From: Pseudomonadota bacterium
GTDB lineage: Bacteria; Pseudomonadota; Gammaproteobacteria; Pseudomonadales; Pseudohongiellaceae
Length of the DNA stretch: 64,000 nucleotides
Reading direction: 5' to 3'
Assembly (NCBI GenBank): GCA_027623555.1
Contig: JAQBSZ010000002.1
Location: 186,001-250,000, forward strand
Below the pieces are notes generated by a model. The model was not told where the DNA came from and made no database searches. It saw nothing but the letters and a program-made list of their open reading frames with translations. Numbering within the stretch: position 1 is the first letter of the stretch; each line of letters begins with the position of its first letter. Shown here piece by piece: positions 1-64,000 of this stretch. The position numbers and the translations under genes were made by a program.

Positions 1-243
1 AAGATCGTGCTGGATACCCTCATGAATGATCTGCCGAATACCTTCACCGAGGTCATTGTCGAGCCCCAGAATATTGAGAAGGCGAATCACTTGAATCCAA
101 TTCACATTCGCGAGTTGCTCGGCAAGAAGTGTTATACGTTCGAATCCGTGGCAAGAACCGAGCTGGAGCAGTTGGGCGAGTGTCTTACACCGACCGTAGC
201 CGATCTGTTTGTTGCGAAGATGAAGGAGACCAGGCATGGATAA
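1..243 (+). CDS. ABC transporter ATP-binding protein, C-terminal fragment (5' end outside window)
   Basis: The frame is open from the first base, so this is the tail of a gene that begins left of the window. Only about 80 residues are visible, with no Walker motifs. The end of the sequence (TVADLFVAKMKE) resembles the C-terminal tail of ABC-2 type exporter ATPases. The stop overlaps the start of an ABC-2 permease by 8 bases, which is the strongest support. The ATPase would energise that permease at the inner membrane. The substrate cannot be told. Confidence 0.7.
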   Translation, partial: KIVLDTLMNDLPNTFTEVIVEPQNIEKANHLNPIHIRELLGKKCYTFESVARTELEQLGECLTPTVADLFVAKMKETRHG

Positions 244-1087
244 GTTTTTATTTGGTCAATTTCAGGGCTTGTTAAAGCGTGAAGTTCTGGAGCACCGGAA
301 TTTGTTTATCTGGGCTCCTGTTATCCTGGGTCTGCTGATATTCATGATCGACTTTCTGGTCATCTCATCCCTGGATGAGGACGCCAAGATTTCCTTCATT
401 GAAAACCTTGCTCGCTTCTTTGCTGGAGGCTCTCCGCTTGAGATGGCGCCCGCGTTCGTGTTTCCAACGCTGCCATTTCTGGGGATTCTCTATATTTGTG
501 CAATTCTCTACCTGACGAATACCTTGTATCAGGACCGAAGAGAACTCAGCGTGCTGTTCTGGCAATCGATGCCTGTATCAAATTTCCAGACCGTGCTATC
601 AAAATTGGTGGCTATTATGCTGATAGCCCCGATTTTTTATGTGGCGGTAATTTTTGCCCTGTATGTGATTGGAATACTCTGGTTGATTATTTCCGGGCTT
701 AGTTACGATATTGATGTTGCCGGGCTGGGTTACATGTTTCTCACCGCGACCCTGAGTCTGCCAATTGTTTACCTGTTCACGGTGACCAGTGCCCTGTGGT
801 TGTTGCCATTTATCGGTTGGCTCCTGTTGTTTTCAGCCTTCGCAAATCGTACTCCCTTATTATGGGCGATTGGCGCCCTGGCACTCATACTGTTCCTGGA
901 AGGATTCATCTTCAGAACCCAGTTCATATCGAACTGGATTGAGACCCGTTCTGACATCGACAATTTCCTGATTGTCGATTATGGGGGGGTCTTCGATCGG
1001 CTGTTCAGCTACGACATGCTGATCGGACTGGTGGTCGGTTCGATCTTTATTTGTGGTTCTGTCTATATGCGTCGCTTCGTCGACTAA
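236..1087 (+). CDS. ABC-2 type transporter permease
   Basis: A 283-residue hydrophobic protein with about six membrane segments (roughly residues 26-48, 85-106, 120-155, 165-200, 208-222 and 260-278). This is the layout of ABC-2 exporter permeases. It starts inside the last codons of the preceding ATPase gene, so the two are translationally coupled. An early periplasmic-type loop precedes the second membrane segment, as in the GldA/NatB-type families. Exporter substrate unknown. Confidence 0.8.
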   Translation: MDKFLFGQFQGLLKREVLEHRNLFIWAPVILGLLIFMIDFLVISSLDEDAKISFIENLARFFAGGSPLEMAPAFVFPTLPFLGILYICAILYLTNTLYQDRRELSVLFWQSMPVSNFQTVLSKLVAIMLIAPIFYVAVIFALYVIGILWLIISGLSYDIDVAGLGYMFLTATLSLPIVYLFTVTSALWLLPFIGWLLLFSAFANRTPLLWAIGALALILFLEGFIFRTQFISNWIETRSDIDNFLIVDYGGVFDRLFSYDMLIGLVVGSIFICGSVYMRRFVD

Positions 1088-1139
1088 CAGCCGCAGAATG
1101 AGAGAGAACCTGCGAGAAAAATACTGTGAGTGAGATCTG

Positions 1140-1340
1140 ATGAGAGAATTAATAAAAGGCAAGATACTGAAAAACCGCTACACCCTGTTACTCACTGTGT
1201 TGAGTGCTTACATAGCAGTGGTAGTCATTGAAGGCGCGATTACCGGGCGGGCTCCAGACTGGCTTCGGTTTGATAATTCCCTGTTTACTCTGGATCTGCG
1301 GGATCTCGATGAACTGAGTGAAATCGATTTCGACTTCTAA
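1140..1340 (+). CDS. Small single-pass membrane protein, unknown function
   Basis: A 66-residue ORF 52 bases after the permease stop. It has a basic N-terminus (MRELIKGKILKNRY), one hydrophobic segment at about residues 16-32 and a very acidic C-terminus. The topology suggests an accessory subunit of the ABC exporter or the truncated first membrane segment of a larger permease-like protein. No recognised family. The ribosome-binding site is poor, so the call is tentative. Confidence 0.4.
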   Translation: MRELIKGKILKNRYTLLLTVLSAYIAVVVIEGAITGRAPDWLRFDNSLFTLDLRDLDELSEIDFDF

Positions 1341-1398
1341 ATACTGACTGGCAGGACTGGCAGAACTGATACGATTGAGAGACAACTTATAAAACCAG

Positions 1399-1427
1399 TT
1401 GACACCGAATATCGATTCCAATACAGT
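1399..1427 (+). promoter_or_regulatory. Candidate sigma-70 promoter for the leader/GNAT/aminotransferase unit
   Basis: A perfect TTGACA (1399-1404) is followed after 17 bases by TACAGT (1422-1427), 4 of 6 matches to the -10 consensus. Transcription would start near 1434, about 47 bases before the leader peptide ORF. Seen in sequence; activity inferred. Confidence 0.5.
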
Positions 1428-1480
1428 TTCGCGCTCTACGGGAATGAACCAACATCTAGTAGCATAACGAATCAAGACGA

Positions 1481-1591
1481 ATGATTACTACCGTACACAG
1501 CAATACTCTGGATCAGGCAGCAATATTAAGTGCAGCGGCCCGTCGTGCAGCGCGCGCGAGAATTACTCGCTCTGGAGAACTGTGGTTTTAA
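1481..1591 (+). CDS. Arg-rich 36-residue leader peptide, putative attenuator
   Basis: An ATG ORF of 36 codons sits between a good promoter and an intrinsic terminator that lies directly before the next gene. Codons 21-30 include five arginines (cgt cgt ... cgc ... aga ... cgc), and the peptide ends in SGELWF. The GGAGA at 1574-1578, within the Ser-Gly-Glu codons, can pair with TCTCC (1630-1634) in the terminator loop, giving a possible alternative fold. The layout is that of a transcription attenuator leader. Arginine as the sensed signal is inferred from codon content and from the acetylornithine-type aminotransferase downstream. A stalling peptide sensing something else is equally possible. 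Confidence 0.5.
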   Translation: MITTVHSNTLDQAAILSAAARRAARARITRSGELWF

Positions 1592-1619
1592 TTAGTTAAC
1601 AAAACGAATTAGCAAAAAA

Positions 1620-1654
1620 CCTCTAAGTGTCTCCGACCTTAGGGGTTTTTTTTT
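1620..1654 (+). terminator. Intrinsic terminator between leader peptide and GNAT gene (attenuator)
   Basis: The stem cctctaag / cttagggg (one G-T wobble) has a 10-base loop and is followed by nine T residues. It ends only 17 bases before the ATG of the next gene, so it would stop leader transcripts before that gene unless anti-terminated. Confidence 0.7.
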
Positions 1655-1671
1655 GCCACAAGGAAATAATG

Positions 1672-2433
1672 ATGAGGATTGCCGAGATTGAACTCGCCAC
1701 GCGTAGTTCCTGGCCTGCGCTGGAAGAGCTGGAATGCCCTGTCGGGATTCTTCGTTATGCGGCGGGTGTTACTCGCCGCACAAATTCGATGACACCCTCG
1801 AGTGATCCGAATCTGTGTCCTGCCGAACTCATCGAAATCACGGAAGCGTTCTTCCGACAGAAAAATCTACCCCCAATAGTACGCGTCATCGCTGGCTCCC
1901 GGGCGGACAATATTCGCTTGAGTGTGCTCGATCAACGCCTGGAAGATTCCAGTTATAGCCTGGCAAGCCCAACCAGGGTGATGACCTTGCAGCTTGCAGA
2001 CTCCGGTACAGCAGCTTCACCTCGCCAAGACAATTATCTGAAGCGACTTGATCCTCTTGCATGGTCAGCCTCGTGGCACTCTCTGAAGCGTCTACAACCC
2101 GCCCTGTTGCCTGTGTATCAGGCGATGCTGATAAAGATAATGGATCCTGCCTGCTACTTGCTCAGTAAAGATGCCCAGGGCAATCCGGTTGCAGCCGGAA
2201 TGGCGGTGATCTCCAACGGTGCGCTGGGAGTGTTCGGAATAGCGACCCTTGCCAGCGAGAGGAGGAAAGGTTTTGCGGCCGGGCTACTGGCGGAGCTCCT
2301 GCATTGGGGCCGGCAGCAAGGGGCCAGGTACGCCTACTTGCAGGTGGAAAAGGCCAACACCGCGGCAGTAAACCTGTATAAAAAGTTTGGCTTCGTTGAC
2401 AGGTACAGCTACTGGTATCGCGAAAAACAGTAG
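1672..2433 (+). CDS. GNAT-family N-acetyltransferase
   Basis: About 253 residues. The C-terminal third is a GNAT domain: the acetyl-CoA pyrophosphate-binding signature (ERRKGFAAGLL) is followed by the usual VEKANTAAVNLYKKFGF helix. The N-terminal half is variable and probably binds the substrate. An upstream in-frame GTG lies inside the terminator stem. The ATG at 1672 is preferred because AGGAA at 1661-1665 is correctly spaced from it, with 1669 as an alternative. It is followed after 30 bases by a class-III aminotransferase, and the pair lies behind the leader/terminator. A role in amino-acid acetylation is inferred; the substrate is unknown. Confidence 0.75.
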   Translation: MRIAEIELATRSSWPALEELECPVGILRYAAGVTRRTNSMTPSSDPNLCPAELIEITEAFFRQKNLPPIVRVIAGSRADNIRLSVLDQRLEDSSYSLASPTRVMTLQLADSGTAASPRQDNYLKRLDPLAWSASWHSLKRLQPALLPVYQAMLIKIMDPACYLLSKDAQGNPVAAGMAVISNGALGVFGIATLASERRKGFAAGLLAELLHWGRQQGARYAYLQVEKANTAAVNLYKKFGFVDRYSYWYREKQ

Positions 2434-2463
2434 CCTGAATCAACAGCGGGCAGGGGAGAGACT

Positions 2464-3663
2464 ATGAATACGATAGAAATTGAAGATCGACTGGGGATTA
2501 CCTTCTGCAATCGTCAGGCTATAGCCATAGAACGCGGCGAAGGCTCCTATGTGTGGGATGAGAACGGAGACAGGTATCTGGACTTCACGTCCGGGTGGGG
2601 AGTTACCTGCCTGGGACATTCCCATCCAAAAATTACAGAGGCCATCTACAAGCAGGCACAAAAAATCATCCAGAACCCAAACTCTGGATTCACCTATTCG
2701 CCATCGCGCGCCAAATTGTTGACCATTCTAAAGGACTTGCTGCCGGCGCAACTGGAGAAAGTATACTTCGCCAGCAGCGGAGCCGAGGCAAATGATGCGG
2801 CTATCAAACTGGCGAGAAAAATTACCGGGAAGGTAAAAATCGTATCGACACTGGGTTCGTTTCACGGCAGGACTTTTAACACTCTCTCGGTATCAGTGGG
2901 TCGGGAAAACACCGAACAATTTCTACCCGCACTGCTTGAGAATGAATTTGTAGCCTTCGGTGATGTGGCCGCAATGCGCAGTGCAGTAGATGACAAAACT
3001 GCCGCCGTCATCATTGAGCCGATTCAAGGTGAAGGCGGGGTAAGGATACCACTGGCTTCCTACCTGTCTTGCGTTGCGCAAATCTGCCGGCAGCGCGGCG
3101 CGCTCCTGATTGTCGACGAAATCCAGACTGGCTTCGGTCGCACTGGCACCTTCTTCGCGCTCGAACAAAGCGAGCCAGCAGTCGCGCCAGATATACTGAC
3201 CATGGGCAAAGGCATTGCCGGGGGATTCCCGTTGGCCGCCTTCGCGGTCACAGAGCGAATTAATGCCCGGATTCAGAAGGGTGATCATGGCGGGACCTAC
3301 TGTGGCAATCCTCTGGGCTGCGCAGTGGCCACTGCCGTAGTGTCCGAACTTATTCAGCAGAACTTGCCGCATCGAGCACGGCAGTTCGGAAAAACTTTAC
3401 TCGGTCGATTAGCGCAGCTCAAACAAATCCACCCGGGCAAAATCATCGACGTGCGCGGCAAAGGGCTGCTGTGTGCGCTGGAACTTGCCAGTGACGAACT
3501 CGTTCAGTGTGTAACTCGCAATTGTCTCAAGCAAGGCTTGCTGATTACTCCGACCCGCAACAGTGTGGTGCGATTGATTCCATCGCTGTTACTATCGGAG
3601 AGTGAACTGGAAGAAGCGCTGCGTATTCTGGATAAATCAATTGCCGCGGCTGTCGGTAATTGA
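2464..3663 (+). CDS. Class-III PLP aminotransferase, acetylornithine aminotransferase-like
   Basis: 399 residues, the usual length for the ArgD/GabT family. The PLP-binding features are present: the SSGAEAND phosphate-binding turn (about 104-111), the DEIQTGFGRTG segment with Asp218, and Lys249 in TMGKGIAGGFP forming the Schiff base. Such enzymes move an amino group from an omega-amine (acetylornithine, diaminobutyrate, GABA and others) to 2-oxoglutarate. GGGGAGA lies at a good distance from the ATG. With the upstream GNAT and Arg-rich leader, an arginine/ornithine-related route is plausible but not proven. Confidence 0.85.
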   Translation: MNTIEIEDRLGITFCNRQAIAIERGEGSYVWDENGDRYLDFTSGWGVTCLGHSHPKITEAIYKQAQKIIQNPNSGFTYSPSRAKLLTILKDLLPAQLEKVYFASSGAEANDAAIKLARKITGKVKIVSTLGSFHGRTFNTLSVSVGRENTEQFLPALLENEFVAFGDVAAMRSAVDDKTAAVIIEPIQGEGGVRIPLASYLSCVAQICRQRGALLIVDEIQTGFGRTGTFFALEQSEPAVAPDILTMGKGIAGGFPLAAFAVTERINARIQKGDHGGTYCGNPLGCAVATAVVSELIQQNLPHRARQFGKTLLGRLAQLKQIHPGKIIDVRGKGLLCALELASDELVQCVTRNCLKQGLLITPTRNSVVRLIPSLLLSESELEEALRILDKSIAAAVGN

Positions 3664-3717
3664 AGAATTACGCTAGACTGCGCCGTCTAATTCACTATAA
3701 CAGATCAGGATTAAGCA

Positions 3718-4743
3718 ATGCCAAAAAATAAACGTGTACTCCTCGCCCAGCGTCCCGTGGGAGAGCCGGGCGACGAATGTTTCAAAATTGAGGAAGTCGA
3801 CATTCCTGAGCTTGGAGACAATGAAATTCTCATCAAGGTCTGCTGGTTATCACTGGATCCCTACATGCGTGGTCGCATGAATGATATGAAGTCTTATGTC
3901 GAGCCCTTACAGATTGGCGATGTCATGACGGGTGAATCGACGGGCATCGTGGTCAAGTCAAACTCGGAGAAGTGGCAGGTAGGAGATCGCATCGCTGCCC
4001 ACATGGGATGGCAGTCCTATATTGTCGCGAAGGGTGACGATCCCAGGTTAATGAAGGTAGACCTTGGCAATGGCAGCTTGTCGGCGCACATCGGCGTAGT
4101 AGGAATGCCTGGCCGCACCGCTTATTTTGGTCTGACGGAGGTGGGCAAACCCAAGGCTGGGGAAACCCTGGTCGTGGCAGCTGCCTCCGGAGCCGTAGGC
4201 TCCGCAGTGGGTCAGATCGCCAAGATTCTGGGGCTAAGAGCTGTCGGCATCGCCGGTGGTGCGGAAAAATGTCGTTATGTCAAAGAACAGCTGCAATTCG
4301 ATGCAGCGATCGATTATAAAGCCGGCAACTTCACCGAACAGCTTGCCAAAGCCTGTCCCGATGGAATCGACATCTATTTCGAAAACGTAGGTGGGGACGT
4401 AACGAGGGCTGTGGCTCCCTTATTGAATGAAGGTGCCCGGGTGCCTATCTGTGGTTACATCTCCAACTATAACGATGCAGATATCAGCAAATCCGAGTCA
4501 CCGTTTCAAATCCTGGAAAAACTCGATCCGGTTCCTGAACACCGCTTCTTTGTAGTGTTTGAATGGCAGGATCGCTATGAAGAAGCGACCCGACAGCTCG
4601 GTGCATGGGTGAAAGAGGGCAGCTTGAAATACCGGGAATGTATCGGTGAAGGTTTGGATAATGCGCCGGAACTATTGCGAGGGCTGCTGAAAGGCAAGAA
4701 CTTTGGCAAGCAGTTGGTGAAAATCGCCGATGAAGAATTATGA
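3718..4743 (+). CDS. NADP-dependent oxidoreductase, zinc-free MDR superfamily (CurA/PTGR-like)
   Basis: 341 residues. It has the signature of the leukotriene B4 dehydrogenase/curcumin reductase group: SLDPYMRGRM near residue 45, a GroES-like N-terminal domain, then a Rossmann nucleotide-binding segment (VVAAASGAVGSAVGQIA). No catalytic zinc ligands are seen. Such enzymes reduce the C=C bond of alpha,beta-unsaturated ketones with NADPH in the cytoplasm. Its stop overlaps the next ATG (ATGA), coupling it to an SDR. Confidence 0.85.
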   Translation: MPKNKRVLLAQRPVGEPGDECFKIEEVDIPELGDNEILIKVCWLSLDPYMRGRMNDMKSYVEPLQIGDVMTGESTGIVVKSNSEKWQVGDRIAAHMGWQSYIVAKGDDPRLMKVDLGNGSLSAHIGVVGMPGRTAYFGLTEVGKPKAGETLVVAAASGAVGSAVGQIAKILGLRAVGIAGGAEKCRYVKEQLQFDAAIDYKAGNFTEQLAKACPDGIDIYFENVGGDVTRAVAPLLNEGARVPICGYISNYNDADISKSESPFQILEKLDPVPEHRFFVVFEWQDRYEEATRQLGAWVKEGSLKYRECIGEGLDNAPELLRGLLKGKNFGKQLVKIADEEL

Positions 4744-5570
4744 CGTCAGACGCTGACAGCTCTTATGCGATAAGCAATCTTTTCTCACTGACAGGAAAGA
4801 CTGCCCTGGTTACTGGTGGCTCCAGCGGCCTGGGACTGATAATGGCTAAAGGTCTGCTCCAGAATGGAGTGCGAGTCATCATCGCATCACGCAAGAAAGA
4901 GAAGTGCGACCTGGCACTTAAAGAGTTGGCTCCGTTCGGTGAATGCTACGCGGTTAGTTGTGATGTGACCCAAGCTGAAGATCGGAAGAGGCTGGTAAGC
5001 GAAGTTGAAAAACAATTCGGTGCACTTTCAATTCTGATCAATAATGCCGGTGCAAACTGGGGTGCCCCGCTGCATGAATATCCAGACGAAGGTTTTGCCA
5101 AGGTTATCGATACCAATCTCAATGCAGTCTTCTCCCTGACACGCGATGTGCTATCTCTGCTTGAGAAGTCGGCATCTCCGGAAGATCCGGCTCGCGTGAT
5201 TAACGTCGGTTCCATGGACGGCATTCACGTACCTATTGTACAGAGGGTACCGACGTTCGCGTATTCGGCCAGCAAGGCTGCCCTGCACCATTTGACCAGA
5301 ACTCTGGCGGTCGATCTTGCATCGAAACACATTACAGTCAACGCTGTGGCACCTGGATTCTTCGAGTCGAGGATGACCGGCTATGTATTCGAACATTACA
5401 AGCAGGATATCGAAGACGATTGTCCCCTGCATCGGGTCGGTAAGCCCGATGAGATGGTGGGCATCATTGTGTATCTGGCCTCTCGAGCTGGCGCCTACAC
5501 CAATGGCACGGTCATACCGGTAGATGGTGGAACCAGTATTTCCAAGGGGGCCAGGTCATGGACAAGCTAG
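4740..5570 (+). CDS. SDR-family oxidoreductase
   Basis: 276 residues of the classical short-chain dehydrogenase type: TGGSSGLG cofactor loop near residue 26, NNAG near 102, the catalytic Ser in NVGSMDG and YSASK carrying the Tyr and Lys. The C-terminal VDGGTS is typical. It is translationally coupled to the preceding reductase through ATGA. A 3-oxoacyl or steroid-like carbonyl substrate is likely; the true substrate is unknown. Confidence 0.85.
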   Translation: MTSDADSSYAISNLFSLTGKTALVTGGSSGLGLIMAKGLLQNGVRVIIASRKKEKCDLALKELAPFGECYAVSCDVTQAEDRKRLVSEVEKQFGALSILINNAGANWGAPLHEYPDEGFAKVIDTNLNAVFSLTRDVLSLLEKSASPEDPARVINVGSMDGIHVPIVQRVPTFAYSASKAALHHLTRTLAVDLASKHITVNAVAPGFFESRMTGYVFEHYKQDIEDDCPLHRVGKPDEMVGIIVYLASRAGAYTNGTVIPVDGGTSISKGARSWTS

Positions 5571-5812
5571 GGATCCAGCGCCGACCCAAAGTTAGGTACT
5601 CGAGCGCTTCAGTCTTGCAGTTTGCAGTGAGTCTCTGATAGCGACTCGTTTGTTTTGCTAGTGCATTTTCTCAGGTTGCTTCTTGTTCTTTTTATTGCGC
5701 TTAATTGTTGTTAGGCAGAGTACTTGCTAGTTTAGCTATTCCCTGATCATCAGAAACTAACCGGCTTAGCAAGCCATTGTGCCGCCAAAGCCGCAACTCA
5801 GATGGAGATAAT

Positions 5813-6577
5813 ATGAGCTTGTTCAGTCTTGAAAACAAAGTGGCAATAATCACCGGGTCAACCAAGGGTATTGGCAAGGCAATAGCTGAGCGGATGGCCG
5901 AGCAGGGAGCGAAGGTGGTAGTGTCCAGTCGGAACCAGGACGCCTGCGATGCAGTGGCTGCTGGGATAAAGGCGAAGGGTAGCGAAGCCATCGCCGTGGC
6001 CTGCAATATTAACTACAAAGAACAACTACAGCAGCTGGTGGCGAAGACGCGAGAGCAATTCGGAAAAGTCGACATTCTGGTCTGTAACGCCGCGCTCAAT
6101 CCCTATTTCGGCCCCTCTCAAGATATACCCGATGCAGCGTTTGACAAGGTTATGCACGCTAACATCGGCAGCGTTCACCGACTCTGCCAGCTGGTAATTC
6201 CCGGCATGGCAGACAGCGGAGGCGGGGCGGTTATCATCGTATCTTCCATCGGCGGCTTAAAGGGTACCGAAAATCTCGGTGCCTATGCGATTTCCAAGGC
6301 GGCCGATATGCAGATCGCCCGTAACCTGGCGGTCGAATGGGGGCCTAAGAATGTGCGGGTAAATTGTATTGCACCGGGACTGGTAAGAACGGAGTTTGCC
6401 CGTGCACTCTGGGAGAATCCGGAAATCTACCAGGCGACTGTTGCTAAATACCCACTAAGACGCATTGGCGAGCCGGATGAAATCGCCGGTGCGGCGGTTT
6501 TTCTTGCATCCGAGGCAGGAAGTTTTACGACAGGTCAAACAATCGTGATCGATGGTGGTGGTACAATCGCAGGCTGA
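5813..6577 (+). CDS. SDR-family oxidoreductase (DHRS4-like)
   Basis: 254 residues from the ATG at 5813, which has GGAG upstream; an in-frame start at 5777 lacks one. Classical SDR motifs: TGSTKGIG, a variant [11 protein letters not shown] in place of NNAG, catalytic Ser in VSSIGG, and YAISK. The NAA(x)NP variant is typical of DHRS4-like carbonyl reductases. The acyl-CoA dehydrogenase gene follows after 35 bases, which suggests a shared fatty-acid or branched acyl-CoA degradation route. Confidence 0.85.
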
Positions 6578-6612
6578 TCAGGAAAACAGAGTCGAGGCAG
6601 AGGATTAAAATC

Positions 6613-7833
6613 ATGATGGATTTGGGATTATCAGAAGAACTGGTGGAAGTGCGAGAGAAGATTCGCCGCTTCGTCGAAGAAAAAGTCGAACCAGTTGAGC
6701 AGGAATATCATCACGAAGTAAGCGTTGGAGATCGCTGGTCCCATACTCCGCGGCAGGATGAAATTCTGAACAGCTTGAAGGAAGAGGCGCGGCGCATGGG
6801 GCTATGGAATTTCTTCCTTCCTGAGAGTCAGGGAGGAGGCGGAATTTCCAATCTCGAGTATGCTCATCTGGCTGAAATCATGGGCAGAAGCAGGCTCGCC
6901 TCTGAAGCATTCAACTGCAGCGCGCCGGATACAGGAAATATGGAGGTGCTGGAACGTTACGGTTCTGAAGAACAAAAGAAACAATGGCTCGAACCACTGC
7001 TGGCTGGCGAGATTCGCTCTGCGTTCGCGATGACTGAACCGAATGTGGCCTCGTCTGATGCCACCAATATTTCCACCAGCGCGGTGCTGGACGGAGACGA
7101 ATGGGTAATCAGCGGAGAGAAGTTTTATATCTCCGGTGCCGGGGATGCTCGCTGCAAAATCATGATCACGATGGTAGTTACAGATCCGGATGCGCCCAAG
7201 CACACGCGCCAATCCCAAATTCTCGTGCCGATGGATGCTGAAGGCGTGGAAGTAGTAAGGCCCATGGAGGTATTCGGTCGCGACGATGCGCCGCATGGTC
7301 ATATGCACATCAAGTTTCACAATGTTCGAGTTCCCGAGAGCAACATCATCCTGGGCCGGGGCCGAGGCTTCGAAATTTCCCAGGGTAGACTCGGCCCGGG
7401 TCGAATTCACCATTGCATGCGATCTATTGGCGCAGCAGAGAAAGCCCTGGATCTCATGTGCAAACGGGCGCTGAGCAGAGAAGCCTTTGGAAAACCCCTG
7501 GCCGAGCTGGGCGGCAACTATGACGTTATCGCCGATAGCAGAATAGAGATTGATATGTGTCGATTACTGACCTACAAGGCCGCCTGGTTAATGGATAAGA
7601 TAGGCAACAAGGCAGCAAGGGATGCTATTTCCCAGATCAAGGTAGCGGTTCCCAACATGGCGTTACGGGTCATTGATCGCGCAATACAGATGCACGGTGC
7701 AGCCGGTGTTTCCCAGGATTTTCCGCTGGCCGCCCTGTGGACCAGTCAGCGTACGCTGCGACTTGCCGATGGACCGGATGAAGTCCATCGCCGCGTGGTT
7801 GCCAGGAAAGAGTTGGCGAAACACACCAGATAG
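6613..7833 (+). CDS. Acyl-CoA dehydrogenase family protein (ACAD10/11-like)
   Basis: 406 residues, full length. It has the three-part acyl-CoA dehydrogenase layout. The middle beta domain carries [16 protein letters not shown] and [14 protein letters not shown] for FAD and substrate contact. The C-terminal helical domain contains [14 protein letters not shown] and ends [18 protein letters not shown], typical of the ACAD10/11 group. It oxidises an acyl-CoA with FAD and passes electrons to ETF. Co-transcribed with the upstream SDR and ended by a strong terminator. Confidence 0.9.
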
Positions 7834-7847
7834 GTAATTCTTACCTG

Positions 7848-7875
7848 AAAATGGGAACTTCGGTTCCCATTTTTT
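7848..7875 (+). terminator. Intrinsic terminator after acyl-CoA dehydrogenase
   Basis: A perfect 11-bp stem (aaaatgggaac / gttcccatttt) is closed by a UUCG tetraloop and followed by a T run. It ends just before the next operon. Confidence 0.9.
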
Positions 7876-7899
7876 ATAAAGCTCAACACTACTAATAGA

Positions 7900-8778
7900 G
7901 TGGCTTCTTCCTTGCCTGATTCTGTCGCTGTCATTATTCCAACGCACAATCGTGCTCACACGCTGGGCAGGGCATTAGAATCTGTCTATGGGCAATCCAG
8001 GCCGGCAGATGAGGTCTGTGTCATCGATGATGGATCTGAAGACGCGACAAGACAGCTGGTTCTAGAACAGTTCCCGCAATCCCGCTACATCTATCAGCCA
8101 AATGCCGGAGTAAGTTCAGCGCGTAACGCCGGAGTGGCTGCTACCGAAAGCGTCTGGCTGGCCTTCCTGGATTCTGATGACGAATGGCTGCCGACCAAAC
8201 TGGAACGTCAGCTGGCAGAAATAAGCCATGATCCTGCCTGCCGATTACTGCATTGTGATGAAATCTGGATTCGCAATGGAGTGCGGGTAAATCCACGAAA
8301 TAAGCACCGGAAGAATGTTGGTGATGTGTTCGAGCACTGTTTGCGGGAGTGTGTGATCGCTCCCTCGGCAGTCTTGTTACAGCGCAGTCTTCTCGAAGAA
8401 ATGCATGGATTCGATGAGGAGCTGCCTGTCTGTGAAGACTACGATCTCTGGTTGAAGATAGGCAGTCGTTATCCGGTTGCCTATGTTGACGAGGCACTAC
8501 TGAACAAATTTGGTAAACACAAAGACCAGTTGTCTTCACGGCATTGGGGAAGGGATCGATTTCGCGTCAGGGCACTGGCCAATCTCCTGGACTCAGCTAC
8601 TTTGACTTCGCAGCAGTACAGCGCCGCTCTGCGCACCCTGCTTGCCAAGAGTGAAATCCTGGTACAGGGCGCGTTGAAGCGGGGCAACGAAGCAACTGCA
8701 ACTGCTTTCCAGGCTGTGATCGACAAATACAGCAATACTGAGAAGAAATCCGAAAGTGCTGAAATATTACTACAATGA
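7900..8778 (+). CDS. Glycosyltransferase family 2 protein
   Basis: 292 residues with the GT-A fold start VAVIIPTHNRAHTLGRAL, DDGS near residue 47, and the metal-binding DSDDEW near 91. A later PVCEDYDLWLK segment is typical of GT2 enzymes of the WcaA type. It starts at GTG and lacks a clear membrane anchor, so it is a cytoplasmic transferase using a nucleotide sugar. Its stop overlaps the next gene (ATGA), placing it first in a four-gene operon with a nucleosidase-like protein, an SPL radical SAM protein and an SDR. Acceptor unknown. Confidence 0.85.
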   Translation: MASSLPDSVAVIIPTHNRAHTLGRALESVYGQSRPADEVCVIDDGSEDATRQLVLEQFPQSRYIYQPNAGVSSARNAGVAATESVWLAFLDSDDEWLPTKLERQLAEISHDPACRLLHCDEIWIRNGVRVNPRNKHRKNVGDVFEHCLRECVIAPSAVLLQRSLLEEMHGFDEELPVCEDYDLWLKIGSRYPVAYVDEALLNKFGKHKDQLSSRHWGRDRFRVRALANLLDSATLTSQQYSAALRTLLAKSEILVQGALKRGNEATATAFQAVIDKYSNTEKKSESAEILLQ

Positions 8779-9617
8779 CTGAGCTGCCGTGTGGTCTGAA
8801 TATTGTTGTTGCACATCAGTTAGAGGCCGAGCCGCTAATCGATTGCCTGGGACTAATGCCGGGAAAAAGCAAACACGGTCTCACGATCTATGGGAATGAA
8901 AGAGGCCTCAGCCTGATTATCAGCGGCATGGGACAATCGGCGGCACAGGCTGCCACCGCCAGGTTAGCGCGACACCATAGTGAAACAACGCGAGGGCGAG
9001 CGGCCTGGCTGAATTTTGGTATTGCCGGGCATAGGTCAGCCGAGATTGGCACCAGCGTGCTCGCCAACAAGATATCGGAACGAGCTAGCGGAGCAGCGGT
9101 CTATCCAGCGGTGCTGCTCAAGTCGTTGCCGAGTTCAGCGGTGATCACAGTAGCAGCGCCTGAACTGGACTATGTTGAAGACGCGGCATTTGACATGGAA
9201 GCGTTTGGTTTCTGGTCTGCCGCGGTGCAGTGCGGCAGCCTGGAGTTGATCCAGGTCTGCAAATTAATCTCGGACAATCCTTCCAGGCCTGCCGATAGAG
9301 TCGACCTGGCCACGCTCAAGGATTTTGTGTATTCATGCACCGAACCGGTGAAGCAAGTAGTGGCCGAGATGTTATCGCTCAGTGAAGAGTTTAACCGCAT
9401 CTATCAGGATCCCGCGGAATTTGCGCAAATCAACAAGCGCTACAGACTGAGCGTGACACAGCAGCATCAACTCAGAGCGCTTTGTCGACGTTTTCATGCG
9501 CTGAACAAGGATGCACAGTTGGAGGAGTTCGTTGGCTCGAAAGCAGTCTCGGGAACTCAGTTGCTGCGTAATCTCGAAGCTTGCCTCGCCGCCGAGCGAC
9601 CATCGAGGTCAGGCTAG
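8775..9617 (+). CDS. Nucleoside phosphorylase/nucleosidase-superfamily protein
   Basis: 280 residues. The first 160 resemble the purine nucleoside phosphorylase/MTA-SAH nucleosidase fold: a glycine-rich GMGQSAAQAA turn, NFGIAGH, and AAFDMEAFGF (residues 137-146), whose Glu142 matches the ribose-binding Glu of the family. The C-terminal 120 residues are helical and not part of the standard fold. It would cleave a nucleoside-like N-glycosidic bond. Coupled to the upstream GT2 by ATGA and to the radical SAM gene by a one-base TAGTG overlap, so the three proteins are probably made together. Confidence 0.7.
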   Translation: MTELPCGLNIVVAHQLEAEPLIDCLGLMPGKSKHGLTIYGNERGLSLIISGMGQSAAQAATARLARHHSETTRGRAAWLNFGIAGHRSAEIGTSVLANKISERASGAAVYPAVLLKSLPSSAVITVAAPELDYVEDAAFDMEAFGFWSAAVQCGSLELIQVCKLISDNPSRPADRVDLATLKDFVYSCTEPVKQVVAEMLSLSEEFNRIYQDPAEFAQINKRYRLSVTQQHQLRALCRRFHALNKDAQLEEFVGSKAVSGTQLLRNLEACLAAERPSRSG

Positions 9618-10597
9618 TGTTTTCTGCCATCTACATTGAAGAAGAGGTTAAGGACCATGCCAGGGTAAAGGAAATTCTCGCGCGGTTTACCGGCGTGCCG
9701 CAGATTAGTTGCGAACGGTTCGGGGAGATATTCAATCGCAAGGCACAGAACTTTCGACTTCAGAAGCAGGCACCTGCACTGATATTAGCAAAAAAATACG
9801 GCAAGCTGGTGTTGCCGGCGCCCGCTGGTTATGGGTTCGAGGGCGGTGCCAGTTTTTATTTTTCCCATATGATGAATTGTGTTTATGATTGCCGGTATTG
9901 CTTCCTGCAGGGAATGTATCGTTCCGCAAATTATGTGCTATTCGTAAACTACGAAGATTTCGAGTCCGCTTTACTGGAAAGCATGCATGACTCAGCCGGT
10001 CCGTCTATATATTACAGTGGATACGACTGCGACAGCCTGGCGCTGGAACCGGTGAGTACGTTCTGTCGCTGTTTCCTTCCCTTGTTCGAGAGAAATCCCC
10101 AGGCTACCCTGGAAATTCGTACCAAAAGCACCCAGGTAAGAAGCCTGCTCGAAGTGTCGCCTTTGAAGAATTGTGTCATTGCCATGAGCTTCACCTGCCA
10201 CGAGGCTTCTCTTCAGTGGGAACATAGGGTACCGTCGATTGCCAAACGCATTGAAGCCTTGCAAAAGTTACAGAAGGCCGGATGGCCAATTGCGCTGCGT
10301 TTTGAACCATTGATCTATGAGCCGTTGGCAAGACAGCACTATCAGCGCCTGTTTGAGGAAATTTTCGCTGTTCTGGATGTGGCTTCGATCCATTCAATAA
10401 GCACGGGAGATTTCAGAATGCCGATAGAGTTTATGAAGAACATAATCAGGCTGTATCCCGATGAGGCCCTCTTTGCCAGGCCAATGGAAATGGAAGACGG
10501 GATGATGTCACTGAGCCATCAACAGGATTGGCCAGCCCAGATCGAGGAATTACTAATGAAATATATATCACCGGAACAATATTATCGCTGCGCCTAG
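9617..10597 (+). CDS. SPL-family (spore photoproduct lyase-like) radical SAM protein
   Basis: 326 residues from the GTG at 9617, preceded by GAGGTCAGG; a start at 9581 would overlap the upstream gene by 37 bases without need. The radical SAM cluster motif CVYDCRYC has Cys88, Cys92 and Cys95, the CxxxCxxC spacing with the Tyr-Cys pair as in SplB. The domain covers nearly the whole protein. True SplB repairs thymine spore photoproduct in endospore formers, which this organism is not expected to be. The substrate here is unknown. Operon partners suggest a modified nucleoside or nucleotide. Confidence 0.8.
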   Translation: MFSAIYIEEEVKDHARVKEILARFTGVPQISCERFGEIFNRKAQNFRLQKQAPALILAKKYGKLVLPAPAGYGFEGGASFYFSHMMNCVYDCRYCFLQGMYRSANYVLFVNYEDFESALLESMHDSAGPSIYYSGYDCDSLALEPVSTFCRCFLPLFERNPQATLEIRTKSTQVRSLLEVSPLKNCVIAMSFTCHEASLQWEHRVPSIAKRIEALQKLQKAGWPIALRFEPLIYEPLARQHYQRLFEEIFAVLDVASIHSISTGDFRMPIEFMKNIIRLYPDEALFARPMEMEDGMMSLSHQQDWPAQIEELLMKYISPEQYYRCA

Positions 10598-10609
10598 GAT
10601 TTCGACACC

Positions 10610-11335
10610 ATGAATGCTAGCAACGATAATCTGGCAATAGTTACCGGCGCCTCTTCCGGAATCGGCCTGGCAATGGCCAGAAGACTGCTGGAAGAAGGTT
10701 ATAGTGTGATCGGTATTGCCAGGCAGTTTCCAGCTGCAACCTTGCAGCATGCACATTTTCGTAGCGTCGAGCTGGATCTGGCCGACCTGGACAATTTACC
10801 TGCTGCGCTCAAGCAGATAATTGACGGAATAAATCAGCCGATTCGCCTGCTCATCAACAACGCAGGGATCGGTAAAATGGGATACCTGGAACAGTTATCA
10901 ATTGACGATATCAGGCTGGTCATGGATACGAACTTCATGAGTCATGCCATCGTTACCAAGAGTTTCCTGCCGCTGCTAAAGCAACAAGAAGAACTGGCAG
11001 ACATCGTATTCACCGGTTCCGAAGCTGCGCTGCAAGGCGCGCGCCAGGGATCGATCTATTGCGCCAGCAAGTTTGCTATCCGGGGATTTGTGCAAGCGCT
11101 CCGGCAGGAATGTGCCAAATCCGCGGTGCGGGTCACTATCATCAATCCTGGGGCAGTGCGCAGCGCCTTTTTCGACGATCTACACTTTGAGCCGGCAGGA
11201 GCCAAAGAGAATGCAATTGAACCTGCCGATATTGCCGAGATTCTGCTTACGGTAGTGAACGCACGGCCCGGCACCGTAATCGATGAGATTAACCTTTCCC
11301 CTCAGACCCAGGTCTGGCAGCGAAAGGATAAATGA
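10610..11335 (+). CDS. SDR-family NAD(P)-dependent oxidoreductase
   Basis: 241 residues with TGASSGIG near residue 13, NNAG near 83 and YCASK as the active-site Tyr/Lys motif. It begins 12 bases after the SPL gene and closes the four-gene operon. Its last 40 codons are duplicated just downstream as a diverged remnant, so the 3' end has probably been through recombination. Substrate unknown. Confidence 0.85.
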   Translation: MNASNDNLAIVTGASSGIGLAMARRLLEEGYSVIGIARQFPAATLQHAHFRSVELDLADLDNLPAALKQIIDGINQPIRLLINNAGIGKMGYLEQLSIDDIRLVMDTNFMSHAIVTKSFLPLLKQQEELADIVFTGSEAALQGARQGSIYCASKFAIRGFVQALRQECAKSAVRVTIINPGAVRSAFFDDLHFEPAGAKENAIEPADIAEILLTVVNARPGTVIDEINLSPQTQVWQRKDK

Positions 11336-11339
11336 TTCA

Positions 11340-11456
11340 GCCAAAGAGAATGCAATTGAACCTGCCGATATTGCCGAGATCCTGCTTACGGTAGTAAACG
11401 CGCGACCCGGCACAGTAATCGATGAGATTAACCTCTCTCCGCAGACTCGCGTCTGA
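11340..11456 (+). pseudogene. Remnant of the 3' end of a second SDR gene
   Basis: This segment repeats 11201-11321 at an offset of 139 bases with about 90% identity (12 differences in 121 bases). Read in frame it encodes the same residues (AKENAIEPADIAEILL...) and ends QTRV-stop. The first nine differences all fall at third codon positions and are silent. That pattern means the copy diverged while coding under selection. It is therefore the tail of a homologous SDR gene rather than a fresh duplication. Confidence 0.7.
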
Positions 11457-11614
11457 CAGCAAAAGCCCTGCAGTCATGGCTCTCAGCCGATGCGACTATC
11501 TGTTGCTGAGCGATCTAGTAGCGTATAGTAGTCATCTGCCGTGCAAAGCTGAGATAATCAGCGCCAATTGTAGCTAATCGGACGCCATCAAGGCCCTATA
11601 TTCGAGGATAATTC

Positions 11615-12067
11615 ATGAAATCAGTACAGAATTTTTCAATTGCTCTTCGCGCATGCTTCTGTGTCAGCCTGCTGCTGCTGTTACCTATGGTTGCCCAGGC
11701 CCATACGGCGTTGCAGAAATCCACTCCAGCCACCGATGCTGTGATCAACACGCCACCGGCGCATATTGACCTGGAATTCAATGGGCCGGTAAAACTGATC
11801 AAATTCGAAGTGATGGGTGTCGGGCACGAAATGCCTAGCAAGTTTGAAGTTCAGGCTGACGCTATGGCTACTTACCGCATCGAAACACCAGGAATGCACC
11901 CCGGGGCATTTACGGTGAATTGGGCAGTTATCGGCGCAGATGGGCACACAGTGGCTAATTCGTTCAGCTTTAATGTGGATTCCGCCGCAGAGGCACATGC
12001 CGACCATGCCGACCATGCCGACCACGCTGATCATGCCGAACATGGTGCGGCTGCACACGGCCATTAG
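11615..12067 (+). CDS. copC: CopC-domain periplasmic copper-binding protein with His-rich tail
   Basis: 150 residues. The signal peptide ends ...MVAQA, giving a mature N-terminus HTALQKSTPA whose His1 is the usual CopC copper ligand. The beta-barrel domain (to about residue 125) has the family motifs STPA and TVNWAVIGADGHTVANSFSF. The tail adds a run of His-Ala-Asp units, an extra metal-binding segment. GAGGA precedes the ATG. CopD follows after 17 bases. Together they are known to take part in periplasmic copper handling. Confidence 0.9.
   Translation: MKSVQNFSIALRACFCVSLLLLLPMVAQAHTALQKSTPATDAVINTPPAHIDLEFNGPVKLIKFEVMGVGHEMPSKFEVQADAMATYRIETPGMHPGAFTVNWAVIGADGHTVANSFSFNVDSAAEAHADHADHADHADHAEHGAAAHGH
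11996..12043 (+). repeat. 9-bp codon repeat encoding a His-Ala-Asp tail in CopC
   Basis: Five units of cat-gcc-gac type with third-base variation encode HAD/HAE repeats at the CopC C-terminus. Likely a metal-binding tail that changes length by slippage. Confidence 0.8.
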
Positions 12068-12084
12068 CGCTCTGACGCTAGTTT

Positions 12085-13002
12085 ATGTTCGTTGTCCCAA
12101 CTGCGTGGGAACTTGCCAGTCTAGTTTGTAAACTGCTTCTCTATTTCGGTACTGCCAGCATCGCTGGCGGTAGCCTCAGTTTACGTCTCTACAACGACGG
12201 CAGTCGAAAATCAGTCAATTCACTCCTGCTCTACATCATGGCCGGTGCTCTACTGGGGTTTCAGGGTGTGTTGGCGAATTTCTTTATCCAGGTCGGGCTG
12301 ATCAATGACAGCGGCTTGTCTGGCATGTTCGACTGGAGTATGGCTTCACTGCTACTGGGCGCGCAGCTCGGCGACGTCACGATTTTTCGATTGGCTGGAT
12401 TCGTCTTAGTTATTCTGTCGACGCTCTTCTATTTACGTAAAGCGCAACATCTGATCCAGCCACCGAGCCAGGCATTCTTTGGAGCGCTGCTGATTCTTCA
12501 TGGAGTGGTTCTGATTGCAATCGCGTTCAGCTTCACACTTGCCGGTCATGTATCAGTCCTGGGTGTAGTCCCTCGATTCGCCATCATTGTCCATACTCTG
12601 GCATTTTCTGTGTGGATAGGCGCTCTGATTCCCTTGTTGCTGCTCACAGCATCAACCGATCTCGATTTGTTGCAACGTTTGCTGAAGCGCTTCGGTGATC
12701 ATGCCATCGCAGTTCTGCTGGCGCTTGCAGGCGCGGGTGTGCTGATGCTGCTGAGCTTACTGGAAACGCCGGGCCAACTGCTCTCCAGCGCCTACGGTCT
12801 GGCATTACTGGTGAAGCTAATTATGGTAGCTCTAATAGTTGGTATTGCCGGCCTGAACAAGCTGGTGTTCGTACCGGCAATTCTGCGGCAGGGTCATGCA
12901 GCGAGTCTGAGAAATTCGATCCGTGTAGAAATACTCGTGGCAACACTCATCCTGATGTTAACTGCTTATCTCTCGACGATTGTCGGTCCACCCGGACATT
13001 GA
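12085..13002 (+). CDS. copD: CopD-family copper-resistance inner-membrane protein
   Basis: 305 residues with about eight hydrophobic segments along the whole length. It contains HTLAFSVWIGALIPLLLL, the His-containing segment typical of CopD, and ends with a CopD-type helix. It lies 17 bases after copC in the same direction. CopD proteins take copper from CopC across the inner membrane. No cytoplasmic domain is present. Confidence 0.85.
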   Translation: MFVVPTAWELASLVCKLLLYFGTASIAGGSLSLRLYNDGSRKSVNSLLLYIMAGALLGFQGVLANFFIQVGLINDSGLSGMFDWSMASLLLGAQLGDVTIFRLAGFVLVILSTLFYLRKAQHLIQPPSQAFFGALLILHGVVLIAIAFSFTLAGHVSVLGVVPRFAIIVHTLAFSVWIGALIPLLLLTASTDLDLLQRLLKRFGDHAIAVLLALAGAGVLMLLSLLETPGQLLSSAYGLALLVKLIMVALIVGIAGLNKLVFVPAILRQGHAASLRNSIRVEILVATLILMLTAYLSTIVGPPGH

Positions 13003-13025
13003 AGTCAGGCTGAGACTGAGTGGCT

Positions 13026-14036
13026 TTAAGTCAAGTTGCTCTTGGTCGGTGGTAGCTCAAGCAGCTTCGGTTCTTCAACCAGACGTCGGGCCTCAAAGCT
13101 ATCCAGGTCGAGACTGTACAGTTCGGCTTGAAATCCTCTATCCGAGAACAATGCGGAGGTAGTCATGTGCTGCTGTTTGGCGAACAGGAGAGAATTTCCC
13201 AGGGGAGACCAGGCGAGGTTAAAGAGTCTCTCCAGGCTGTGAAAGATCGCAGCGGGTTGGTCCATCTCGTTCAGCGCGCCGAGGAAAATAGTCGATCCAG
13301 TATGGTCGTGCTGAATATAGGCATATTGGCTTTCGTCATTTGACACAACCGGAGTCTCAATAGCTTCGGCAAAATAGCTCTGCTGATCCATAGTGCTCAA
13401 GGTCATCTCGGCACCGATGATCCCGGGTCTCGGGTTCATGACTTCATCACTTAGCAATACCGGTTCGAGGTACGTGGGCGATAAATTTCCGAAATCAGCA
13501 TTCAACCAGAATCCCGTCACCAGGCTGAGACACAGGGCGGCCCAACCTGCCTGTCGAACCAGAGGATTCTGTTGCAATGGGACGGTCCAGAACGGATTTC
13601 GCTCCGGTTCTACGGTTAGTTCCATATCCTGCTGGACAACGGCCAGCAAGCGATAGCCTTTCTTCGGTATGGTCTCGATATAATCCGCCTGGCTATCCTG
13701 ACTTAGCTGCAATTGCTTGCGCAATTCAGATATCGCTCGGGTAAGGGAGTTTTCGTTTACGATTACCCGGGGCCAGAGTTCCTGAACCAGTTCATCACGA
13801 CTCAATACCCGGTGACTATTCGCAGCCAGGTAGCTCAACAAATGAATGAGTCGGGGTTCCAGATGGCGAGATTCCTCACCGTTTGCTCGTTGCAGCCGAT
13901 TCAGGCCAGGTCGAACGATCCAGGCACCCACACGAAAATCCTGCTGCAAGGCAGGGCTGACAATTTCGCTGGTACCGTCGAGAGTAGAGCTCCTGGAGCT
14001 ATAGCCGGCGCTGGGCCGGATTTGCGCTGATGTCAT
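13026..14036 (-). CDS. CadC/ToxR-like membrane transcriptional regulator
   Basis: 336 residues. Residues about 30-130 form a winged-helix DNA-binding domain of the OmpR/CadC type (LEPRLIHLLSYLAANSHRVL, then LTRAISELRKQL and YIETIPKKGYRLLA). A single membrane segment follows near 165-182, then a periplasmic region of about 150 residues that may act as sensor. It is divergent from the htrA gene across 256 bases holding several repeated motifs. It may therefore control this protease in response to an envelope signal (inference). Confidence 0.8.
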   Translation of the reverse strand: MTSAQIRPSAGYSSRSSTLDGTSEIVSPALQQDFRVGAWIVRPGLNRLQRANGEESRHLEPRLIHLLSYLAANSHRVLSRDELVQELWPRVIVNENSLTRAISELRKQLQLSQDSQADYIETIPKKGYRLLAVVQQDMELTVEPERNPFWTVPLQQNPLVRQAGWAALCLSLVTGFWLNADFGNLSPTYLEPVLLSDEVMNPRPGIIGAEMTLSTMDQQSYFAEAIETPVVSNDESQYAYIQHDHTGSTIFLGALNEMDQPAAIFHSLERLFNLAWSPLGNSLLFAKQQHMTTSALFSDRGFQAELYSLDLDSFEARRLVEEPKLLELPPTKSNLT

Positions 14037-14140
14037 CTCTGTTCCCGTGTTTTTAAAACCGTCAATTAACTATAGAGAGTAGACGCCCCGCAGAGGCGTT
14101 TTGTTTCAAAAATTTACGACTTTTTCGCCATCATCAGTGA

Positions 14141-14242
14141 TTCAGGTGATTTTAGAGGAATCAGGTGGGTATGAGTACGATTTTGTCCAGCTGGAGCTTT
14201 TCTGGACAGTTTATTCACCGCAATTTCAGGTTATTCATCGCA
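14141..14242 (+). promoter_or_regulatory. Repeated motifs in the CadC-like/HtrA divergent promoter region
   Basis: TCAGGTG occurs at 14142-14148 and 14161-14167 (19-base step). GTCCAG/CTGGAC form an inverted repeat at 14185-14207. TTATTCAcCGCA (14211-14222) and TTATTCAtCGCA (14231-14242) are 20 bases apart. Two-turn spacing suits paired regulator binding on one DNA face. Function inferred. Confidence 0.35.
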
Positions 14243-14292
14243 TTACTCACTAGATTCGATCTCAATGCAATCCCGCAGGGGAGATCGAAAAG

Positions 14293-15689
14293 ATGAAGAT
14301 GTATTTATCCAGCGCATTACGCAGCGCACTCATTCTGATGGCCTGGATGTCCCAGGTTCATGCGATAAGCAACGAGGCTCTGTTGCAAGGCATTCCCTCG
14401 TTGCGCCCATGTTGGAATTAGTAACTCCTGCGGTCGTTAACATCCGGGTCGCCAAGGCAATTCCTACATCGACGCGTTACTTCTTTAATGGTGAGCAATT
14501 ACCTGAACAACTACGGCGTTACTTCGATGACGCGCCAGATATTACCCGTGAAGAACGCCGCCCGCCTTTCGCCAGCGGCGCCGGGTCTGGCGTAATTATT
14601 GACGCCGAAAATGGTTATATCGTTACCAATCATCATGTCATCGATGGCGCTGCCAACATCACAGTGCAGTTGAACGATGGACGCTCGATGCAGGCAACGC
14701 TGCTGGGAAGTGATGAGAACACCGACGTCGCCTTGTTACAGATCGAGGCGGATCACCTGGTGGATATCAGGCTCGCCGCTATCGAGACTGTTCAAGTAGG
14801 TGATTACGTCGTTGCCATCGGTAATCCATTTGGCATTGGCCAGACCGTCACATCAGGCATAGTGAGTGCCCTGGGCCGAACCGGACTTAACAATGAAAAC
14901 TATGAAGACTTTATTCAGACCGATGCATCCATCAATCTGGGTAATTCAGGTGGCGCGCTGGTAGATATGGAGGGGCGCTTGATTGGTATCAACACCGCAA
15001 TCATCAGCGGTAATGGAGGCAGCAACGGCATTGGATTTGCAGTACCGGTTGACATGGTGTCAGCGGTAATAGCTCACCTGCAAAGGGATGGCGAAGTGCG
15101 CCGGGGAATGTTGGGCGTAACCATCACCAACGTTACGCAGGATGTTCAGCAGGCACTGAATGTATCAGTTCAGGAAGGGGCAGTTGTCACTGCTGTGCTG
15201 CCAGGGAGCGCGGCTGCCGATGCTGGAATTCAGATTTCCGACGTGATTGTCGAGATCGATGGGCGCTCGGTGGCCAGCAGTCGTGAGCTACGGAATATTG
15301 TCGGGATGATGCGCCGCGATCAGCAAGTTGCACTCGGGCTCTATCGAGACGGTGAGCGTATCACAGTCGATGCGGTGATCAAGGCAGCCGAAAGTAAAGT
15401 GTCTGAGAGTTCTCGTCCTGCCGCTGCTGCAGATTACCGTGGAGCCCAGCTACGCACACTGCCCGCCGGCGCCAATGCATTTACTGATCGTGGTGTGGAG
15501 ATTCTAGCCGTCCAATCACAAAGCAGAGCCTGGGCGGCTGGTTTACGCACAGGCGATGTCATTGTCGAAATAAACCGCCAGCTCATAAGCGATCTACCGG
15601 CTTTTAGTTCCGCTGTCGAAAATCTGGACCGCTTCGCTGCACTCACCGTAATTCGGGAAGATCAACGCATGTTGCTGTTCCTGCCCTGA
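14293..15689 (+). CDS. DegQ/HtrA-type periplasmic serine protease with a frameshift after the signal peptide
   Basis: The protease domain has His124 (TNHHVID), Asp154 (NTDVALL) and Ser228 (GNSGGAL), numbered from the in-frame ATG at 14265. Two PDZ domains follow, and the family length is full. The ATG at 14293 has AGGGGAG at 8 bases and encodes an excellent signal peptide (24 residues ending SQVHA). That frame then stops at 14419-14421, while the protease continues in the frame one base earlier. A single base is missing between about 14375 and 14405. The 14265 start has no ribosome-binding site and gives a non-signal N-terminus. Either the gene is broken for export, or this is a sequencing error. 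Confidence 0.8.
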
Positions 15690-15752
15690 GCACCTGGTTG
15701 CTGGAGATCTTTGGTTTCCGGCTTCTTTTTGCACTAAGAAGTGCCCCCGATT

Positions 15753-15788
15753 GGCCGATTTAATACCTATTAAGTCGGCCCTTTTTTT
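15753..15788 (+). terminator. Intrinsic terminator after htrA
   Basis: A 12-bp stem ggccgatttaat / attaagtcggcc (one G-T pair) with loop acct and a run of seven T. Confidence 0.85.
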
Positions 15789-15992
15789 GTCCGGCAATCC
15801 GGAACTTAAGCGCGCTGCAGATTTCCTATATAATTCAAGCCCCTGGTGCTAAGGTAAAGTAATATGGCTTATAGAGGGATCGGGCTATTCAGGTATCCGA
15901 GGCCAGGCCTCAGGAAAGGTAGTTGGAGCGTCAGATTTTGTTGTTAAACCGCCGGGTTGGATCGCGATTCCAGGAATAAAGACTATTCCCTC

Positions 15993-17159
15993 GTGACATT
16001 ATCAAAAATTACATACCCAGGCAGCGCCCTGCGTGGAGCTCTTCTCAGTGCGCTGGCTTGCTTGCCCCTACTGGGTCAGGCAGATGACGCATCGGTGCAG
16101 GGCGCCTACACCTACGATGCCACCGAGTACGTCAGTTGGCTTACCGCTGCATCCGACGAGAAATCAATTCCCGGTGCTGCGCTGGCAATCGTTACTCGAG
16201 AAGGCATCGTGCACCTTGAGACCTGGGGTGTAAGAAAAATAGCCGATAGTGGCCCCGTTAATACTGACTCAATATTTCGAATCGCTTCCATGTCCAAGAC
16301 CTTTGCCGGAACGGCGGCGACCCTGCTGGTTAATCAACACCTGCAGAGTTGGGACACGCCGATTAACGAGCTCTTTCCACAACTGCAACTGGGTACACGG
16401 CAATCGTCTGGATCGATTTCGCTCAAGCACATTGCCAGTCAATCGACAGGCCTGATGCCCCATTCCTTTTCCAATATGCTCGATGATGGTGTGGCCTACG
16501 AGAAGATCAAGCAAAAATTCAATCAGATTCCAACGGTTTGTCGGCCGGGAGATTGCTATGGCTATCAGAATGTTGTGTTCTCTCTTATTGCTGATGTTGT
16601 CGAACAGAGCACCGGGGACAGCTATGAACACTATCTCAGCGAACAACTGTTCAAGCCGCTGGGCATGGTGACGGCCAGTGTCGGCATGCAACCTTATCTG
16701 GATGAACCCAATGCCACGGTTCCTCATCGGCGAGTGCGCGGACGTTGGAGAACCACCACTACTAATCAGGCCTACTACTCGGTGGCACCGGCATCTGGAA
16801 TTAATGCAAGTATCTTCGATATGAGCATGTGGTTACGCGCAAATCTCGGTGCCTTTCCTGAAGTCTTGCCGGCAGATTTTCTAGCGGAGCTTCATGAGCC
16901 GGTAATTTCAACGCCGCGTGGTAACTACTTCAATCGTTGGTCTGGCCTGGAAAAAGCCTATTACGCAATCGGCTGGCGGGTTCTCGATTACAAAGGCATG
17001 CGCGCCATTCATCACGGCGGTGGCGTCAGGGGCTATCGATCGGAAATGGTTTTCGTCCCCGCTGCAAATATTGGCATGGTATTGCTATTGAATGCTGAAT
17101 CCAATATGGCCAATGATGTCGTACCGGCATTCCTCGATAGCCTGCTAGAATCACACTGA
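15993..17159 (+). CDS. Serine hydrolase, class C beta-lactamase-like family
   Basis: About 388 residues from the GTG at 15993, giving a signal peptide (positive N-region, then ALLSALACLPLLGQA). An in-frame TTG at 15957 is an alternative; neither has a good ribosome-binding site. Catalytic motifs are Ser-x-x-Lys in SMSKTF, Tyr-x-Asn in YGYQNVV, and HHGGG in place of the KTG motif. The last points to an esterase or peptidase of the Pfam beta-lactamase group rather than a true AmpC. Exported to the periplasm. Substrate unknown. Confidence 0.8.
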   Translation: MTLSKITYPGSALRGALLSALACLPLLGQADDASVQGAYTYDATEYVSWLTAASDEKSIPGAALAIVTREGIVHLETWGVRKIADSGPVNTDSIFRIASMSKTFAGTAATLLVNQHLQSWDTPINELFPQLQLGTRQSSGSISLKHIASQSTGLMPHSFSNMLDDGVAYEKIKQKFNQIPTVCRPGDCYGYQNVVFSLIADVVEQSTGDSYEHYLSEQLFKPLGMVTASVGMQPYLDEPNATVPHRRVRGRWRTTTTNQAYYSVAPASGINASIFDMSMWLRANLGAFPEVLPADFLAELHEPVISTPRGNYFNRWSGLEKAYYAIGWRVLDYKGMRAIHHGGGVRGYRSEMVFVPAANIGMVLLLNAESNMANDVVPAFLDSLLESH

Positions 17160-17195
17160 GTCTGTTCAACAAAAAAAAACAAAGGATCCATCATC

Positions 17196-17933
17196 ATGAG
17201 CTCGGTAATTGAGTTACTGAAGTCACACCGAAGTATTCGCAAGTTTACCGACCAGGCAATTCCTCCAGAGTTATTCAAGGACATTGTGCAGGCAGGGCAG
17301 GCAGCAGCAACTTCCAGCTTTCTGCAGGGCGCTACTATCGTTAGAGTAACCGAGGCAGAGAAGCGGCAGAAGATTGCCGAGCTTGCTGGTGGACAGGCCT
17401 ATGTTGCATCGGCAGCAGAATTCATGGTGCTGTGTGCCGACTTGAAGCGTGCTGGCAACTATTGTGCCCAGTATGGAAAATCCTTCGAAGGTGATTATAC
17501 CGAACAGTTTATTATTGCCACGGTAGATGTCGCACTGATGGCGCAGAACATGGTGACTGCAGCAGAATCTGAGGGTCTAGGCATTTGCTATATCGGCGGT
17601 ATACGTAATAACCCGGGGCCAGTTTCAGAGTTACTGGAATTACCAAAGGGCGTCTACCCGGTGTTTGGACTATGCCTGGGTTATCCGGACCAGGACCCTG
17701 AAGTGAAACCGCGGTTACCTGTCAACGTAATCCTCAAACAGGAAGTCTACAACGAAGAGGGTGATCAGACGGCGATCGCCGAGTACGACGAACGCATCCG
17801 GGAGTACTATCGCACTCGCAGCGGCGGTGGGCATGGCATCAGTTGGAGTGAACAGGTATCAACCTTGTTAGCGGAGAAATCCCGTCCCCATATGAAGGGG
17901 TTTCTGGAGGGGCAGGGCTTCAAGTTCCGCTAA
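17196..17933 (+). CDS. nfsA: NfsA-type oxygen-insensitive NADPH nitroreductase
   Basis: 245 residues. The opening LKSHRSIRKFTDQAIP and the FMN-contact ATSSFLQG are hallmarks of the NfsA/FRP branch, as are GICYIGGIRNNP and FGLCLGYPDQ. The enzyme uses FMN and NADPH to reduce nitroaromatics and quinones by two electrons in the cytoplasm. AAAGGA lies upstream of the ATG. Monocistronic by context. Confidence 0.85.
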   Translation: MSSVIELLKSHRSIRKFTDQAIPPELFKDIVQAGQAAATSSFLQGATIVRVTEAEKRQKIAELAGGQAYVASAAEFMVLCADLKRAGNYCAQYGKSFEGDYTEQFIIATVDVALMAQNMVTAAESEGLGICYIGGIRNNPGPVSELLELPKGVYPVFGLCLGYPDQDPEVKPRLPVNVILKQEVYNEEGDQTAIAEYDERIREYYRTRSGGGHGISWSEQVSTLLAEKSRPHMKGFLEGQGFKFR

Positions 17934-17950
17934 AGTCGGCGTTGTTTTAT

Positions 17951-18421
17951 TCACTGATTAATGCCGGTTCGATAAGACCCGGTCGATGGCAACACTTCTT
18001 CCAGGTCACTGCTTTGTGCCGCAATTGTTTCCGAGGGCGGAATCGCGCCGGGCCCGAAAGCAAATTTAAATTCTCCGTTCAGCAGACGCCGCTCATCTGT
18101 CACTGACCACCTGGCAATGTAATAGTTCGATTCGGGCAGTTCGAAGGGAATCTGATAGACAAAATTGTGATTCATGCTGTTCGGGTCGTATTGAAAACCG
18201 ATATCGATCCATTCCTCTGCGGCAGTGTATAGCGCCAGTTTCAACAGGCGCACGTCGACCCGAAAGCTCATTGTCACCATGCGTGGTGGGTCAGTCAGTA
18301 CTGAATCGTCCTTGGGAAATGTCACACCCGGTGTCAGTATGCCATGGGTATGCTGCGCAAATGCGTTCGTGAAGCTCAATAGTGAGAACAGCAAGTAGCA
18401 GGTTAGGCGTAGTTGCATCAT
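17951..18421 (-). CDS. Secreted CopC-like domain protein
   Basis: 156 residues with a clear signal peptide (LLFSLLSFTNAFAQ). The mature part starts HTHGIL and has the CopC-type pattern: TDPPRMVTMSF, then the closing FKFAFGPG strand. His residues at the mature N-terminus could bind copper. A paralogue at 19376 shares the VRLLKL...W.DI.F.Y pattern. The two flank a thioesterase gene. Copper binding is inferred. Confidence 0.6.
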   Translation of the reverse strand: MMQLRLTCYLLFSLLSFTNAFAQHTHGILTPGVTFPKDDSVLTDPPRMVTMSFRVDVRLLKLALYTAAEEWIDIGFQYDPNSMNHNFVYQIPFELPESNYYIARWSVTDERRLLNGEFKFAFGPGAIPPSETIAAQSSDLEEVLPSTGSYRTGINQ

Positions 18422-18487
18422 GTTTTATAAATCACATCCAGTTGAGGCTGGTATTCTAACAATAAAATGCCTGGTGGTTTTGCGTAA

Positions 18488-19285
18488 TTAGCCAAAGTAA
18501 ACCATGCATTGTCGGGACAGCGCGCAGAGTCGCCCAGTCTCGTCGAAGATCCTGCCGGACTGCTGAGTATAGCCGTCGGCAGCGGCATCCACAGTAAATT
18601 CCAGGTAAAACCATTCTGTTTCAATCGACTCTGGCGCTACCACAAATTCCAAAGACCAGGTTAACGAACTGGCGGGAACCGGTGGTTTATCGAAATATGA
18701 CAATATTACCGGTGGCGGCAGGTCGGCAACGGTAACCAGCTTTTCGGTGGTGAAGTTTTCGAGGTTTGTTTTGTGCCGCACCCAGAGATTCAGATGGCGA
18801 CTGGGACGACCAGAAAATGGCAGGCCGCCGTCGACCCAACAACCTTCGAAGTATTGCAAGAATCCGGGTACTCGTTTGGCATGCGCCTCGAAAGCAATAC
18901 CCTGCTCCCGCGGAGAGGGATTGAAATCCTTCGGCGGGGCTACACGTAGCGCTTCCCGCGGATTACCGAATACACCCATGGCCTGCAGACAGACCGCGCC
19001 GTCGGCAATCAGGTCAGCGCTCACTTGGGTAACGTTCTTTCCCTTACGCTGTAGTCTGGCATCCACGCTTACTTCACCGGGAGGTACCGGTGCTATAAAA
19101 GAAACCATCAGGGAGCGCATTGGCTGGTAAGAGTCCAACAGTTTTCTCATACCTGTGACAACAAAGGCTGAGGCGATGCCACCAAAAGCGGAGCGCCCCT
19201 GTGACCAGCTGGCATCGAAAGAGGTGATGTTGTCTGCGCTGTCCTGCAGCCTGGATAGTATCTGTAAGAGATCCGACTCTTGCAT
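18488..19285 (-). CDS. Acyl-CoA thioesterase, double-hotdog (TesB-like) family
   Basis: 265 residues. The N-terminal hotdog has WSQGRSAFGGIASAFVV, the family's helix start, and the C-terminal hotdog contains SLTWSLEFVV and ends with a SGRIFDETGRLCALSRQ segment typical of TesB-like thioesterases. It would hydrolyse acyl-CoA in the cytoplasm. It sits alone on the minus strand between two CopC-like genes, 66 bases upstream of the first. Confidence 0.8.
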   Translation of the reverse strand: MQESDLLQILSRLQDSADNITSFDASWSQGRSAFGGIASAFVVTGMRKLLDSYQPMRSLMVSFIAPVPPGEVSVDARLQRKGKNVTQVSADLIADGAVCLQAMGVFGNPREALRVAPPKDFNPSPREQGIAFEAHAKRVPGFLQYFEGCWVDGGLPFSGRPSRHLNLWVRHKTNLENFTTEKLVTVADLPPPVILSYFDKPPVPASSLTWSLEFVVAPESIETEWFYLEFTVDAAADGYTQQSGRIFDETGRLCALSRQCMVYFG

Positions 19286-19375
19286 ATCGCAGTGTTCTCC
19301 AGTAATTCAATGGCTCAAAAATCCCGCCTTCTATGCTATTCTTTACCGCCAGAATCAGCGTGATTGCATGAAGTG

Positions 19376-19981
19376 ATGAGATTTACTGTAGCTAAAAAAG
19401 CGTTCGGTCTGCGGTGGTTTCTGTTGGGTACCAGTCTACTCATCAGCAGCTGGTCTGTGGCTCAGCACACTTTGCATTCGCAAGCAGCGGATAGTACCGG
19501 AATCGCCGCGAAAACAGAAACGACCCCGTCCGATGATGCGGTGCTGGATTCGCCTCCGCAGCAGTTGAGTCTGCTCTTTCCAGACCAGGTACGTCTGGTC
19601 AAACTTACCTTGCGCAATGAGAAGCGAGACTGGGTAGACATCAGCTTTCGCTACCGACCCCGCGCCGCTAGCAATTTCATCTGGGCATTGCCGCAATTGC
19701 AGCAGGCAACTTATTACACGGCCGACTGGGCTGTTCTGGCTGCTAATGAACGTCTGGTCAGGGGAAGTTTCAGCTTTGCATTCGGTCCCGATGCAGAACC
19801 GCCGTCAATTATTCAGGCAGCAGAAGAATTGCTCTTGCAATCGCGCTATGGAGACCCTGACATTCGCTATGTAGCTCCACCTCGCACGCAGATTATCATC
19901 AATCGTGATCCCCCTCGATTCGATCCGCCGTTTACCATCGAATTGAACGAAAAAAAGCCCGACCCGGATTCAATCCAGTAA
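19376..19981 (+). CDS. Secreted CopC-like domain protein with Pro-rich tail
   Basis: About 201 residues from the ATG at 19376; an in-frame TTG at 19364 is less likely. The signal peptide ends SSWSVAQ and is followed by His-containing HTLHSQ. The core (TPSDDAVLDSPPQQLSLLF ... SFSFAFGPDAEPPS) matches the CopC-like protein at 17951. The C-terminal 45 residues are Pro- and Asp-rich and probably unfolded. Periplasmic copper binding is inferred. Confidence 0.6.
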   Translation: MRFTVAKKAFGLRWFLLGTSLLISSWSVAQHTLHSQAADSTGIAAKTETTPSDDAVLDSPPQQLSLLFPDQVRLVKLTLRNEKRDWVDISFRYRPRAASNFIWALPQLQQATYYTADWAVLAANERLVRGSFSFAFGPDAEPPSIIQAAEELLLQSRYGDPDIRYVAPPRTQIIINRDPPRFDPPFTIELNEKKPDPDSIQ

Positions 19982-20000
19982 TGTTCCTGCAACTGCGCAA

Positions 20001-20033
20001 TAAAAAACCTGGCCAGGTTTGAGTGGCCGGGTT
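20001..20033 (-). terminator. Intrinsic terminator for the minus-strand gene at 20051
   Basis: On the minus strand the stem aacccggcca / tggccaggtt (one G-T pair) has an 8-base loop and is followed by a run of six T. The plus strand has no T run. Confidence 0.75.
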
Positions 20034-20050
20034 CGATTGACTGGCTATGT

Positions 20051-20995
20051 TTACTCGCTAACGTGAACCGTCACATACGTGTCGTAATAGAGTCCGCCAT
20101 CGTCGGCTCTGCCCCACAGCACATAACTGCCGGGTTCATCGAAGGTAGCAGTAATCTCCATGATGCCATCTTCTGGTATCTGTGGTGGTAACCACAATGC
20201 ACCCCAGGGTGAATTAGCCGATGTGCGGGTATCTTCCCAGGGCTTGGGTAGGGGAGGGTCGATGGTAACGTTGCCTTCACCTCGGTAGACATTCCAGGAG
20301 AGAAACAGTCCGTTCACTTTGCCTACGGTCACCCGAGAAGGGCGGCGCATCATTCTACTTTTCAACTCATCGGCTGTGTTGGAACTCTCGCGACGGGCTT
20401 TCGGCAGACCGTCGTCCCATAGATGGGTAGTTAGAGTAATTGGCTCTCCCACTCGGGCTACGCGTACGCTATCGCCCTGTAGTGTAACCACTGGCGGAAG
20501 ATTCGAACGGGATTCTGGACTGCTCGTACCCGCTCCCAAAGATCCAGTCTCAGAAGCGATCACCATGTTATCTACCAGATAGTCTTCCTTCAACGTCGCA
20601 TAGGCTTTGCGTTCAACGCCATTGACCGAGAGAGTCCAGACCAGTTCCCGGTCTCCCCAATCCGAAGGCACGGTAACCTCAAAGTTGAAGCGATTGCGCC
20701 TGGGTAGAAAGCGCGTGGGTTGGCCTCGGTCAGCCTCACCGGGCGAGAAAAAATTTTCCTCTCCGATGATAACGGTTGGTTCTTCTTCCCAGTTTTCATT
20801 CATGTAACCAAACATGAAATTGAATGTGCCATCGGGATTCGGTCGCCAGCCTTCGAATGCCGGTTCGACGTGTTGTCCCTTTAGGTAAGTCTGCCCATTA
20901 ACTGCCAGCGGACTGGCCAGGAACAGTACGGAAAGTAACAAGGCGGCCTTGGCCGCCCTGTTTGTCATGCTGAAATGTCTCAATATCATCTTCAC
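20051..20995 (-). CDS. Secreted protein of unknown function paired with a cytochrome c/Cu monooxygenase-like gene
   Basis: 314 residues with a signal peptide (ALLLSVLFLASPLAVNG). The mature protein begins YLKGQHVEPAFEGW and seems to be all-beta. The C-terminal 90 residues (MEITATFDEPGSYVLWGRAD) look like an immunoglobulin-like or PKD-like sandwich. No catalytic motif is recognised. It starts 38 bases after the upstream gene at 21034-22494, so the two secreted proteins are likely co-expressed and may form a complex. Confidence 0.6.
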   Translation of the reverse strand: MKMILRHFSMTNRAAKAALLLSVLFLASPLAVNGQTYLKGQHVEPAFEGWRPNPDGTFNFMFGYMNENWEEEPTVIIGEENFFSPGEADRGQPTRFLPRRNRFNFEVTVPSDWGDRELVWTLSVNGVERKAYATLKEDYLVDNMVIASETGSLGAGTSSPESRSNLPPVVTLQGDSVRVARVGEPITLTTHLWDDGLPKARRESSNTADELKSRMMRRPSRVTVGKVNGLFLSWNVYRGEGNVTIDPPLPKPWEDTRTSANSPWGALWLPPQIPEDGIMEITATFDEPGSYVLWGRADDGGLYYDTYVTVHVSE

Positions 20996-21033
20996 AACTA
21001 CTTTGTTAACTAGTCATTGGCGGATGAACGATT

Positions 21034-22494
21034 TTAGTCGGTCGCAGCAACCTCATTGCTGGATTCTTCGTCGTCATCGGCGATTGGAGCGACCAGAGGT
21101 GCGCCACATAGCGGGCAACCTATGACGTGGTCGTTTGGACCAAGGTTCAGAACCTGACGTCGTTCTTCCATCTCTTCGAAGAACTGTTCTTCCGTCAGCG
21201 TTACGCGAATACCGAGGTCGATAAACATATTGGTTACTGAACGGTTACCAGATCCCTGCCAGTTGCGAGGATCCGGAACATTCGGATTCGTATCGGAGTT
21301 ATTCATATAACCGACGATATGCAAGATAGTGCCCTTGGGCAGAATCGGAGCAGCATCTTCAGCATAGGGATAGCCGCGCACCCAGTTATGGTCGTAGCCA
21401 ACACAGGACAGAGTTTCGACAGTGTAGCCCCAGATCACCTCGAGGCACATACGCTCACCCGGTGCATGCAAATGCGGTTCAAACGTGATTATCTTGGTAT
21501 GTTGATCCAGTACCGTGTAGGCATGCAGCTCCTGGTTGTTCTGGTTGCCTGCAATGCTGATGTCTACGCCGTTACCCAGGCCGATAAACGCATTCTGGAG
21601 TTTGGGCTTGTAGTCCGCGGGGTGGAAGCGAAACCCTACTTCCAGGTGCCCGGTAGTGTCCTTGCCGTTGGAATGCAGATGCACTGAATCTGACACGATA
21701 AAAGAGTTTGCCCGCAGCAGTCGTCCCGCATCCTCATCGAAGATGTCTGCATTGCGACCAACTTCGTGTACTGGCCAGGGAATTGTAAAACCAGTCTCGC
21801 GCTCGCCTTCTTCATTGAATTGGGCAGTTCCCCAGATCATGTGATGGAATATATAACGACCGCCTACAGTTTCTCGACCTGTACCAGCCTGGTTGTCGAC
21901 GTCGTTTACTTCAACGACTTCTACAGATTTCACATAGCGGTCTTCAGCCAGCCCGGTGGGTGCCGAGGCAACTTCACCCCACCAGTCCGGGGTTCCGGCC
22001 AGCTTGGTGATATCTTCCATAACCACCACCAGGTCGGGTTCGCCGGCCCGCCACTTGACGCTGTCATCGAACACCAATGGGGCTGGCGCATCGGCAACGT
22101 CGCCTTTGGGAGTGCCGCTGCGTGCCCAGGTAGAGATGGCGGCGATCTGTTCGTCAGATAGTGAAGGGTCATCTTTATAGCGCTGGATACCGATATTCTT
22201 TTCCATGTACCAGGGTGGCATGGCACCAGCCCGGTCCCTGAGGGCAGTTTTGTACTCGATCAGCCCGGCAAAGGGAGCGACTTCTTCATAAGTTACCAAT
22301 GGCATAGGACCGGCACCACCAGGGCGATGGCAGTTCTGGCAGCTGCGCTGCAGAATAGGTTCGATGTCACGGTGGAATGTGACTTCCCCGGATTGGCCCA
22401 TAACGGCGCCAGGGATCATGAACATTGCCGCTAAGGCGGCACCACTTATCAGGGATCTTGCGTTTGAGATGCGCATAAAACCAAAACTCCTCAA
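21034..22494 (-). CDS. Secreted cytochrome c fused to a Cu type-II monooxygenase-like domain
   Basis: 486 residues with a signal peptide ending PGAVMG. A c-type haem site lies at Cys52-Cys55-His56 (SCQNCH), within a cytochrome domain reaching about residue 120. The rest contains His-rich segments HHMIW, VHLHSN and EPHLHAPGERM, as in the copper ascorbate-dependent (PHM/DBH-like) monooxygenase fold. Near the C-terminus CPLCG is another Cys pair. The haem could feed electrons to the copper site in the periplasm. Substrate unknown; the copper-domain call rests on motif pattern only. Confidence 0.65.
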   Translation of the reverse strand: MRSFGFMRISNARSLISGAALAAMFMIPGAVMGQSGEVTFHRDIEPILQRSCQNCHRPGGAGPMPLVTYEEVAPFAGLIEYKTALRDRAGAMPPWYMEKNIGIQRYKDDPSLSDEQIAAISTWARSGTPKGDVADAPAPLVFDDSVKWRAGEPDLVVVMEDITKLAGTPDWWGEVASAPTGLAEDRYVKSVEVVEVNDVDNQAGTGRETVGGRYIFHHMIWGTAQFNEEGERETGFTIPWPVHEVGRNADIFDEDAGRLLRANSFIVSDSVHLHSNGKDTTGHLEVGFRFHPADYKPKLQNAFIGLGNGVDISIAGNQNNQELHAYTVLDQHTKIITFEPHLHAPGERMCLEVIWGYTVETLSCVGYDHNWVRGYPYAEDAAPILPKGTILHIVGYMNNSDTNPNVPDPRNWQGSGNRSVTNMFIDLGIRVTLTEEQFFEEMEERRQVLNLGPNDHVIGCPLCGAPLVAPIADDDEESSNEVAATD

Positions 22495-22687
22495 GATTTC
22501 TCATTGCAGGGACAGCTGAAATTCTTCGCAGTCGTGAAAACAGACGCACGATAGCATTTTTACTGCGCATTTTAAACGTTTGCTCGATGAAAATGGCCGC
22601 CAAATTTAGTACGTTACTGAGCTTTGTCGGCCAATTGGCCGAAAATTAATTACTGGAATCTGCAATAGCGGGCAATACGGCGCGGAT

Positions 22688-23467
22688 TCAGGGCCGGTCT
22701 GAAGTTCCCTTCATCAGCGCCCAGAGATTGCTGCTGGCCAGGACGGCCACGAAGGCAATGAGCAAGCCAAAGCTAAACCATTGAACTGCATAGGATAAAT
22801 TCTGATCAATATCGGCATTAACGGCGGGCCAATGGCGCACCAGGGTGCCAGGCTGGTCTGCCGTGAGTCGTGTCTCGAACGGAAACAACGGTTCGTCGAG
22901 AATATCGGAGATTACATCGATTTCCAGGCTGCGCATACGCAGAGGCCAGACGCTGGCGTCGATCTGGCTTGAAATGATGCGAGCATCAGTTGCGGGAATG
23001 TAAATCTGCGCAGTCACTTCAACCGGACCGGTTATGGGTCGCAAATAGGGCGGAGTATCCGGTGGCAGGATGCCGGTCGTCCAGCCGCGACTGACCAGCA
23101 CCAGCTGATTGCTGCCCTCCAGCCGTAGCGGAGTGACAACGCCGTAACCGATCTGCCCTTCGAAAAATTCTGCCAGCAACAGAATTGTTCTGTCGTTGAG
23201 ATATTCACCCTTGAGCAACACGTGGCGATTTTGCATTTCCGGATTGCTCGGATGCAGGTGACCCTCGGGGATGTCCTCGAGCGGCGTGGCGCTGGCGTTT
23301 AATTCGACCTCCAATGCGCGTTGCTCCTGCACTTTTTCGGCGGCACGATCGAGCTGCCAGATGCCCAGTCGGCCGAAGGCGAACGCGGTTATCAGCACAC
23401 AGGTGGCAATCAGCCAATTCACGCGGATGTGAAAACTGCCAAGAGTGAAGTCGTGCTGCATTTGCAT
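22688..23467 (-). CDS. SURF1-family cytochrome oxidase assembly protein
   Basis: 259 residues with two membrane segments, near 18-36 and 232-250, flanking a periplasmic domain. This is the SURF1 layout. Typical sequence marks are FGRLGIWQLDRAAEK just after the first helix, the LVLVSRGW strand, and the helix-preceding YAVQWFSFGLLI. SURF1 helps insert haem into aa3-type oxidase. It lies 90 bases after two small membrane protein genes; no oxidase subunit gene is in the window. Confidence 0.85.
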   Translation of the reverse strand: MQMQHDFTLGSFHIRVNWLIATCVLITAFAFGRLGIWQLDRAAEKVQEQRALEVELNASATPLEDIPEGHLHPSNPEMQNRHVLLKGEYLNDRTILLLAEFFEGQIGYGVVTPLRLEGSNQLVLVSRGWTTGILPPDTPPYLRPITGPVEVTAQIYIPATDARIISSQIDASVWPLRMRSLEIDVISDILDEPLFPFETRLTADQPGTLVRHWPAVNADIDQNLSYAVQWFSFGLLIAFVAVLASSNLWALMKGTSDRP

Positions 23468-23557
23468 TGATAGAGTCCTGTGAGTAAAGAAAGCGCTGAG
23501 AGACTAAAGTAGATGCTGGCTCAGTTCAACATCCGTCATGAGAGACAGTGCATGTAC

Positions 23558-24064
23558 TCAACACCAGAAACACCAATGATAAGGTGGTCTGAAGAAGGTA
23601 ATGAGTCGACCGCAGACGATAATTAGTGACCAACACAACAGTGATATTGCGCCAATCAGTTTTGCCCTGTTTGAAACTGCCGCAGTCGCAGCAGTGGTCT
23701 TTACCTGTGCCAGTGTGGACCCATAAAACCACAGCATATTGAGTCCGGCGACTAGCATGAACAGGAGCTTGGTCTGAAATGCCGGGTTAAAAATATATTG
23801 ATCTGGAGCCGAAACCAGAAACATGGTGCCTGTTGTCACATTTAAAAGATACCCGGCAACACCAATCGGCACGAGTTTATGCAGGTCGGCGTAGGCAATG
23901 CCGTTACCAAGCCCCATCATCCTCAGGTCGAACACGCCGACAGTGCCAATCAACAGGCACAAGCCCAGGAAATGAATTGATTCGGCGACTGGCCATCCCC
24001 AGGCGGAGTTCATGAATCTGTAGATCCCGCTGGCAAGTGCGAAGTCTGTGAGAATTTCAATCAT
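23558..24064 (-). CDS. Small four-helix membrane protein, unknown function
   Basis: 168 residues from the ATG at 24064; an upstream in-frame start would run into the preceding gene. About four membrane helices. It opens with WPVAESIHFLGLCLLIGTV, a His in the first helix that could bind haem or metal. The gene ahead at 24069 encodes a similar four-helix protein with LHSLAMALVVG, so the two may form a heterodimer. They lie between an aldo/keto reductase and SURF1. Function unknown. Confidence 0.6.
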   Translation of the reverse strand: MIEILTDFALASGIYRFMNSAWGWPVAESIHFLGLCLLIGTVGVFDLRMMGLGNGIAYADLHKLVPIGVAGYLLNVTTGTMFLVSAPDQYIFNPAFQTKLLFMLVAGLNMLWFYGSTLAQVKTTAATAAVSNRAKLIGAISLLCWSLIIVCGRLITFFRPPYHWCFWC

Positions 24065-24068
24065 ATTC

Positions 24069-24512
24069 TCAGAAAAAACGAGAGGCCAGCAGAACGCTGT
24101 GGGTATAGGCAAGGAAGCGCCCGGCCGTGATGGTGATTACCCAGAGCGCTATGGAAAACCCGGCAATCCATTGCAATTGTCTGCCAGAGACCATCAGAGA
24201 TTCCTTCGATACCGTGGACTGAATTTTGCGTGCCAGGACCAGTCCTGTCGCCAAGGCACTGAGCTTGAGATAGAACACCGGATTGGTCAGTGCCTTGGCG
24301 GGATAGGCCAGCAGGAGCGCCAGGCCCGAGAGGAAAATGGCCACAGCGGCATACCAGTGCAAGGTATAAAATCGAATGAGGGGCCCAAGCGCGATTCCGG
24401 GAGCCACGCCCAGCAATCGAAATGCCACGGCGAGATTGATACCAACCACCAGAGCCATGGCCAGAGAATGCAGAGTCAGGGAAGTGAAAAACGCCGCTCC
24501 AGATTCACGCAT
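24069..24512 (-). CDS. Small four-helix membrane protein, partner of the next gene
   Basis: 147 residues from the ATG at 24512, about four membrane helices, with HSLAMALVVG near residue 15 and HWYAAVA later. Upstream of the ATG the frame stays open for 15 more codons (LARLEETALSIW), which look like the natural N-terminal helix of this protein type. No ATG, GTG or TTG exists there, but a CTG at 24557 has AGGA upstream, just after the stop of the aldo/keto reductase. The real start may be this CTG. Likely partner of the four-helix protein 4 bases downstream. Confidence 0.6.
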   Translation of the reverse strand: MRESGAAFFTSLTLHSLAMALVVGINLAVAFRLLGVAPGIALGPLIRFYTLHWYAAVAIFLSGLALLLAYPAKALTNPVFYLKLSALATGLVLARKIQSTVSKESLMVSGRQLQWIAGFSIALWVITITAGRFLAYTHSVLLASRFF

Positions 24513-24567
24513 CCAGATGCTGAGTGCTGTCTCTTCTAATCTCGCCAGCGTGTACAGCGTCCCGGTC

Positions 24568-25482
24568 CTATCCTAGCAGCGGGTCGATGAAATTCTCCAT
24601 CTCGCGCCGCAGGTTTGCATCGGGCAAGCGCCCTCGTGCGGCAGCCATATTGTCTTCAGCATGGTGGGGCTTGGTAGTGCCCGGGATGGGAATCGCGCCG
24701 GTGGGGTGGGACATTATGTATTTGAGAAATACCTGGGCCCAGGAAGTTGCCTCAATATCGGCTGCCCAGTCTGGCAGTGGTCTGTCGCCAACCGCGTTGA
24801 AGAGTCGACCGCGACCGAAGGGCAGGTTTACCAGCACGGCAATGCCCTTCTCTAATGCCATCGGCAACAGGCGCTCGGCGGCGCTGCGATTCCCCAGTGA
24901 GTAATCGACCTGGATGAAATCCAGGGTCTGGCGACTCATGACATCAATCATGGCCTGATATTGCTGTTCACTGGAGGTGGTAACTCCGATGTAACGGAAT
25001 CGCCCCTGTTCTTTCCAGGCGGCCATTGTTTCCAGCTGAATAGCAGTGCCGCGCAGATTATGTACCTGCATGAGCTCGAAATTATCGCCCCCAAGCAGCT
25101 CGAAGGAGCGTTCCATGCGGGTGATACCGCTGGCCCGGTCCTCACGATCTACCTTGGTAGCAACCCAGAGTTGGTTGCGTATACCCAGCTCGGCCATGAT
25201 GTGGCCGATAATCTCTTCACTGTTGCCATAGTTTGGTGAGGTGTCTATTACCGTGCCGCCGAGGCGGTGAAAAGTAGCGAATGTATCTGTGAATACTCCC
25301 ATGTCATCGGAATTGAGCGAGCCGCGGTAGTTCCTGCAACCGATCCCGATAGCTGGAACCTGCTGTCCAGAAGACGGGATAGTGGTCAACTTCAGCGGAG
25401 CCTGGGCCAGCAGCGGGTTAAGACCTGCTCCAGCGGCTAATCCTGCTCCTGAGACAATGATCTGACGTCTGGTGAATTTCAT
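24568..25482 (-). CDS. Aldo/keto reductase with Tat-like signal peptide
   Basis: 304 residues from the ATG at 25482, chosen because GAGGT lies 6 bases upstream. The N-terminus MKFTRRQIIVSG and a following hydrophobic stretch ending LLAQA look like a twin-arginine signal. The mature protein is an AKR barrel: IDTSPNYGNSEE carries the Tyr of the active site, followed by ATKVDRE, MQVHNLRG and IPIPGTTKPHH. Export suggests a periplasmic enzyme folded with its cofactor inside the cell. First gene of a four-gene operon with two membrane proteins and SURF1. Confidence 0.8.
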   Translation of the reverse strand: MKFTRRQIIVSGAGLAAGAGLNPLLAQAPLKLTTIPSSGQQVPAIGIGCRNYRGSLNSDDMGVFTDTFATFHRLGGTVIDTSPNYGNSEEIIGHIMAELGIRNQLWVATKVDREDRASGITRMERSFELLGGDNFELMQVHNLRGTAIQLETMAAWKEQGRFRYIGVTTSSEQQYQAMIDVMSRQTLDFIQVDYSLGNRSAAERLLPMALEKGIAVLVNLPFGRGRLFNAVGDRPLPDWAADIEATSWAQVFLKYIMSHPTGAIPIPGTTKPHHAEDNMAAARGRLPDANLRREMENFIDPLLG

Positions 25483-25712
25483 GGTTGACCTCAATTCGGG
25501 ATTATTATTCTCCGGCACAGGGCATAGATAGTGGGCTGTGGCAGGCTTTTGTGTCAATACGCATGGGCGTTTAATATTCGTAGTACAGGGTTGGGGTCGC
25601 CTTCCTGGCGAGCGAGCTTTCCCGTGACCCGAAGCTTATAGGCTGTGCTAGAATTCCCGGCCTGCAGAACAATAAAGTGCTCGCAGCAATCAAAAACAAT
25701 ACGGAGAAGAGC

Positions 25713-26528
25713 ATGATAACTATGCGATCCAAGCTGTTTCACCACGTTTCAGTGTCGACATTCCTGTTGATTGGTCTCACCACCAGTGTCTTAGCCCAGA
25801 CTGGTAGCATACCCCGCACCGCTGACGGCAACCCCGATTTCAATGGAATCTGGCAGGCAATTGGCAGCTCACACTTCAATATTGAGCCCCATGCGGCCGA
25901 TTTCGGGCCGATGTACCAATTGGGCGCGATCGGCGCGATCCCTGGAGGCTTGGGCATCGTGGAGGGTGGTGAAATTCCCTACACGGCCACCGCACGTGCC
26001 CAGCAACAGGCGAACCAGGCAGACTGGTTAGCCCTGGATCCGGTGGTTAAATGTTATATGCCCGGAATACCGCGGGCGACCTACCTGCCATTCCCGTTTC
26101 AGATTATCCAATCCCCCGAACATGTGGTTATGGCCTACGAGTTTGCCAGCGCCAGCCGCATCGTTTACATGGATCAACCTGACTTCCAGGCTCCAATCTA
26201 TAGCTGGATGGGGCACTCGCTGGGTCATTTCGAAGGCGATACCCTGGTCATTGACGTAACCGATCAGGTGGCTGACACCTGGTTCGATCATGCGGGCAAT
26301 CATCATTCGGAGTCGTTGCGGGTGACTGAGCGCTACACCCATCTGGGACCCAATACGCTGATGTATGAAGCGACCCTGGAAGATCCGAATACCTACATTC
26401 AACCCTGGACGGTAAAGTTTCCGCTGTATCGAAGACTCGATGAAAACATGCAGCTTCTGGAATTCAAGTGTGTTGAGTTCACCGAAGAGTTGATATACGG
26501 ACATCTTCGCAAGCAGCCAGAGAACTAG
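25713..26528 (+). CDS. Secreted PDFxGxW-family protein, unknown function
   Basis: 271 residues from the ATG at 25713, which has GGAGA upstream. Signal peptide ends TTSVLAQ. The mature protein opens IPRTADGNPDFNGIWQ, the mark of a large secreted family of unknown function common in acidobacteria and marine proteobacteria. Later parts (HVVMAYEFASASRIVYMD, GHFEGDTLVIDVT) suggest a beta-rich fold. A paralogue with the same marks follows after 44 bases. No enzymatic motif recognised. Confidence 0.65.
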   Translation: MITMRSKLFHHVSVSTFLLIGLTTSVLAQTGSIPRTADGNPDFNGIWQAIGSSHFNIEPHAADFGPMYQLGAIGAIPGGLGIVEGGEIPYTATARAQQQANQADWLALDPVVKCYMPGIPRATYLPFPFQIIQSPEHVVMAYEFASASRIVYMDQPDFQAPIYSWMGHSLGHFEGDTLVIDVTDQVADTWFDHAGNHHSESLRVTERYTHLGPNTLMYEATLEDPNTYIQPWTVKFPLYRRLDENMQLLEFKCVEFTEELIYGHLRKQPEN

Positions 26529-26572
26529 GCTACCCGTCAATGAGACTAACGAGAATTGGGGGTTGATGAATA

Positions 26573-27586
26573 ATGGGGACTGACAAAAGTATGACTACAA
26601 ATTTGCTAAGAATGTGTCCTGGCGCCTTGTTGCCAGTTGCGGCTCTGCTTCTGGCAACCGCAGTCATTGCACAGGAAAATGACTGGCAACTCTCCTATAC
26701 CATCGACGGTCAACCCGACTTCCAGGGCGTATGGGCCAATAACAGTATTACTCCGCTGCAACGCGCCGAGGGATTCGAGACCCGGGAATTGCTGAACGAT
26801 GATGAGTATGCCCGCCTGCGCGCTGGCGTCGCCGAAATTGCCCAGGGAGGAGGGGATGCTCAATTCGGTGATGGATTCTTCAACGCGCTGGTCACTGGCA
26901 CTGTGCAGTCTTACGATCCAAGCACTGGTAACTACGATCAGACCTGGATGTCAGACCGCAACCTGGAGAAACGCACATCACTGATCAATGATCCGCCCAA
27001 CGGGCGTCTGCCGGACTATACTGCTGCTGCTCAGGTCAGGATCGATGCGCGAGTCCAATGGATTGAGGAGCACCCTGCAGATTCATGGACTGATCGCCCC
27101 TTGTCCGAACGCTGCATTACCTATGGCATGCCCTACCTGCTGGCGGGATATAACAGTTACTTTCACATTGTGCAGAGCAGGGATCACGTCGTTATCGTCC
27201 AGGAGATGATTCATGACGTGAGGATTATCCCCCTGGTTGAGAAACCCCACCTGGATGAGAGAATCAGACTGTGGCACGGCGATTCTCGCGGCTATTGGGA
27301 CGGCAATACCCTGGTGATTGAGACGAAAAATTTCGCCGATGTCAGTGAGTTGATGGGTGCGCAGGGAAATCGCCTGTTTACCGAGAAGTTCACGCGTACG
27401 GCGCAGGATAATCTGCAGTACGAGTTCACGATCGATGACGAAGAGACCTGGACCAACCCGTGGACAGCAAGAATCAACTACAGCCGCAGCGTTGACCCGA
27501 TTTTCGAATACGCCTGTCATGAAGGCAACTATGGTTTGTTTGGCATCCTCTCGGGCCATCGTGCCCAGGAGCGCGCCGGTGAGTAA
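26573..27586 (+). CDS. Secreted PDFxGxW-family protein, paralogue of the upstream gene
   Basis: 337 residues, with a signal peptide (ALLPVAALLLATAVIAQ). Mature part: YTIDGQPDFQGVWANNSITP, then YHIVQSRDHVVI-like and GYWDGNTLVIETKNF, matching the layout of the preceding protein. The extra 60 residues lie in the first third. Both genes form an operon. The stop is followed after 3 bases by a 51-bp tandem repeat array. Confidence 0.65.
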   Translation: MGTDKSMTTNLLRMCPGALLPVAALLLATAVIAQENDWQLSYTIDGQPDFQGVWANNSITPLQRAEGFETRELLNDDEYARLRAGVAEIAQGGGDAQFGDGFFNALVTGTVQSYDPSTGNYDQTWMSDRNLEKRTSLINDPPNGRLPDYTAAAQVRIDARVQWIEEHPADSWTDRPLSERCITYGMPYLLAGYNSYFHIVQSRDHVVIVQEMIHDVRIIPLVEKPHLDERIRLWHGDSRGYWDGNTLVIETKNFADVSELMGAQGNRLFTEKFTRTAQDNLQYEFTIDDEETWTNPWTARINYSRSVDPIFEYACHEGNYGLFGILSGHRAQERAGE

Positions 27587-27589
27587 TCG

Positions 27590-27832
27590 GTAGGATAGCG
27601 TCAGCTATCCGGCAGCAACGATTGCATGAACAATCCGGCCGTAGGATATCGTCAGCTATCCGGCAGCAAGGATTGCATGAACAATCCGGCCGTAGGATAT
27701 CGTCAGCTATCCGGCAGCAAGGATTGTATGAACAATCCGGCCGTAGGATATCGTCAGCTATCCGGCAGCAAGGATTGTATGAACAATCCGGCCGTAGGAT
27801 ATCGCCAGCTATCCGGTAGCAAGGATTGCCTC
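27590..27832 (+). repeat. Tandem array of a 51-bp hairpin-forming unit (about 4.7 copies)
   Basis: Units start at 27590, 27641, 27692, 27743 and 27794, with near-identical sequence. Each holds two inverted repeats: ggata...tatcc (nearly gccg-flanked by cggc) and ggattg-catgaa-caatcc. Because 51 is a multiple of three and the unit has few stops, several frames are open. These look like artefacts, not genes. Confidence 0.85.
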
Positions 27833-27888
27833 TGCAATTCGCGAGTCCGCGCATGTCAGGTCGTACAGATTCATCGAACTATGGTATA

Positions 27889-27911
27889 AACCCGCTCTCG
27901 AGCGGGTTTTC
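27889..27911 (+). terminator. Intrinsic terminator before the ZorAB-like operon
   Basis: Stem aacccgct / agcgggtt with loop ctcg, followed by a short T run. It isolates the repeat array from the operon that starts at 27960. Confidence 0.75.
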
Positions 27912-27959
27912 TGTGCCTTTGAAGTTCGTACTAACTCATTGAAATATCTTTAAAAAACC

Positions 27960-29189
27960 ATGGAAATTCTAAACGACCTGTCAACGATCACCTGGACCCT
28001 GGTTATTTCCATGCTGCTGCTGATCGGCTATTTCCACGGTCCCAGCTATTCCATGCAGACGGTTAGAAGCGCGCCTTCCATACTCACCAGTTTAGGGATC
28101 TTCGGAACCTTCCTCGGCATTGCCTTTGGCCTGATGCAGTTCGACAGTGCCGATATCGAAGCCAGTGTCCCGGCAATGATCGATGGACTGGGTGTCGCCG
28201 TCTGGTCGTCAATCGTTGGCATACTCGGCGCGCTGAGTATTCGCTTGCGCCATGCCCTGCAATCGATTCGCCAGACAGCGCGTAATGATCGGCCACAAGC
28301 TTCAGTGAACGATTTAAATGAAGCCATCGGCGCCCTCAATGAAAATCTCAATGTACTGCGTAGTGAAGCTCAAGCGGACGCGGCCCTGCTGTTGGAATCC
28401 AATCGCAGCTACCAGGAACAAATGGTCGATGCGAATACCAACGCCCTGACCGGTGCATTGACCACAGTTATGACAGAATTCAACAGTCGCATCGAAGTGC
28501 AATACGGGGAGAATTTTCAGAAATTCAATGAGTCGCTGGGTCACTTGTTGAACTGGCAACAGTCCTATTCCAGTCAATTGGATGAAATGCTGAAGGCACA
28601 ACAGGCCAGCATCGACGTAATTCGGTATGCCAGTCATTCCTATGAGGAGATGATTGAGCATTCCCGAGAATTTAATGCCGTAGCGGCATCCCTGGGCGAA
28701 CTATTGGGTGGACTGGAACAGCAGACGAGAAACCTGGACGGTTATCTGTCAGGCCTGTCGGGATTGGTCGGGCAGGCATCGGCCGGACTACCTGCGCTGG
28801 GGGACTACGTGACCGAGCTTACCGTCAAACTCAGTCAAAGCATTGAGCATAACAACGAGAGCCTCACCCAGGTGTTGACCAAGGCGGCCAGCGATATCTC
28901 GCTCACGGTAGAGCAGGTAACCCAGAGTCTGGCGAGTTCGGTGTTACAGGCCCACAGTGGACTGGCAGAACATGTGCAAGCAATGACCTACAAGACCGAT
29001 GCCCATATGCAACTACTGGACGAATCCATGGAGAAGGAACTGACCCAGGCCCTGCAAACCTTCGGCTACCAGTTAACCGCCCTGTCGGAGAAGTTCGTCA
29101 ACGACTACATGCCTCTAACCGATCGACTCCGCGAGCTGTTGGCGATAGCGGAATTGCAGTCTGGTAAGCATTCGCAAACAGCGAAATAA
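27960..29189 (+). CDS. ZorA-like MotA/TolQ/ExbB-family channel protein with cytoplasmic coiled-coil tail
   Basis: 409 residues. Membrane helices near 10-26, 41-60 and 75-95. The second carries SLGIFGTFLGIAFGL and the third GLGVAVWSSIVGILG, the conserved MotA/ExbB pore pattern. From about residue 100 to the end it is a long helical, Gln- and Glu-rich tail, as in ZorA of the Zorya anti-phage system. It would form a pentamer around a ZorB-like dimer and use proton or sodium flow. The tail is shorter than I recall for E. coli ZorA. The next gene encodes the ZorB-like partner. Alternative: a flagellum-independent stator of another kind. Confidence 0.7.
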   Translation: MEILNDLSTITWTLVISMLLLIGYFHGPSYSMQTVRSAPSILTSLGIFGTFLGIAFGLMQFDSADIEASVPAMIDGLGVAVWSSIVGILGALSIRLRHALQSIRQTARNDRPQASVNDLNEAIGALNENLNVLRSEAQADAALLLESNRSYQEQMVDANTNALTGALTTVMTEFNSRIEVQYGENFQKFNESLGHLLNWQQSYSSQLDEMLKAQQASIDVIRYASHSYEEMIEHSREFNAVAASLGELLGGLEQQTRNLDGYLSGLSGLVGQASAGLPALGDYVTELTVKLSQSIEHNNESLTQVLTKAASDISLTVEQVTQSLASSVLQAHSGLAEHVQAMTYKTDAHMQLLDESMEKELTQALQTFGYQLTALSEKFVNDYMPLTDRLRELLAIAELQSGKHSQTAK

Positions 29190-29206
29190 ACTGGAAGCCA
29201 TTTGTC

Positions 29207-29920
29207 ATGTTAAGCGGTGAATTGGAACAGGAACACGTGCATGAACAAGAAGAACATTGGATTGCCGTCAGCGATCTGATGAGTGGTCTGATGATGCTGT
29301 TCCTGCTCATCGCTGTGATGTATCTCGTTATAGTGGAACGAAAGAACGACGAGATCGAACGCGTCGTAGTACTCTATGAAGACTTGCGCGAAGAGTTGTA
29401 CCAGGATCTGCAAACTGAGTTCGGCAACGATCTGCCTCTGTGGGGAGCAGAGCTGGGTGAGGATCTCAAGCTACGTTTCACCAATACCGACCTGCTGTTT
29501 GAAGAGGGTGAATCGAGTCTCAAGGCGGATTTCAGCCTGATACTTGCAGACTTCTTCCCCCGCTATGTGGCTATTCTCACGTCAGAAAAATATCGGGATG
29601 AGATTCTCGAAGTGAGGATAGAAGGGCACACCTCCAGTTCCTGGTCCCAGGCCCAATCCAGTGATGAGGCCTATATGCGTAACATGGCACTGTCCCAGGA
29701 GAGAACCCGTACCACCCTGGGTACCATACTGGATTTGCCGAGTGTTGCCCACGAGAAACAGTGGTTAAGGGAACGGCTCACCGCGAATGGCTTGTCTTCC
29801 TCTCAGCTTATAAACACGGCAGATGGCCAGGAAGACGCCGACCGTTCCCGCCGGGTCGAATTTGTCGTGGTGACCGACGCCGAGACCCGGCTGTCGACAA
29901 TTTTGCAGGAGATCAGGTAG
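29207..29920 (+). CDS. ZorB-like MotB/OmpA-family stator protein
   Basis: 237 residues. After a short acidic cytoplasmic N-terminus, one membrane helix (about 19-43) reads VSDLMSGLMMLFLLIAVMYL. Asp23 in DLMSGLM is the ion-binding Asp of the ZorB/MotB family. The periplasmic part is an OmpA-like domain with EGHTSS (139-144) and RSRRVEF near 215, the peptidoglycan-binding marks. Follows the ZorA-like gene after 17 bases. Together they would make an ion-driven motor anchored to the cell wall. Confidence 0.7.
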   Translation: MLSGELEQEHVHEQEEHWIAVSDLMSGLMMLFLLIAVMYLVIVERKNDEIERVVVLYEDLREELYQDLQTEFGNDLPLWGAELGEDLKLRFTNTDLLFEEGESSLKADFSLILADFFPRYVAILTSEKYRDEILEVRIEGHTSSSWSQAQSSDEAYMRNMALSQERTRTTLGTILDLPSVAHEKQWLRERLTANGLSSSQLINTADGQEDADRSRRVEFVVVTDAETRLSTILQEIR

Positions 29921-29929
29921 TCCTATCCC

Positions 29930-30547
29930 GTGGAACTCGAAGACTTCACAGAATTCGCCGCCTTTAATTCCTTACGAGCGAAGATGGGCACCGACAAGCT
30001 CGGTTACTTCGAGCTTTTCGATCCTGGGGTTCACCTTACCGGTAACGAGCGGTCCGAACTGGAAAACGGGGGTGTGCTGAGAAAGCTGCAGGAGATAAGA
30101 GTGCTTCCAGACAAGACGCTCGCGCTCAAGAATAGCCGCGTGCTTGCCTACCTTCCCGATGAGAGTTGGTACCGGTCGCGTCGCGAATATCCTACCTATC
30201 ATGTGGCGCTGTGCTCGGTACTGGAACAATCCAGGAATGAACATCCGGATAGGGAATACCTGGCGACTACACGCCTGGCGGATGACTACAATTTGCTCAA
30301 GATTCGCCCGGGTGGAGATGTCAGCGTCGTAGAGCACGGATTTGTCGTGTGTAAGCAATGCCTGCACGCATTACGTTACAAGAACTATGACGAATACCGG
30401 AATCGACGTCGTGGATATAGCCAGAAAGTCTTGAGCGACTTTAACCTGAAAGAATTCTACCGGCGCTACCAACAATATCCCCTCAGTTTCAGTGCGAGCA
30501 GGAACGATCGTGAAGTTAATGAGACCGGCAATAACAATGAGTCCTGA
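29930..30547 (+). CDS. Cys-containing protein of unknown function, third gene of the ZorAB-like operon
   Basis: 205 residues starting at GTG, 9 bases after the ZorB-like stop. No known domain is recognised. Visible marks are YHVALCSVLEQ (Cys95) and a C-terminal FVVCKQCLHALRY (Cys141, Cys144), which could bind zinc, followed by a Tyr- and Arg-rich segment. No signal peptide or membrane helix, so cytoplasmic. It does not look like ZorC, ZorD or ZorE. If the operon is a defence system, this would be the effector or sensor (inference). Confidence 0.6.
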   Translation: MELEDFTEFAAFNSLRAKMGTDKLGYFELFDPGVHLTGNERSELENGGVLRKLQEIRVLPDKTLALKNSRVLAYLPDESWYRSRREYPTYHVALCSVLEQSRNEHPDREYLATTRLADDYNLLKIRPGGDVSVVEHGFVVCKQCLHALRYKNYDEYRNRRRGYSQKVLSDFNLKEFYRRYQQYPLSFSASRNDREVNETGNNNES

Positions 30548-30571
30548 CCCCATAACCAGAGAACTTGCAAC

Positions 30572-31699
30572 GTGAAATCCCCGATCTGTGATTTGCTCGA
30601 TATCGAGTTTCCACTGATCGCCTTCAGTCATTGCCGCGACGTGGTGGTGGAGGTGTCCAAGGCGGGAGGATTCGGTGTGCTGGGAGCGGCGCGATTTTCT
30701 GCAGACACGCTGGAGACCGAACTCAACTGGATTGACGAACACATTGATGGTCATCCTTACGGTGTTGACTTGATCGCACCAACCAGCATGGCCGTGACCA
30801 ATGAAGACGATGCCACAGATGCGATAAAAAAACGCATACCGCAGGAATATTTTGACTTTGCCAGCAGCATTCTTCAGCGGCATGATATCGACGCCAGTAA
30901 CCTCTACACAGAAGACTATAAGCGCAACGCCTTTCTCACCGAAGGTCGGGCCGGCAGCATCATCGATGTAGCCTTCTCCCATCCCATCAAACTGATTGCC
31001 AATGCCCTCGGCGTGCCTCCGCCCTACATGATTGAAATGGGAAAGGCCCAAGGTGTGACCACAGCGGCTCTTATCGGTACCAGAGAACAGGCGCTAAAAC
31101 AGGTGCAGGCTGGCGTCGATGTGGTAGTGGCCTCGGGTACCGAAGCCGGGGGTCACTGCGGTGATGTCTCTACACTGGTATTGGTTCCGGAGGTGTGCAG
31201 TGCGCTTCGTGACTGGGGTGTCCCGGTAGTCGCTGCAGGGGGAATCGTGACCGGCAGGCAGATGGCAGCGTGCATGGCGATGGGCGCTGCCGGGGTGTGG
31301 ACCGGATCAGTGTGGTTAACCTGTGCCGAATCCGACACGCCACCGGCCTTGAAGGAGAAGATGCTGCGGGCTTCTTCCCGGGAAACCGTGCGCTCGCGAT
31401 CGCGCACGGGCAAGCACAGCCGGCAATTGCGCTCGCCCTGGACCGATGCCTGGGAACAGGCAACTGCGCCTAAACCCTTACCCATGCCGCTACAATCACA
31501 GGTTACAGAGAATCCTCTCGCCAGGGTGACCAAGCTCGCGGAGTTGGGGCATGCAGGCGCGCAGCAACTCGCCACATCCTGGGTAGGCCAGGGTGTCGGC
31601 TTGATGAACAGTACCCAATCAGCCCGCGCCATCGTCTATGAATTTATGCAGGACTACCTGAGCGCGGCCGAGCGCTTGCACAGCAGCATAGAAAGCTAA
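30572..31699 (+). CDS. Nitronate monooxygenase-family FMN enzyme
   Basis: 375 residues from a GTG. It has the 2-nitropropane dioxygenase barrel: VSKAGGFGVLGAARF near the N-terminus, GTEAGGHCGDVSTLVLVPEV for FMN phosphate and the catalytic His, and AAGGIVTGRQMAACMAMGAAGVWTG. Follows the third Zor-like gene after 24 bases in the same direction, so it may be read through, but its role is metabolic. It would oxidise a nitronate or similar substrate with oxygen. Confidence 0.8.
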   Translation: MKSPICDLLDIEFPLIAFSHCRDVVVEVSKAGGFGVLGAARFSADTLETELNWIDEHIDGHPYGVDLIAPTSMAVTNEDDATDAIKKRIPQEYFDFASSILQRHDIDASNLYTEDYKRNAFLTEGRAGSIIDVAFSHPIKLIANALGVPPPYMIEMGKAQGVTTAALIGTREQALKQVQAGVDVVVASGTEAGGHCGDVSTLVLVPEVCSALRDWGVPVVAAGGIVTGRQMAACMAMGAAGVWTGSVWLTCAESDTPPALKEKMLRASSRETVRSRSRTGKHSRQLRSPWTDAWEQATAPKPLPMPLQSQVTENPLARVTKLAELGHAGAQQLATSWVGQGVGLMNSTQSARAIVYEFMQDYLSAAERLHSSIES

Positions 31700-31767
31700 G
31701 GAGCGGCGGTAGTATTTCAATCGCTTCGATGAATAGTGTTAGTTGCTCCAAGCGAGTCTCATGCTAA

Positions 31768-31788
31768 TATACGGCATTGCCGTATAAT
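31768..31788 (+). promoter_or_regulatory. Palindromic operator overlapping the -10 box of the HigBA-like operon
   Basis: tatacggca and tgccgtata (9-bp arms, one central base) form a perfect inverted repeat at 31768-31786. Its right arm overlaps a TATAAT at 31783-31788. The toxin start is 9 bases further. Position and symmetry suit autorepression by the antitoxin. Confidence 0.6.
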
Positions 31789-31796
31789 GGCAATTG

Positions 31797-32114
31797 ATGA
31801 TTTTTATTGAAACTCGGGCTTTCACGAAGTATTTACCCAACTATCTTTCAGACGACGAATATCGAGGATTACAGGCTTACTTGCTGCAGAAGCCTGATAT
31901 CGGGGACATCGTTCGAGATTCTGGCGGAGTCCGAAAAGTCCGCTGGTCTCGGGAAGGTGAAGGTAAAAGTGGTGGAGTGCGAGTTATCTACTACTGGGAA
32001 AAATCTGAATCTGAAATCTGGATGTTGACGATCTATTCGAAATCCGAGAGAGCCTCTATTTCAGGTCCTGACTTGAAACGAATTTGGGAGGCGATTAACC
32101 GTGCAAAATCGTGA
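31797..32114 (+). CDS. higB: RelE/HigB-family type II toxin
   Basis: 105 residues from the ATG at 31797. It has the HigB2/RelE pattern, with DIVRDSGGVRKVRWSREGEG followed by GGVRVIYYW and MLTIYSKSE. Such toxins are ribosome-dependent mRNA endonucleases. Its gene overlaps the HTH antitoxin by 14 bases, toxin first, as in HigBA. Confidence 0.75.
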   Translation: MIFIETRAFTKYLPNYLSDDEYRGLQAYLLQKPDIGDIVRDSGGVRKVRWSREGEGKSGGVRVIYYWEKSESEIWMLTIYSKSERASISGPDLKRIWEAINRAKS

Positions 32115-32388
32115 TATTGGCAAAGAAATTCTTGAAGGTCTGAGTGAGATCAAGAATTTCAAGATAAGTAAACTGAAGCTTCGGGTTACTGAGCTTTCTG
32201 ATCCGTCTGAGCCTAAGATTATTCGAGAAAAGCTAAAACTTTCACAATCTGCTTTTGCAGGATTGTTGGGAGTAAGTACTCGTACCCTGCAAGATTGGGA
32301 GCAGGGTCGAAGAAACCCCCAAGGCCCTGCGATCGCATTACTTCGTATCGCAGAGCAACATCCTGAGGTATTTATAGAACTGAGCTAG
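32101..32388 (+). CDS. higA: HigA-type HTH antitoxin
   Basis: 95 residues from GTG. The C-terminal half is a Cro/C1-type helix-turn-helix (KLSQSAFAGLLGVSTRTLQDWEQGRR) as in HigA2/MqsA antitoxins. The N-terminal half would cover the toxin. Probably binds the 9-bp palindrome at the promoter. Confidence 0.75.
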   Translation: MQNRDIGKEILEGLSEIKNFKISKLKLRVTELSDPSEPKIIREKLKLSQSAFAGLLGVSTRTLQDWEQGRRNPQGPAIALLRIAEQHPEVFIELS

Positions 32389-32557
32389 GGGCAAGTAACA
32401 ACAAACAAATCAAAAAGGAAACAGAAAGCGCACCCCACTTTGTGAATGGCTGCGCAATTTAGTCATAAAGCGGACCGCACGCCCTGCTCCTATTATTACA
32501 GGGTGGTTCATCAGCTCAGTTCCATCGAAAGCGAAGCCAGGCCAGAATTTTGAAGAA

Positions 32558-32929
32558 CTATCCTGCGTGTTGCGTTAACGACACCATGCTGCCATCAGGA
32601 TCTCTACACCAGGCAACCCTGGCGCCGTCCGGCGTGGTCCAGATACCGTTGTCATCCTGTTCGAGGAAAGCAAACGATTCGAATTCCACGCCCTTACCCT
32701 GTAACTCCACAACCGATTGCTGCAGGTCATCGACCTGAAATCCAAGTGCCGTGTAGGGCAGGTCAAGCACCTCTGCAACTTTCTGTACTCTCAGCATGAT
32801 GCCGTTGATATCGAACACGATGGCATAGGGGTGATCGGAAACGAAGCGCAATCCCATGACTTCTTCATAGAATCTACGGCTTTCTTCGGGATTGGCAGTG
32901 GCGGCAAAAAGAATGGCAGTTGCTTGCAT
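32558..32929 (-). CDS. VOC-superfamily (glyoxalase/bleomycin-resistance-like) protein
   Basis: 123 residues, the length of a two-repeat beta-alpha-beta VOC protein. ANPEESRRFYEEVMGL opens the first repeat, and DPDGSMVSLTQH closes the second. A metal site could be formed by the Asp/His of DDNGIWTTPDG and the C-terminal motif. Monocistronic; function unknown. Confidence 0.7.
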   Translation of the reverse strand: MQATAILFAATANPEESRRFYEEVMGLRFVSDHPYAIVFDINGIMLRVQKVAEVLDLPYTALGFQVDDLQQSVVELQGKGVEFESFAFLEQDDNGIWTTPDGARVAWCRDPDGSMVSLTQHAG

Positions 32930-32995
32930 GATGTTGATCTCCTTACTCTCTCACAGGTCGTCTGCATCACCAGCGGGTCAGTATCCGCGCTGGCT

Positions 32996-34330
32996 CTATC
33001 TTGACTGGGGCGTTCTCTCTTGAATGAGCGGTGCGGTAACTCCCTCGATGCCTACCATGGCGAGCAGGATTAGCAGTACAGTCTGCGGGCCTTCATGGGA
33101 GTCAATTGGTGCAAACCATTCGCCAGGTGAATGGGCACTGCCGCCATGACCGCCACCTGCAATCGTGATAGCAGGTATTCCCAATGCCATTGGCACATTT
33201 GCATCCGTACTGGAGATGCCCATTTCCTGAAGCTCCACACCAACCCGGTCGAAAGACAAGGCGGCGACTTGCACCAGTGGGCTCTCGATCGGTGTGCTGC
33301 CAACCGGGCGATCACCTATCAGGTCGAATTCAACCCGAATCTGCTGCTCGTCATCCCAGCGCGCATTTTCCTCGGCTACTGCTTCCAGCGCCGCTGCCTT
33401 GGCGCGTTCTTCGAGGCGTGCCAACTCTTCGCGATCATTGGAGCGCATATCCAGAGCAAAGATCGCATCGGCCGCGATGGAATTTACCGAAGTGCCCCCG
33501 CTCACGGTGCCAACCGTAAAGGTGGTCTTGGGCAGGGCAGGAGTTGCAAACTCGGCAATCTTGGCGATGGTTCTGCCCATCGCATGTATCGCGCTGGGCA
33601 GGCCGAAGGCTCCGAATGAGTGGCCGCCGGGACCGATGAAATGAAACTCGAAGCGCCTGCTACCGGTGCCGCCGTTGGTGATTCTCCTGAGCCGCACACC
33701 ATCGATGGAGACAAAACCATCGATCTCCGGGTAGTCTCTAAAGATAGCCTTTATGCCCCGCAGGTCACCGCGGCCTTCCTCGCCGACGTTACCGGCAAAG
33801 ATAATGTCGCCAACGGTATTTATTCCGCTTTCATCGATCACGTCGATAACCGAAAGCAGTGCCGCCAGGCCGCGGGTGTCGTCTCCGATGCCGGGGGCGT
33901 AGTAGCGACCCGCTCTAAGTTCGACGCGAGTATCTACTTCTTCAGGAAAAACGGTGTCCAGGTGCGCAGCGATGAGAAAAGTTGGGCCATTACCGGATCC
34001 CTTGCGAATGCCGATGGCATTTCCTTCCGCATCGATGTACGCATCATTCAGACCACGGGCACGCATCTGCTGAAGAAAGTAAGCGGCGCGGCGCGCTTCC
34101 TGAAAGGGAGGCGCGGGAATCTCGGTGATGCGAAATTGTTCCTGGACTGTTTCCGGTTCTCGTTCTTCGATCTGTTGTAGTGCCAATAGCACGCGCGCAT
34201 CTTCCGCCACGCGTTGGAAAACCTGACCCAATGCTGCATCAATAGTAACCAGGGATTGGGGTGTCTGCGCCAGAGCGAGCGTGGTGACAAAACCCAATAG
34301 CAGCGCCACAGCATGACAAAGCAATCTCAA
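32996..34330 (-). CDS. M20-family metallopeptidase, secreted
   Basis: 444 residues from the TTG at 34330, which has GGAG upstream and gives a signal peptide (LLCHAVALLLGFVTTLALAQ). A longer in-frame start at 34465 would overlap the DUF1232 gene. M20 zinc ligands are AAHLDTV (His-x-Asp), GIGDDTRG (Asp), the catalytic GNVGEEGRG (Glu pair) and a C-terminal HGGSAHSPGEW His. A dimerisation domain with GPGGHSFGAFG lies between. A periplasmic dipeptidase or tripeptidase is likely. Confidence 0.8.
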   Translation of the reverse strand: MRLLCHAVALLLGFVTTLALAQTPQSLVTIDAALGQVFQRVAEDARVLLALQQIEEREPETVQEQFRITEIPAPPFQEARRAAYFLQQMRARGLNDAYIDAEGNAIGIRKGSGNGPTFLIAAHLDTVFPEEVDTRVELRAGRYYAPGIGDDTRGLAALLSVIDVIDESGINTVGDIIFAGNVGEEGRGDLRGIKAIFRDYPEIDGFVSIDGVRLRRITNGGTGSRRFEFHFIGPGGHSFGAFGLPSAIHAMGRTIAKIAEFATPALPKTTFTVGTVSGGTSVNSIAADAIFALDMRSNDREELARLEERAKAAALEAVAEENARWDDEQQIRVEFDLIGDRPVGSTPIESPLVQVAALSFDRVGVELQEMGISSTDANVPMALGIPAITIAGGGHGGSAHSPGEWFAPIDSHEGPQTVLLILLAMVGIEGVTAPLIQERTPQSR

Positions 34331-34352
34331 GACAGTGTCTCCGAAGGGTTTA

Positions 34353-34919
34353 TTAGAGAAGACGCATACGCCAGCCGCGCCCACCGCCACTGAGTGCGCG
34401 ACGCTCCCGCATGCGCGAATGCAGCACGGCACGTTTGTCGGCAATCCAGTCTTCTCTTCCGACAAAGGGATCCAGGCCGCGGTTACGACGCCGGTTTTCC
34501 TCGGCGATACGGAAATTGCAGAATTCCTGGTACATCTTGATCTCCATCTTCAGCTCCTGGATCACGATTTCCGCGTACATGGCGTCATCGAGGTAGCCGA
34601 TTCCAGGTATATGGTCAGGAATTACATCTTCAGGGTCGACGAAGTAGTAGAGTGCGCTGAGGATACTGTTGCGCTCTGCTTGCGTCAGCTTCCACTCCTC
34701 GTCCCGAATCATGTTCAGTAGTACTTCCAATTTTAACAGGCGATCGGAAATAAACTGCGGCAACTCAAGCTCTCGTGCCGTGGTAATCAAGGCGGCGGCA
34801 GACTCCTCGACTTCCGCCGCAATTTCGGGACTCTCTATCGCCAGTTTGCCTTTATCAATGCTCTCCTGAAATTTCTGCAGGTCTTCATCGCTAAGTGTGA
34901 TAGTGATATTGAGAGGCAT
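34353..34919 (-). CDS. DUF1232 (YkvA-like) protein
   Basis: 188 residues. The centre contains ILSALYYFVDPEDVIPDHIPG, then GYLDDAMYAEIVI, the YkvA/DUF1232 signature. The N- and C-terminal arms are helical and charged. A close paralogue sits at 44006. Cellular role unknown. Confidence 0.75.
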   Translation of the reverse strand: MPLNITITLSDEDLQKFQESIDKGKLAIESPEIAAEVEESAAALITTARELELPQFISDRLLKLEVLLNMIRDEEWKLTQAERNSILSALYYFVDPEDVIPDHIPGIGYLDDAMYAEIVIQELKMEIKMYQEFCNFRIAEENRRRNRGLDPFVGREDWIADKRAVLHSRMRERRALSGGGRGWRMRLL

Positions 34920-35044
34920 GTTCCCGTTCCTTTCGGTTATTTTTACGCGTGTTAATTCCGTCTTTTTTTGTTTTCACCTGCGCGCACTCAATATTGCCCG
35001 TCTCGGCTGGTTTCTTCAATGCTCTGAAGGCTCTTTTTAGACGT

Positions 35045-35575
35045 CTATTTACGCAGCGGCGCCATGCTGCGATCGATAATCGAAGCGATCGTTGAGATGA
35101 TCAGGAGTTGGCTGAGCAAGTGGATGCCGAAATGACTCATCTCCTGAAATTCGGCCAGGAATCCGAGACGGGACGCGGCTATACACAGCAGTGGGACAAA
35201 GTAGAAGATCCCGTTCCACCGGCCCAGAAAGCTCATTCGCAACTGCTTCTGATGAAACAGGAAATAGGAATCCAGTACATACTGTGAAAACGCCACTACG
35301 ATCAGCACGGGAAGAAGCGGGCTGATCAATCCAGCGAAGGCGGCACCGGCCAGACTGCTGGTGACAAAAACAAAATCAGTGCCATGGTCGAACAGCTGTC
35401 CGCTCGCCGATGCGGTACCGGTGGCCCGAGCAACGATACCGTCAAAATAGTCCGATGCTATCGCAATAAAAATGAGCAACAACAGGATAGTCGCGGATAG
35501 AAATTCTGGAAACGCAATCGCCCAGGCCACGGGAAAGATCAGCAGCAGACGGATTCCCGTTAACAGATTGGCCAT
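35045..35575 (-). CDS. CDP-alcohol phosphatidyltransferase-family membrane protein
   Basis: 176 residues with about five to six membrane helices. The full catalytic signature is present: Asp42, Asp45, Gly46, Ala49, Arg50, Gly59, Asp63 and Asp67 (D-x2-D-G-x2-A-R-x8-G-x3-D-x3-D). Such enzymes transfer a phosphoalcohol from CDP to a second alcohol. Last gene of the operon that begins with fbiC; its ATG overlaps the stop of the preceding membrane protein by one base. The lipid made is unknown. Confidence 0.8.
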   Translation of the reverse strand: MANLLTGIRLLLIFPVAWAIAFPEFLSATILLLLIFIAIASDYFDGIVARATGTASASGQLFDHGTDFVFVTSSLAGAAFAGLISPLLPVLIVVAFSQYVLDSYFLFHQKQLRMSFLGRWNGIFYFVPLLCIAASRLGFLAEFQEMSHFGIHLLSQLLIISTIASIIDRSMAPLRK

Positions 35576-36582
35576 CAGTCGGTAAACAGTTCCCGCTGCG
35601 CACGTCGCCAGAAGATCAGGCCGATGATGGCATTAAACAGGATGAAGAAGTTGTGCTGCACAAACCCGAACGCGGCCATTTGTCCTTCGTTTTCGGGAAA
35701 CAGGATTACCCAGAATGTAATCGCCGCGGCGCGCATCGGTGTTGGCACGGCAGCGGCGAAGAAGATCACCGGCAAGTAGGGTAGCAGGTTAAGCAAAGAG
35801 GCATCGACTCCGAACAGGTTCAGTGCCGTGGTATAGACCACGACGGCCGCCAATAGTGCAGGCGAGCGCAGCACAAAAAACATGCAGTAGTGCCAGGGCT
35901 GGGCAAGCCTGAATGCATGCAGTATGCGCCGGTCTCGAAATTTATTGTTGGGAAGCAAGCGTCCGTTGAAATACAGTAACCAGACTATGAAGAAGAGGGT
36001 AGCCCCGACGGCGATATAAGGAATGAGCCCGAAGACTTCCGGCAGATTGCTGCCACCGAAGGCAAAGCCAATCGTCGCCCAGATGAGCAGGTAGAAGACT
36101 TCGCAGAACATGATAAACAACATGACCGATCCCACTTCCCAACCCGGAATCTGATCCCGTTTATTCAGGTAGTAAGCCATCGCCCCTTTGCCTATCTGCT
36201 CGTTGAAGATTGAGATGATGTAGGCGCTGGCCCGGATCGGCAGAATATCCTTGTATTTGATATCGGCCAGAAACCAGTTGAGAGCCTTGGTAACTACCAG
36301 GGTATCGATAAGAAAATAGAACAGGGAATAGCCAATCATCAGCATCAACCAGGGAATCCAGTTCACATTGGAAAACACCTGGCTCATGTAATCCAACAGA
36401 GACAATCCCTCTCTCATTGCAGCACCGTTTAGCCGGTAATACAGGTAGCCGAAACAGATCGCAGTAAGGATCAGGAATAGTATCCGGCCAACAGGATTTG
36501 GTTTGCGAGGCTTGACCGCTTCTTCCTGTGATTCGTTGCTGTCCTGTGTTGCCGGGTTTTCAGTTTCAGTCGATTCGGTCAT
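35575..36582 (-). CDS. Polytopic membrane protein, UPF0104/LPG-synthase TM-like
   Basis: 335 residues, with about seven to eight membrane helices after a 30-residue soluble N-terminus. The pattern of long helices and a charged C-terminus resembles the aminoacyl-phosphatidylglycerol synthase membrane domain/UPF0104 family, whose members act as lipid flippases or transferases. It starts 4 bases after the epimerase-like gene stop. Assignment by topology and context only. Confidence 0.55.
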   Translation of the reverse strand: MTESTETENPATQDSNESQEEAVKPRKPNPVGRILFLILTAICFGYLYYRLNGAAMREGLSLLDYMSQVFSNVNWIPWLMLMIGYSLFYFLIDTLVVTKALNWFLADIKYKDILPIRASAYIISIFNEQIGKGAMAYYLNKRDQIPGWEVGSVMLFIMFCEVFYLLIWATIGFAFGGSNLPEVFGLIPYIAVGATLFFIVWLLYFNGRLLPNNKFRDRRILHAFRLAQPWHYCMFFVLRSPALLAAVVVYTTALNLFGVDASLLNLLPYLPVIFFAAAVPTPMRAAAITFWVILFPENEGQMAAFGFVQHNFFILFNAIIGLIFWRRAQRELFTD

Positions 36583-36586
36583 GGTG

Positions 36587-37477
36587 TTAGATGGTCCTGA
36601 TGATTTTTTCCAGTGTGGATTGTAGTGGCGTCAACAAGATGCCGAGTGCTGTGTCCGCGTTGCTGTGCACATGTTCGTTCATGGTAATTACATCGATAAC
36701 AGTCGGAGTGATGCCGCCTCCTTTTAGCTTGCTGGTTATGCCGGCGCCGAGCTTGGCAATCGCGATCGGGACTGAGCCAATTTCCACTTCCTGTCCCTGC
36801 ATGGAAGCCACTCTGAGAATCAGATCCCGGTAACTGATGGATTCCGGCCCCACCAGTTCGTGAATAGTGACACCTTCGGGCTGTGCTCGGCAAACGCTTA
36901 GAATGGCCTTGCTCAAGTCGTCAACGTCCAGCGGTCGTTGGGTATAGTGACCGCCGCCGAGGACCTTCGTCTTGCCTTTTGCGGCCATTGCCAGCAGGGA
37001 GTCAGAACCGGCGGTGCCCGAACCGAGTAAGATGGGAGTCCTGATGATGCTTGCCGAGAGTCCGGCCGCTGCCACCCGTTCCTCGGCCAGTCCCTTGGAA
37101 CGGAAATAGGCATTTGCGGAACTTGTACTCGCACCTACCACGGAGATGAAAACCAGGTGTTTCACGCCAGCCTTGAAAGCCGCCTGGGCGACTGCGTCGG
37201 TAGCATCCACGTTGGCGCTGGTGTAATTCGTGTGCTTGTTCTCAATCAGGATGCCGGCCAGGTGAATAACACAGTCCGCATCTGCAAGCGCAGTAACAAG
37301 ATTATCACCATCGGTATAAGAGATGACGCGTGGAGTAATCCGCGGCGATTGTGGCAGCGAGGCAAACGCTGCGGCAGAGCGTACGCCGGCAATGGCTTGG
37401 ATGTCAGCAGCGCTGGCAATATGGGCTAACAGATTCTGGCCAACGCTGCTGTTGGCTCCGGTGATGGCTATTTTCAC
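36587..37477 (-). CDS. NAD(P)-binding epimerase/NDUFA9-like protein
   Basis: 296 residues. The Rossmann start KIAITGANSSVGQNLL carries the GxxxxxG motif of extended SDRs, and HLVFISVVGA with the later YFRSKGLAEE (Tyr/Lys) is typical. C-terminal IHELVGPESISYRDLI resembles NmrA and complex-I NDUFA9-like proteins, which bind NADPH. Third in the fbiC operon. Perhaps a reductase acting on an isoprenoid or sugar intermediate (inference). Confidence 0.7.
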   Translation of the reverse strand: MKIAITGANSSVGQNLLAHIASAADIQAIAGVRSAAAFASLPQSPRITPRVISYTDGDNLVTALADADCVIHLAGILIENKHTNYTSANVDATDAVAQAAFKAGVKHLVFISVVGASTSSANAYFRSKGLAEERVAAAGLSASIIRTPILLGSGTAGSDSLLAMAAKGKTKVLGGGHYTQRPLDVDDLSKAILSVCRAQPEGVTIHELVGPESISYRDLILRVASMQGQEVEIGSVPIAIAKLGAGITSKLKGGGITPTVIDVITMNEHVHSNADTALGILLTPLQSTLEKIIRTI

Positions 37478-37494
37478 GGCTTAAACGTTCCTTG

Positions 37495-37983
37495 TTAGCG
37501 GGCTGTCCAGAGGAAAACTTCCCAGGGCTGCTGCGGATTTGATAGTTCGGCAAAACTCATGCCCGGTACCTGGTCGAGGTTGTACTTGTCCGCCCATGAA
37601 CGCAGCATTCGGTCTCTGACATCAGGATTGACTATCTGGTTTGCCTGCATTTGGTAAGCGGCGTCTTCGATACGAATCCAGCCATTGGGGTTATTACGTA
37701 CGCGTCTGCCCCAGTACCCACTATCCGGTGCTGTCGCCGTAACTACGCCTTCGGGAGTGCCAACATACCAGATGTTCACGACGAAGGGGGGAAACCCTTC
37801 TGGCTTGATTTGCATCTCCATGCCAACGTCCACATTCGCCCAATTGCTGGGCGCGGCCGTCTCTGTACCGCCCAGTCGTACTCCCGGTGTCCGGTTATAA
37901 GGAGTAATGAATACGTAGATGACTGAGAGTGTCAGAATCAGATTGAATACAACAAACACTACTATCTTGGCATTACGAGTCAC
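37495..37983 (-). CDS. Membrane-anchored split-barrel protein, F420-dependent reductase (FDOR)-like
   Basis: 162 residues from the GTG at 37983, preferred because GGGAAGAG lies 4 bases upstream; a TTG at 38040 overlaps the fbiC stop. One N-terminal helix (about 6-25) anchors it. The rest follows the pattern of Ddn-type split barrels: VVNIWYVG, GVVTATAPDSGYW, RRVRNNPNGWIRI, then AYQMQANQIVNPDVRDR. Ddn-type enzymes use reduced F420. The gene directly follows fbiC, which supports F420 use. Similarity is weak. Confidence 0.5.
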   Translation of the reverse strand: MTRNAKIVVFVVFNLILTLSVIYVFITPYNRTPGVRLGGTETAAPSNWANVDVGMEMQIKPEGFPPFVVNIWYVGTPEGVVTATAPDSGYWGRRVRNNPNGWIRIEDAAYQMQANQIVNPDVRDRMLRSWADKYNLDQVPGMSFAELSNPQQPWEVFLWTAR

Positions 37984-38036
37984 AGAACTCTTCCCTTGGA
38001 GAAATGATTTAGTCTTTAGTGTCGGTGTGACAGCGA

Positions 38037-40475
38037 TCAAAGAGCCTGTGCGAGATTTTCCAGCTTCTTGCTACGTTGCCGCTTTCCGGCGCTCGAGTTC
38101 TCTATTTCTAACAGTCCTGGTGCTGCGAATGAAAGATCGCGACGCGACAGAGGGGCATCACCATAGAGTGTGGTGCGCATGCGCGGGAGACGGCCGATGC
38201 TACGGATGGATTCTTCGATCATCGCCGGTGGCCACTCCTGCCCGTAGTCTGCTCCGGCTGCTCGAGTAATACTCTCGTTCATCAAGGTACCGCCGAGATC
38301 ATTAGCGCCAGCCTCCAGACAGGCAACCACGCCTTGCTGCCCCATCTTTACCCAGGAAGCCTGGATATTGTGGATGAGTCCGTGGAATACCAGCCTTGCT
38401 ACGGAGTGCATGAGAATAGCTTCTCTGAAGCTGGGGCCACTGCGGGATTTTCCTTTCAGGTACATGGGAGCTTCCATGTGCACATAAGGCAGCGGCACAA
38501 ACTCGGTGAATCCTCCAGTGCGTTGTTGCAATGCGTGGACTTCCAGCAAGTGGCTGGCCCAATGCCTGGCTTGTTCAACATGTCCGTACATGATGGTAGC
38601 CGTGGTATTAAAGCCAAGCCGATGCGCCGTTTCCATCACTTCAATCCATTGTTCGGTATTCAGCTTATCCGGGCAGATGAGGGCGCGAACGTCATCATGA
38701 AGAATCTCGGCAGCGGTCCCTGGCAGGGTATTCAATCCCACCTGTTTGAGCATGCCCAGAAATTCTTCCAGGCTTACACCCAGCGTCTCGGCGCCTTGCC
38801 AGACTTCCAGCGGAGAGAACGCATGCACATGCATGTCAGGCACGGCCTGTTTTACCGTCGCTACGATATCCAGGTAAGTTTGCCCGGTGTAATCCGGATG
38901 GATACCGCCCTGCATGCAGACTTCGGTAGCACCCCGATCCCAGGCTTCCAGGCAGCGCCGGGCAATTTCTTCAGCGCTGATATCATAGGGCCGACCACGT
39001 AAATTCTCGCTGAACTTGCCTTTGGAAAAAGCACAAAACTGGCATTTGAAATAGCAGACATTTGTGTAGTTAATATTGCGGTTAACCACGTAGCTGACAG
39101 TAGCGCCGTTAACGATCTTTCGCAGCGCATTGGCCTGTGCCGTCACGTAGGCAAAATCAGCACCGCGCACTTCGAAGAGTCGGGTAACCTCGTCGACGTC
39201 GAGTGCAGTCTTGTCGACACATTTCTTGACAATGGTTTGGATGTCGGGAGATACCTCTGCGCTGGTCGGTGAGTCTTCGATGAGCTGTAATTCAAGCGCT
39301 GGCGGCGGATTGCGTTCGCCCGGTTTCCAGTTGTCACGTTTGGCGAAGCCGCCGGCATCTGACAGGTTCCAGACGCTCGGTAATACCCGGTTATCGATCC
39401 ACCTGTCCGGGGCTAACACATAGGATGGATAGACCGTGAGTCGTTGCTCGAGAAATTTTCCGGCCGCTGCGGTTTCCCTCGCTAGTTTATCAAGGTGAGG
39501 CCAGGGCGCTTCCGGATTGACATGATCGGGAGTCAGCGGTGAGACTCCGCCCCAATCATTGATGCCGGCTTTCACCAGCTGTGGCAGCACCCCAGGACTG
39601 AGATTCGGGGGAGCCTGGATATTCATTTCCGCGCCAAAGATCAGTCGCGCTACCGCCAGCGTCCACAGCAATTCGTTAAGATCAGGTTCTGGAGCTTGTG
39701 ACATTTTCGTGTCTGACTTGGCACGAAAATTCTGGATAATGACTTCCTGGATATGCCCGTGGCGCTGATGTAGCTGACGTATCTCCAGCAGCGATTCGAT
39801 GCGTTCCAGGCGTGTCTCACCAATACCAATCAAAATACCGGTAGTAAATGGCACCCCGGCCTGACCGGCCAGTTCCATGGTCTCGATACGCACCGCAGGT
39901 TCCTTATCCGGTGAGCCGTAGTGTGGCATGTCTTTCTCGCATAAGCGGCTAGAGGAGGATTCCAACATTATTCCCATCGAGGCACTGACCTGCCTCAGTC
40001 TGGCAATCTCTTCGGCGGTCATGGTGCCGGCATTGATATGTGGCAGCAGGCCTGTCTCGCTTAAAATTTTACCAGCTATCGCCGTGACGTACTCGATAGT
40101 GGTCGCAAAACCCATCTCAGCCAGCGCCTCTCTGGTGGCCCGATAGCGTAATTCGGGTTTCTCGCCAAGCGTAAGCAGGGCTTCCTGGCAGCCGAGCATT
40201 GCACCCTCGGCACAGAGCCGGAGTACTTCCTCTTCACTCATGAAGGGTTTGTCGATGCGTTTCGGCGTCTTGGCAAAAGTACAGTAATGACAGACATCCC
40301 TGCACAAGTGGGTGAGGGGTATAAATACCTTGCGGGAATAGGTGATGATATTGCGATGATGTAGATCGCGCAGTGCGCAGGCCTGTTCCGCCAGCAGTGC
40401 GGTGTCTTCACATTCAGCCAGCGCCAGCGCCTGGCTATCGCTCAGCTTGTCAATTGCGTCTGAATCGGTGTGCAA
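38037..40475 (-). CDS. fbiC: FO synthase, fused CofG-CofH (FbiC)
   Basis: 812 residues, with two radical SAM domains. The N-terminal (CofG-like) has Cys58, Cys62 and Cys65 in CRDVCHYC. The C-terminal (CofH-like) has Cys474, Cys478 and Cys481 in CYFKCQFC. The fusion makes 7,8-didemethyl-8-hydroxy-5-deazariboflavin (FO) from tyrosine and a ribityluracil, the core of coenzyme F420. The start is a TTG with GGGGA 7 bases upstream. Fused FbiC is usual in actinobacteria and rare in gammaproteobacteria. No cofC, cofD or cofE is in this window. Confidence 0.9.
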   Translation of the reverse strand: MHTDSDAIDKLSDSQALALAECEDTALLAEQACALRDLHHRNIITYSRKVFIPLTHLCRDVCHYCTFAKTPKRIDKPFMSEEEVLRLCAEGAMLGCQEALLTLGEKPELRYRATREALAEMGFATTIEYVTAIAGKILSETGLLPHINAGTMTAEEIARLRQVSASMGIMLESSSSRLCEKDMPHYGSPDKEPAVRIETMELAGQAGVPFTTGILIGIGETRLERIESLLEIRQLHQRHGHIQEVIIQNFRAKSDTKMSQAPEPDLNELLWTLAVARLIFGAEMNIQAPPNLSPGVLPQLVKAGINDWGGVSPLTPDHVNPEAPWPHLDKLARETAAAGKFLEQRLTVYPSYVLAPDRWIDNRVLPSVWNLSDAGGFAKRDNWKPGERNPPPALELQLIEDSPTSAEVSPDIQTIVKKCVDKTALDVDEVTRLFEVRGADFAYVTAQANALRKIVNGATVSYVVNRNINYTNVCYFKCQFCAFSKGKFSENLRGRPYDISAEEIARRCLEAWDRGATEVCMQGGIHPDYTGQTYLDIVATVKQAVPDMHVHAFSPLEVWQGAETLGVSLEEFLGMLKQVGLNTLPGTAAEILHDDVRALICPDKLNTEQWIEVMETAHRLGFNTTATIMYGHVEQARHWASHLLEVHALQQRTGGFTEFVPLPYVHMEAPMYLKGKSRSGPSFREAILMHSVARLVFHGLIHNIQASWVKMGQQGVVACLEAGANDLGGTLMNESITRAAGADYGQEWPPAMIEESIRSIGRLPRMRTTLYGDAPLSRRDLSFAAPGLLEIENSSAGKRQRSKKLENLAQAL

Positions 40476-40591
40476 TTCGTTTCCCCGGTTGGCAGGAGTT
40501 GCCTAGGTTTGGAATCTGCAAGATTACCAGTCCGGGGCGTAAAAAGGTAATTGATTGCATGGAGAAACGCGCTTAAAACCACGTTAATCCA

Positions 40592-40636
40592 CAGGCAAGG
40601 TGCAGGAAACCTGAAAGTTAGCCTGCACCTTGTCTG
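40592..40636. repeat. Long inverted repeat between fbiC and a secreted-protein gene
   Basis: caaggtgcagg (40596-40606) and cctgcaccttg (40622-40632) pair perfectly, extendable to about 15 bp with one G-T pair. There is no T run on either strand, so a factor-independent terminator is doubtful. It could stabilise the 3' end of the gene at 40661. Confidence 0.5.
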
Positions 40637-40660
40637 ACTTGGGGTTACCTCGATCTGGCG

Positions 40661-41167
40661 TTATTTCATCGCGGTAACGGGAAACAGCATGCTGGAGACA
40701 TCGGCACGCGTGTCTTGATGCACTTCGATATCGGTAGTCACAACACCCAGCATCACCTCGGTGCCGATTACCCAGCCAGCGGCAGTGCAGATTACTGAGC
40801 CCACGAAGCCATTTTCCTCGACAATGTCAGAGGCGAGGAAGAAGCGCACGCCACCTGCCGGCAGTCGCACACGAACCCGCCCGACCAGTGTGCCAGCAGC
40901 ATCCTTGGCCGAGCAGTAAGCCCAGGTTTCGGTAAAGTGAATGCTGCTGAGCACCATGGCGGTATCGAGCAGTGCAGCGACTTCAGGTTTTGGCAACGGT
41001 GCGCCGGTTAACAGGTCGCTCAGTTGTGTCGCATCCCGATCGATTTCTATCTCTACGATGGTCGGTACTTGCGCCATCATTGTTCCAGAGAACAATAGTG
41101 ATGACAGTGCTACGCCGATTAGGGCGAAATTCTTTACAATCGTTAAGTTAAGTTTGATAACATCCAT
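40661..41167 (-). CDS. Secreted protein, unknown function
   Basis: 168 residues. Signal peptide ends SSLLFSGTMMAQ. The mature part is small, beta-rich and acidic, with two Cys (in AYCSAK and SVICTAAG) that may form a disulfide. No family recognised. Alone on the minus strand, downstream of the divergently oriented amidohydrolase. Confidence 0.5.
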   Translation of the reverse strand: MDVIKLNLTIVKNFALIGVALSSLLFSGTMMAQVPTIVEIEIDRDATQLSDLLTGAPLPKPEVAALLDTAMVLSSIHFTETWAYCSAKDAAGTLVGRVRVRLPAGGVRFFLASDIVEENGFVGSVICTAAGWVIGTEVMLGVVTTDIEVHQDTRADVSSMLFPVTAMK

Positions 41168-41288
41168 GGAAATCCCCTTTTCTGTTAAAAGTAGAATTCA
41201 GAAAATATCCTGAATTACTAATTCCTAACGAGTTATTGTCTTATTGGTTTACTATTTGGAAACCAAAGAGCCACTAAAGGTCAGTTCT

Positions 41289-42698
41289 GTGAACTACATA
41301 ACACTTCATCCTGCAATACATCGATTTTTTTGGCACACGCTTGTTGGTTTGCTGGCAGCATCATTACTCTTGCTTCTCGCCGACCGAGCGCGAGGGCAGG
41401 GACAATCCGTGTTGTTTACCAATGCACGGCTCATACTCGGTGATGGCAATGTCATTGAACGCGGATCGATGTACATAGAAGGAGCATCTATTGTTGCTAT
41501 CGGTGAATCCGACGCTCTCGCTGCAACCGCTGGAACTATCACGGTCGATTTGCTTGGCAAGACGGTAATTCCTGCCTTGATCGATGGGCACGCTCATCTT
41601 GGTTACCAGGGCAGAACGAGCTGGGGTGCTGAGAACTATAGCCAGGAAAACCTGATCGATAACCTGGAGCAGTACGCCTATTACGGCTTCGGTGCCGTAT
41701 TTTCGGCTGGAAGTGATGCACCTGGACTGGCAAAGACCGTGCAGACCAGGCTTGCTGCGAGAGAACTTAATGCCGCCAGAATGTTGATTGCCGCCGGGAT
41801 GGCACCTCCCGGTCAGGGTCCCAATGATCAGTTTCTGACGCATGCGCTCGCCGTGGAACAGGCAACCCGGACAAGAATATTGTGGGGGCTGGAATCTCCG
41901 GAGCAGGCGCGAGCAGCAGTGCGTGAGATCCAGGCGCAGGGCACACAGTTCATCAAGTTATGGGTGGACGATCGTGGCGGCAGTCAACAGAAATTGCCAG
42001 CGGCGCTGTACCGGGCAGTGGCTGAGGAGGCAAATGCCCTGGGTTTACGGGTGTTTGTGCATCAACAATTTGCCGAAGACATGCCGGATTTGATTGCGGC
42101 AGGTGCCCACGGTTTTCTGCATGGTCGCCTTGGCCGAACCCTGGGTGAGGCTATCGCGACACAACTCAGTGAGGCCAATGTCTTTGTCGTTCCAAACCTC
42201 GGTCTGGGTGAGTTGAGGCGCGAGGCTATCGGTGAGGATCCTTTTCTTGGCCAGATTCTCAGCAGCAACTTGCTCTCGGGATTGCTGCCAGGAGCCGGAC
42301 AGCGCACCCTGCAGCCCACCCGCGATGCGGCACTGGAAGTAGAACAACAGGACAGCTTCAAAGCATTAATCGATGCCGGGGTTGATGTTGTGCTGGGTAC
42401 CGATGCAGGTGCGGTTCCCGACCATCCCTTCGGCTACACCGGGCATCGTGAGCTGGAAATCTTCGTGCGGCTTGGCATGTCACCACTGCAGGCAATAACG
42501 GCGGCAACTCATAATGCCGCGCGCCACCTGCAACTGGATGATATGGGTCTGCTGCAACCCGGTTACAGTGCCGATTTCGTCATACTCGATGAGAATCCGC
42601 TGCAAGATATTCGCAATACCCGGCGTATTTCTGCCGTGTACTTAAAAGGCACGCCAATCGACCGTGCTGCATTGCAAAGGAAATGGGTCAGCCGCTAA
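41289..42698 (+). CDS. Amidohydrolase-family metal-dependent hydrolase, secreted
   Basis: 469 residues from the GTG at 41289, which has AAAGG upstream; a start at 41244 has none. N-terminal membrane/signal helix (LVGLLAASLLLLLADRARG). Metal-binding marks: DGHAHLG (His101, His103), FIKLWVD (the Lys to be carboxylated), HQQFAED and HGRLG (His), and GTDAGA (Asp). This is the imidazolonepropionase/dipeptidase-like group. Cleaves an amide or lactam in the periplasm; substrate unknown. Confidence 0.8.
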   Translation: MNYITLHPAIHRFFWHTLVGLLAASLLLLLADRARGQGQSVLFTNARLILGDGNVIERGSMYIEGASIVAIGESDALAATAGTITVDLLGKTVIPALIDGHAHLGYQGRTSWGAENYSQENLIDNLEQYAYYGFGAVFSAGSDAPGLAKTVQTRLAARELNAARMLIAAGMAPPGQGPNDQFLTHALAVEQATRTRILWGLESPEQARAAVREIQAQGTQFIKLWVDDRGGSQQKLPAALYRAVAEEANALGLRVFVHQQFAEDMPDLIAAGAHGFLHGRLGRTLGEAIATQLSEANVFVVPNLGLGELRREAIGEDPFLGQILSSNLLSGLLPGAGQRTLQPTRDAALEVEQQDSFKALIDAGVDVVLGTDAGAVPDHPFGYTGHRELEIFVRLGMSPLQAITAATHNAARHLQLDDMGLLQPGYSADFVILDENPLQDIRNTRRISAVYLKGTPIDRAALQRKWVSR

Positions 42699-42715
42699 TG
42701 CGGGGCAGGAGTCTG

Positions 42716-43951
42716 TCAGAATTCCCAGCCAGTTCTGGGCAAGGGTAGCGACAGGGTCTTCTCCAGAGAATTGAGTAGCTCCTGAGTCGCCTTAATTTCC
42801 CCCGCCATCGCGATGGCAGTGGCGCTGGCGCAGCCGAGCCACAGGCGGCTGAAGCCAGCCACCGAAGCCTGCAGATTGTCGAGTCCCTTGCTGTGCCCAA
42901 TCTTCGCCTGGCAGTCCGACCCGAGATGAATGGTGTATTCTCCAGCTATTCCCTGCCAGGGCTGCTCGCCATCCAGATATTGGCTGATAGGATCAGACAG
43001 CGTCAGGTTAAAGGAAACCGTTGGTCGGTCCGGTAAGTGGGTCTTTGCCAGGCAGCCGGGGAGGTCATTGATGCGTAACTGCCAAAACGCCTCGGCGCGA
43101 TTGATAATGGCATACTTACCACCACGCGTCGTATTCTGGCCCTTGAACGGTTCGCTGATCAGATCTTGCAGTTGAACATGCACCGGTTCCAGGAGTTTTA
43201 CTGTGTAGATCTGGTCTCCCAGGCTCTTGATCAGGGCCAATAACTCGAGAAATTGCTCCTGGTTTCGGTAAGCCAGGATATTTATCAGGTAAGGACCATA
43301 CTCGTCTTTCATTTCTCCCCATATAAAATGTGTTAGTTCTCCGCTTGCGTCGTGAAAACCAAATCCACAAGGATTATCTGTCCAGCCTAGCTCAGCATGA
43401 GCATGTTCAGGAGGAAAGACATTAACGCTTCCGTGTGACCGCCAGCGCTTCATCAGCGCGCTATGCACATCGGCGAAATCTTTTTCCGTAAGACGAAATG
43501 GAACGCCGGCTTTGACGGGCACGGTCAAGTGCGCTGGATTAAAAGTATTCTTGTGTTCATAAGGACCCGTTCCGAATCCCAGTCGGCTGTAGTAGCCCTG
43601 CTCGAACATGCCCAGCGCCGATGTACCGTATCCTTCCTGTGCATCTTCTGCCACGAGCCGGGCCGTCAACCTGGAAGCCAGGCCCAGTTTGCGGGCTACC
43701 AGACTGGTAGCCACCGAGGCGACGATAGCCAGTGAATGCTCGGTTTCCAGATGCAGTATGTTGCCTGGAGCGGAGGCAACCAGGCACTCGGCAGCGCCAT
43801 TAACTTCGGCGACTAATGCCCGGCAACTGGACAGAAACGAATCCAGGAACTCGCGATCATCTTCATCACCCCGATCTATCCAATGCACTTCCTCCCAGAG
43901 ACGATGAACGGCTTGCTGGTCTTTGTCAGCCTCATAGGGTCGTAAAATCAT
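42716..43951 (-). CDS. Eis-like GNAT N-acetyltransferase
   Basis: 411 residues from the ATG at 43951; a TTG at 43966 is an alternative. It has the Eis layout: an N-terminal GNAT domain (SVATSLVARKLGLASRLTARLV for acetyl-CoA), a second GNAT-like domain and a C-terminal SCP2-like domain ending WEF, the C-terminal carboxylate that acts as a base in Eis. Eis proteins acetylate amines of varied substrates. Monocistronic. Confidence 0.75.
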   Translation of the reverse strand: MILRPYEADKDQQAVHRLWEEVHWIDRGDEDDREFLDSFLSSCRALVAEVNGAAECLVASAPGNILHLETEHSLAIVASVATSLVARKLGLASRLTARLVAEDAQEGYGTSALGMFEQGYYSRLGFGTGPYEHKNTFNPAHLTVPVKAGVPFRLTEKDFADVHSALMKRWRSHGSVNVFPPEHAHAELGWTDNPCGFGFHDASGELTHFIWGEMKDEYGPYLINILAYRNQEQFLELLALIKSLGDQIYTVKLLEPVHVQLQDLISEPFKGQNTTRGGKYAIINRAEAFWQLRINDLPGCLAKTHLPDRPTVSFNLTLSDPISQYLDGEQPWQGIAGEYTIHLGSDCQAKIGHSKGLDNLQASVAGFSRLWLGCASATAIAMAGEIKATQELLNSLEKTLSLPLPRTGWEF

Positions 43952-44005
43952 CTCGATACCATGCAAGATAGAGGGAGAAAAACAGGAACGGTTTGGCAGT
44001 GCAGA

Positions 44006-44569
44006 CTATAGAATGTGAAAAACGAAATCTTCCTCAGCGAGTGCGCCACGAGCTTCTTCTATTCTTGCATGCAGTTGATCTCGCTTAGCGGCGATCCATT
44101 CATCTCGATTTTCATTGGGATCCTGACCTTCAGCACTTAGCCTGGCTTCTTCAGCACTTCTGAATTCACAGAACTCATTGAAAGCCTCAATCTCAGCTTG
44201 CAATTCACGAATGACTATCTCCACAAACATGGCATCATCGAGAAATCCAATGCCAGGAATATGATCAGGAATCAGGTCGATCGGATCGGCAAAGTAGGCC
44301 ATCGCGCTGATGATGCGAGCCCGATCCGCTTCGCCGATGTTCCATTCTTCGTCGCGGATCATTTCCAGTAAAATCTTGAGTTGCAGTAATCGGTCCGCGA
44401 TAAAGTCCGGCAAATCAGAATTCATCGCCACATCAACGATCTTGTACGCGGCTTTTTCTATCTCTGCCTGCCCCTTGTTATCAGAGGCTGTCGATTTGGC
44501 GCTGTCGGCGATTGACTTGAATCTTTCAAGGTCTCTGTCGCTCAATGTAAACGTGATATCAAGAGGCAT
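44006..44569 (-). CDS. DUF1232 (YkvA-like) protein, paralogue of the one at 34353
   Basis: 187 residues. The centre shares IPDHIPGIGFLDDAMF with the paralogue, and the N-terminus opens MPLDITFTLSDRDLERF in the same way. Downstream of the Eis-like gene in orientation and 37 bases from its start. Function unknown. Confidence 0.75.
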   Translation of the reverse strand: MPLDITFTLSDRDLERFKSIADSAKSTASDNKGQAEIEKAAYKIVDVAMNSDLPDFIADRLLQLKILLEMIRDEEWNIGEADRARIISAMAYFADPIDLIPDHIPGIGFLDDAMFVEIVIRELQAEIEAFNEFCEFRSAEEARLSAEGQDPNENRDEWIAAKRDQLHARIEEARGALAEEDFVFHIL

Positions 44570-44777
44570 GGTCTGGTCCTATTGGCTGATGATTTTTCTA
44601 ATTTTTTCGGCGGCAACTGGATCGCCTAGGCTGAATATACTCGATTTTCGGTTGCTCCTAAACCTATCCATTCCTTTTCCGGGGTTTTTTTCGCGAAAAC
44701 CTCCTTGCCCTGATTTGCGAGTATCATCTACTCTTTTCAGTGGAAAAACATTTCGCTTAACACTCAATGGATACGCC

Positions 44778-45272
44778 ATGAACAATGACATCGACCCGGA
44801 TTTTGATCCCAGCAAGCATACCCTGACTGATTCCAGTTACTTTGAAGATCTGGAGATTGGTCAGCGCTTTCTCGCTCCCTCTCGCACCTTGGGAGAATCC
44901 AGTTTCGCTGCGTTTCAGATGGCCTGCCTGGATAATCACCCGATACACTATGATGTGGAATACTGTCGACGCCGTGGCCACCCCAACTTGCTTGCGCACG
45001 GTATGCAGGTAGCAATTCAGACAGCTCCCGGTGCGGGGATGCTGCCTCACGTGCTGGAGGATAGTCTTATCGGCTTGCTGGAACAGAGTTCGAAATTTCT
45101 CAAGCCCGTATATTGTGGCGATACTGTATATCCGGCATTGGAAATAATAGACCTGACCCCTGGTAATACCACCGGAGTTATCACGCTGCGTTCAACCGTC
45201 CACAATCAGCATCGTCAACTGGTTCTGGAAGGTCAGCAGAAGATGCTGGTACGTAAACGCCCGGTTGAATAA
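44778..45272 (+). CDS. MaoC-like hotdog dehydratase
   Basis: 164 residues from the ATG at 44778. The family start FEDLEIGQRFLAPSRTLGE is followed by the catalytic MACLDNHPIHYD (Asp and His of the hydratase 2 motif) and LLAHGMQV. MaoC enzymes hydrate or dehydrate acyl-CoA C=C bonds. The frame is open upstream to 44310, opposite the DUF1232 gene, which is chance. Confidence 0.75.
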   Translation: MNNDIDPDFDPSKHTLTDSSYFEDLEIGQRFLAPSRTLGESSFAAFQMACLDNHPIHYDVEYCRRRGHPNLLAHGMQVAIQTAPGAGMLPHVLEDSLIGLLEQSSKFLKPVYCGDTVYPALEIIDLTPGNTTGVITLRSTVHNQHRQLVLEGQQKMLVRKRPVE

Positions 45273-45324
45273 CACGCCGTCTTTCACTATTTCATCTCAC
45301 CTCGCAGCAGCTTGCATTAACGTT

Positions 45325-46167
45325 TCAGTCGGCGATATGGAAGATGGCGGTATGCTCCACTTCCAGTGCGACCTCATTGTCAATCCACATGGCGATGTAG
45401 AGTTTGATGAACTGATTGCCCTTGCGTTCCCATTTATCGATCGGGATAGCATGTACCTCTATCGTATGGCCAACCCGGATGGGGTTGCGCAATGTCAGCT
45501 TACTCCCGGTATGAATCCAGGCAGGTAAGACGAACATACGCATCAAGGCCTTGTTGCAGGCATCGAGTAAATAGTACGGGTGAATGAAGCCATCTTCACC
45601 ACTGTAGATTGGCGACTGATCCCGTTGCACTGCAACTCGCTCCAGATTGTCTGTCGCGCTCGGATTCCATTGGTAAGCCGGTGCCGGTGTACCGATTTCG
45701 ATCAGGTCCCAGGCAATCTCTGCGCGTCCGCTTACAGAGCCGGTGCTTGATACCGTTTGCAGGGCTGCCAGTTCACTTACCGGTGGAAATTCCTGCGGTA
45801 CCCAGGATTCCAGTTTCGCTAACAAGACGCCTTCTTCATTGAAGGCACTGGTAATGTGGTTGCGCTGACTGGTTTCGGAACCGAGTTTTTCGGTGCGAAT
45901 GGTTAACAAGTTATCCTGGTAAGCCGGCTTGATGAATACCACATCCAGCATCCCCTGCGAGAGCCAGTCTTTCCCGTAGCTGCGCACCAGTGGCTGCGTC
46001 ATATAACCGAACACGTTGACACCACTGACCAGTGCGCCGGTGAATCCGTATTTCAGGGCAATGTCATCACTGTGAATCCTGTTTTCCGAAGCTTCCGCAT
46101 CGTTCAGTGACAGTATTTGCAGTGGAGATACCGGGGAGTTCCCAAGGTGTGCGTCGAGTGTTGCCAT
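45325..46167 (-). CDS. Hotdog-fold (MaoC-like) protein
   Basis: 280 residues. The first half has HSDDIALKYGFTGALVSGV, the helix entry of MaoC-like hotdogs, and the second half PIRVGHTIEVHAIPIDKWE and WIDNEVALEVEHTAIFHIAD. It is convergent with the preceding MaoC gene. No clear hydratase motif is seen, so it may be a binding or non-hydratase member. Confidence 0.6.
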   Translation of the reverse strand: MATLDAHLGNSPVSPLQILSLNDAEASENRIHSDDIALKYGFTGALVSGVNVFGYMTQPLVRSYGKDWLSQGMLDVVFIKPAYQDNLLTIRTEKLGSETSQRNHITSAFNEEGVLLAKLESWVPQEFPPVSELAALQTVSSTGSVSGRAEIAWDLIEIGTPAPAYQWNPSATDNLERVAVQRDQSPIYSGEDGFIHPYYLLDACNKALMRMFVLPAWIHTGSKLTLRNPIRVGHTIEVHAIPIDKWERKGNQFIKLYIAMWIDNEVALEVEHTAIFHIAD

Positions 46168-46220
46168 GTGTTAACTACTTGAAAATACAGGGCTGCAAGA
46201 ATTTGACAGGGAGAGTAGGA

Positions 46221-48422
46221 CTAGTTAAAGACGTCTACTTTGCCGAGTTTCCAGTCAACCAGCTGATCGGGTTCAGCCATGCGCATCTTGCGCAGATAGT
46301 AATTGAACTGCGGCGTTTCCAGGCGCATTTTATCCAGGCGCTTGGCATTAAAGAGCATCAGCTTGCAACCTTCTTTACTAGTTATCGGGCCGATGTTGGT
46401 CGGTGCAAAGGGTCTCAGTCCATAGTCTTCATTGTGGAACATGGTCATTCCATTCATTGCTGCATCGCCTTCGGAGATCAGGCACCAGTGTGTATCAACC
46501 AGCTCGAAGGTGTCGCCGCCATTGAGAATGCGCGCCTCGGCGATATTGCACAGCTTTTCCAACACCGTTGAATTTAATTGCTGGAACTGTGGTTGCCTGC
46601 TTATTGCCGGGCGCAGCGACCATTGTTTTAACAATTTGTCCTGGAATCCTTCGGCGATGATGAAGGACTTAAAAGTTTCTTCAGAGAACACGCACAATGT
46701 AACGGGTGTTCTGGCCACTACGCTGGCATTGCGGATACCGGCACCGGTAATCACGGCCATCTCACCGAGGATGTCTCCGGCCTGCAATTTCGCGCTGAGG
46801 TGCAATTCCTTGCCATCATGCTGAACTACGTCGCAGTAGCCAGTCAGGATCAGGTAAACATAGCCGCGGGTTGATGAATCCTGAACCAGGATGACATCGT
46901 CGGTGTTATACCGGCGGATTTCCTCTTCGGCCAGCAGGCTGCGCATCCAGCGATTGGGGAAGGGTCGTCCCAGCCACACTGTCAGATAATGATTTATTTG
47001 CGATGTATAGATCGCAGGGTCACCTTCCAGGATCGTATAGCGCTTTCCGGAATTGGCGAGTGAAAAGGTGGTATTGAATTCATTGGTCAGTTTTTCAACA
47101 TGAACGAAGACTACGCGGTCGGCAGATGACTTTATGGCATCAGCAGGATCACCATGAATTGCACCCGCACCACCATCGGCCACAAGCAATGAAAAGCGGT
47201 CAGAATACAAGCGCTGCAAATTTTGCGTGGTTTCTTTTCGCACCAGACCGCGCCTGGTCATGTCATGTATGGCCGACATGGTGTGATTGTCACCAACCAC
47301 GCAGACATCCCGCTCAATTCCCCGATTTACAGTGGAGAATGTTGCACCTATGGTTGGGATACTGTGCACGGTCACATGGGGGTCGATGGTCAGTCCAAAA
47401 TAATTGAATCTCACCCCCGGAATTACTTCAACCAGCTTGAAATGTTCGCGAATAACTTTTTCTTTCCAGCCGATGCCGCAGGCGATCTTCTCCATCGCCA
47501 TGTTGAAAATTTCCCGCGTGGTGATCAGATCCACGCAATGAGGCATCAACAAAAGGGGAAACAAAGAGGAGTGGTCATCGTGCAGATGGGTCAGGAAGAC
47601 TGCGGCAATCTGGTTCTTGGATATGCCACGTGCAAACAGGTGCTGATCGAGAAATGGAATGCAGTCAATCAGCAGATACTCTCCGTTATAACAAAGTGCG
47701 AGACCGGTGCAGGGTTCAGTCGGTGTAAAACCTGATGCGCCTCCCAGCACTTCAATGCCCATCTTCACCAGGCCACCCGGTATGTAATCAGGTGTCACCA
47801 GGTAGGGTGGTTCGATTGACGCATCTTCATTGAGATCGATGCGAGTAGATTTGGGGCCTACTCCAATATCGAATACATCAGTTTCTGCATGGGTAATTCT
47901 TTGCTTGCCAATATCCACCGAGCCATTCTTGAATGGGCAGAGATTGAAAAAATCTTCCACGGGAATGGTTTTTCCGCGCTTGTCTTTCAGTGCCAGTTCT
48001 TCGCTGGCGGCAAGCCACTCATCCCGCAGCGCGGGGGGCGTTTTCCAGCTGTCCAGTTCTTTTCGGGTCGGCCCGAACAGGGTAATACGCAACAGCCGCA
48101 GGGCATGGCTGATGTCTACACTTTCACCGACAAGGTTCAGTCTGCGACCTTCTGCCAGGCCATTGCTGACGAACAGGAAAAAGTACAGGGGAAATTCCAG
48201 GCTGTTGGTGAGTGAGCCCCCTTTCTCTTTAATATCTGGCAGAACCAGCGTGTCGAAATTGCTTACCCCATGCAGTAGCAAGCCCTTGAGTACTTCCGGG
48301 GGCTGCCCCACCAGGATGCTGCCATGGTCGTCTTCATAAAGTCTGCTGCCCATGCAGGGCTGAATCAGGGTGGCGTCGCCCACGTAGGCACTGGCAGGGA
48401 ATTGAGGGTGCTTGATGGCCAT
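46221..48422 (-). CDS. MBL-fold hydrolase fused to a cyclic nucleotide-binding domain
   Basis: 733 residues. A long N-terminal region (1-205) leads into a metallo-beta-lactamase fold with the metal site THLHDDH (His279, His281, Asp283, His284) and later VGDNHTM and FVHVEKLTNE for the other ligands. Residues about 515-640 form a cNMP-binding beta roll: LTGYCDVV, LQAGDILGEMAVITGAGIRNASVVARTPV. A C-terminal tail follows. A metal-dependent hydrolase whose activity is set by cAMP or cGMP is suggested. Substrate unknown. Confidence 0.8.
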   Translation of the reverse strand: MAIKHPQFPASAYVGDATLIQPCMGSRLYEDDHGSILVGQPPEVLKGLLLHGVSNFDTLVLPDIKEKGGSLTNSLEFPLYFFLFVSNGLAEGRRLNLVGESVDISHALRLLRITLFGPTRKELDSWKTPPALRDEWLAASEELALKDKRGKTIPVEDFFNLCPFKNGSVDIGKQRITHAETDVFDIGVGPKSTRIDLNEDASIEPPYLVTPDYIPGGLVKMGIEVLGGASGFTPTEPCTGLALCYNGEYLLIDCIPFLDQHLFARGISKNQIAAVFLTHLHDDHSSLFPLLLMPHCVDLITTREIFNMAMEKIACGIGWKEKVIREHFKLVEVIPGVRFNYFGLTIDPHVTVHSIPTIGATFSTVNRGIERDVCVVGDNHTMSAIHDMTRRGLVRKETTQNLQRLYSDRFSLLVADGGAGAIHGDPADAIKSSADRVVFVHVEKLTNEFNTTFSLANSGKRYTILEGDPAIYTSQINHYLTVWLGRPFPNRWMRSLLAEEEIRRYNTDDVILVQDSSTRGYVYLILTGYCDVVQHDGKELHLSAKLQAGDILGEMAVITGAGIRNASVVARTPVTLCVFSEETFKSFIIAEGFQDKLLKQWSLRPAISRQPQFQQLNSTVLEKLCNIAEARILNGGDTFELVDTHWCLISEGDAAMNGMTMFHNEDYGLRPFAPTNIGPITSKEGCKLMLFNAKRLDKMRLETPQFNYYLRKMRMAEPDQLVDWKLGKVDVFN

Positions 48423-48639
48423 CTTCTAGTTCGAATTTTTTTTGCGGTTTTATGGCTACGAAATCAGCCGATTGATTGTTCAAGACTACAGATTGGTGGC
48501 TAGGAGTGGAAGCAAATTGTGGGGCGATAACGGGAACATATCTCACTGACACGGATTCCTGCGTAAGCATAAGATTTATGAGGATTAATTAGCGGCTTCA
48601 CAATTGATATGCAGCGCATTTAAGCAGTTTAGTTACTGA

Positions 48640-49224
48640 TTATTTGGCGATTTCATTTCTGCCGAGCGTGTAAAACTCTGCATTAGGACGTATACCTGCC
48701 ATATTCGCCAGGCGATTGGAAAGCGCGAAGAGACCGGCGATGGCACCGATATCCCAGATATCATCATAAGTAAACCCTTGATTTTTAAGTATTTCAAAGT
48801 CTTTGTCAGCAATTTCATAGGACTTCTGTGAGACCTTGGCGGCATAGTCCAGCATGACCCGTTGTCGGGTACTGATATCTGCCTTTCGATAGTTGGTTGC
48901 AAGCTGATCGGCCAGCAGGGGATTCTTCTCCCGGATGCGCAGGATCGCACCATGGGCCACCACGCAGTAAATGCACTGATTCATCCCGGATGTCGCCACC
49001 ACAATCATCTCTCGCTCTCCCTTGCTGAGACCACTGGGGCGTTCCATCAGAGCATCATGGTAGGCAAAAAATGCGCGAAACTCATCGGGTCGGTGCGCCA
49101 GAGCCAGGAAGATATTCGGAATAAATCCCGACTTCTCCTGCACCGCGAGAATGCGCGCACGGATATCATCTGCTAAGGACTCCAGCTCGGGTACGGGAAA
49201 GCGGCTAACAGGCTGCTGGCTCAT
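48640..49224 (-). CDS. AhpD-like peroxidase-related carboxymuconolactone decarboxylase-family protein
   Basis: 194 residues of the uncharacterised peroxidase-related AhpD-like group. The redox motif is CIYCVVAHG (CxxC then His), preceded by SKGEREMIVVATSGMN. An alpha-helical fold is expected. It could detoxify peroxides via a dithiol relay. It precedes the start of the ABM-domain gene, separated by 12 bases. Confidence 0.75.
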   Translation of the reverse strand: MSQQPVSRFPVPELESLADDIRARILAVQEKSGFIPNIFLALAHRPDEFRAFFAYHDALMERPSGLSKGEREMIVVATSGMNQCIYCVVAHGAILRIREKNPLLADQLATNYRKADISTRQRVMLDYAAKVSQKSYEIADKDFEILKNQGFTYDDIWDIGAIAGLFALSNRLANMAGIRPNAEFYTLGRNEIAK

Positions 49225-49236
49225 AGGCAGTACTCT

Positions 49237-49536
49237 TTAGTGGCGCTTTATTTCGCTCGATTGATAAATATTCATCTCAGGAGCAGTAGAAGTCAGACTG
49301 CCTAATCGGGTAATGAATTCACCAGAGGCGGGTACCTGGAAATGTTGTTCCAGAGCCGACATCGACTCCCAGCGCTCTACGAAAACCAGGCGGTTGGGAT
49401 TCTCTGCATCGGCGTGAACAGCATGACTGATGCAGCCGGGTTCTGCTCGCGATCGAACCACATGCTCCTGGCTGATTTTCAGCGCATCTGCCAGGGATTC
49501 AGTCTGCACTGTTATGCTACCTATTACTATCACCAT
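49237..49536 (-). CDS. Antibiotic biosynthesis monooxygenase (ABM)-domain protein
   Basis: 99 residues from the ATG at 49536; a longer frame from 49650 has no good start. The pattern RAEPGCISHAVHADAENPNRL then FVERWESMSALEQHFQ matches the ferredoxin-like ABM fold. These proteins act as quinone monooxygenases or haem-handling enzymes. Likely co-transcribed with the AhpD-like gene downstream. Confidence 0.75.
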   Translation of the reverse strand: MVIVIGSITVQTESLADALKISQEHVVRSRAEPGCISHAVHADAENPNRLVFVERWESMSALEQHFQVPASGEFITRLGSLTSTAPEMNIYQSSEIKRH

Positions 49537-49739
49537 AACTTCACACTTTTTTCCAGTTCTTATAGAGAGTGATTGTTTTTGGCTCGTGCGGCGCGAGCCT
49601 CGGATCCCGGAAGCTGAGGGAGTTCTCGGTGCACTCAGTATTCTCCGCAATGCTCGCCTATTGCCAGAAATAGGTTACTCTTTACCTTGTTCTTACTTAC
49701 CACTACCGATTCTCAAGCGCACTACACGAAGAAACTGTT

Positions 49740-50630
49740 ATGAACCCTGACTCTACCCGTGATCTCGCCGGCAAGGTCTACGTAGTAACCGGTGCCAATA
49801 GTGGCATAGGTCGTGCTGCCGCGACAAATTTTGCCAGTCGCGGTGCCCAGCTTGTCATGGTGTGTCGAAGCACCGAACTCGGTATCAAGGCATTGGACGC
49901 TATCAGGCGGGAATCGAACAATCCCGACCTGAAGTTATTTATTGCCGATTTCAGGTCTCTTGAGAGTGTCAACAAGATGGCACAGGAACTGATTGAGAGT
50001 TGCCCGAAGATTGATGTGCTCTGCAATAATGCGGGTGGCGCAAATGCCGGGCGACGCGTGACCAGTGAAGGCTTCGAAACAACATTCGCGGTCAATCACC
50101 TGGCCGGATTCTTGTTAACTCAGCGGTTGCTGCCGGCATTACTTGAAGCAGCCGACTCCGGTCTGGCGCGGGTAGTGTTCACCAGTTCCCTTGGCCACAC
50201 CAATAGCCCGCTGGATTTTGCTGACCTAAATCTGGAGAAGGGCTATAGCACGCTAAAGGCGTATGGGCGTTCCAAGCTGATGAACCTGTTGTTGGCGCGA
50301 GAGTTACAACGGCGATTCGGTGACCGCAATCTGGTGGCCAGTTCGTTTCACCCGGGCGCCGTGCGCACACCGATATGGAGAAAGGGGGGATTCCTCGCCG
50401 CGCTTCTCGGCCTGGTGATGTATCCTTTCATGCGCAGCATTGACAAGGGAGCTCAGACGCTTATCTGGTTGGCCGCCTCCAGCGATGCTGTGGCCGTGCA
50501 CGCCGCGGGAAATTATTTCATCGACTGCAAGCAACGCCGCCCGGCAGAATTCGCCACCGATGAGGCGGCGGAACAACTCTGGCGTATCAGCGAAGAACTA
50601 GTCCGGCCATTCACAAGCCCTACGGTGTAG
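49740..50630 (+). CDS. SDR-family oxidoreductase, retinol dehydrogenase-like
   Basis: 296 residues. TGANSGIGRAAA, CNNAGG, FTSSLGH (catalytic Ser) and YGRSKLMN (Tyr/Lys) are the SDR motifs; the longer 190-296 tail and NHLAGFLLT fit the RDH/WWOX-like branch. Cytoplasmic NAD(P) oxidoreductase of unknown substrate. Confidence 0.85.
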   Translation: MNPDSTRDLAGKVYVVTGANSGIGRAAATNFASRGAQLVMVCRSTELGIKALDAIRRESNNPDLKLFIADFRSLESVNKMAQELIESCPKIDVLCNNAGGANAGRRVTSEGFETTFAVNHLAGFLLTQRLLPALLEAADSGLARVVFTSSLGHTNSPLDFADLNLEKGYSTLKAYGRSKLMNLLLARELQRRFGDRNLVASSFHPGAVRTPIWRKGGFLAALLGLVMYPFMRSIDKGAQTLIWLAASSDAVAVHAAGNYFIDCKQRRPAEFATDEAAEQLWRISEELVRPFTSPTV

Positions 50631-50672
50631 GCTGTGTCCTTTATTGATTTTTTTTGTTATGCCAAGTCTGCA

Positions 50673-51005
50673 CTATTTTTCCTTTTTACGTTCTCTGCGA
50701 ACTTGAACCATGTAAATAATACTTAGCAACCACGCTAACACCAGAATTAATGGAGCAATTGCACCGAGCCCGATATTTCCATCAAATTCAGTATTATTGA
50801 AATCAGCCTGAATAGTTCCAACACCAGTCAGGAATGTATATACCAAAAAGATAAAGAAAAGCGAAAAAACCGAATACACCAGAGTAATAGCTATCGATTG
50901 GATAGTGCTCAGCTTAGAACCTACTAGATAGACACATACAATGTAGACTACGAAAACTGAAATGAAAATTGCAACAGGTTCATTCACGGCAGAAACATAG
51001 CTCAC
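50673..51005 (-). CDS. Small three-helix membrane protein, unknown function
   Basis: 110 residues with three membrane helices (about 10-29, 36-60 and 81-100) and a basic C-terminus (RRERKKEK). The local DNA is clearly more AT-rich than neighbouring genes, which hints at later acquisition. Lies between an SDR and a HicAB locus. No recognised family. Confidence 0.5.
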   Translation of the reverse strand: MSYVSAVNEPVAIFISVFVVYIVCVYLVGSKLSTIQSIAITLVYSVFSLFFIFLVYTFLTGVGTIQADFNNTEFDGNIGLGAIAPLILVLAWLLSIIYMVQVRRERKKEK

Positions 51006-51190
51006 GACAAGATCATTGTACTGTATTCTGTCACTGCAGTGATTTCCTATAATTGCAAAACGTGGGTGTAGATTAATCTCTAACCTTCTACTTTAGAATC
51101 AACAGCTCAATAAGATGCACTTCTACGCCCGTAATAATAGACAAGCACAAGCTTTCCCTCGTTGATTTGTTTGATTTGTTATGTTCCACT

Positions 51191-51523
51191 CTATGAGGCA
51201 ACTGAATTCTTTAGAGTTTCAGTTACCCATTGATTGATACTTTTGTCTTCGCCCGTAGCGCGAGCGGCAATTTGACTCTGCAATTTAGGAGGAATCCGTA
51301 AATTGAATTTACCTGAGAATTCTTTCGTAGGACTTATACCTTTTTCATCGCAAACTTTCAGAAACACTTTAAGTGAATTTCTGAATTCCATTCGAAGAAC
51401 GGTAGAGCTTTTACCATAGAAATCTGTGCTACCATTTAGGCCCAATATTCCACCTCTAAACTGATCTAGTTCTGGATCATATATGATTTTGGCTTTATAG
51501 CCGTCGACTTCCATTACGTTCAT
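51191..51523 (-). CDS. hicB: HicB-family antitoxin
   Basis: 110 residues, intact. The N-terminal partial RNase H-like fold (YKAKIIYDPELDQFRGGILG) is followed by SGKFNLRIPPKLQSQIAARA, the C-terminal DNA-binding segment. It overlaps the hicA remnant by ATGA. The toxin is dead, so HicB now stands alone. Confidence 0.8.
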   Translation of the reverse strand: MNVMEVDGYKAKIIYDPELDQFRGGILGLNGSTDFYGKSSTVLRMEFRNSLKVFLKVCDEKGISPTKEFSGKFNLRIPPKLQSQIAARATGEDKSINQWVTETLKNSVAS

Positions 51524-51765
51524 AACATAACCTCAATCTCTTCAGGCTATTTCCGAATACTCGCAATGGCTCCTTTATCAGTATTGGGGGATGGGTGGGG
51601 TCAGTGGAATGCGCGAACCTCATTAAAAAGCTCAACGGCAACCCTGGAACCAGTCCTTTCCGATACATCCGCACCAAGCGTCTTGAATAGGGATTCAATA
51701 TCAGTCCAATTAATATTACCGCTGATAGGCCGACTGAATATTAGTTCTAAGGTTTTCTGATGCAT
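51520..51765 (-). pseudogene. hicA: hicA toxin gene with two in-frame stop codons
   Basis: The reading frame from ATG 51765 gives a HicA sequence (MHQKTLELIFSRPISGNINW ... GSRVAVELFNEVRAFH). A TGA at 51603-51601 then stands where the family has Arg (cga to tga) in FHRPHPSP. The frame goes on as PHPSPNTDKGAIASIRK, and a TAG follows where the family has Trp or similar (tgg to tag). After that PEEIEVML ends at the TGA overlapping hicB. Both changes are single transitions. The gene otherwise keeps full length and register. Confidence 0.8.
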
Positions 51766-51823
51766 TCGCAGAAGTTTGGCATGGTACCATTGCAAGCCTC
51801 AAGGAACATAACATAGAGTTTCT

Positions 51824-51988
51824 ACGCAACTCGTTGCGTAGTGGTAATAAAGAACACTGAAGTATATCCCGACACTTAATCTTCGGAGAGTCTATACGCA
51901 ACTCGTTGCGTAGTGGTAATAAAGAACACTGAAGTATATCCCGACACTTAATCTTCGGAGAGTCTATACGCAACTCGTTGCGTAGTGG
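51824..51988. repeat. 72-bp tandem repeat with a palindromic core
   Basis: The core acgcaactcgttgcgtag (arms ACGCAA/TTGCGT) begins at 51824, 51896 and 51968, at exactly 72-base steps. The 54 bases between cores are identical in the first two copies. The part gagagtctatacgcaac also occurs at 52029-52045 within the 3' end of the next gene. The array's open frames are artefacts. Confidence 0.8.
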
Positions 51989-52018
51989 TCAGATTAAGCG
52001 ATTACTCAGTCGTCTGTT

Positions 52019-54097
52019 CTATTCCTGAGAGAGTCTATACGCAACCAACTGCCCCGGAGTCTGCAGCACAATACGCTGCGTACCGTCATGCATATAGGAC
52101 ATCATCCCGTACATGCCCAGACCCGGCGACTCGACACTGCCCAGGCGCTGGCCACTGGCTTTGTCGATGGCGAACAGATAGGGCGTCAGTCCATCATCCC
52201 CAATCGCGGTGTGTAGAAGCATGCCCGGTGTCACCATCAGTGCCGAGTGATTGATATTGCCAGTAGGCGGAATATCCAGGCCCTGTAGTGCCGGATGTTC
52301 CTGCACGAAGCGAGGCGTTCCACCGTTTGGTATCCACCATAGATGCTCCCCGGTTTTAAGGTCAATCGCGGTGATGCGGCTATACGGGGGTTTCTCCAGC
52401 GGCAAGCCGCGCGGACCACGCACGCCATTGGGTGTACCCAGGCCGACAGCATAGTCTGCGATGGTGAGGCCGGTAGGTAACTCGAGGAGAATGTCCCGCT
52501 CCTCGCCCGGCACGATGGTACGCCATCCACAGTTAGTGCGTGAAATGGTGTAGATAATGCCGGTTTCCGGGTCTGCAGCAGGTGGACCGGTAATATTGGT
52601 TCCGCCGAGTTCACCCGGGCACCAGATCGAACCGATCAGGCCCTCAGGATTGTCTTTCTGCATAGGCGGATTGAAGATACCACCTAGCTGATAGTCCGCC
52701 ACGATCGCCAGAGCTTCTGCCCGCAGTTCCGGCGTGAAGTCAATGAGGCCGTCTTCAGTAAGCGCCTGGATGTCGTACGGTGCTGGCTTGGTGGGAAAGG
52801 GTTGTGTCGGAGAAAGTTGTTCTCCCGGGACTTTCGATTGCGGAACTTCACGTTCTACTATTGGCCAGATTGGTTCACCGGTTTCACGATTGAATGAATA
52901 CAGGAAAGCCTGCTTGGTGGCTTGAAAGACACCTGGCACCCTGCGTCCGCCAATGTTGACATCCATCAATAGCGGTGCGGTAGGCGTGTCATTGTTCCAG
53001 ACATCATGATGCACCATCTGAAAATGCCAGCGTCGTTCACCAGTGGCAACATCCAGAGCGATCAGGCTGGCGCTGAAGAGGTTATCACCAGGCTGAAAGC
53101 CGCCATAGAAGTCGATAGTGGCAGCGTTGGTAGGCACATAGACCAGTCCCAGTTCCGGATCCGCGGACAGTGGCGCCCAGGATGAAACATCACCGGTATA
53201 GGACCAGGCATCATTTTCCCAGGTCTCATGTCCGACTTCGCCGGGTCTGGGAATCACGTGAAACTTCCATTTGAACTTCCCGGTACGCAGGTCATAAGCC
53301 AGAATGTCGCCAGGAACATTCTCGGTACGGGTCTGGTTGTATCCCTGTTCGGCTGAGTTACCGACGACTATGGTGTCGTTAACCACGATCGGCGGTGAAG
53401 AGTTGGTGATGTATCCCAACTCCAGGGGAATGCCTTCGTAGGGATCGTAGGTACGACCTGAATTGATCCATGGTCCCCAATCAGAGATCAGATCCGTAAC
53501 CAGGTCCACTCCACCGGTCTGTGGGAAACCTTCCAGCGGTATCGAAGTTCCCCAGTTCTCCAGCAGGTCACCGGTATTGGCGTCCAGGGCATACAGAAAG
53601 AAGGCCGGCGTGACTATCAGGACCACACCACGGCCATCAATTTCGGCATAGGCAACACCCTTGCCCCAGGGTGCTCGCATGGAGTATTCCCAGCGAAACG
53701 TGTTCGGTTCCCGAAATGACCACAGCGTCTCACCACTGACCGGATCGATCGCCACGACATGCCGCCGCGATCCAGCTACCGTGAAGAGCTTGCCATCGGC
53801 ATAGACTGGAGTGGAGCGGGGCGGCGTCGAGCCGAAACTGGCATCACTCCAGACCCATTCAATCTCCAGATCGGCGAAATTCTCCGGATTGATCTGATTC
53901 AGAGGAGTGGACCGCGTGTGTCCTGCATCGCCTCCTATGTAACGCCACTCACTGGGATCTGCTCTTTCATTGACATGCTGCCCATAACTGGAATTGAACA
54001 CCATAAACTGAAGGAGCAACAGGCACAGTGATGCGAGGTGAATAACGGGTAAACGGCGGATGGTGGACCGCGAGTCCACAATGGATTTGCCTGGCAT
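52019..54097 (-). CDS. PQQ-dependent dehydrogenase, quinoprotein glucose dehydrogenase-like
   Basis: 692 residues, signal peptide ending NSSYG. An eight-bladed propeller with W-motif repeats such as [22 protein letters not shown] and [25 protein letters not shown] is the GDH-type active-site segment. No cytochrome domain is present, so electrons go to a separate carrier. It would oxidise a sugar or alcohol in the periplasm. Its last codons overlap the motif of the 72-bp repeat array. Confidence 0.85.
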
Positions 54098-54214
54098 GGA
54101 AACCCTCCTTATTCATCTTGCGCCGCGCAAGCGACCAACGATAAATTTGCCAATTTTGGAATTGCTACTCGGTAAGAATAATGAATAAATACTCGTCTGT
54201 AAAAGCCAACCGAC

Positions 54215-55291
54215 TCATGTCGCCATCGCCTTGTAGATACGGGCCAGGTCATTCTGGCCGCGCTTCGATTGCTGCCATTTCAGGTAATTCCTGACGCCCT
54301 GTTTACCGGCCTCCACCAGAAATTCCTGTTGCTCATCGCTTAATTTGAAATCGGTGAATTTTATCATGTCACCGACATCGACAATCACCGTCCGGGAAAA
54401 ATCATTCTTGTGCAGGTGAGATTTGTTCGCAATCGCCCTGATAAACGTTACCAGTGCGGCGGCGTAGTCGAGGATGTTATCAATGTCCTGCTCGGCATTG
54501 GCCCAATTGCCGCGCCCGGCGGCAATCTCACTGGGTGTGTCCAGCCGAAACCCGAGGGTCTGGGTATTGAACACCTGCTTGTCATGGTTCGCGTAAGCAA
54601 TGGGCTTGCCGAAACGGTCAGCGGAGAGATACTTGCTGTGATCGAACAGGTTTACCGGGTAATTCCAGGTAACGCCGCCATCAACCAGCACGTCCTTTTG
54701 CAGATTTCGTATACAGGCGAAATACAGCGGAATACTCATGGAGCGCCTTACGGCATCGTCTATCATCAACGCTGGCGTGTGCGTACGTTCTCCACTGTAA
54801 ATCTCCCGCCGTTGCTTGCTCAGGTTGGAACCCACGACATAGAGTTGCGGCAATTTCAGCCCTTTCCTGGCGAGTTTGCCTTGCCAGGCGATTAACTCCC
54901 TAAAAGTCGGTCGCAACACGGGATCTTTAATGCGCGCAGTGGTGCTGAGTTCCTTTATCTTGCGGCTGATCTGCTTGCGAATCCACTTTGAAAACTTGGC
55001 ACCTTTGAACCATCCGTACTCATTGAGTAAACGCGACACATCCTTTACCGCACCAAAACTCGAGTCTTGAAATTCACGAAAATCAGTGCGCGCCAGCAGG
55101 GCACCCATTTCTTCCGGTTTATAACCAACAGCCAACAGGCAGGCTGTTATAGCGCCGGCCGAGGCTCCCCCAATCCGGTCCAACTCGCTGAAATCTATCG
55201 CTTTCTGCTCAACAAGTTCAGAGAGTACGCCTTGATAGGCAATCCCCCAGACACCACCGCCTTCGAACACAAGATTGCGAAACTTGGCCAT
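54215..55291 (-). CDS. Patatin-like phospholipase
   Basis: 358 residues from the ATG at 55291, which has GGGGA upstream. The oxyanion loop FEGGGVWGIAYQGVL, the nucleophile Ser44 in GASAG, and DGGVTWNYP (catalytic Asp) are the patatin dyad marks. A long helical C-terminus follows. Acts on phospholipids or acyl chains, probably in the cytoplasm. Divergent from the PQQ gene at 55898, with a MITE in between. Confidence 0.8.
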   Translation of the reverse strand: MAKFRNLVFEGGGVWGIAYQGVLSELVEQKAIDFSELDRIGGASAGAITACLLAVGYKPEEMGALLARTDFREFQDSSFGAVKDVSRLLNEYGWFKGAKFSKWIRKQISRKIKELSTTARIKDPVLRPTFRELIAWQGKLARKGLKLPQLYVVGSNLSKQRREIYSGERTHTPALMIDDAVRRSMSIPLYFACIRNLQKDVLVDGGVTWNYPVNLFDHSKYLSADRFGKPIAYANHDKQVFNTQTLGFRLDTPSEIAAGRGNWANAEQDIDNILDYAAALVTFIRAIANKSHLHKNDFSRTVIVDVGDMIKFTDFKLSDEQQEFLVEAGKQGVRNYLKWQQSKRGQNDLARIYKAMAT

Positions 55292-55448
55292 TGGTTTTTC
55301 CCCATGCAAGTTGATTTCAATTGTGCGACGATCTAGCTGGCGGCGCAATTAACGCCAGCATAACGGGCTATGCCAGGCTATAAAACGTGTAATAACCCCT
55401 GCGCAAATCTGGTCAAGGTACAGGCGTCAAGGATAACAGGATAACTAA

Positions 55449-55698
55449 GGAGCCTCTGAACAAGACTATGGCCACTGAGCGGGAGTCTGTCGCGTTTTGC
55501 CGCTAGGCGGCGTGCGCAGGCAATGGTAGTCGTCCTTGGCAAGCGCGCCAACACGGCGCGACAGGCCCCGCCGGTCGGGGGTGTACATCGAGTGCGCTCT
55601 CTGCGTTGCACTGGCTTGAAAGGTCGACCGTCCAGCGCGCGCCTTGAGAGCGAAATTGGCTGTAAGCCAGAGCGGCCATAGTCTTGTTCAGAGGCTCC
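55449..55698. mobile_element. 250-bp MITE, IS5-family type
   Basis: Perfect 25-bp terminal inverted repeats (55449-55473 and 55674-55698, starting ggagcctctgaacaag) are flanked by direct repeats ctaa (55445-55448 and 55699-55702). The 4-bp CTAA duplication suits an IS5-family transposase. No transposase lies inside. It would move only with a transposase supplied elsewhere in the genome. It lies in the intergenic region between the patatin and the PQQ gene at 55898. Confidence 0.8.
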
Positions 55699-55718
55699 CT
55701 AATGGACATCACAAGCCT

Positions 55719-55823
55719 ATGACCAGACTACGGCGTGTAATTGAATTTTTTACCGGGACACTGATAAGTACTTTATTGGTCGCCAACCTTTGTATGGCGG
55801 CGGAGAGTTGGAAGCCGAAGTAG
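55719..55823 (+). CDS. Short signal-peptide-like ORF of 34 codons
   Basis: The peptide MTRLRRVIEFFTGTLISTLL continues VANLCMAAESWKPK. It has a basic start, a hydrophobic core and an AxA-like end, as in a signal peptide, then stops. It lies 16 bases after the MITE and 74 before a PQQ gene. It may be a small secreted peptide, a leader, or the start of a broken gene. Confidence 0.25.
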   Translation: MTRLRRVIEFFTGTLISTLLVANLCMAAESWKPK

Positions 55824-55897
55824 CGAACTAACCTAAAAGCTGGGTATTGGCTATTATCCGAGTTGCTATACGATGCGCCTGAACTGGAATCTTCACT

Positions 55898-57838
55898 ATG
55901 ACTAATTTGGCTGCCAGGTATACCAGAATCCTGCTGTGGCTGTTGGTTACTGTTTGTCTGCAAGGAGCTATAGCAGCCGAGTGGGACAGTTACGGTGGGG
56001 TCGGGGGGCAACAATACACCGAGCTCGATCAGATCAATGCTGACAATCTGGATAATCTGGAGATTGCCTGGATGATTCGCACTGGCGATCTGACTCAGGG
56101 CTTCGCACGCAAAGGCCACTCCTTTCAGACCAATCCGATCTACTGGAACGGGGCGCTCTTCTTCAGCACAACTTCCAACTGGGTGCTGGCGGTGAACGCC
56201 AGGACCGGAGCCGAACTGTGGCGCTTCGATCCCGGCCTGCCGAAAGAAATCGGCTATTCGGAGAGTGCCTCGCGCGGTGTAAGTATCTGGCATGGGGAGG
56301 CGGAGGTTTGCCCACATCGGCTTTTCGTTGGCACCCTCGTGGGTGAGGTGTTCGCACTGGATGCCGAGTCTGGAGAACGCTGTAGCGACTTTGCAGACGG
56401 CGGCCGCGCCGACATGAGCATCGGGGTGGGTGATGTCAGTATCGGGAATTACGGCATCACCTCACCGCCAGCAGTAATGGGTGATCAGCTTATCGTCGGT
56501 TCTGCTATCGGCGATAACCGGGCGGTGGAGTTAGAACGGGGTACGGTACGGGCTTTAGATAGTAGAACTGGCGCTATTAACTGGCTATGGGATCCAATCC
56601 CGCGTTCACCGAATGAAGTCAATTATTCGAGTTGGGAAAACGACAGTGGCCGCATCACTGGTGCGGCGAATGTGTGGCCGCCAATTTCTGTGGATGTGGC
56701 GCTGAACCTGGTGTATGTCTCTACCGGGTCTCCGAGCCCGGATTTCTACGGTGGCGAGCGACTGGGGGATAACCACTATGCTAATTCCCTGGTGGCACTC
56801 AAAGGCACGACCGGTGAGGTTTCCTGGAGTCAGCAACTCGTCCATCACGATACCTGGGACTATGATATTCCTTCCCAGCCAACGCTAACCGAGATCGAAC
56901 GGAATGGGCAGCGCATTCCGGCGGTGGCTGTAGTAACCAAAACCGGCATGCTGTTCGCGTTCAATCGGCTCACCGGAGAACCGCTGTACGAGATTACCGA
57001 GCGGCCGGTGCCAGCCAGCGATGTACCGGGTGAGCGCCTGTCTCCCACCCAACCGTTCTCCTCAATACCGGCCCTGACGGATCAGAGTGCCATTACCGCC
57101 GACGATGCTTTCGGCGTCCTCTGGTTCGATCGGCGCGGTTGTCGACGCGTAATCAACAGCTCGCGCTCTGACGGTATTTATACGCCAATCAGCCTGCAGG
57201 GCACGATCATGAATCCAAGCTATGCCGGTGGCTCCAACTGGGGAGGCGTGGCCATCGATAGCGAACGCCAGATTGCCATTGCCAACGTCAACCAGATACC
57301 GGCAATTGTGCGCCTGATTCCGATTGAGGATGTGCAAGGTCTGATAGACCGCGGTGAATTCGATGGCGACTGGGAACTGGCTCGTCAGGAAGGAACGCCC
57401 TATGTGATGGCAAGACGAATCTTTCTCTCTTCCCTGGGCTTGCCCTGTACTCGGCCTCCGTGGGGTAAACTGGTGGCTGTCGACCTGGCAGCCGGTGCTA
57501 TCTTATGGGATGTGCCATTTGGCACTATTCGAAATATCGCGCCCGGCATCGTGCCGAATTTTGCCTGGGGGGTTCCGAATATGGGCGGACCGCTGGTCAC
57601 CCGTTCCGGCCTGATCTTTATCGGCGCCGCTGCCGAACATGTGGTACGGATCTTCGATATCGAAACCGGAGAGGAATTGTGGCAACGGGATTTGCCGGCG
57701 GCGCCAATCGCCACACCTATGAGCTACGAGGTGGACGGCGAACAGTATATTGCGATCGCGGCGGGTGGCTACGACAATCTGGATTTAGCGCGAGCAGATT
57801 ACCTGGTCAGTTTCAAACTGCTAGCATCAGACCAGTAA
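55898..57838 (+). CDS. PQQ-dependent dehydrogenase, quinoprotein glucose dehydrogenase-like
   Basis: 646 residues, signal peptide ending QGAIAA. PQQ propeller with W-motifs (ARTGAELWRFD, GTTGEVSWSQ, DIETGEELWQRD) and the GDH-type LVHHDTWDYDIPSQP carrying the catalytic Asp. No haem domain. Followed 13 bases on by a Tat-exported FAD oxidoreductase, so the two probably work together in the periplasm. Confidence 0.85.
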   Translation: MTNLAARYTRILLWLLVTVCLQGAIAAEWDSYGGVGGQQYTELDQINADNLDNLEIAWMIRTGDLTQGFARKGHSFQTNPIYWNGALFFSTTSNWVLAVNARTGAELWRFDPGLPKEIGYSESASRGVSIWHGEAEVCPHRLFVGTLVGEVFALDAESGERCSDFADGGRADMSIGVGDVSIGNYGITSPPAVMGDQLIVGSAIGDNRAVELERGTVRALDSRTGAINWLWDPIPRSPNEVNYSSWENDSGRITGAANVWPPISVDVALNLVYVSTGSPSPDFYGGERLGDNHYANSLVALKGTTGEVSWSQQLVHHDTWDYDIPSQPTLTEIERNGQRIPAVAVVTKTGMLFAFNRLTGEPLYEITERPVPASDVPGERLSPTQPFSSIPALTDQSAITADDAFGVLWFDRRGCRRVINSSRSDGIYTPISLQGTIMNPSYAGGSNWGGVAIDSERQIAIANVNQIPAIVRLIPIEDVQGLIDRGEFDGDWELARQEGTPYVMARRIFLSSLGLPCTRPPWGKLVAVDLAAGAILWDVPFGTIRNIAPGIVPNFAWGVPNMGGPLVTRSGLIFIGAAAEHVVRIFDIETGEELWQRDLPAAPIATPMSYEVDGEQYIAIAAGGYDNLDLARADYLVSFKLLASDQ

Positions 57839-57851
57839 CAAGGTATCTCCT

Positions 57852-59831
57852 ATGAGCAATGATATGAAGAGGAACTGGAATAAGTATAAGAAGCATCAGT
57901 CACCGTCAATCAGTCGGCGAGATTTTGTCAACGGCTGTGCGATCAGCCTGGCGGCGGGAAGCACTAGCTCGCCAATGGCAGCGGTCGCCCAGGGATTATT
58001 GGATGCGTCGGCTTTGCCTCCTTACTACTATCCACCGACTCGACAGGGTTTGCGCGGAAGCCATGCCGGCTCGTTCGAGATTGCCCACGCCATGCGCGAC
58101 GGCAGTACCTGGCGGGCAGTCGATTCGGGGGAGGGCGACTATGACCTGGTCATTGTTGGCGGTGGTATCAGTGGACTGGCTGCCGCCTATTTCTATCGCA
58201 AACAGAATGGTCCCGATTCTCGGATCCTGATTCTGGATAACCACGATGACTTCGGTGGCCATGCCAAACGCAATGAATTCTGGCATGACGGCAAGATGTA
58301 CCTGGTCAATGGTGGTACCTTAAACGTTGAGGCGCCATCCCAGTACAGCACGATTGCGGCTGGCTTGTTGTGGGAGTTGGGCATCGATCGCACCCGCTAT
58401 TTCGCCAGAAATCGCAACATGTTTTCCTTTTATCGTGATATGGGCTTACAGGGCAGTATGTTCTTCGATCGGGAAACCTTTGGCGGCGACAAGCTGGTGG
58501 TCGGCTACAACGAATTACCCATTGAAGATGCTATCGCTCAGTCACCGTTAGGTGAGGCAGCGAAACGCGATGTCGTTAAACTTTACAGAACCACCGAGAA
58601 CTATTTCCCTGGACTCAGTGCAGAACAGACGCGCACAAAACTCTGCCACATCAGCTACAGCGATTACATTATCAATGTAGTTGGTTGTCACGAGGATGTA
58701 GTGAAGCTGTATCAGGCATCGATGCATGGCTCGTTTGTCGTAGGCCCCGATGCGATGCCGGCGATCTACTACCGTGATAGCGGATTTCCTGGCTTTAACG
58801 GGCTTGAGTTGGAAGACCTGCCGCCAAACCTGTTAGCGAATGAGGCCGGTGGTCAGCATGCCCGGGAGAATTCTGCCAGGGCGAGCAGCGGTGATCCGGA
58901 TATGTATTTTCCCGACGGCAATGCCACGATCACCCGCTTACTCGTGCGCTCTCTGGTGCCCGATGCAGTGGCGTGGAATGCAGGCACGGGCAGTGACATG
59001 GAAGATATCGTCACCGCCACCGTGGATTACAGCAAACTGGACAGGCCGGGCAATCAGGTGAGAGTTCGACTGAACAGCACCGTGATTAACGTGCGCCATG
59101 CGGGGGAAGCTCAGGTAGTATCGAGTTTCGTTATGGGTGACAGGGCTTACTCGGTGCGTAGCAAGTCTGTGGTAATGGCATGTTGGAACTCGGTCATCCC
59201 CCACCTCTGCCCGGAGATCCCACCGCAACAGAAGGAAGCGCTGGTCTATGGTGTGAAGTCTCCGCTGGTTTATACCGGGGTACTATTAGCCAACTGGCAG
59301 TCATTCGTTGCTGCCGGAATTTCCCGAGTAACAGCGCCAGGTGGCTTCTTTACCAGCATCGGCTTGCAGGCAGCCCTGGAAATGGGTGACTACCGAACCG
59401 CACGTTCGCCGGATGAACCCATTGTCGTGCGACTGTCGGCGTATTTCGATGTACCGGGTAGCGGGCTCTCTCGCAGGGAGCAACACCTGATAGGGCGCAA
59501 GCGCATGCTGGAAACACCATTCGCAACCTTCGAGCAGCATATTCGCGACCAACTTACGCGAGTGTTGGGTGAGTCGGGATTCCAGGACCAGCGCGATATT
59601 TTGGGTATAACAGTTAATCGATGGCCGCATGGCTATACTTACTCCTACAATCCATTATCGGATCCCGAGGAGTGGGCGTATTCCACGACCCCGGAACGAC
59701 CGGCAGTCGTTGGCCGCCAGAGGGTAGGGCGTATCGCTATTGCCAATGCCGATGCCTCGGCCAGCCCGCACACCGACGGGGCCATCAACGAGGCCTATCG
59801 GGCGGTTAACGAGTTACTGGAGTCTGCGTAA
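57852..59831 (+). CDS. Tat-exported FAD oxidoreductase, spermidine dehydrogenase-like
   Basis: 659 residues. A twin-arginine signal (SRRDFVNGCAISLAAG) starts near residue 22. An FAD-binding Rossmann motif follows at YDLVIVGGGISGLAAAYFY. The next ILILDNHDDFGGHAKRNEF segment is highly typical of the spermidine dehydrogenase (SpdH)-like family. Periplasmic amine oxidation is likely. The substrate could be a polyamine or another amine. Downstream of a PQQ dehydrogenase in the same operon. Confidence 0.8.
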   Translation: MSNDMKRNWNKYKKHQSPSISRRDFVNGCAISLAAGSTSSPMAAVAQGLLDASALPPYYYPPTRQGLRGSHAGSFEIAHAMRDGSTWRAVDSGEGDYDLVIVGGGISGLAAAYFYRKQNGPDSRILILDNHDDFGGHAKRNEFWHDGKMYLVNGGTLNVEAPSQYSTIAAGLLWELGIDRTRYFARNRNMFSFYRDMGLQGSMFFDRETFGGDKLVVGYNELPIEDAIAQSPLGEAAKRDVVKLYRTTENYFPGLSAEQTRTKLCHISYSDYIINVVGCHEDVVKLYQASMHGSFVVGPDAMPAIYYRDSGFPGFNGLELEDLPPNLLANEAGGQHARENSARASSGDPDMYFPDGNATITRLLVRSLVPDAVAWNAGTGSDMEDIVTATVDYSKLDRPGNQVRVRLNSTVINVRHAGEAQVVSSFVMGDRAYSVRSKSVVMACWNSVIPHLCPEIPPQQKEALVYGVKSPLVYTGVLLANWQSFVAAGISRVTAPGGFFTSIGLQAALEMGDYRTARSPDEPIVVRLSAYFDVPGSGLSRREQHLIGRKRMLETPFATFEQHIRDQLTRVLGESGFQDQRDILGITVNRWPHGYTYSYNPLSDPEEWAYSTTPERPAVVGRQRVGRIAIANADASASPHTDGAINEAYRAVNELLESA

Positions 59832-59975
59832 TATTAGAAGAGAATAAGGAGCGCTTTAAAGCTACTACGAAATTGCCAGTACTGAATTAATAGCCCGATA
59901 GTGTCGAAGTAATCCCATACCGGCTATTGCAGGATTTAAAGTCAGGCGAAGCAGCTGCTCCGACTCCTGCAAAGA

Positions 59976-60012
59976 AAAAGGCGGAGAGTTCGTTATCAAC
60001 TCCCCGCCTTTT
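59976..60012. terminator. Bidirectional intrinsic terminator
   Basis: Stem aaaaggcggagagtt / aactccccgcctttt (one mismatch), with A and T runs on the two sides. It lies between the convergent FAD and PQQ genes and can stop both. Confidence 0.8.
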
Positions 60013-60030
60013 GTTTATTCGACTCTGAAG

Positions 60031-61674
60031 TCAGTCTCTAAGGGCGAATGTATACACCACATTGCCTGAGGCGATAGTGACGTACTGTTTGCCCTCGATC
60101 TGGAAGGTGATTGGTGCCGCATGTACCCGGGCTCCGAGTGACACATTCCAGAGTTCTTCACCACTTGCGGCATCCAGTGCAAAGAAGTAACCATCGGCGC
60201 TTCCGCTAAACACCAGCCCGCCCGCAGTTGTGGTAATGCCTGCCGAAGAGCGTGGCATGATTGGAAATTCCCATTCTATCTCCGCCGTTGCCGGATCGAT
60301 GGCGCGGATAGAACTGTGAAATGCATCCATCGGCTGTTCATAACGCCCGCCACCTCCGGTAAAGCGTTCACCTTCCTCGTAGTCTTCATCACGCTTGAAG
60401 AAGATCTGCTCACCATCGAAGGATGTCACGTAAAAGAGTCCGGTCTGCTGGCTGTATCCCGGTGAATACCAGTTCGTGCCGCCGGTGATCGGAGGCGAAA
60501 CCATGATGCCTTCGTAGGTTGGTTCCAGGCCTGGCACGCGAATCGGGCGACCATTCACATCCAGCCCCTGCGCCCAGGTCTGGGTGGCAAAGGGCTTGCC
60601 GGTCAGGAACTGTCCGGTAGCTCGGTCGATGGTGTAGAACCAGGCATTGCGGTTGGCCCACATCATCACCTTGCGCGGCTGACCCTGGTAGTTGATATCG
60701 GCCAGGATCGGCACCTGGATTGCATCCCAGTCATGCACATCGTGGGGAGTGAACTGGAAATGCCATGCGATCTCGCCGGTATCGCCATTTAATGCCAGTG
60801 CCGAATCGGAATACAGGTTATCACCCAGGCGCAAGTCACCATTCCAGTCGGGACCAGGGTTTCCTGTGCCCCAGTAAACCAGGTTCAGGTCGGGATCATA
60901 AGCACCGGTGATCCACGTAGCCGCGCCACCAGTCTTCCATGAATCGCCTGCCCAGGTGTCATTACCGGGTTCTCCATCACCGGGAACGGTATAGGTACGC
61001 CAGGCCAGTTCACCGGTTACTGCATCATAGGCATCGATAAAACCGCGGATACCGAATTCGCCACCGGCGATGCCAGTGACTACCAGGTCCTTCACAATCA
61101 GGGGGGCGGCGGTCTTGCTGTAACCGGAATCGTGCTTGGCCACTTCGACATCCCACAACAGGTTGCCGGTGCGAGCGTCGATAGCCACCAGGTGAGCATC
61201 CAGTGTACTCATGAACAGAGTTTCACCCAGAATTGCCACACCACGGTTGTTACGGCCACAACAGATGCGCAGGTCATCGGGTAATTCGTGATCATAGCGC
61301 CAGTATTGACGACCAGTCTGTGCATCTACTGCCACGACGTTACTCGGGGCTTCGGTGATAAACATGATGCCATCGACCACCAATGGTACGGTTTCGGCGC
61401 GGTCGATCACTGGAATCTGGTAGGCCCATTTCATCTCGAGATTGGAGACGTTGCTGGCATTGATTTCATTGAGCCTGCTGTAGCGCTGGGCGTCCAGCGT
61501 GCCGGAGTACATCAGCCAGTTTTCTGGTTCGTCTTCGGCGTTGACCAGGCGCTCCCAGGTAATTGGGGTGAAGGCGGGGGTCATCACCGTTTCAAATTGT
61601 TGTTCCTGTGCCATCAGCGAGGTCGTACAGACGGTGATCAGCAAGCTGCTTAATAAAATTGTAGTGCGGTTCAT
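60031..61674 (-). CDS. PQQ alcohol dehydrogenase-like protein with lanthanide-type Asp pair
   Basis: 547 residues, signal peptide ending SLMAQ. It is of the methanol/ethanol dehydrogenase type: adjacent Cys138-Cys139 in RICCGRNNRG for the PQQ-stacking disulfide. Asp315 and Asp317 lie in PHDVHDWDAIQ; aligned with MxaF (WDFAG), Asp317 falls where MxaF has Ala. That extra Asp marks XoxF-type lanthanide-dependent enzymes. It follows the dihaem cytochrome gene after one base. Substrate probably an alcohol; no rare-earth transport gene is in this window. Confidence 0.8.
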   Translation of the reverse strand: MNRTTILLSSLLITVCTTSLMAQEQQFETVMTPAFTPITWERLVNAEDEPENWLMYSGTLDAQRYSRLNEINASNVSNLEMKWAYQIPVIDRAETVPLVVDGIMFITEAPSNVVAVDAQTGRQYWRYDHELPDDLRICCGRNNRGVAILGETLFMSTLDAHLVAIDARTGNLLWDVEVAKHDSGYSKTAAPLIVKDLVVTGIAGGEFGIRGFIDAYDAVTGELAWRTYTVPGDGEPGNDTWAGDSWKTGGAATWITGAYDPDLNLVYWGTGNPGPDWNGDLRLGDNLYSDSALALNGDTGEIAWHFQFTPHDVHDWDAIQVPILADINYQGQPRKVMMWANRNAWFYTIDRATGQFLTGKPFATQTWAQGLDVNGRPIRVPGLEPTYEGIMVSPPITGGTNWYSPGYSQQTGLFYVTSFDGEQIFFKRDEDYEEGERFTGGGGRYEQPMDAFHSSIRAIDPATAEIEWEFPIMPRSSAGITTTAGGLVFSGSADGYFFALDAASGEELWNVSLGARVHAAPITFQIEGKQYVTIASGNVVYTFALRD

Positions 61675-61675
61675 C

Positions 61676-62497
61676 CTAATTCTCCTCCCTTCTCAGAGAG
61701 AATAAAAACGCGACCAGGTCATCAAGTTCGCTCTCTGAAAGTAATTGATCGTAACTCGGCATGGTGGATTCTTCGATCCGCTGCATGTCCCGAATCTCGT
61801 TCTTGCGGTATGACCAGAGATTGGCATCGTTATCCATGATGCGCACCGAAAAGCTGTCTTCGCCCATACGAAATCCAGTGCGGGCAACGCCATCGGCACC
61901 GGTGATTCTCAGCGTCCACCAGCGCGGGTCTACTGCATCATGCGGAGCTACCATGGCATTCAGCAAGTCTTCCGGAGCGGTGTTCTCGCCGATACGGGAC
62001 AGGTCTGGACCTAAACGACCCCCTCGACCAGCCACCATATGACAACTGTCGCAATCGCCCTTGCCGCGAAACAATCCGTTACCCGCATTGGCATTGCCAG
62101 CCAGCTCCACAGAGTTGGGGTCGTACCTGAGGGATTCGATATAGGCCACTAACTGCCAGACCCGAGTATCAGGCAGATCAGCGTCTACAGGTAACATGGC
62201 GGTGCCGGGTACACCTTCACGAATAATGTTGAATATTCCGACCTCGGTGCTGGCGCGACGCAATCTGCCCGTAAGATCGGGTGCACCAGTCTCGTCGTTG
62301 CCCTTGGCATCGAAGCCATGGCAGCGTGAACACTGGCGTTCAAAATAGCGTTCGCCGTTGCTTATGTCGTAGGGGGTATTGTAAAGGGCGCCCCCGTCTT
62401 CTGCCGTGGCCGGCAAAATAGTGAAAGTAAACAGGGAAAGGCTGGCAACGCCGCTGACGAGGAGCCATTTCCACCTAAACATCGAGTAAAAGCCCAT
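61676..62497 (-). CDS. Secreted dihaem cytochrome c, partner of a PQQ dehydrogenase
   Basis: 273 residues from the ATG at 62497, which has AAAGGAG upstream. A signal peptide ends LPATA. Two haem sites: Cys56-Cys59-His60 (CSRCH) and Cys149-Cys152-His153 (CDSCH). The methionine ligands are likely in GVPGTAMLP and STMPSYDQLL. The PQQ dehydrogenase gene follows after a single base, so the cytochrome should accept its electrons and pass them to the oxidase. Confidence 0.85.
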   Translation of the reverse strand: MGFYSMFRWKWLLVSGVASLSLFTFTILPATAEDGGALYNTPYDISNGERYFERQCSRCHGFDAKGNDETGAPDLTGRLRRASTEVGIFNIIREGVPGTAMLPVDADLPDTRVWQLVAYIESLRYDPNSVELAGNANAGNGLFRGKGDCDSCHMVAGRGGRLGPDLSRIGENTAPEDLLNAMVAPHDAVDPRWWTLRITGADGVARTGFRMGEDSFSVRIMDNDANLWSYRKNEIRDMQRIEESTMPSYDQLLSESELDDLVAFLFSLRREEN

Positions 62498-62583
62498 GCC
62501 CACTCCTTTGTTGTTGTTGTTCACTGAGACTGCCTAGTGTATCACCGCTAAACTTGGTTGCAATTGATTGATTTCTGAGTAGA

Positions 62584-64000
62584 TTAGCGTTCAAACTGAA
62601 TCGCGGAAGCGTCGAAAGATAGTGAGCTGGTGTCTGCCGGGCACAGGTTCAGTGTGACACTCCTTTGCAGAGTCAGCATGGTACTGTCGGTCATCTCCAG
62701 GAACAGGATTCCCGCGATGGCCTGGGCATGGCCGGAAGTCAGGGACGCTTCTCGGTTGCGCAAGTCATTCCAGCAATAGATTGCATTTCCAGTGCTGATC
62801 TCGCTAAACCGTCTGTTCACTGAGCCAGCCTCCTGGTAATCAAAGTAGTAGGCATCAATACCCACGTCACTATTGCCAACCGACAGCACACCGACATTTT
62901 GCGGCTGCTTATTGGACGGAACCAGCGCTATATGGTCGTTTTCCCCGAAATCGGTGCTTCCTTGCAGGTACCAGCGGCCTTGGGCAGTTTCGGCCACATC
63001 CAGGGCTACCGTCCCGCACACCGGCAGATCCTGCCGCGCGACACCGAGTCCGGCAACCAGTCCGACTTTTTCGGGCCCTGGCACGTAGTAATCGTAGGGG
63101 CAGACGACATAAAGCTGATCGGAATTAACCAGGCGATCCGGGTTGCTGAAGAACAGTGGATCAATTCGGGAATCTCTCAGGCCAAAATCAAGCGCGGCAG
63201 AGAGTTGCCCAAGCCCGCCACCGGCAGTCCCCGGCACGGCGCCGACTGCGATTTCTACACTTACCGGGTGGCTGCAGAAGCGGTACTCATCAGTACCAGA
63301 AACATACTGCTGGCAGTTACCTTCGCTTACCAGCAGGTTCTGAAGGGTCTGGTTAAGCGTAGAGAGATGGTCAAAATAACCGCTGACTTCGGGGCAGGTC
63401 GTGAAGTTCAGGGAGTAGTCGGTACCCCCGGCGCTGAGATTCTCTACCACGTTGATCTGGATGATCTCGATATCTGCCGGGGGACGCACGTTGCATGGCT
63501 GGGGATTGTCCTGCAACATCATGTAAGTGTGCACAGTGGGGAAGGTATGGCCCGATGGATTTGTCGCACCCAGGGGATCGATCTGGTTATAGGCATCACT
63601 TTCAAGGGGATCGACACTGAACAGTTGCCGGCTGTTTCCACAGCTCTCAGCAGTTCCTGCAACGGCAAGCTCCGAAACTACTACAATGCTGTCATAAGCC
63701 AGGGAATCGACATCCAGTTCGCCATTGGCGACGGCATCGGTACCGAAGTAGAACGTGTAAGTGCCAGCTGGCAGCCCGGTGCCGTTGAGCAGTTCCAATG
63801 CGGAAGTTTTAATCAGGGGTTGCTGGTAGGCTACAGAGAATTCTGTGGTCCAGGTGTTGCCGTCAAAGTAATAGATGTCGTCAGGCGAGGGCAGTGAAGT
63901 AACCACCGCATTCCACCAGTCGTGGTTTATGGTTTCGGCACTACCCGGTTGACTGATGGCGATAGAGATAATATCGCTGGTAGTGATGCGCTGAGGGGAC
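62584..64000 (-). CDS. Large secreted protein of unknown function (5' end beyond window)
   Basis: The frame stays open from the window's right edge, so the N-terminus is missing; at least 470 residues are visible. Composition is Asn-, Ser- and Asp-rich, with many Cys (CGNSRQLF, CNVRPP, CPEVSGYF, CQQYVSG, CSHPVS, CPYDYYV, CGTVA, CWNDLRN, CPADTSS) likely in disulfides, which indicates an extracytoplasmic beta-rich protein. LPAGTYTFYFGTD is a typical lectin-like strand pattern. No known domain. Confidence 0.55.
   Translation of the reverse strand, partial: SPQRITTSDIISIAISQPGSAETINHDWWNAVVTSLPSPDDIYYFDGNTWTTEFSVAYQQPLIKTSALELLNGTGLPAGTYTFYFGTDAVANGELDVDSLAYDSIVVVSELAVAGTAESCGNSRQLFSVDPLESDAYNQIDPLGATNPSGHTFPTVHTYMMLQDNPQPCNVRPPADIEIIQINVVENLSAGGTDYSLNFTTCPEVSGYFDHLSTLNQTLQNLLVSEGNCQQYVSGTDEYRFCSHPVSVEIAVGAVPGTAGGGLGQLSAALDFGLRDSRIDPLFFSNPDRLVNSDQLYVVCPYDYYVPGPEKVGLVAGLGVARQDLPVCGTVALDVAETAQGRWYLQGSTDFGENDHIALVPSNKQPQNVGVLSVGNSDVGIDAYYFDYQEAGSVNRRFSEISTGNAIYCWNDLRNREASLTSGHAQAIAGILFLEMTDSTMLTLQRSVTLNLCPADTSSLSFDASAIQFER

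Follow-up and report, generated by a model that had tools for sequence, protein, structure and literature searches.

A three-gene operon in the window, our name for the whole 64,000-nucleotide stretch of DNA analysed, encodes a ZorA/ZorB-type motor and a third protein, here named E', that by alignment is a ZorE lacking its nuclease. In several bacterial families this nuclease-less set is passed on as any normal gene of the chromosome would be, and it may therefore be defence machinery that has taken on another job. The reading that we favour, tentatively and at somewhat below an even chance, is that of a domesticated type II Zorya motor without a nuclease, in which E' would be docked on the ZorA tail and would present a zinc domain to a target in a role other than defence. 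In the following, short operon or short form denotes ZorA, ZorB and a third gene without an HNH nuclease. The operon comprises these features:

27960-29189, + strand: zorA-like gene (409 aa); MotA/ExbB-like motor subunit with a long cytoplasmic tail.
29207-29920, + strand: zorB-like gene (237 aa); MotB-like subunit with the channel residue Asp23 and a peptidoglycan-binding OmpA-like domain.
29930-30547, + strand: third gene, E' (205 aa); ZorE DUF8245 domain, HNH nuclease absent.
29930-30031, + strand: N-terminal motif of E' (residues 1-34); common to third genes without the zinc domain; putative motor-docking segment.
30200-30361, + strand: His91, Cys95, Cys141 and Cys144 of E'; predicted zinc site.

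The first-pass annotation had described a three-gene operon with ZorA and ZorB marks, and the open reading frames agreed with it. In the profile searches that it had proposed as a check, the zorA-like product matched PADLOC ZorA2 (1.4e-88) and the zorB-like product matched PADLOC ZorB2 (3e-88). The solved type II ZorAB structure 8VVI, from Sulfuricurvum kujiense (PMC11890865), was matched by both ZorA (1.8e-37) and ZorB (5.2e-48). The strict equivalog cut-offs of NCBIfam were missed by ZorA (116 of 700 bits) and ZorB (214.2 of 400 bits); HNH-bearing relatives also fell under these cut-offs, for example the ZorE of locus L108 (305.2 of 600 bits). ZorB carries SDLMSGLMM and a weak OmpA match (0.00027, under the Pfam cut-off), and its channel Asp23 was invariant in all 16 aligned ZorB proteins. 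EGHT and tail-tip motifs were also present, and within the ZorA tail the densest conservation lay at its tip (TFGYQLTALSEKFVNDYMPLTDRL in the window; 14-row alignment). All sequence marks of a ZorAB-type motor were present, namely the channel Asp of ZorB, the pore helices and tail of ZorA and the peptidoglycan-binding domain. ZorAB has been described as a 5:2 ion-driven motor whose ZorB domains bind peptidoglycan, with type II Zorya judged closer to proton-driven motors (PMC11890865). By homology, the window ZorAB would also be a 5:2 ion-driven motor, a peptidoglycan-anchored rotary machine of the ZorA5B2 type. Flagellar MotAB stators share with ZorAB the A/B motor principle, the channel Asp and the OmpA-like domain, whereas matches to them were weak, below the curated cut-offs, and the gene for the cytoplasmic partner is here E', with no rotor. 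The ZorAB motor is also shared with Zorya type I (ZorABCD) and type III (ZorABFG), to which matches were weaker. No ZorC, ZorD, ZorF or ZorG was found among the six operon-region proteins or the 35 window proteins (25 of 26 families listed). The usual partners had been reported as missing, which is true of ZorC, ZorD and a complete ZorE, but the DUF8245 part of ZorE is present as E'.

The 205-residue CxxC protein noticed earlier, 9 bases after zorB, was confirmed at its coordinates, with a GTG start codon and the CxxC at residues 141-144. It had been called unrecognised, and this did not hold. E' matched four PADLOC ZorE2 profiles; the best match, at 1.2e-29, covered positions 3-188 of the 282 in the profile. 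Its match to NCBIfam ZorE was weak (4.6e-9). The Pfam copy used gave no match for the window E', and PF26739 was precomputed on the 120 listed relatives of E' (of 162). Because it occupies the corresponding place in proteins that resemble ZorE, P0199 (PF26739 and PF13392) among them, we infer that PF26739 is DUF8245, the name given to the N-terminal domain of ZorE that precedes its HNHc domain (preprint PMC13192584). In an alignment with E. coli ZorE (NZ_CP127005.1), H90 of the latter corresponded to H91 of the window and the paired cysteines were kept, whereas E' had no residues at ZorE H226, K231, N234, H235, H247 and H253. E' ends ahead of the HNH domain, with the catalytic His/Lys/Asn columns missing. 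The kept metal-site residues and the missing HNH residues together mark E' as a nuclease-less ZorE. According to the same preprint (PMC13192584), H90A, Y189F, H226A and K231A each abolish Zorya II defence. The operon therefore shares with type II Zorya (ZorA2-ZorB2-ZorE) its gene order, its ZorA and ZorB families and the DUF8245 His/Cys metal site, and differs in a third protein without HNH, in which the ZorE2 match stops at 188 of 282. As a new protein family, E' was ruled out by the PADLOC ZorE2 matches.

An HNH-containing ZorE profile (A4), which would miss unrelated nucleases, matched only E' in its own genome at E <= 0.001 (five of the eight first-look candidates scored). An HNH part supplied by the next gene was rejected, since the Pfam scan identified the gene 3' of E' as a nitronate monooxygenase and nothing else in the genome matched the ZorE profile. 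The structure of E' was predicted with pLDDT 88.2 and pTM 0.78; the model had no PDB or BFVD match at E <= 0.001, and a search of E' against the sequences of solved structures gave a chance match only. The net charge of the window E' (K+R-D-E) is 0, which is unfavourable to nonspecific DNA binding and counts against the reading that we favour.

A toxin-antitoxin pair and a repeat array had been reported close by, and both are present: a RelE-like/HTH (MqsA-like) pair at 31794-32388 (Pfam scan) and an array of a 51-bp unit in 4.7 copies at 27590-27829. A search of 55 relative loci (L018-L042 and L193-L222), with up to 6 mismatches in 35 for the repeat unit and tblastn at E <= 1e-3 for the pair, recovered neither of them, so they are probably not parts of the system. 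A scan for promoters and terminators found sites no more numerous than in shuffles.

The operon could also be a decaying or incomplete Zorya II system, and broken copies do occur at the same locus in L036, L037, L038 and L042, with remnants in L197 and L198. We consider this explanation very improbable, as conservation and dN/dS largely refute it. The short end-point recurs across eight families, and His91, Cys95, Cys141 and Cys144 were invariant in alignments of 18, 20, 94 and 10 rows. The dN/dS of E' (NG86) was low in the two pairs with measurable dS, 0.027 (L018/L021) and 0.151 (L093/L121); dS was saturated for L105/L118 and for all six E' comparisons against the window. The first protein search found 162 relatives at E <= 0.001, the 120 listed spanning 182-225 aa, and a multi-family profile search found 86, two of them above 240 aa. 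Among 202 retrieved records (the best 120 of 162, 120 of 293 and 86 of 86), 197 were 150-240 aa long, two were longer and three shorter.

Across a sample of 390 genomes of the order, with forms classed by open-frame length, the short form occurred in 38 genomes, the ZorE-length form in nine and both in two; the HNH-containing profile identified ten complete or nearly complete ZorE proteins in the order sample. The short form was spread over eight families. It was carried by 18 of the 22 genomes of family f6, which includes Saccharospirillum and Reinekea, and by 34 of the 44 genomes of family f39, which includes Bermanella marisrubri and, by similarity, Thalassolituus; three f39 genomes also carried a long ZorE. 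In wider samples, matches were found in 6 of 369 genomes of the class and 7 of 299 of the phylum, the window's own genome counted, and those beyond it were HNH-bearing except for G529. The first-pass annotation had named, among the outcomes that would refute it, an operon that is core in the lineage and gives no phage protection. We found the operon near-core in f6 and f39, but not core in the window's own genus, where only 12 of 46 sampled genomes have a full-length open third gene. A core location is in itself compatible with defence.

Neighbourhoods were retrieved for 27 distinct genomes with a short operon, and in 15 of them, from six families, the gene before the operon in the same orientation was oadB (named from Pfam); this held for none of eight HNH operons. 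The gap between oadB and the operon was 13-259 bp in 13 genomes and 782 and 900 bp in the other two. In this count, L040 and L088 were taken as one and L096 and L120 were confirmed as short; many of the short-operon contigs are metagenome bins, and the set includes single-contig genomes such as G050 and G405. The near-core state in two families of the same order, together with recurrent genome positions, weakens a defence reading. Between the two alternatives offered earlier, a new Zorya-type defence system and a related motor with another output, the second fits best. On our favoured reading, the operon would have been retained as a vertically inherited ordinary machine and not as a mobile defence module.

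The phylogeny of ZorB was consistent with a single origin of the short form. In a 53-row tree, the 34 short-operon rows stood on one side of a branch with support of 98/97, and 99% of the 200 bootstrap trees needed only one change to account for the short state. The short clade was still recovered (93/87) once four long-branch rows were dropped. In a reduced 43-row set with a distant ZorB outgroup, which was itself not one clade, it was placed at 97/93 among the HNH rows L133, L123 and L128, with a weak node (91/57) joining L128 to it. The simplest reading of these trees is that the nuclease was lost once: the ZorE of a type II Zorya ancestor would have lost its HNH nickase, most simply in one event, before several Pseudomonadales families arose. 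A late gain, with the short form older than the nuclease, is possible, and loss seems the better fit.

In the family of the window, 17 of 99 sampled genomes matched, all of them in the window's genus (g1, 17 of 46; other genera, 0 of 53). Within g1, 12 of the 46 genomes had a full-length open E', five had a broken or remnant E' (G089, G067, G098, G088 and G081) and 29 had no match; the zorA of L034 (G087) also appears broken, and L031 (G077) is cut at a contig end. Scanning named genomes yielded 25 loci; in 22 of them (L018-L038 and L042) the flanks are those of the window operon as far as the contigs reach. Fourteen of these belong to g1, and the other eight are taken, from identity and synteny, as its close kin. 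A flank gene was present in 31 of 31 genomes (30 strongly), that is, in the 29 matchless genomes and in G081 and G088. Thirty of these sites were fetched (G094 was left out): in 14 the flanks were there but the operon was missing from between them, two held remnants, seven had larger gaps from which further flank genes were absent too, and seven showed one flank only. The simplest reading is that the operon locus is ancestral in g1 and was often lost. Being so often missing, the operon is dispensable in the window's genus.

This frequent absence resembles the turnover of defence genes and supports the chief rival to our reading, namely that the operon still serves phage defence without a nuclease of its own: the motor would sense envelope damage, a role proposed for Zorya, and E' would trap incoming DNA uncut or pass it to a nuclease encoded elsewhere. 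The motor families and the metal site are the same as in Zorya II, and E. coli ZorE is reported to be recruited to the membrane by ZorAB upon infection (PMC11890865). A preprint further reports that Zorya II is sensitive to recD loss and that some HNH mutations are tolerated in synergy against one phage, but also that HNH mutants of the H226A type abolish standalone Zorya II defence (PMC13192584). We regard this rival as the less likely of the two, though a serious one, given the near-core state in two families, the recurrent gene order and the following data on mobile elements and neighbours. The patchy occurrence of a full-length open E' in the window's genus is the counterpoint to an otherwise different picture, since the accessory, mobile or defence-island distribution expected of Zorya II was not found for the short form.

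Specifically, searching 72,556 plasmids with two E' queries, from the window and from L102, revealed no short form. The matches obtained, at 27-29% identity, were two records for the window E' and one for the L102 E'; of the matched records, one carries the annotation HNH endonuclease, and the other was also hit by the HNH portion of a ZorE query. A long HNH-ZorE query matched 14 plasmid records, 10 of them over at least 80% of the query. Neither the window E' nor the long ZorE had a match in 50,697 phages, and a scan of viral contigs with query A3 found no short form. HNH-ZorE is sparse, and plasmid-borne as well. Eight hand-picked neighbours of four HNH operons (L108, L142, L114 and L115) comprised DruE, type IIG, type I and type III restriction genes, DzbA and HEC-05, with one matchless. 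In contrast to these plasmid and defence-island settings, the short operons have a recurrent genomic position. Among the 35 proteins at 12-48 kb of the window, PADLOC (25 of 26 families listed) matched, besides the Zorya components, only three or four single proteins, with RT-Protease_XI (4.5e-14), PycTIR (7.2e-10) and TIR effectors (7.1e-9); these are taken for domain-level matches only. Ten neighbours in the window were metabolic or unassigned in Pfam.

The motors of the two forms also differed in size within the order, ZorA being 400-457 aa long in 26 short operons and 503-633 aa in eight HNH operons. Compact HNH operons elsewhere (L142-L144) have a ZorA of 399-470 aa. Such compact HNH Zorya II systems, found for example on NZ_MN657036.1 (a 7.5-kb mobilizable Psychrobacter plasmid) and in G869, G924 and G1056, resemble the window operon in the compactness of the motor and in an N-terminal motif similar to that of E', whereas they keep the HNH domain, one lies on a plasmid and that of G869 lies beside type I restriction genes.

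The role of the N-terminal motif was suggested by family f71, met in a search of the class, in which ZorB was found in four of four genomes. ZorA is giant there: it has 1340 aa in G529 and 993 aa in both G1129 and G1130, while its open frame in G1128 spans 1202 aa. The third genes retain no more of E' than its N-terminal motif. This motif runs into a Lys/Ala-rich tail in G529 and G1128 (145 and 231 aa in total, respectively); in G1129 and G1130, whose third proteins are nearly identical to each other, it is followed by a short basic tail (60 aa in total). The motif scored 46-53 bits in G529, G1128 and G1130 versus at most 10.4 bits in shuffles (2808 of 3000 scored). The tail of G1128 reached 35.1 bits against the Pfam histone H1-like family, below the curated cut-off of 40, which may reflect composition, and the tail of G529 had no Pfam match. 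As the f71 genes keep only the motif, it is the constant part of the third gene, the remainder being exchangeable for a zinc domain, a zinc domain with HNH or a basic tail. E' most likely docks on the cytoplasmic tail of ZorA via this conserved N-terminal helix, and the tail tip, as the most densely conserved part of the tail, is the candidate docking site. The zinc-containing domain would then face a target in the cytoplasm, with DNA the most plausible one, and would not cut it. Putative DNA binding by E' would follow from the identity of the zinc domain with the N-terminal half of ZorE and from the basic tails of f71; the ZorE N-terminal half has been modelled as flanking DNA (preprint PMC13192584).

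A bolder proposal, which we think rather unlikely, is a modular-adaptor motor in which the constant docking motif carries an exchangeable DNA module and a domesticated motor, with an ion-driven rotary shaft anchored in peptidoglycan, acts mechanically on the cell's own nucleoid DNA. This would be a new envelope-to-chromosome class, and the defence system would, under the same rather unlikely proposal, have evolved from, or into, such a motor. A search of the class with ZorB found it in 13 of 345 genomes, some of whose operons have other third genes, and an adaptor rule would accordingly not be valid for all ZorAB operons.

E' could instead be a regulator or placeholder of the motor, capping the ZorA tail, with a mechanical or ionic output at the envelope independent of DNA. 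E' indeed stops ahead of the HNH domain, the N-terminal motif is common to the variants including the 60-aa third proteins, and the Oad neighbours point to a context of Na+ energetics. This is, in our view, an unlikely account, and slightly more so than the adaptor proposal: the basic tails of f71 and the DNA-acting HNH form point to DNA, and the oadB adjacency may be mere ancestral order, since it was seen in only one of nine f39 genomes and in none of the f1 and f16 neighbourhoods. We give most weight to a non-cutting link between the motor and DNA, or another target, in a housekeeping role.

No description of nuclease-less ZorAB-DUF8245 operons was found in the open-licence PMC literature among the matches listed, where a single paper mentioned DUF8245, and the relevant passages of PMC11890865, PMC13192584, PMC12505986, PMC8565338 and PMC12904381 do not describe the operon. 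The 2026 preprint restricted its ZorE set to variants in which an endonuclease domain could be recognised and removed 47 clusters as inactive (PMC13192584); some of these clusters may belong to the nuclease-less family. Since the PADLOC ZorA2, ZorB2 and ZorE2 models all match short operons, profile-based defence surveys may score them as Zorya II. If our favoured reading is right, an anti-phage role would not be universal among ZorAB operons, and a nuclease-less branch would be near-core in two marine-type families, including Saccharospirillum, Reinekea and Bermanella. These hosts would provide a natural experiment on motor action without DNA cutting and on the docking of effectors to the ZorA tail, and what the Zorya motor drives could be tested in named hosts.

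The features around the operon, in the window and at related loci, are as follows.

27590-27829: tandem repeat of 4.7 copies of a 51-bp unit, in the interval between the upstream gene and zorA
30572-31699: nitronate monooxygenase gene, directly 3' of the operon
31794-32388: toxin-antitoxin pair (RelE-like toxin, HTH/MqsA-like antitoxin), after the operon and before the conserved flank
9589-10122 of locus L021 (also in L018, L019, L022, L024 and L035): gene of 177-188 aa without a Pfam match, immediately 3' of E', the nuclease-free ZorE-like third gene

The nitronate monooxygenase homolog keeps its position at sites with no operon or only a remnant (L193, L197, L198 and L210). Neither the 51-bp repeat array nor a RelE-like/MqsA-like pair was found in the 55 relative loci (L018-L042 and L193-L222), and the repeat unit did not occur elsewhere in the window. 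The 177-188-aa gene adjoined E' in six loci of the window's genus or close kin and was still present in L214, where the operon was lost.

Farther downstream, positions 38040-40475 encode a protein of 812 aa that contains two radical-SAM stretches and ends in a CofH region. We take this protein to be FbiC-like, and it is possibly encoded by a coenzyme F420 gene in a gammaproteobacterial host. Among the PADLOC matches listed for 35 proteins (12-48 kb of the window), there were single matches to the RT-Protease_XI, PycTIR and TIR effector models.

Elsewhere, a compact HNH Zorya II operon accounts for a large share of the Psychrobacter plasmid NZ_MN657036.1 (L224), which is mobilizable and 7.5 kb in size. 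The ZorAB operons at L149 and L151-L154 (families f106 and f97) carry third genes of approximately 250-310 aa with weak or no likeness to ZorE, and we regard these genes as additional effector variants. In locus L139 and in genome G1128, which encodes a giant ZorA, long antisense open frames overlie zorA, zorB and the third gene, and all three were missed by ORF selection. Because they were masked in this way, such third genes may be under-annotated.
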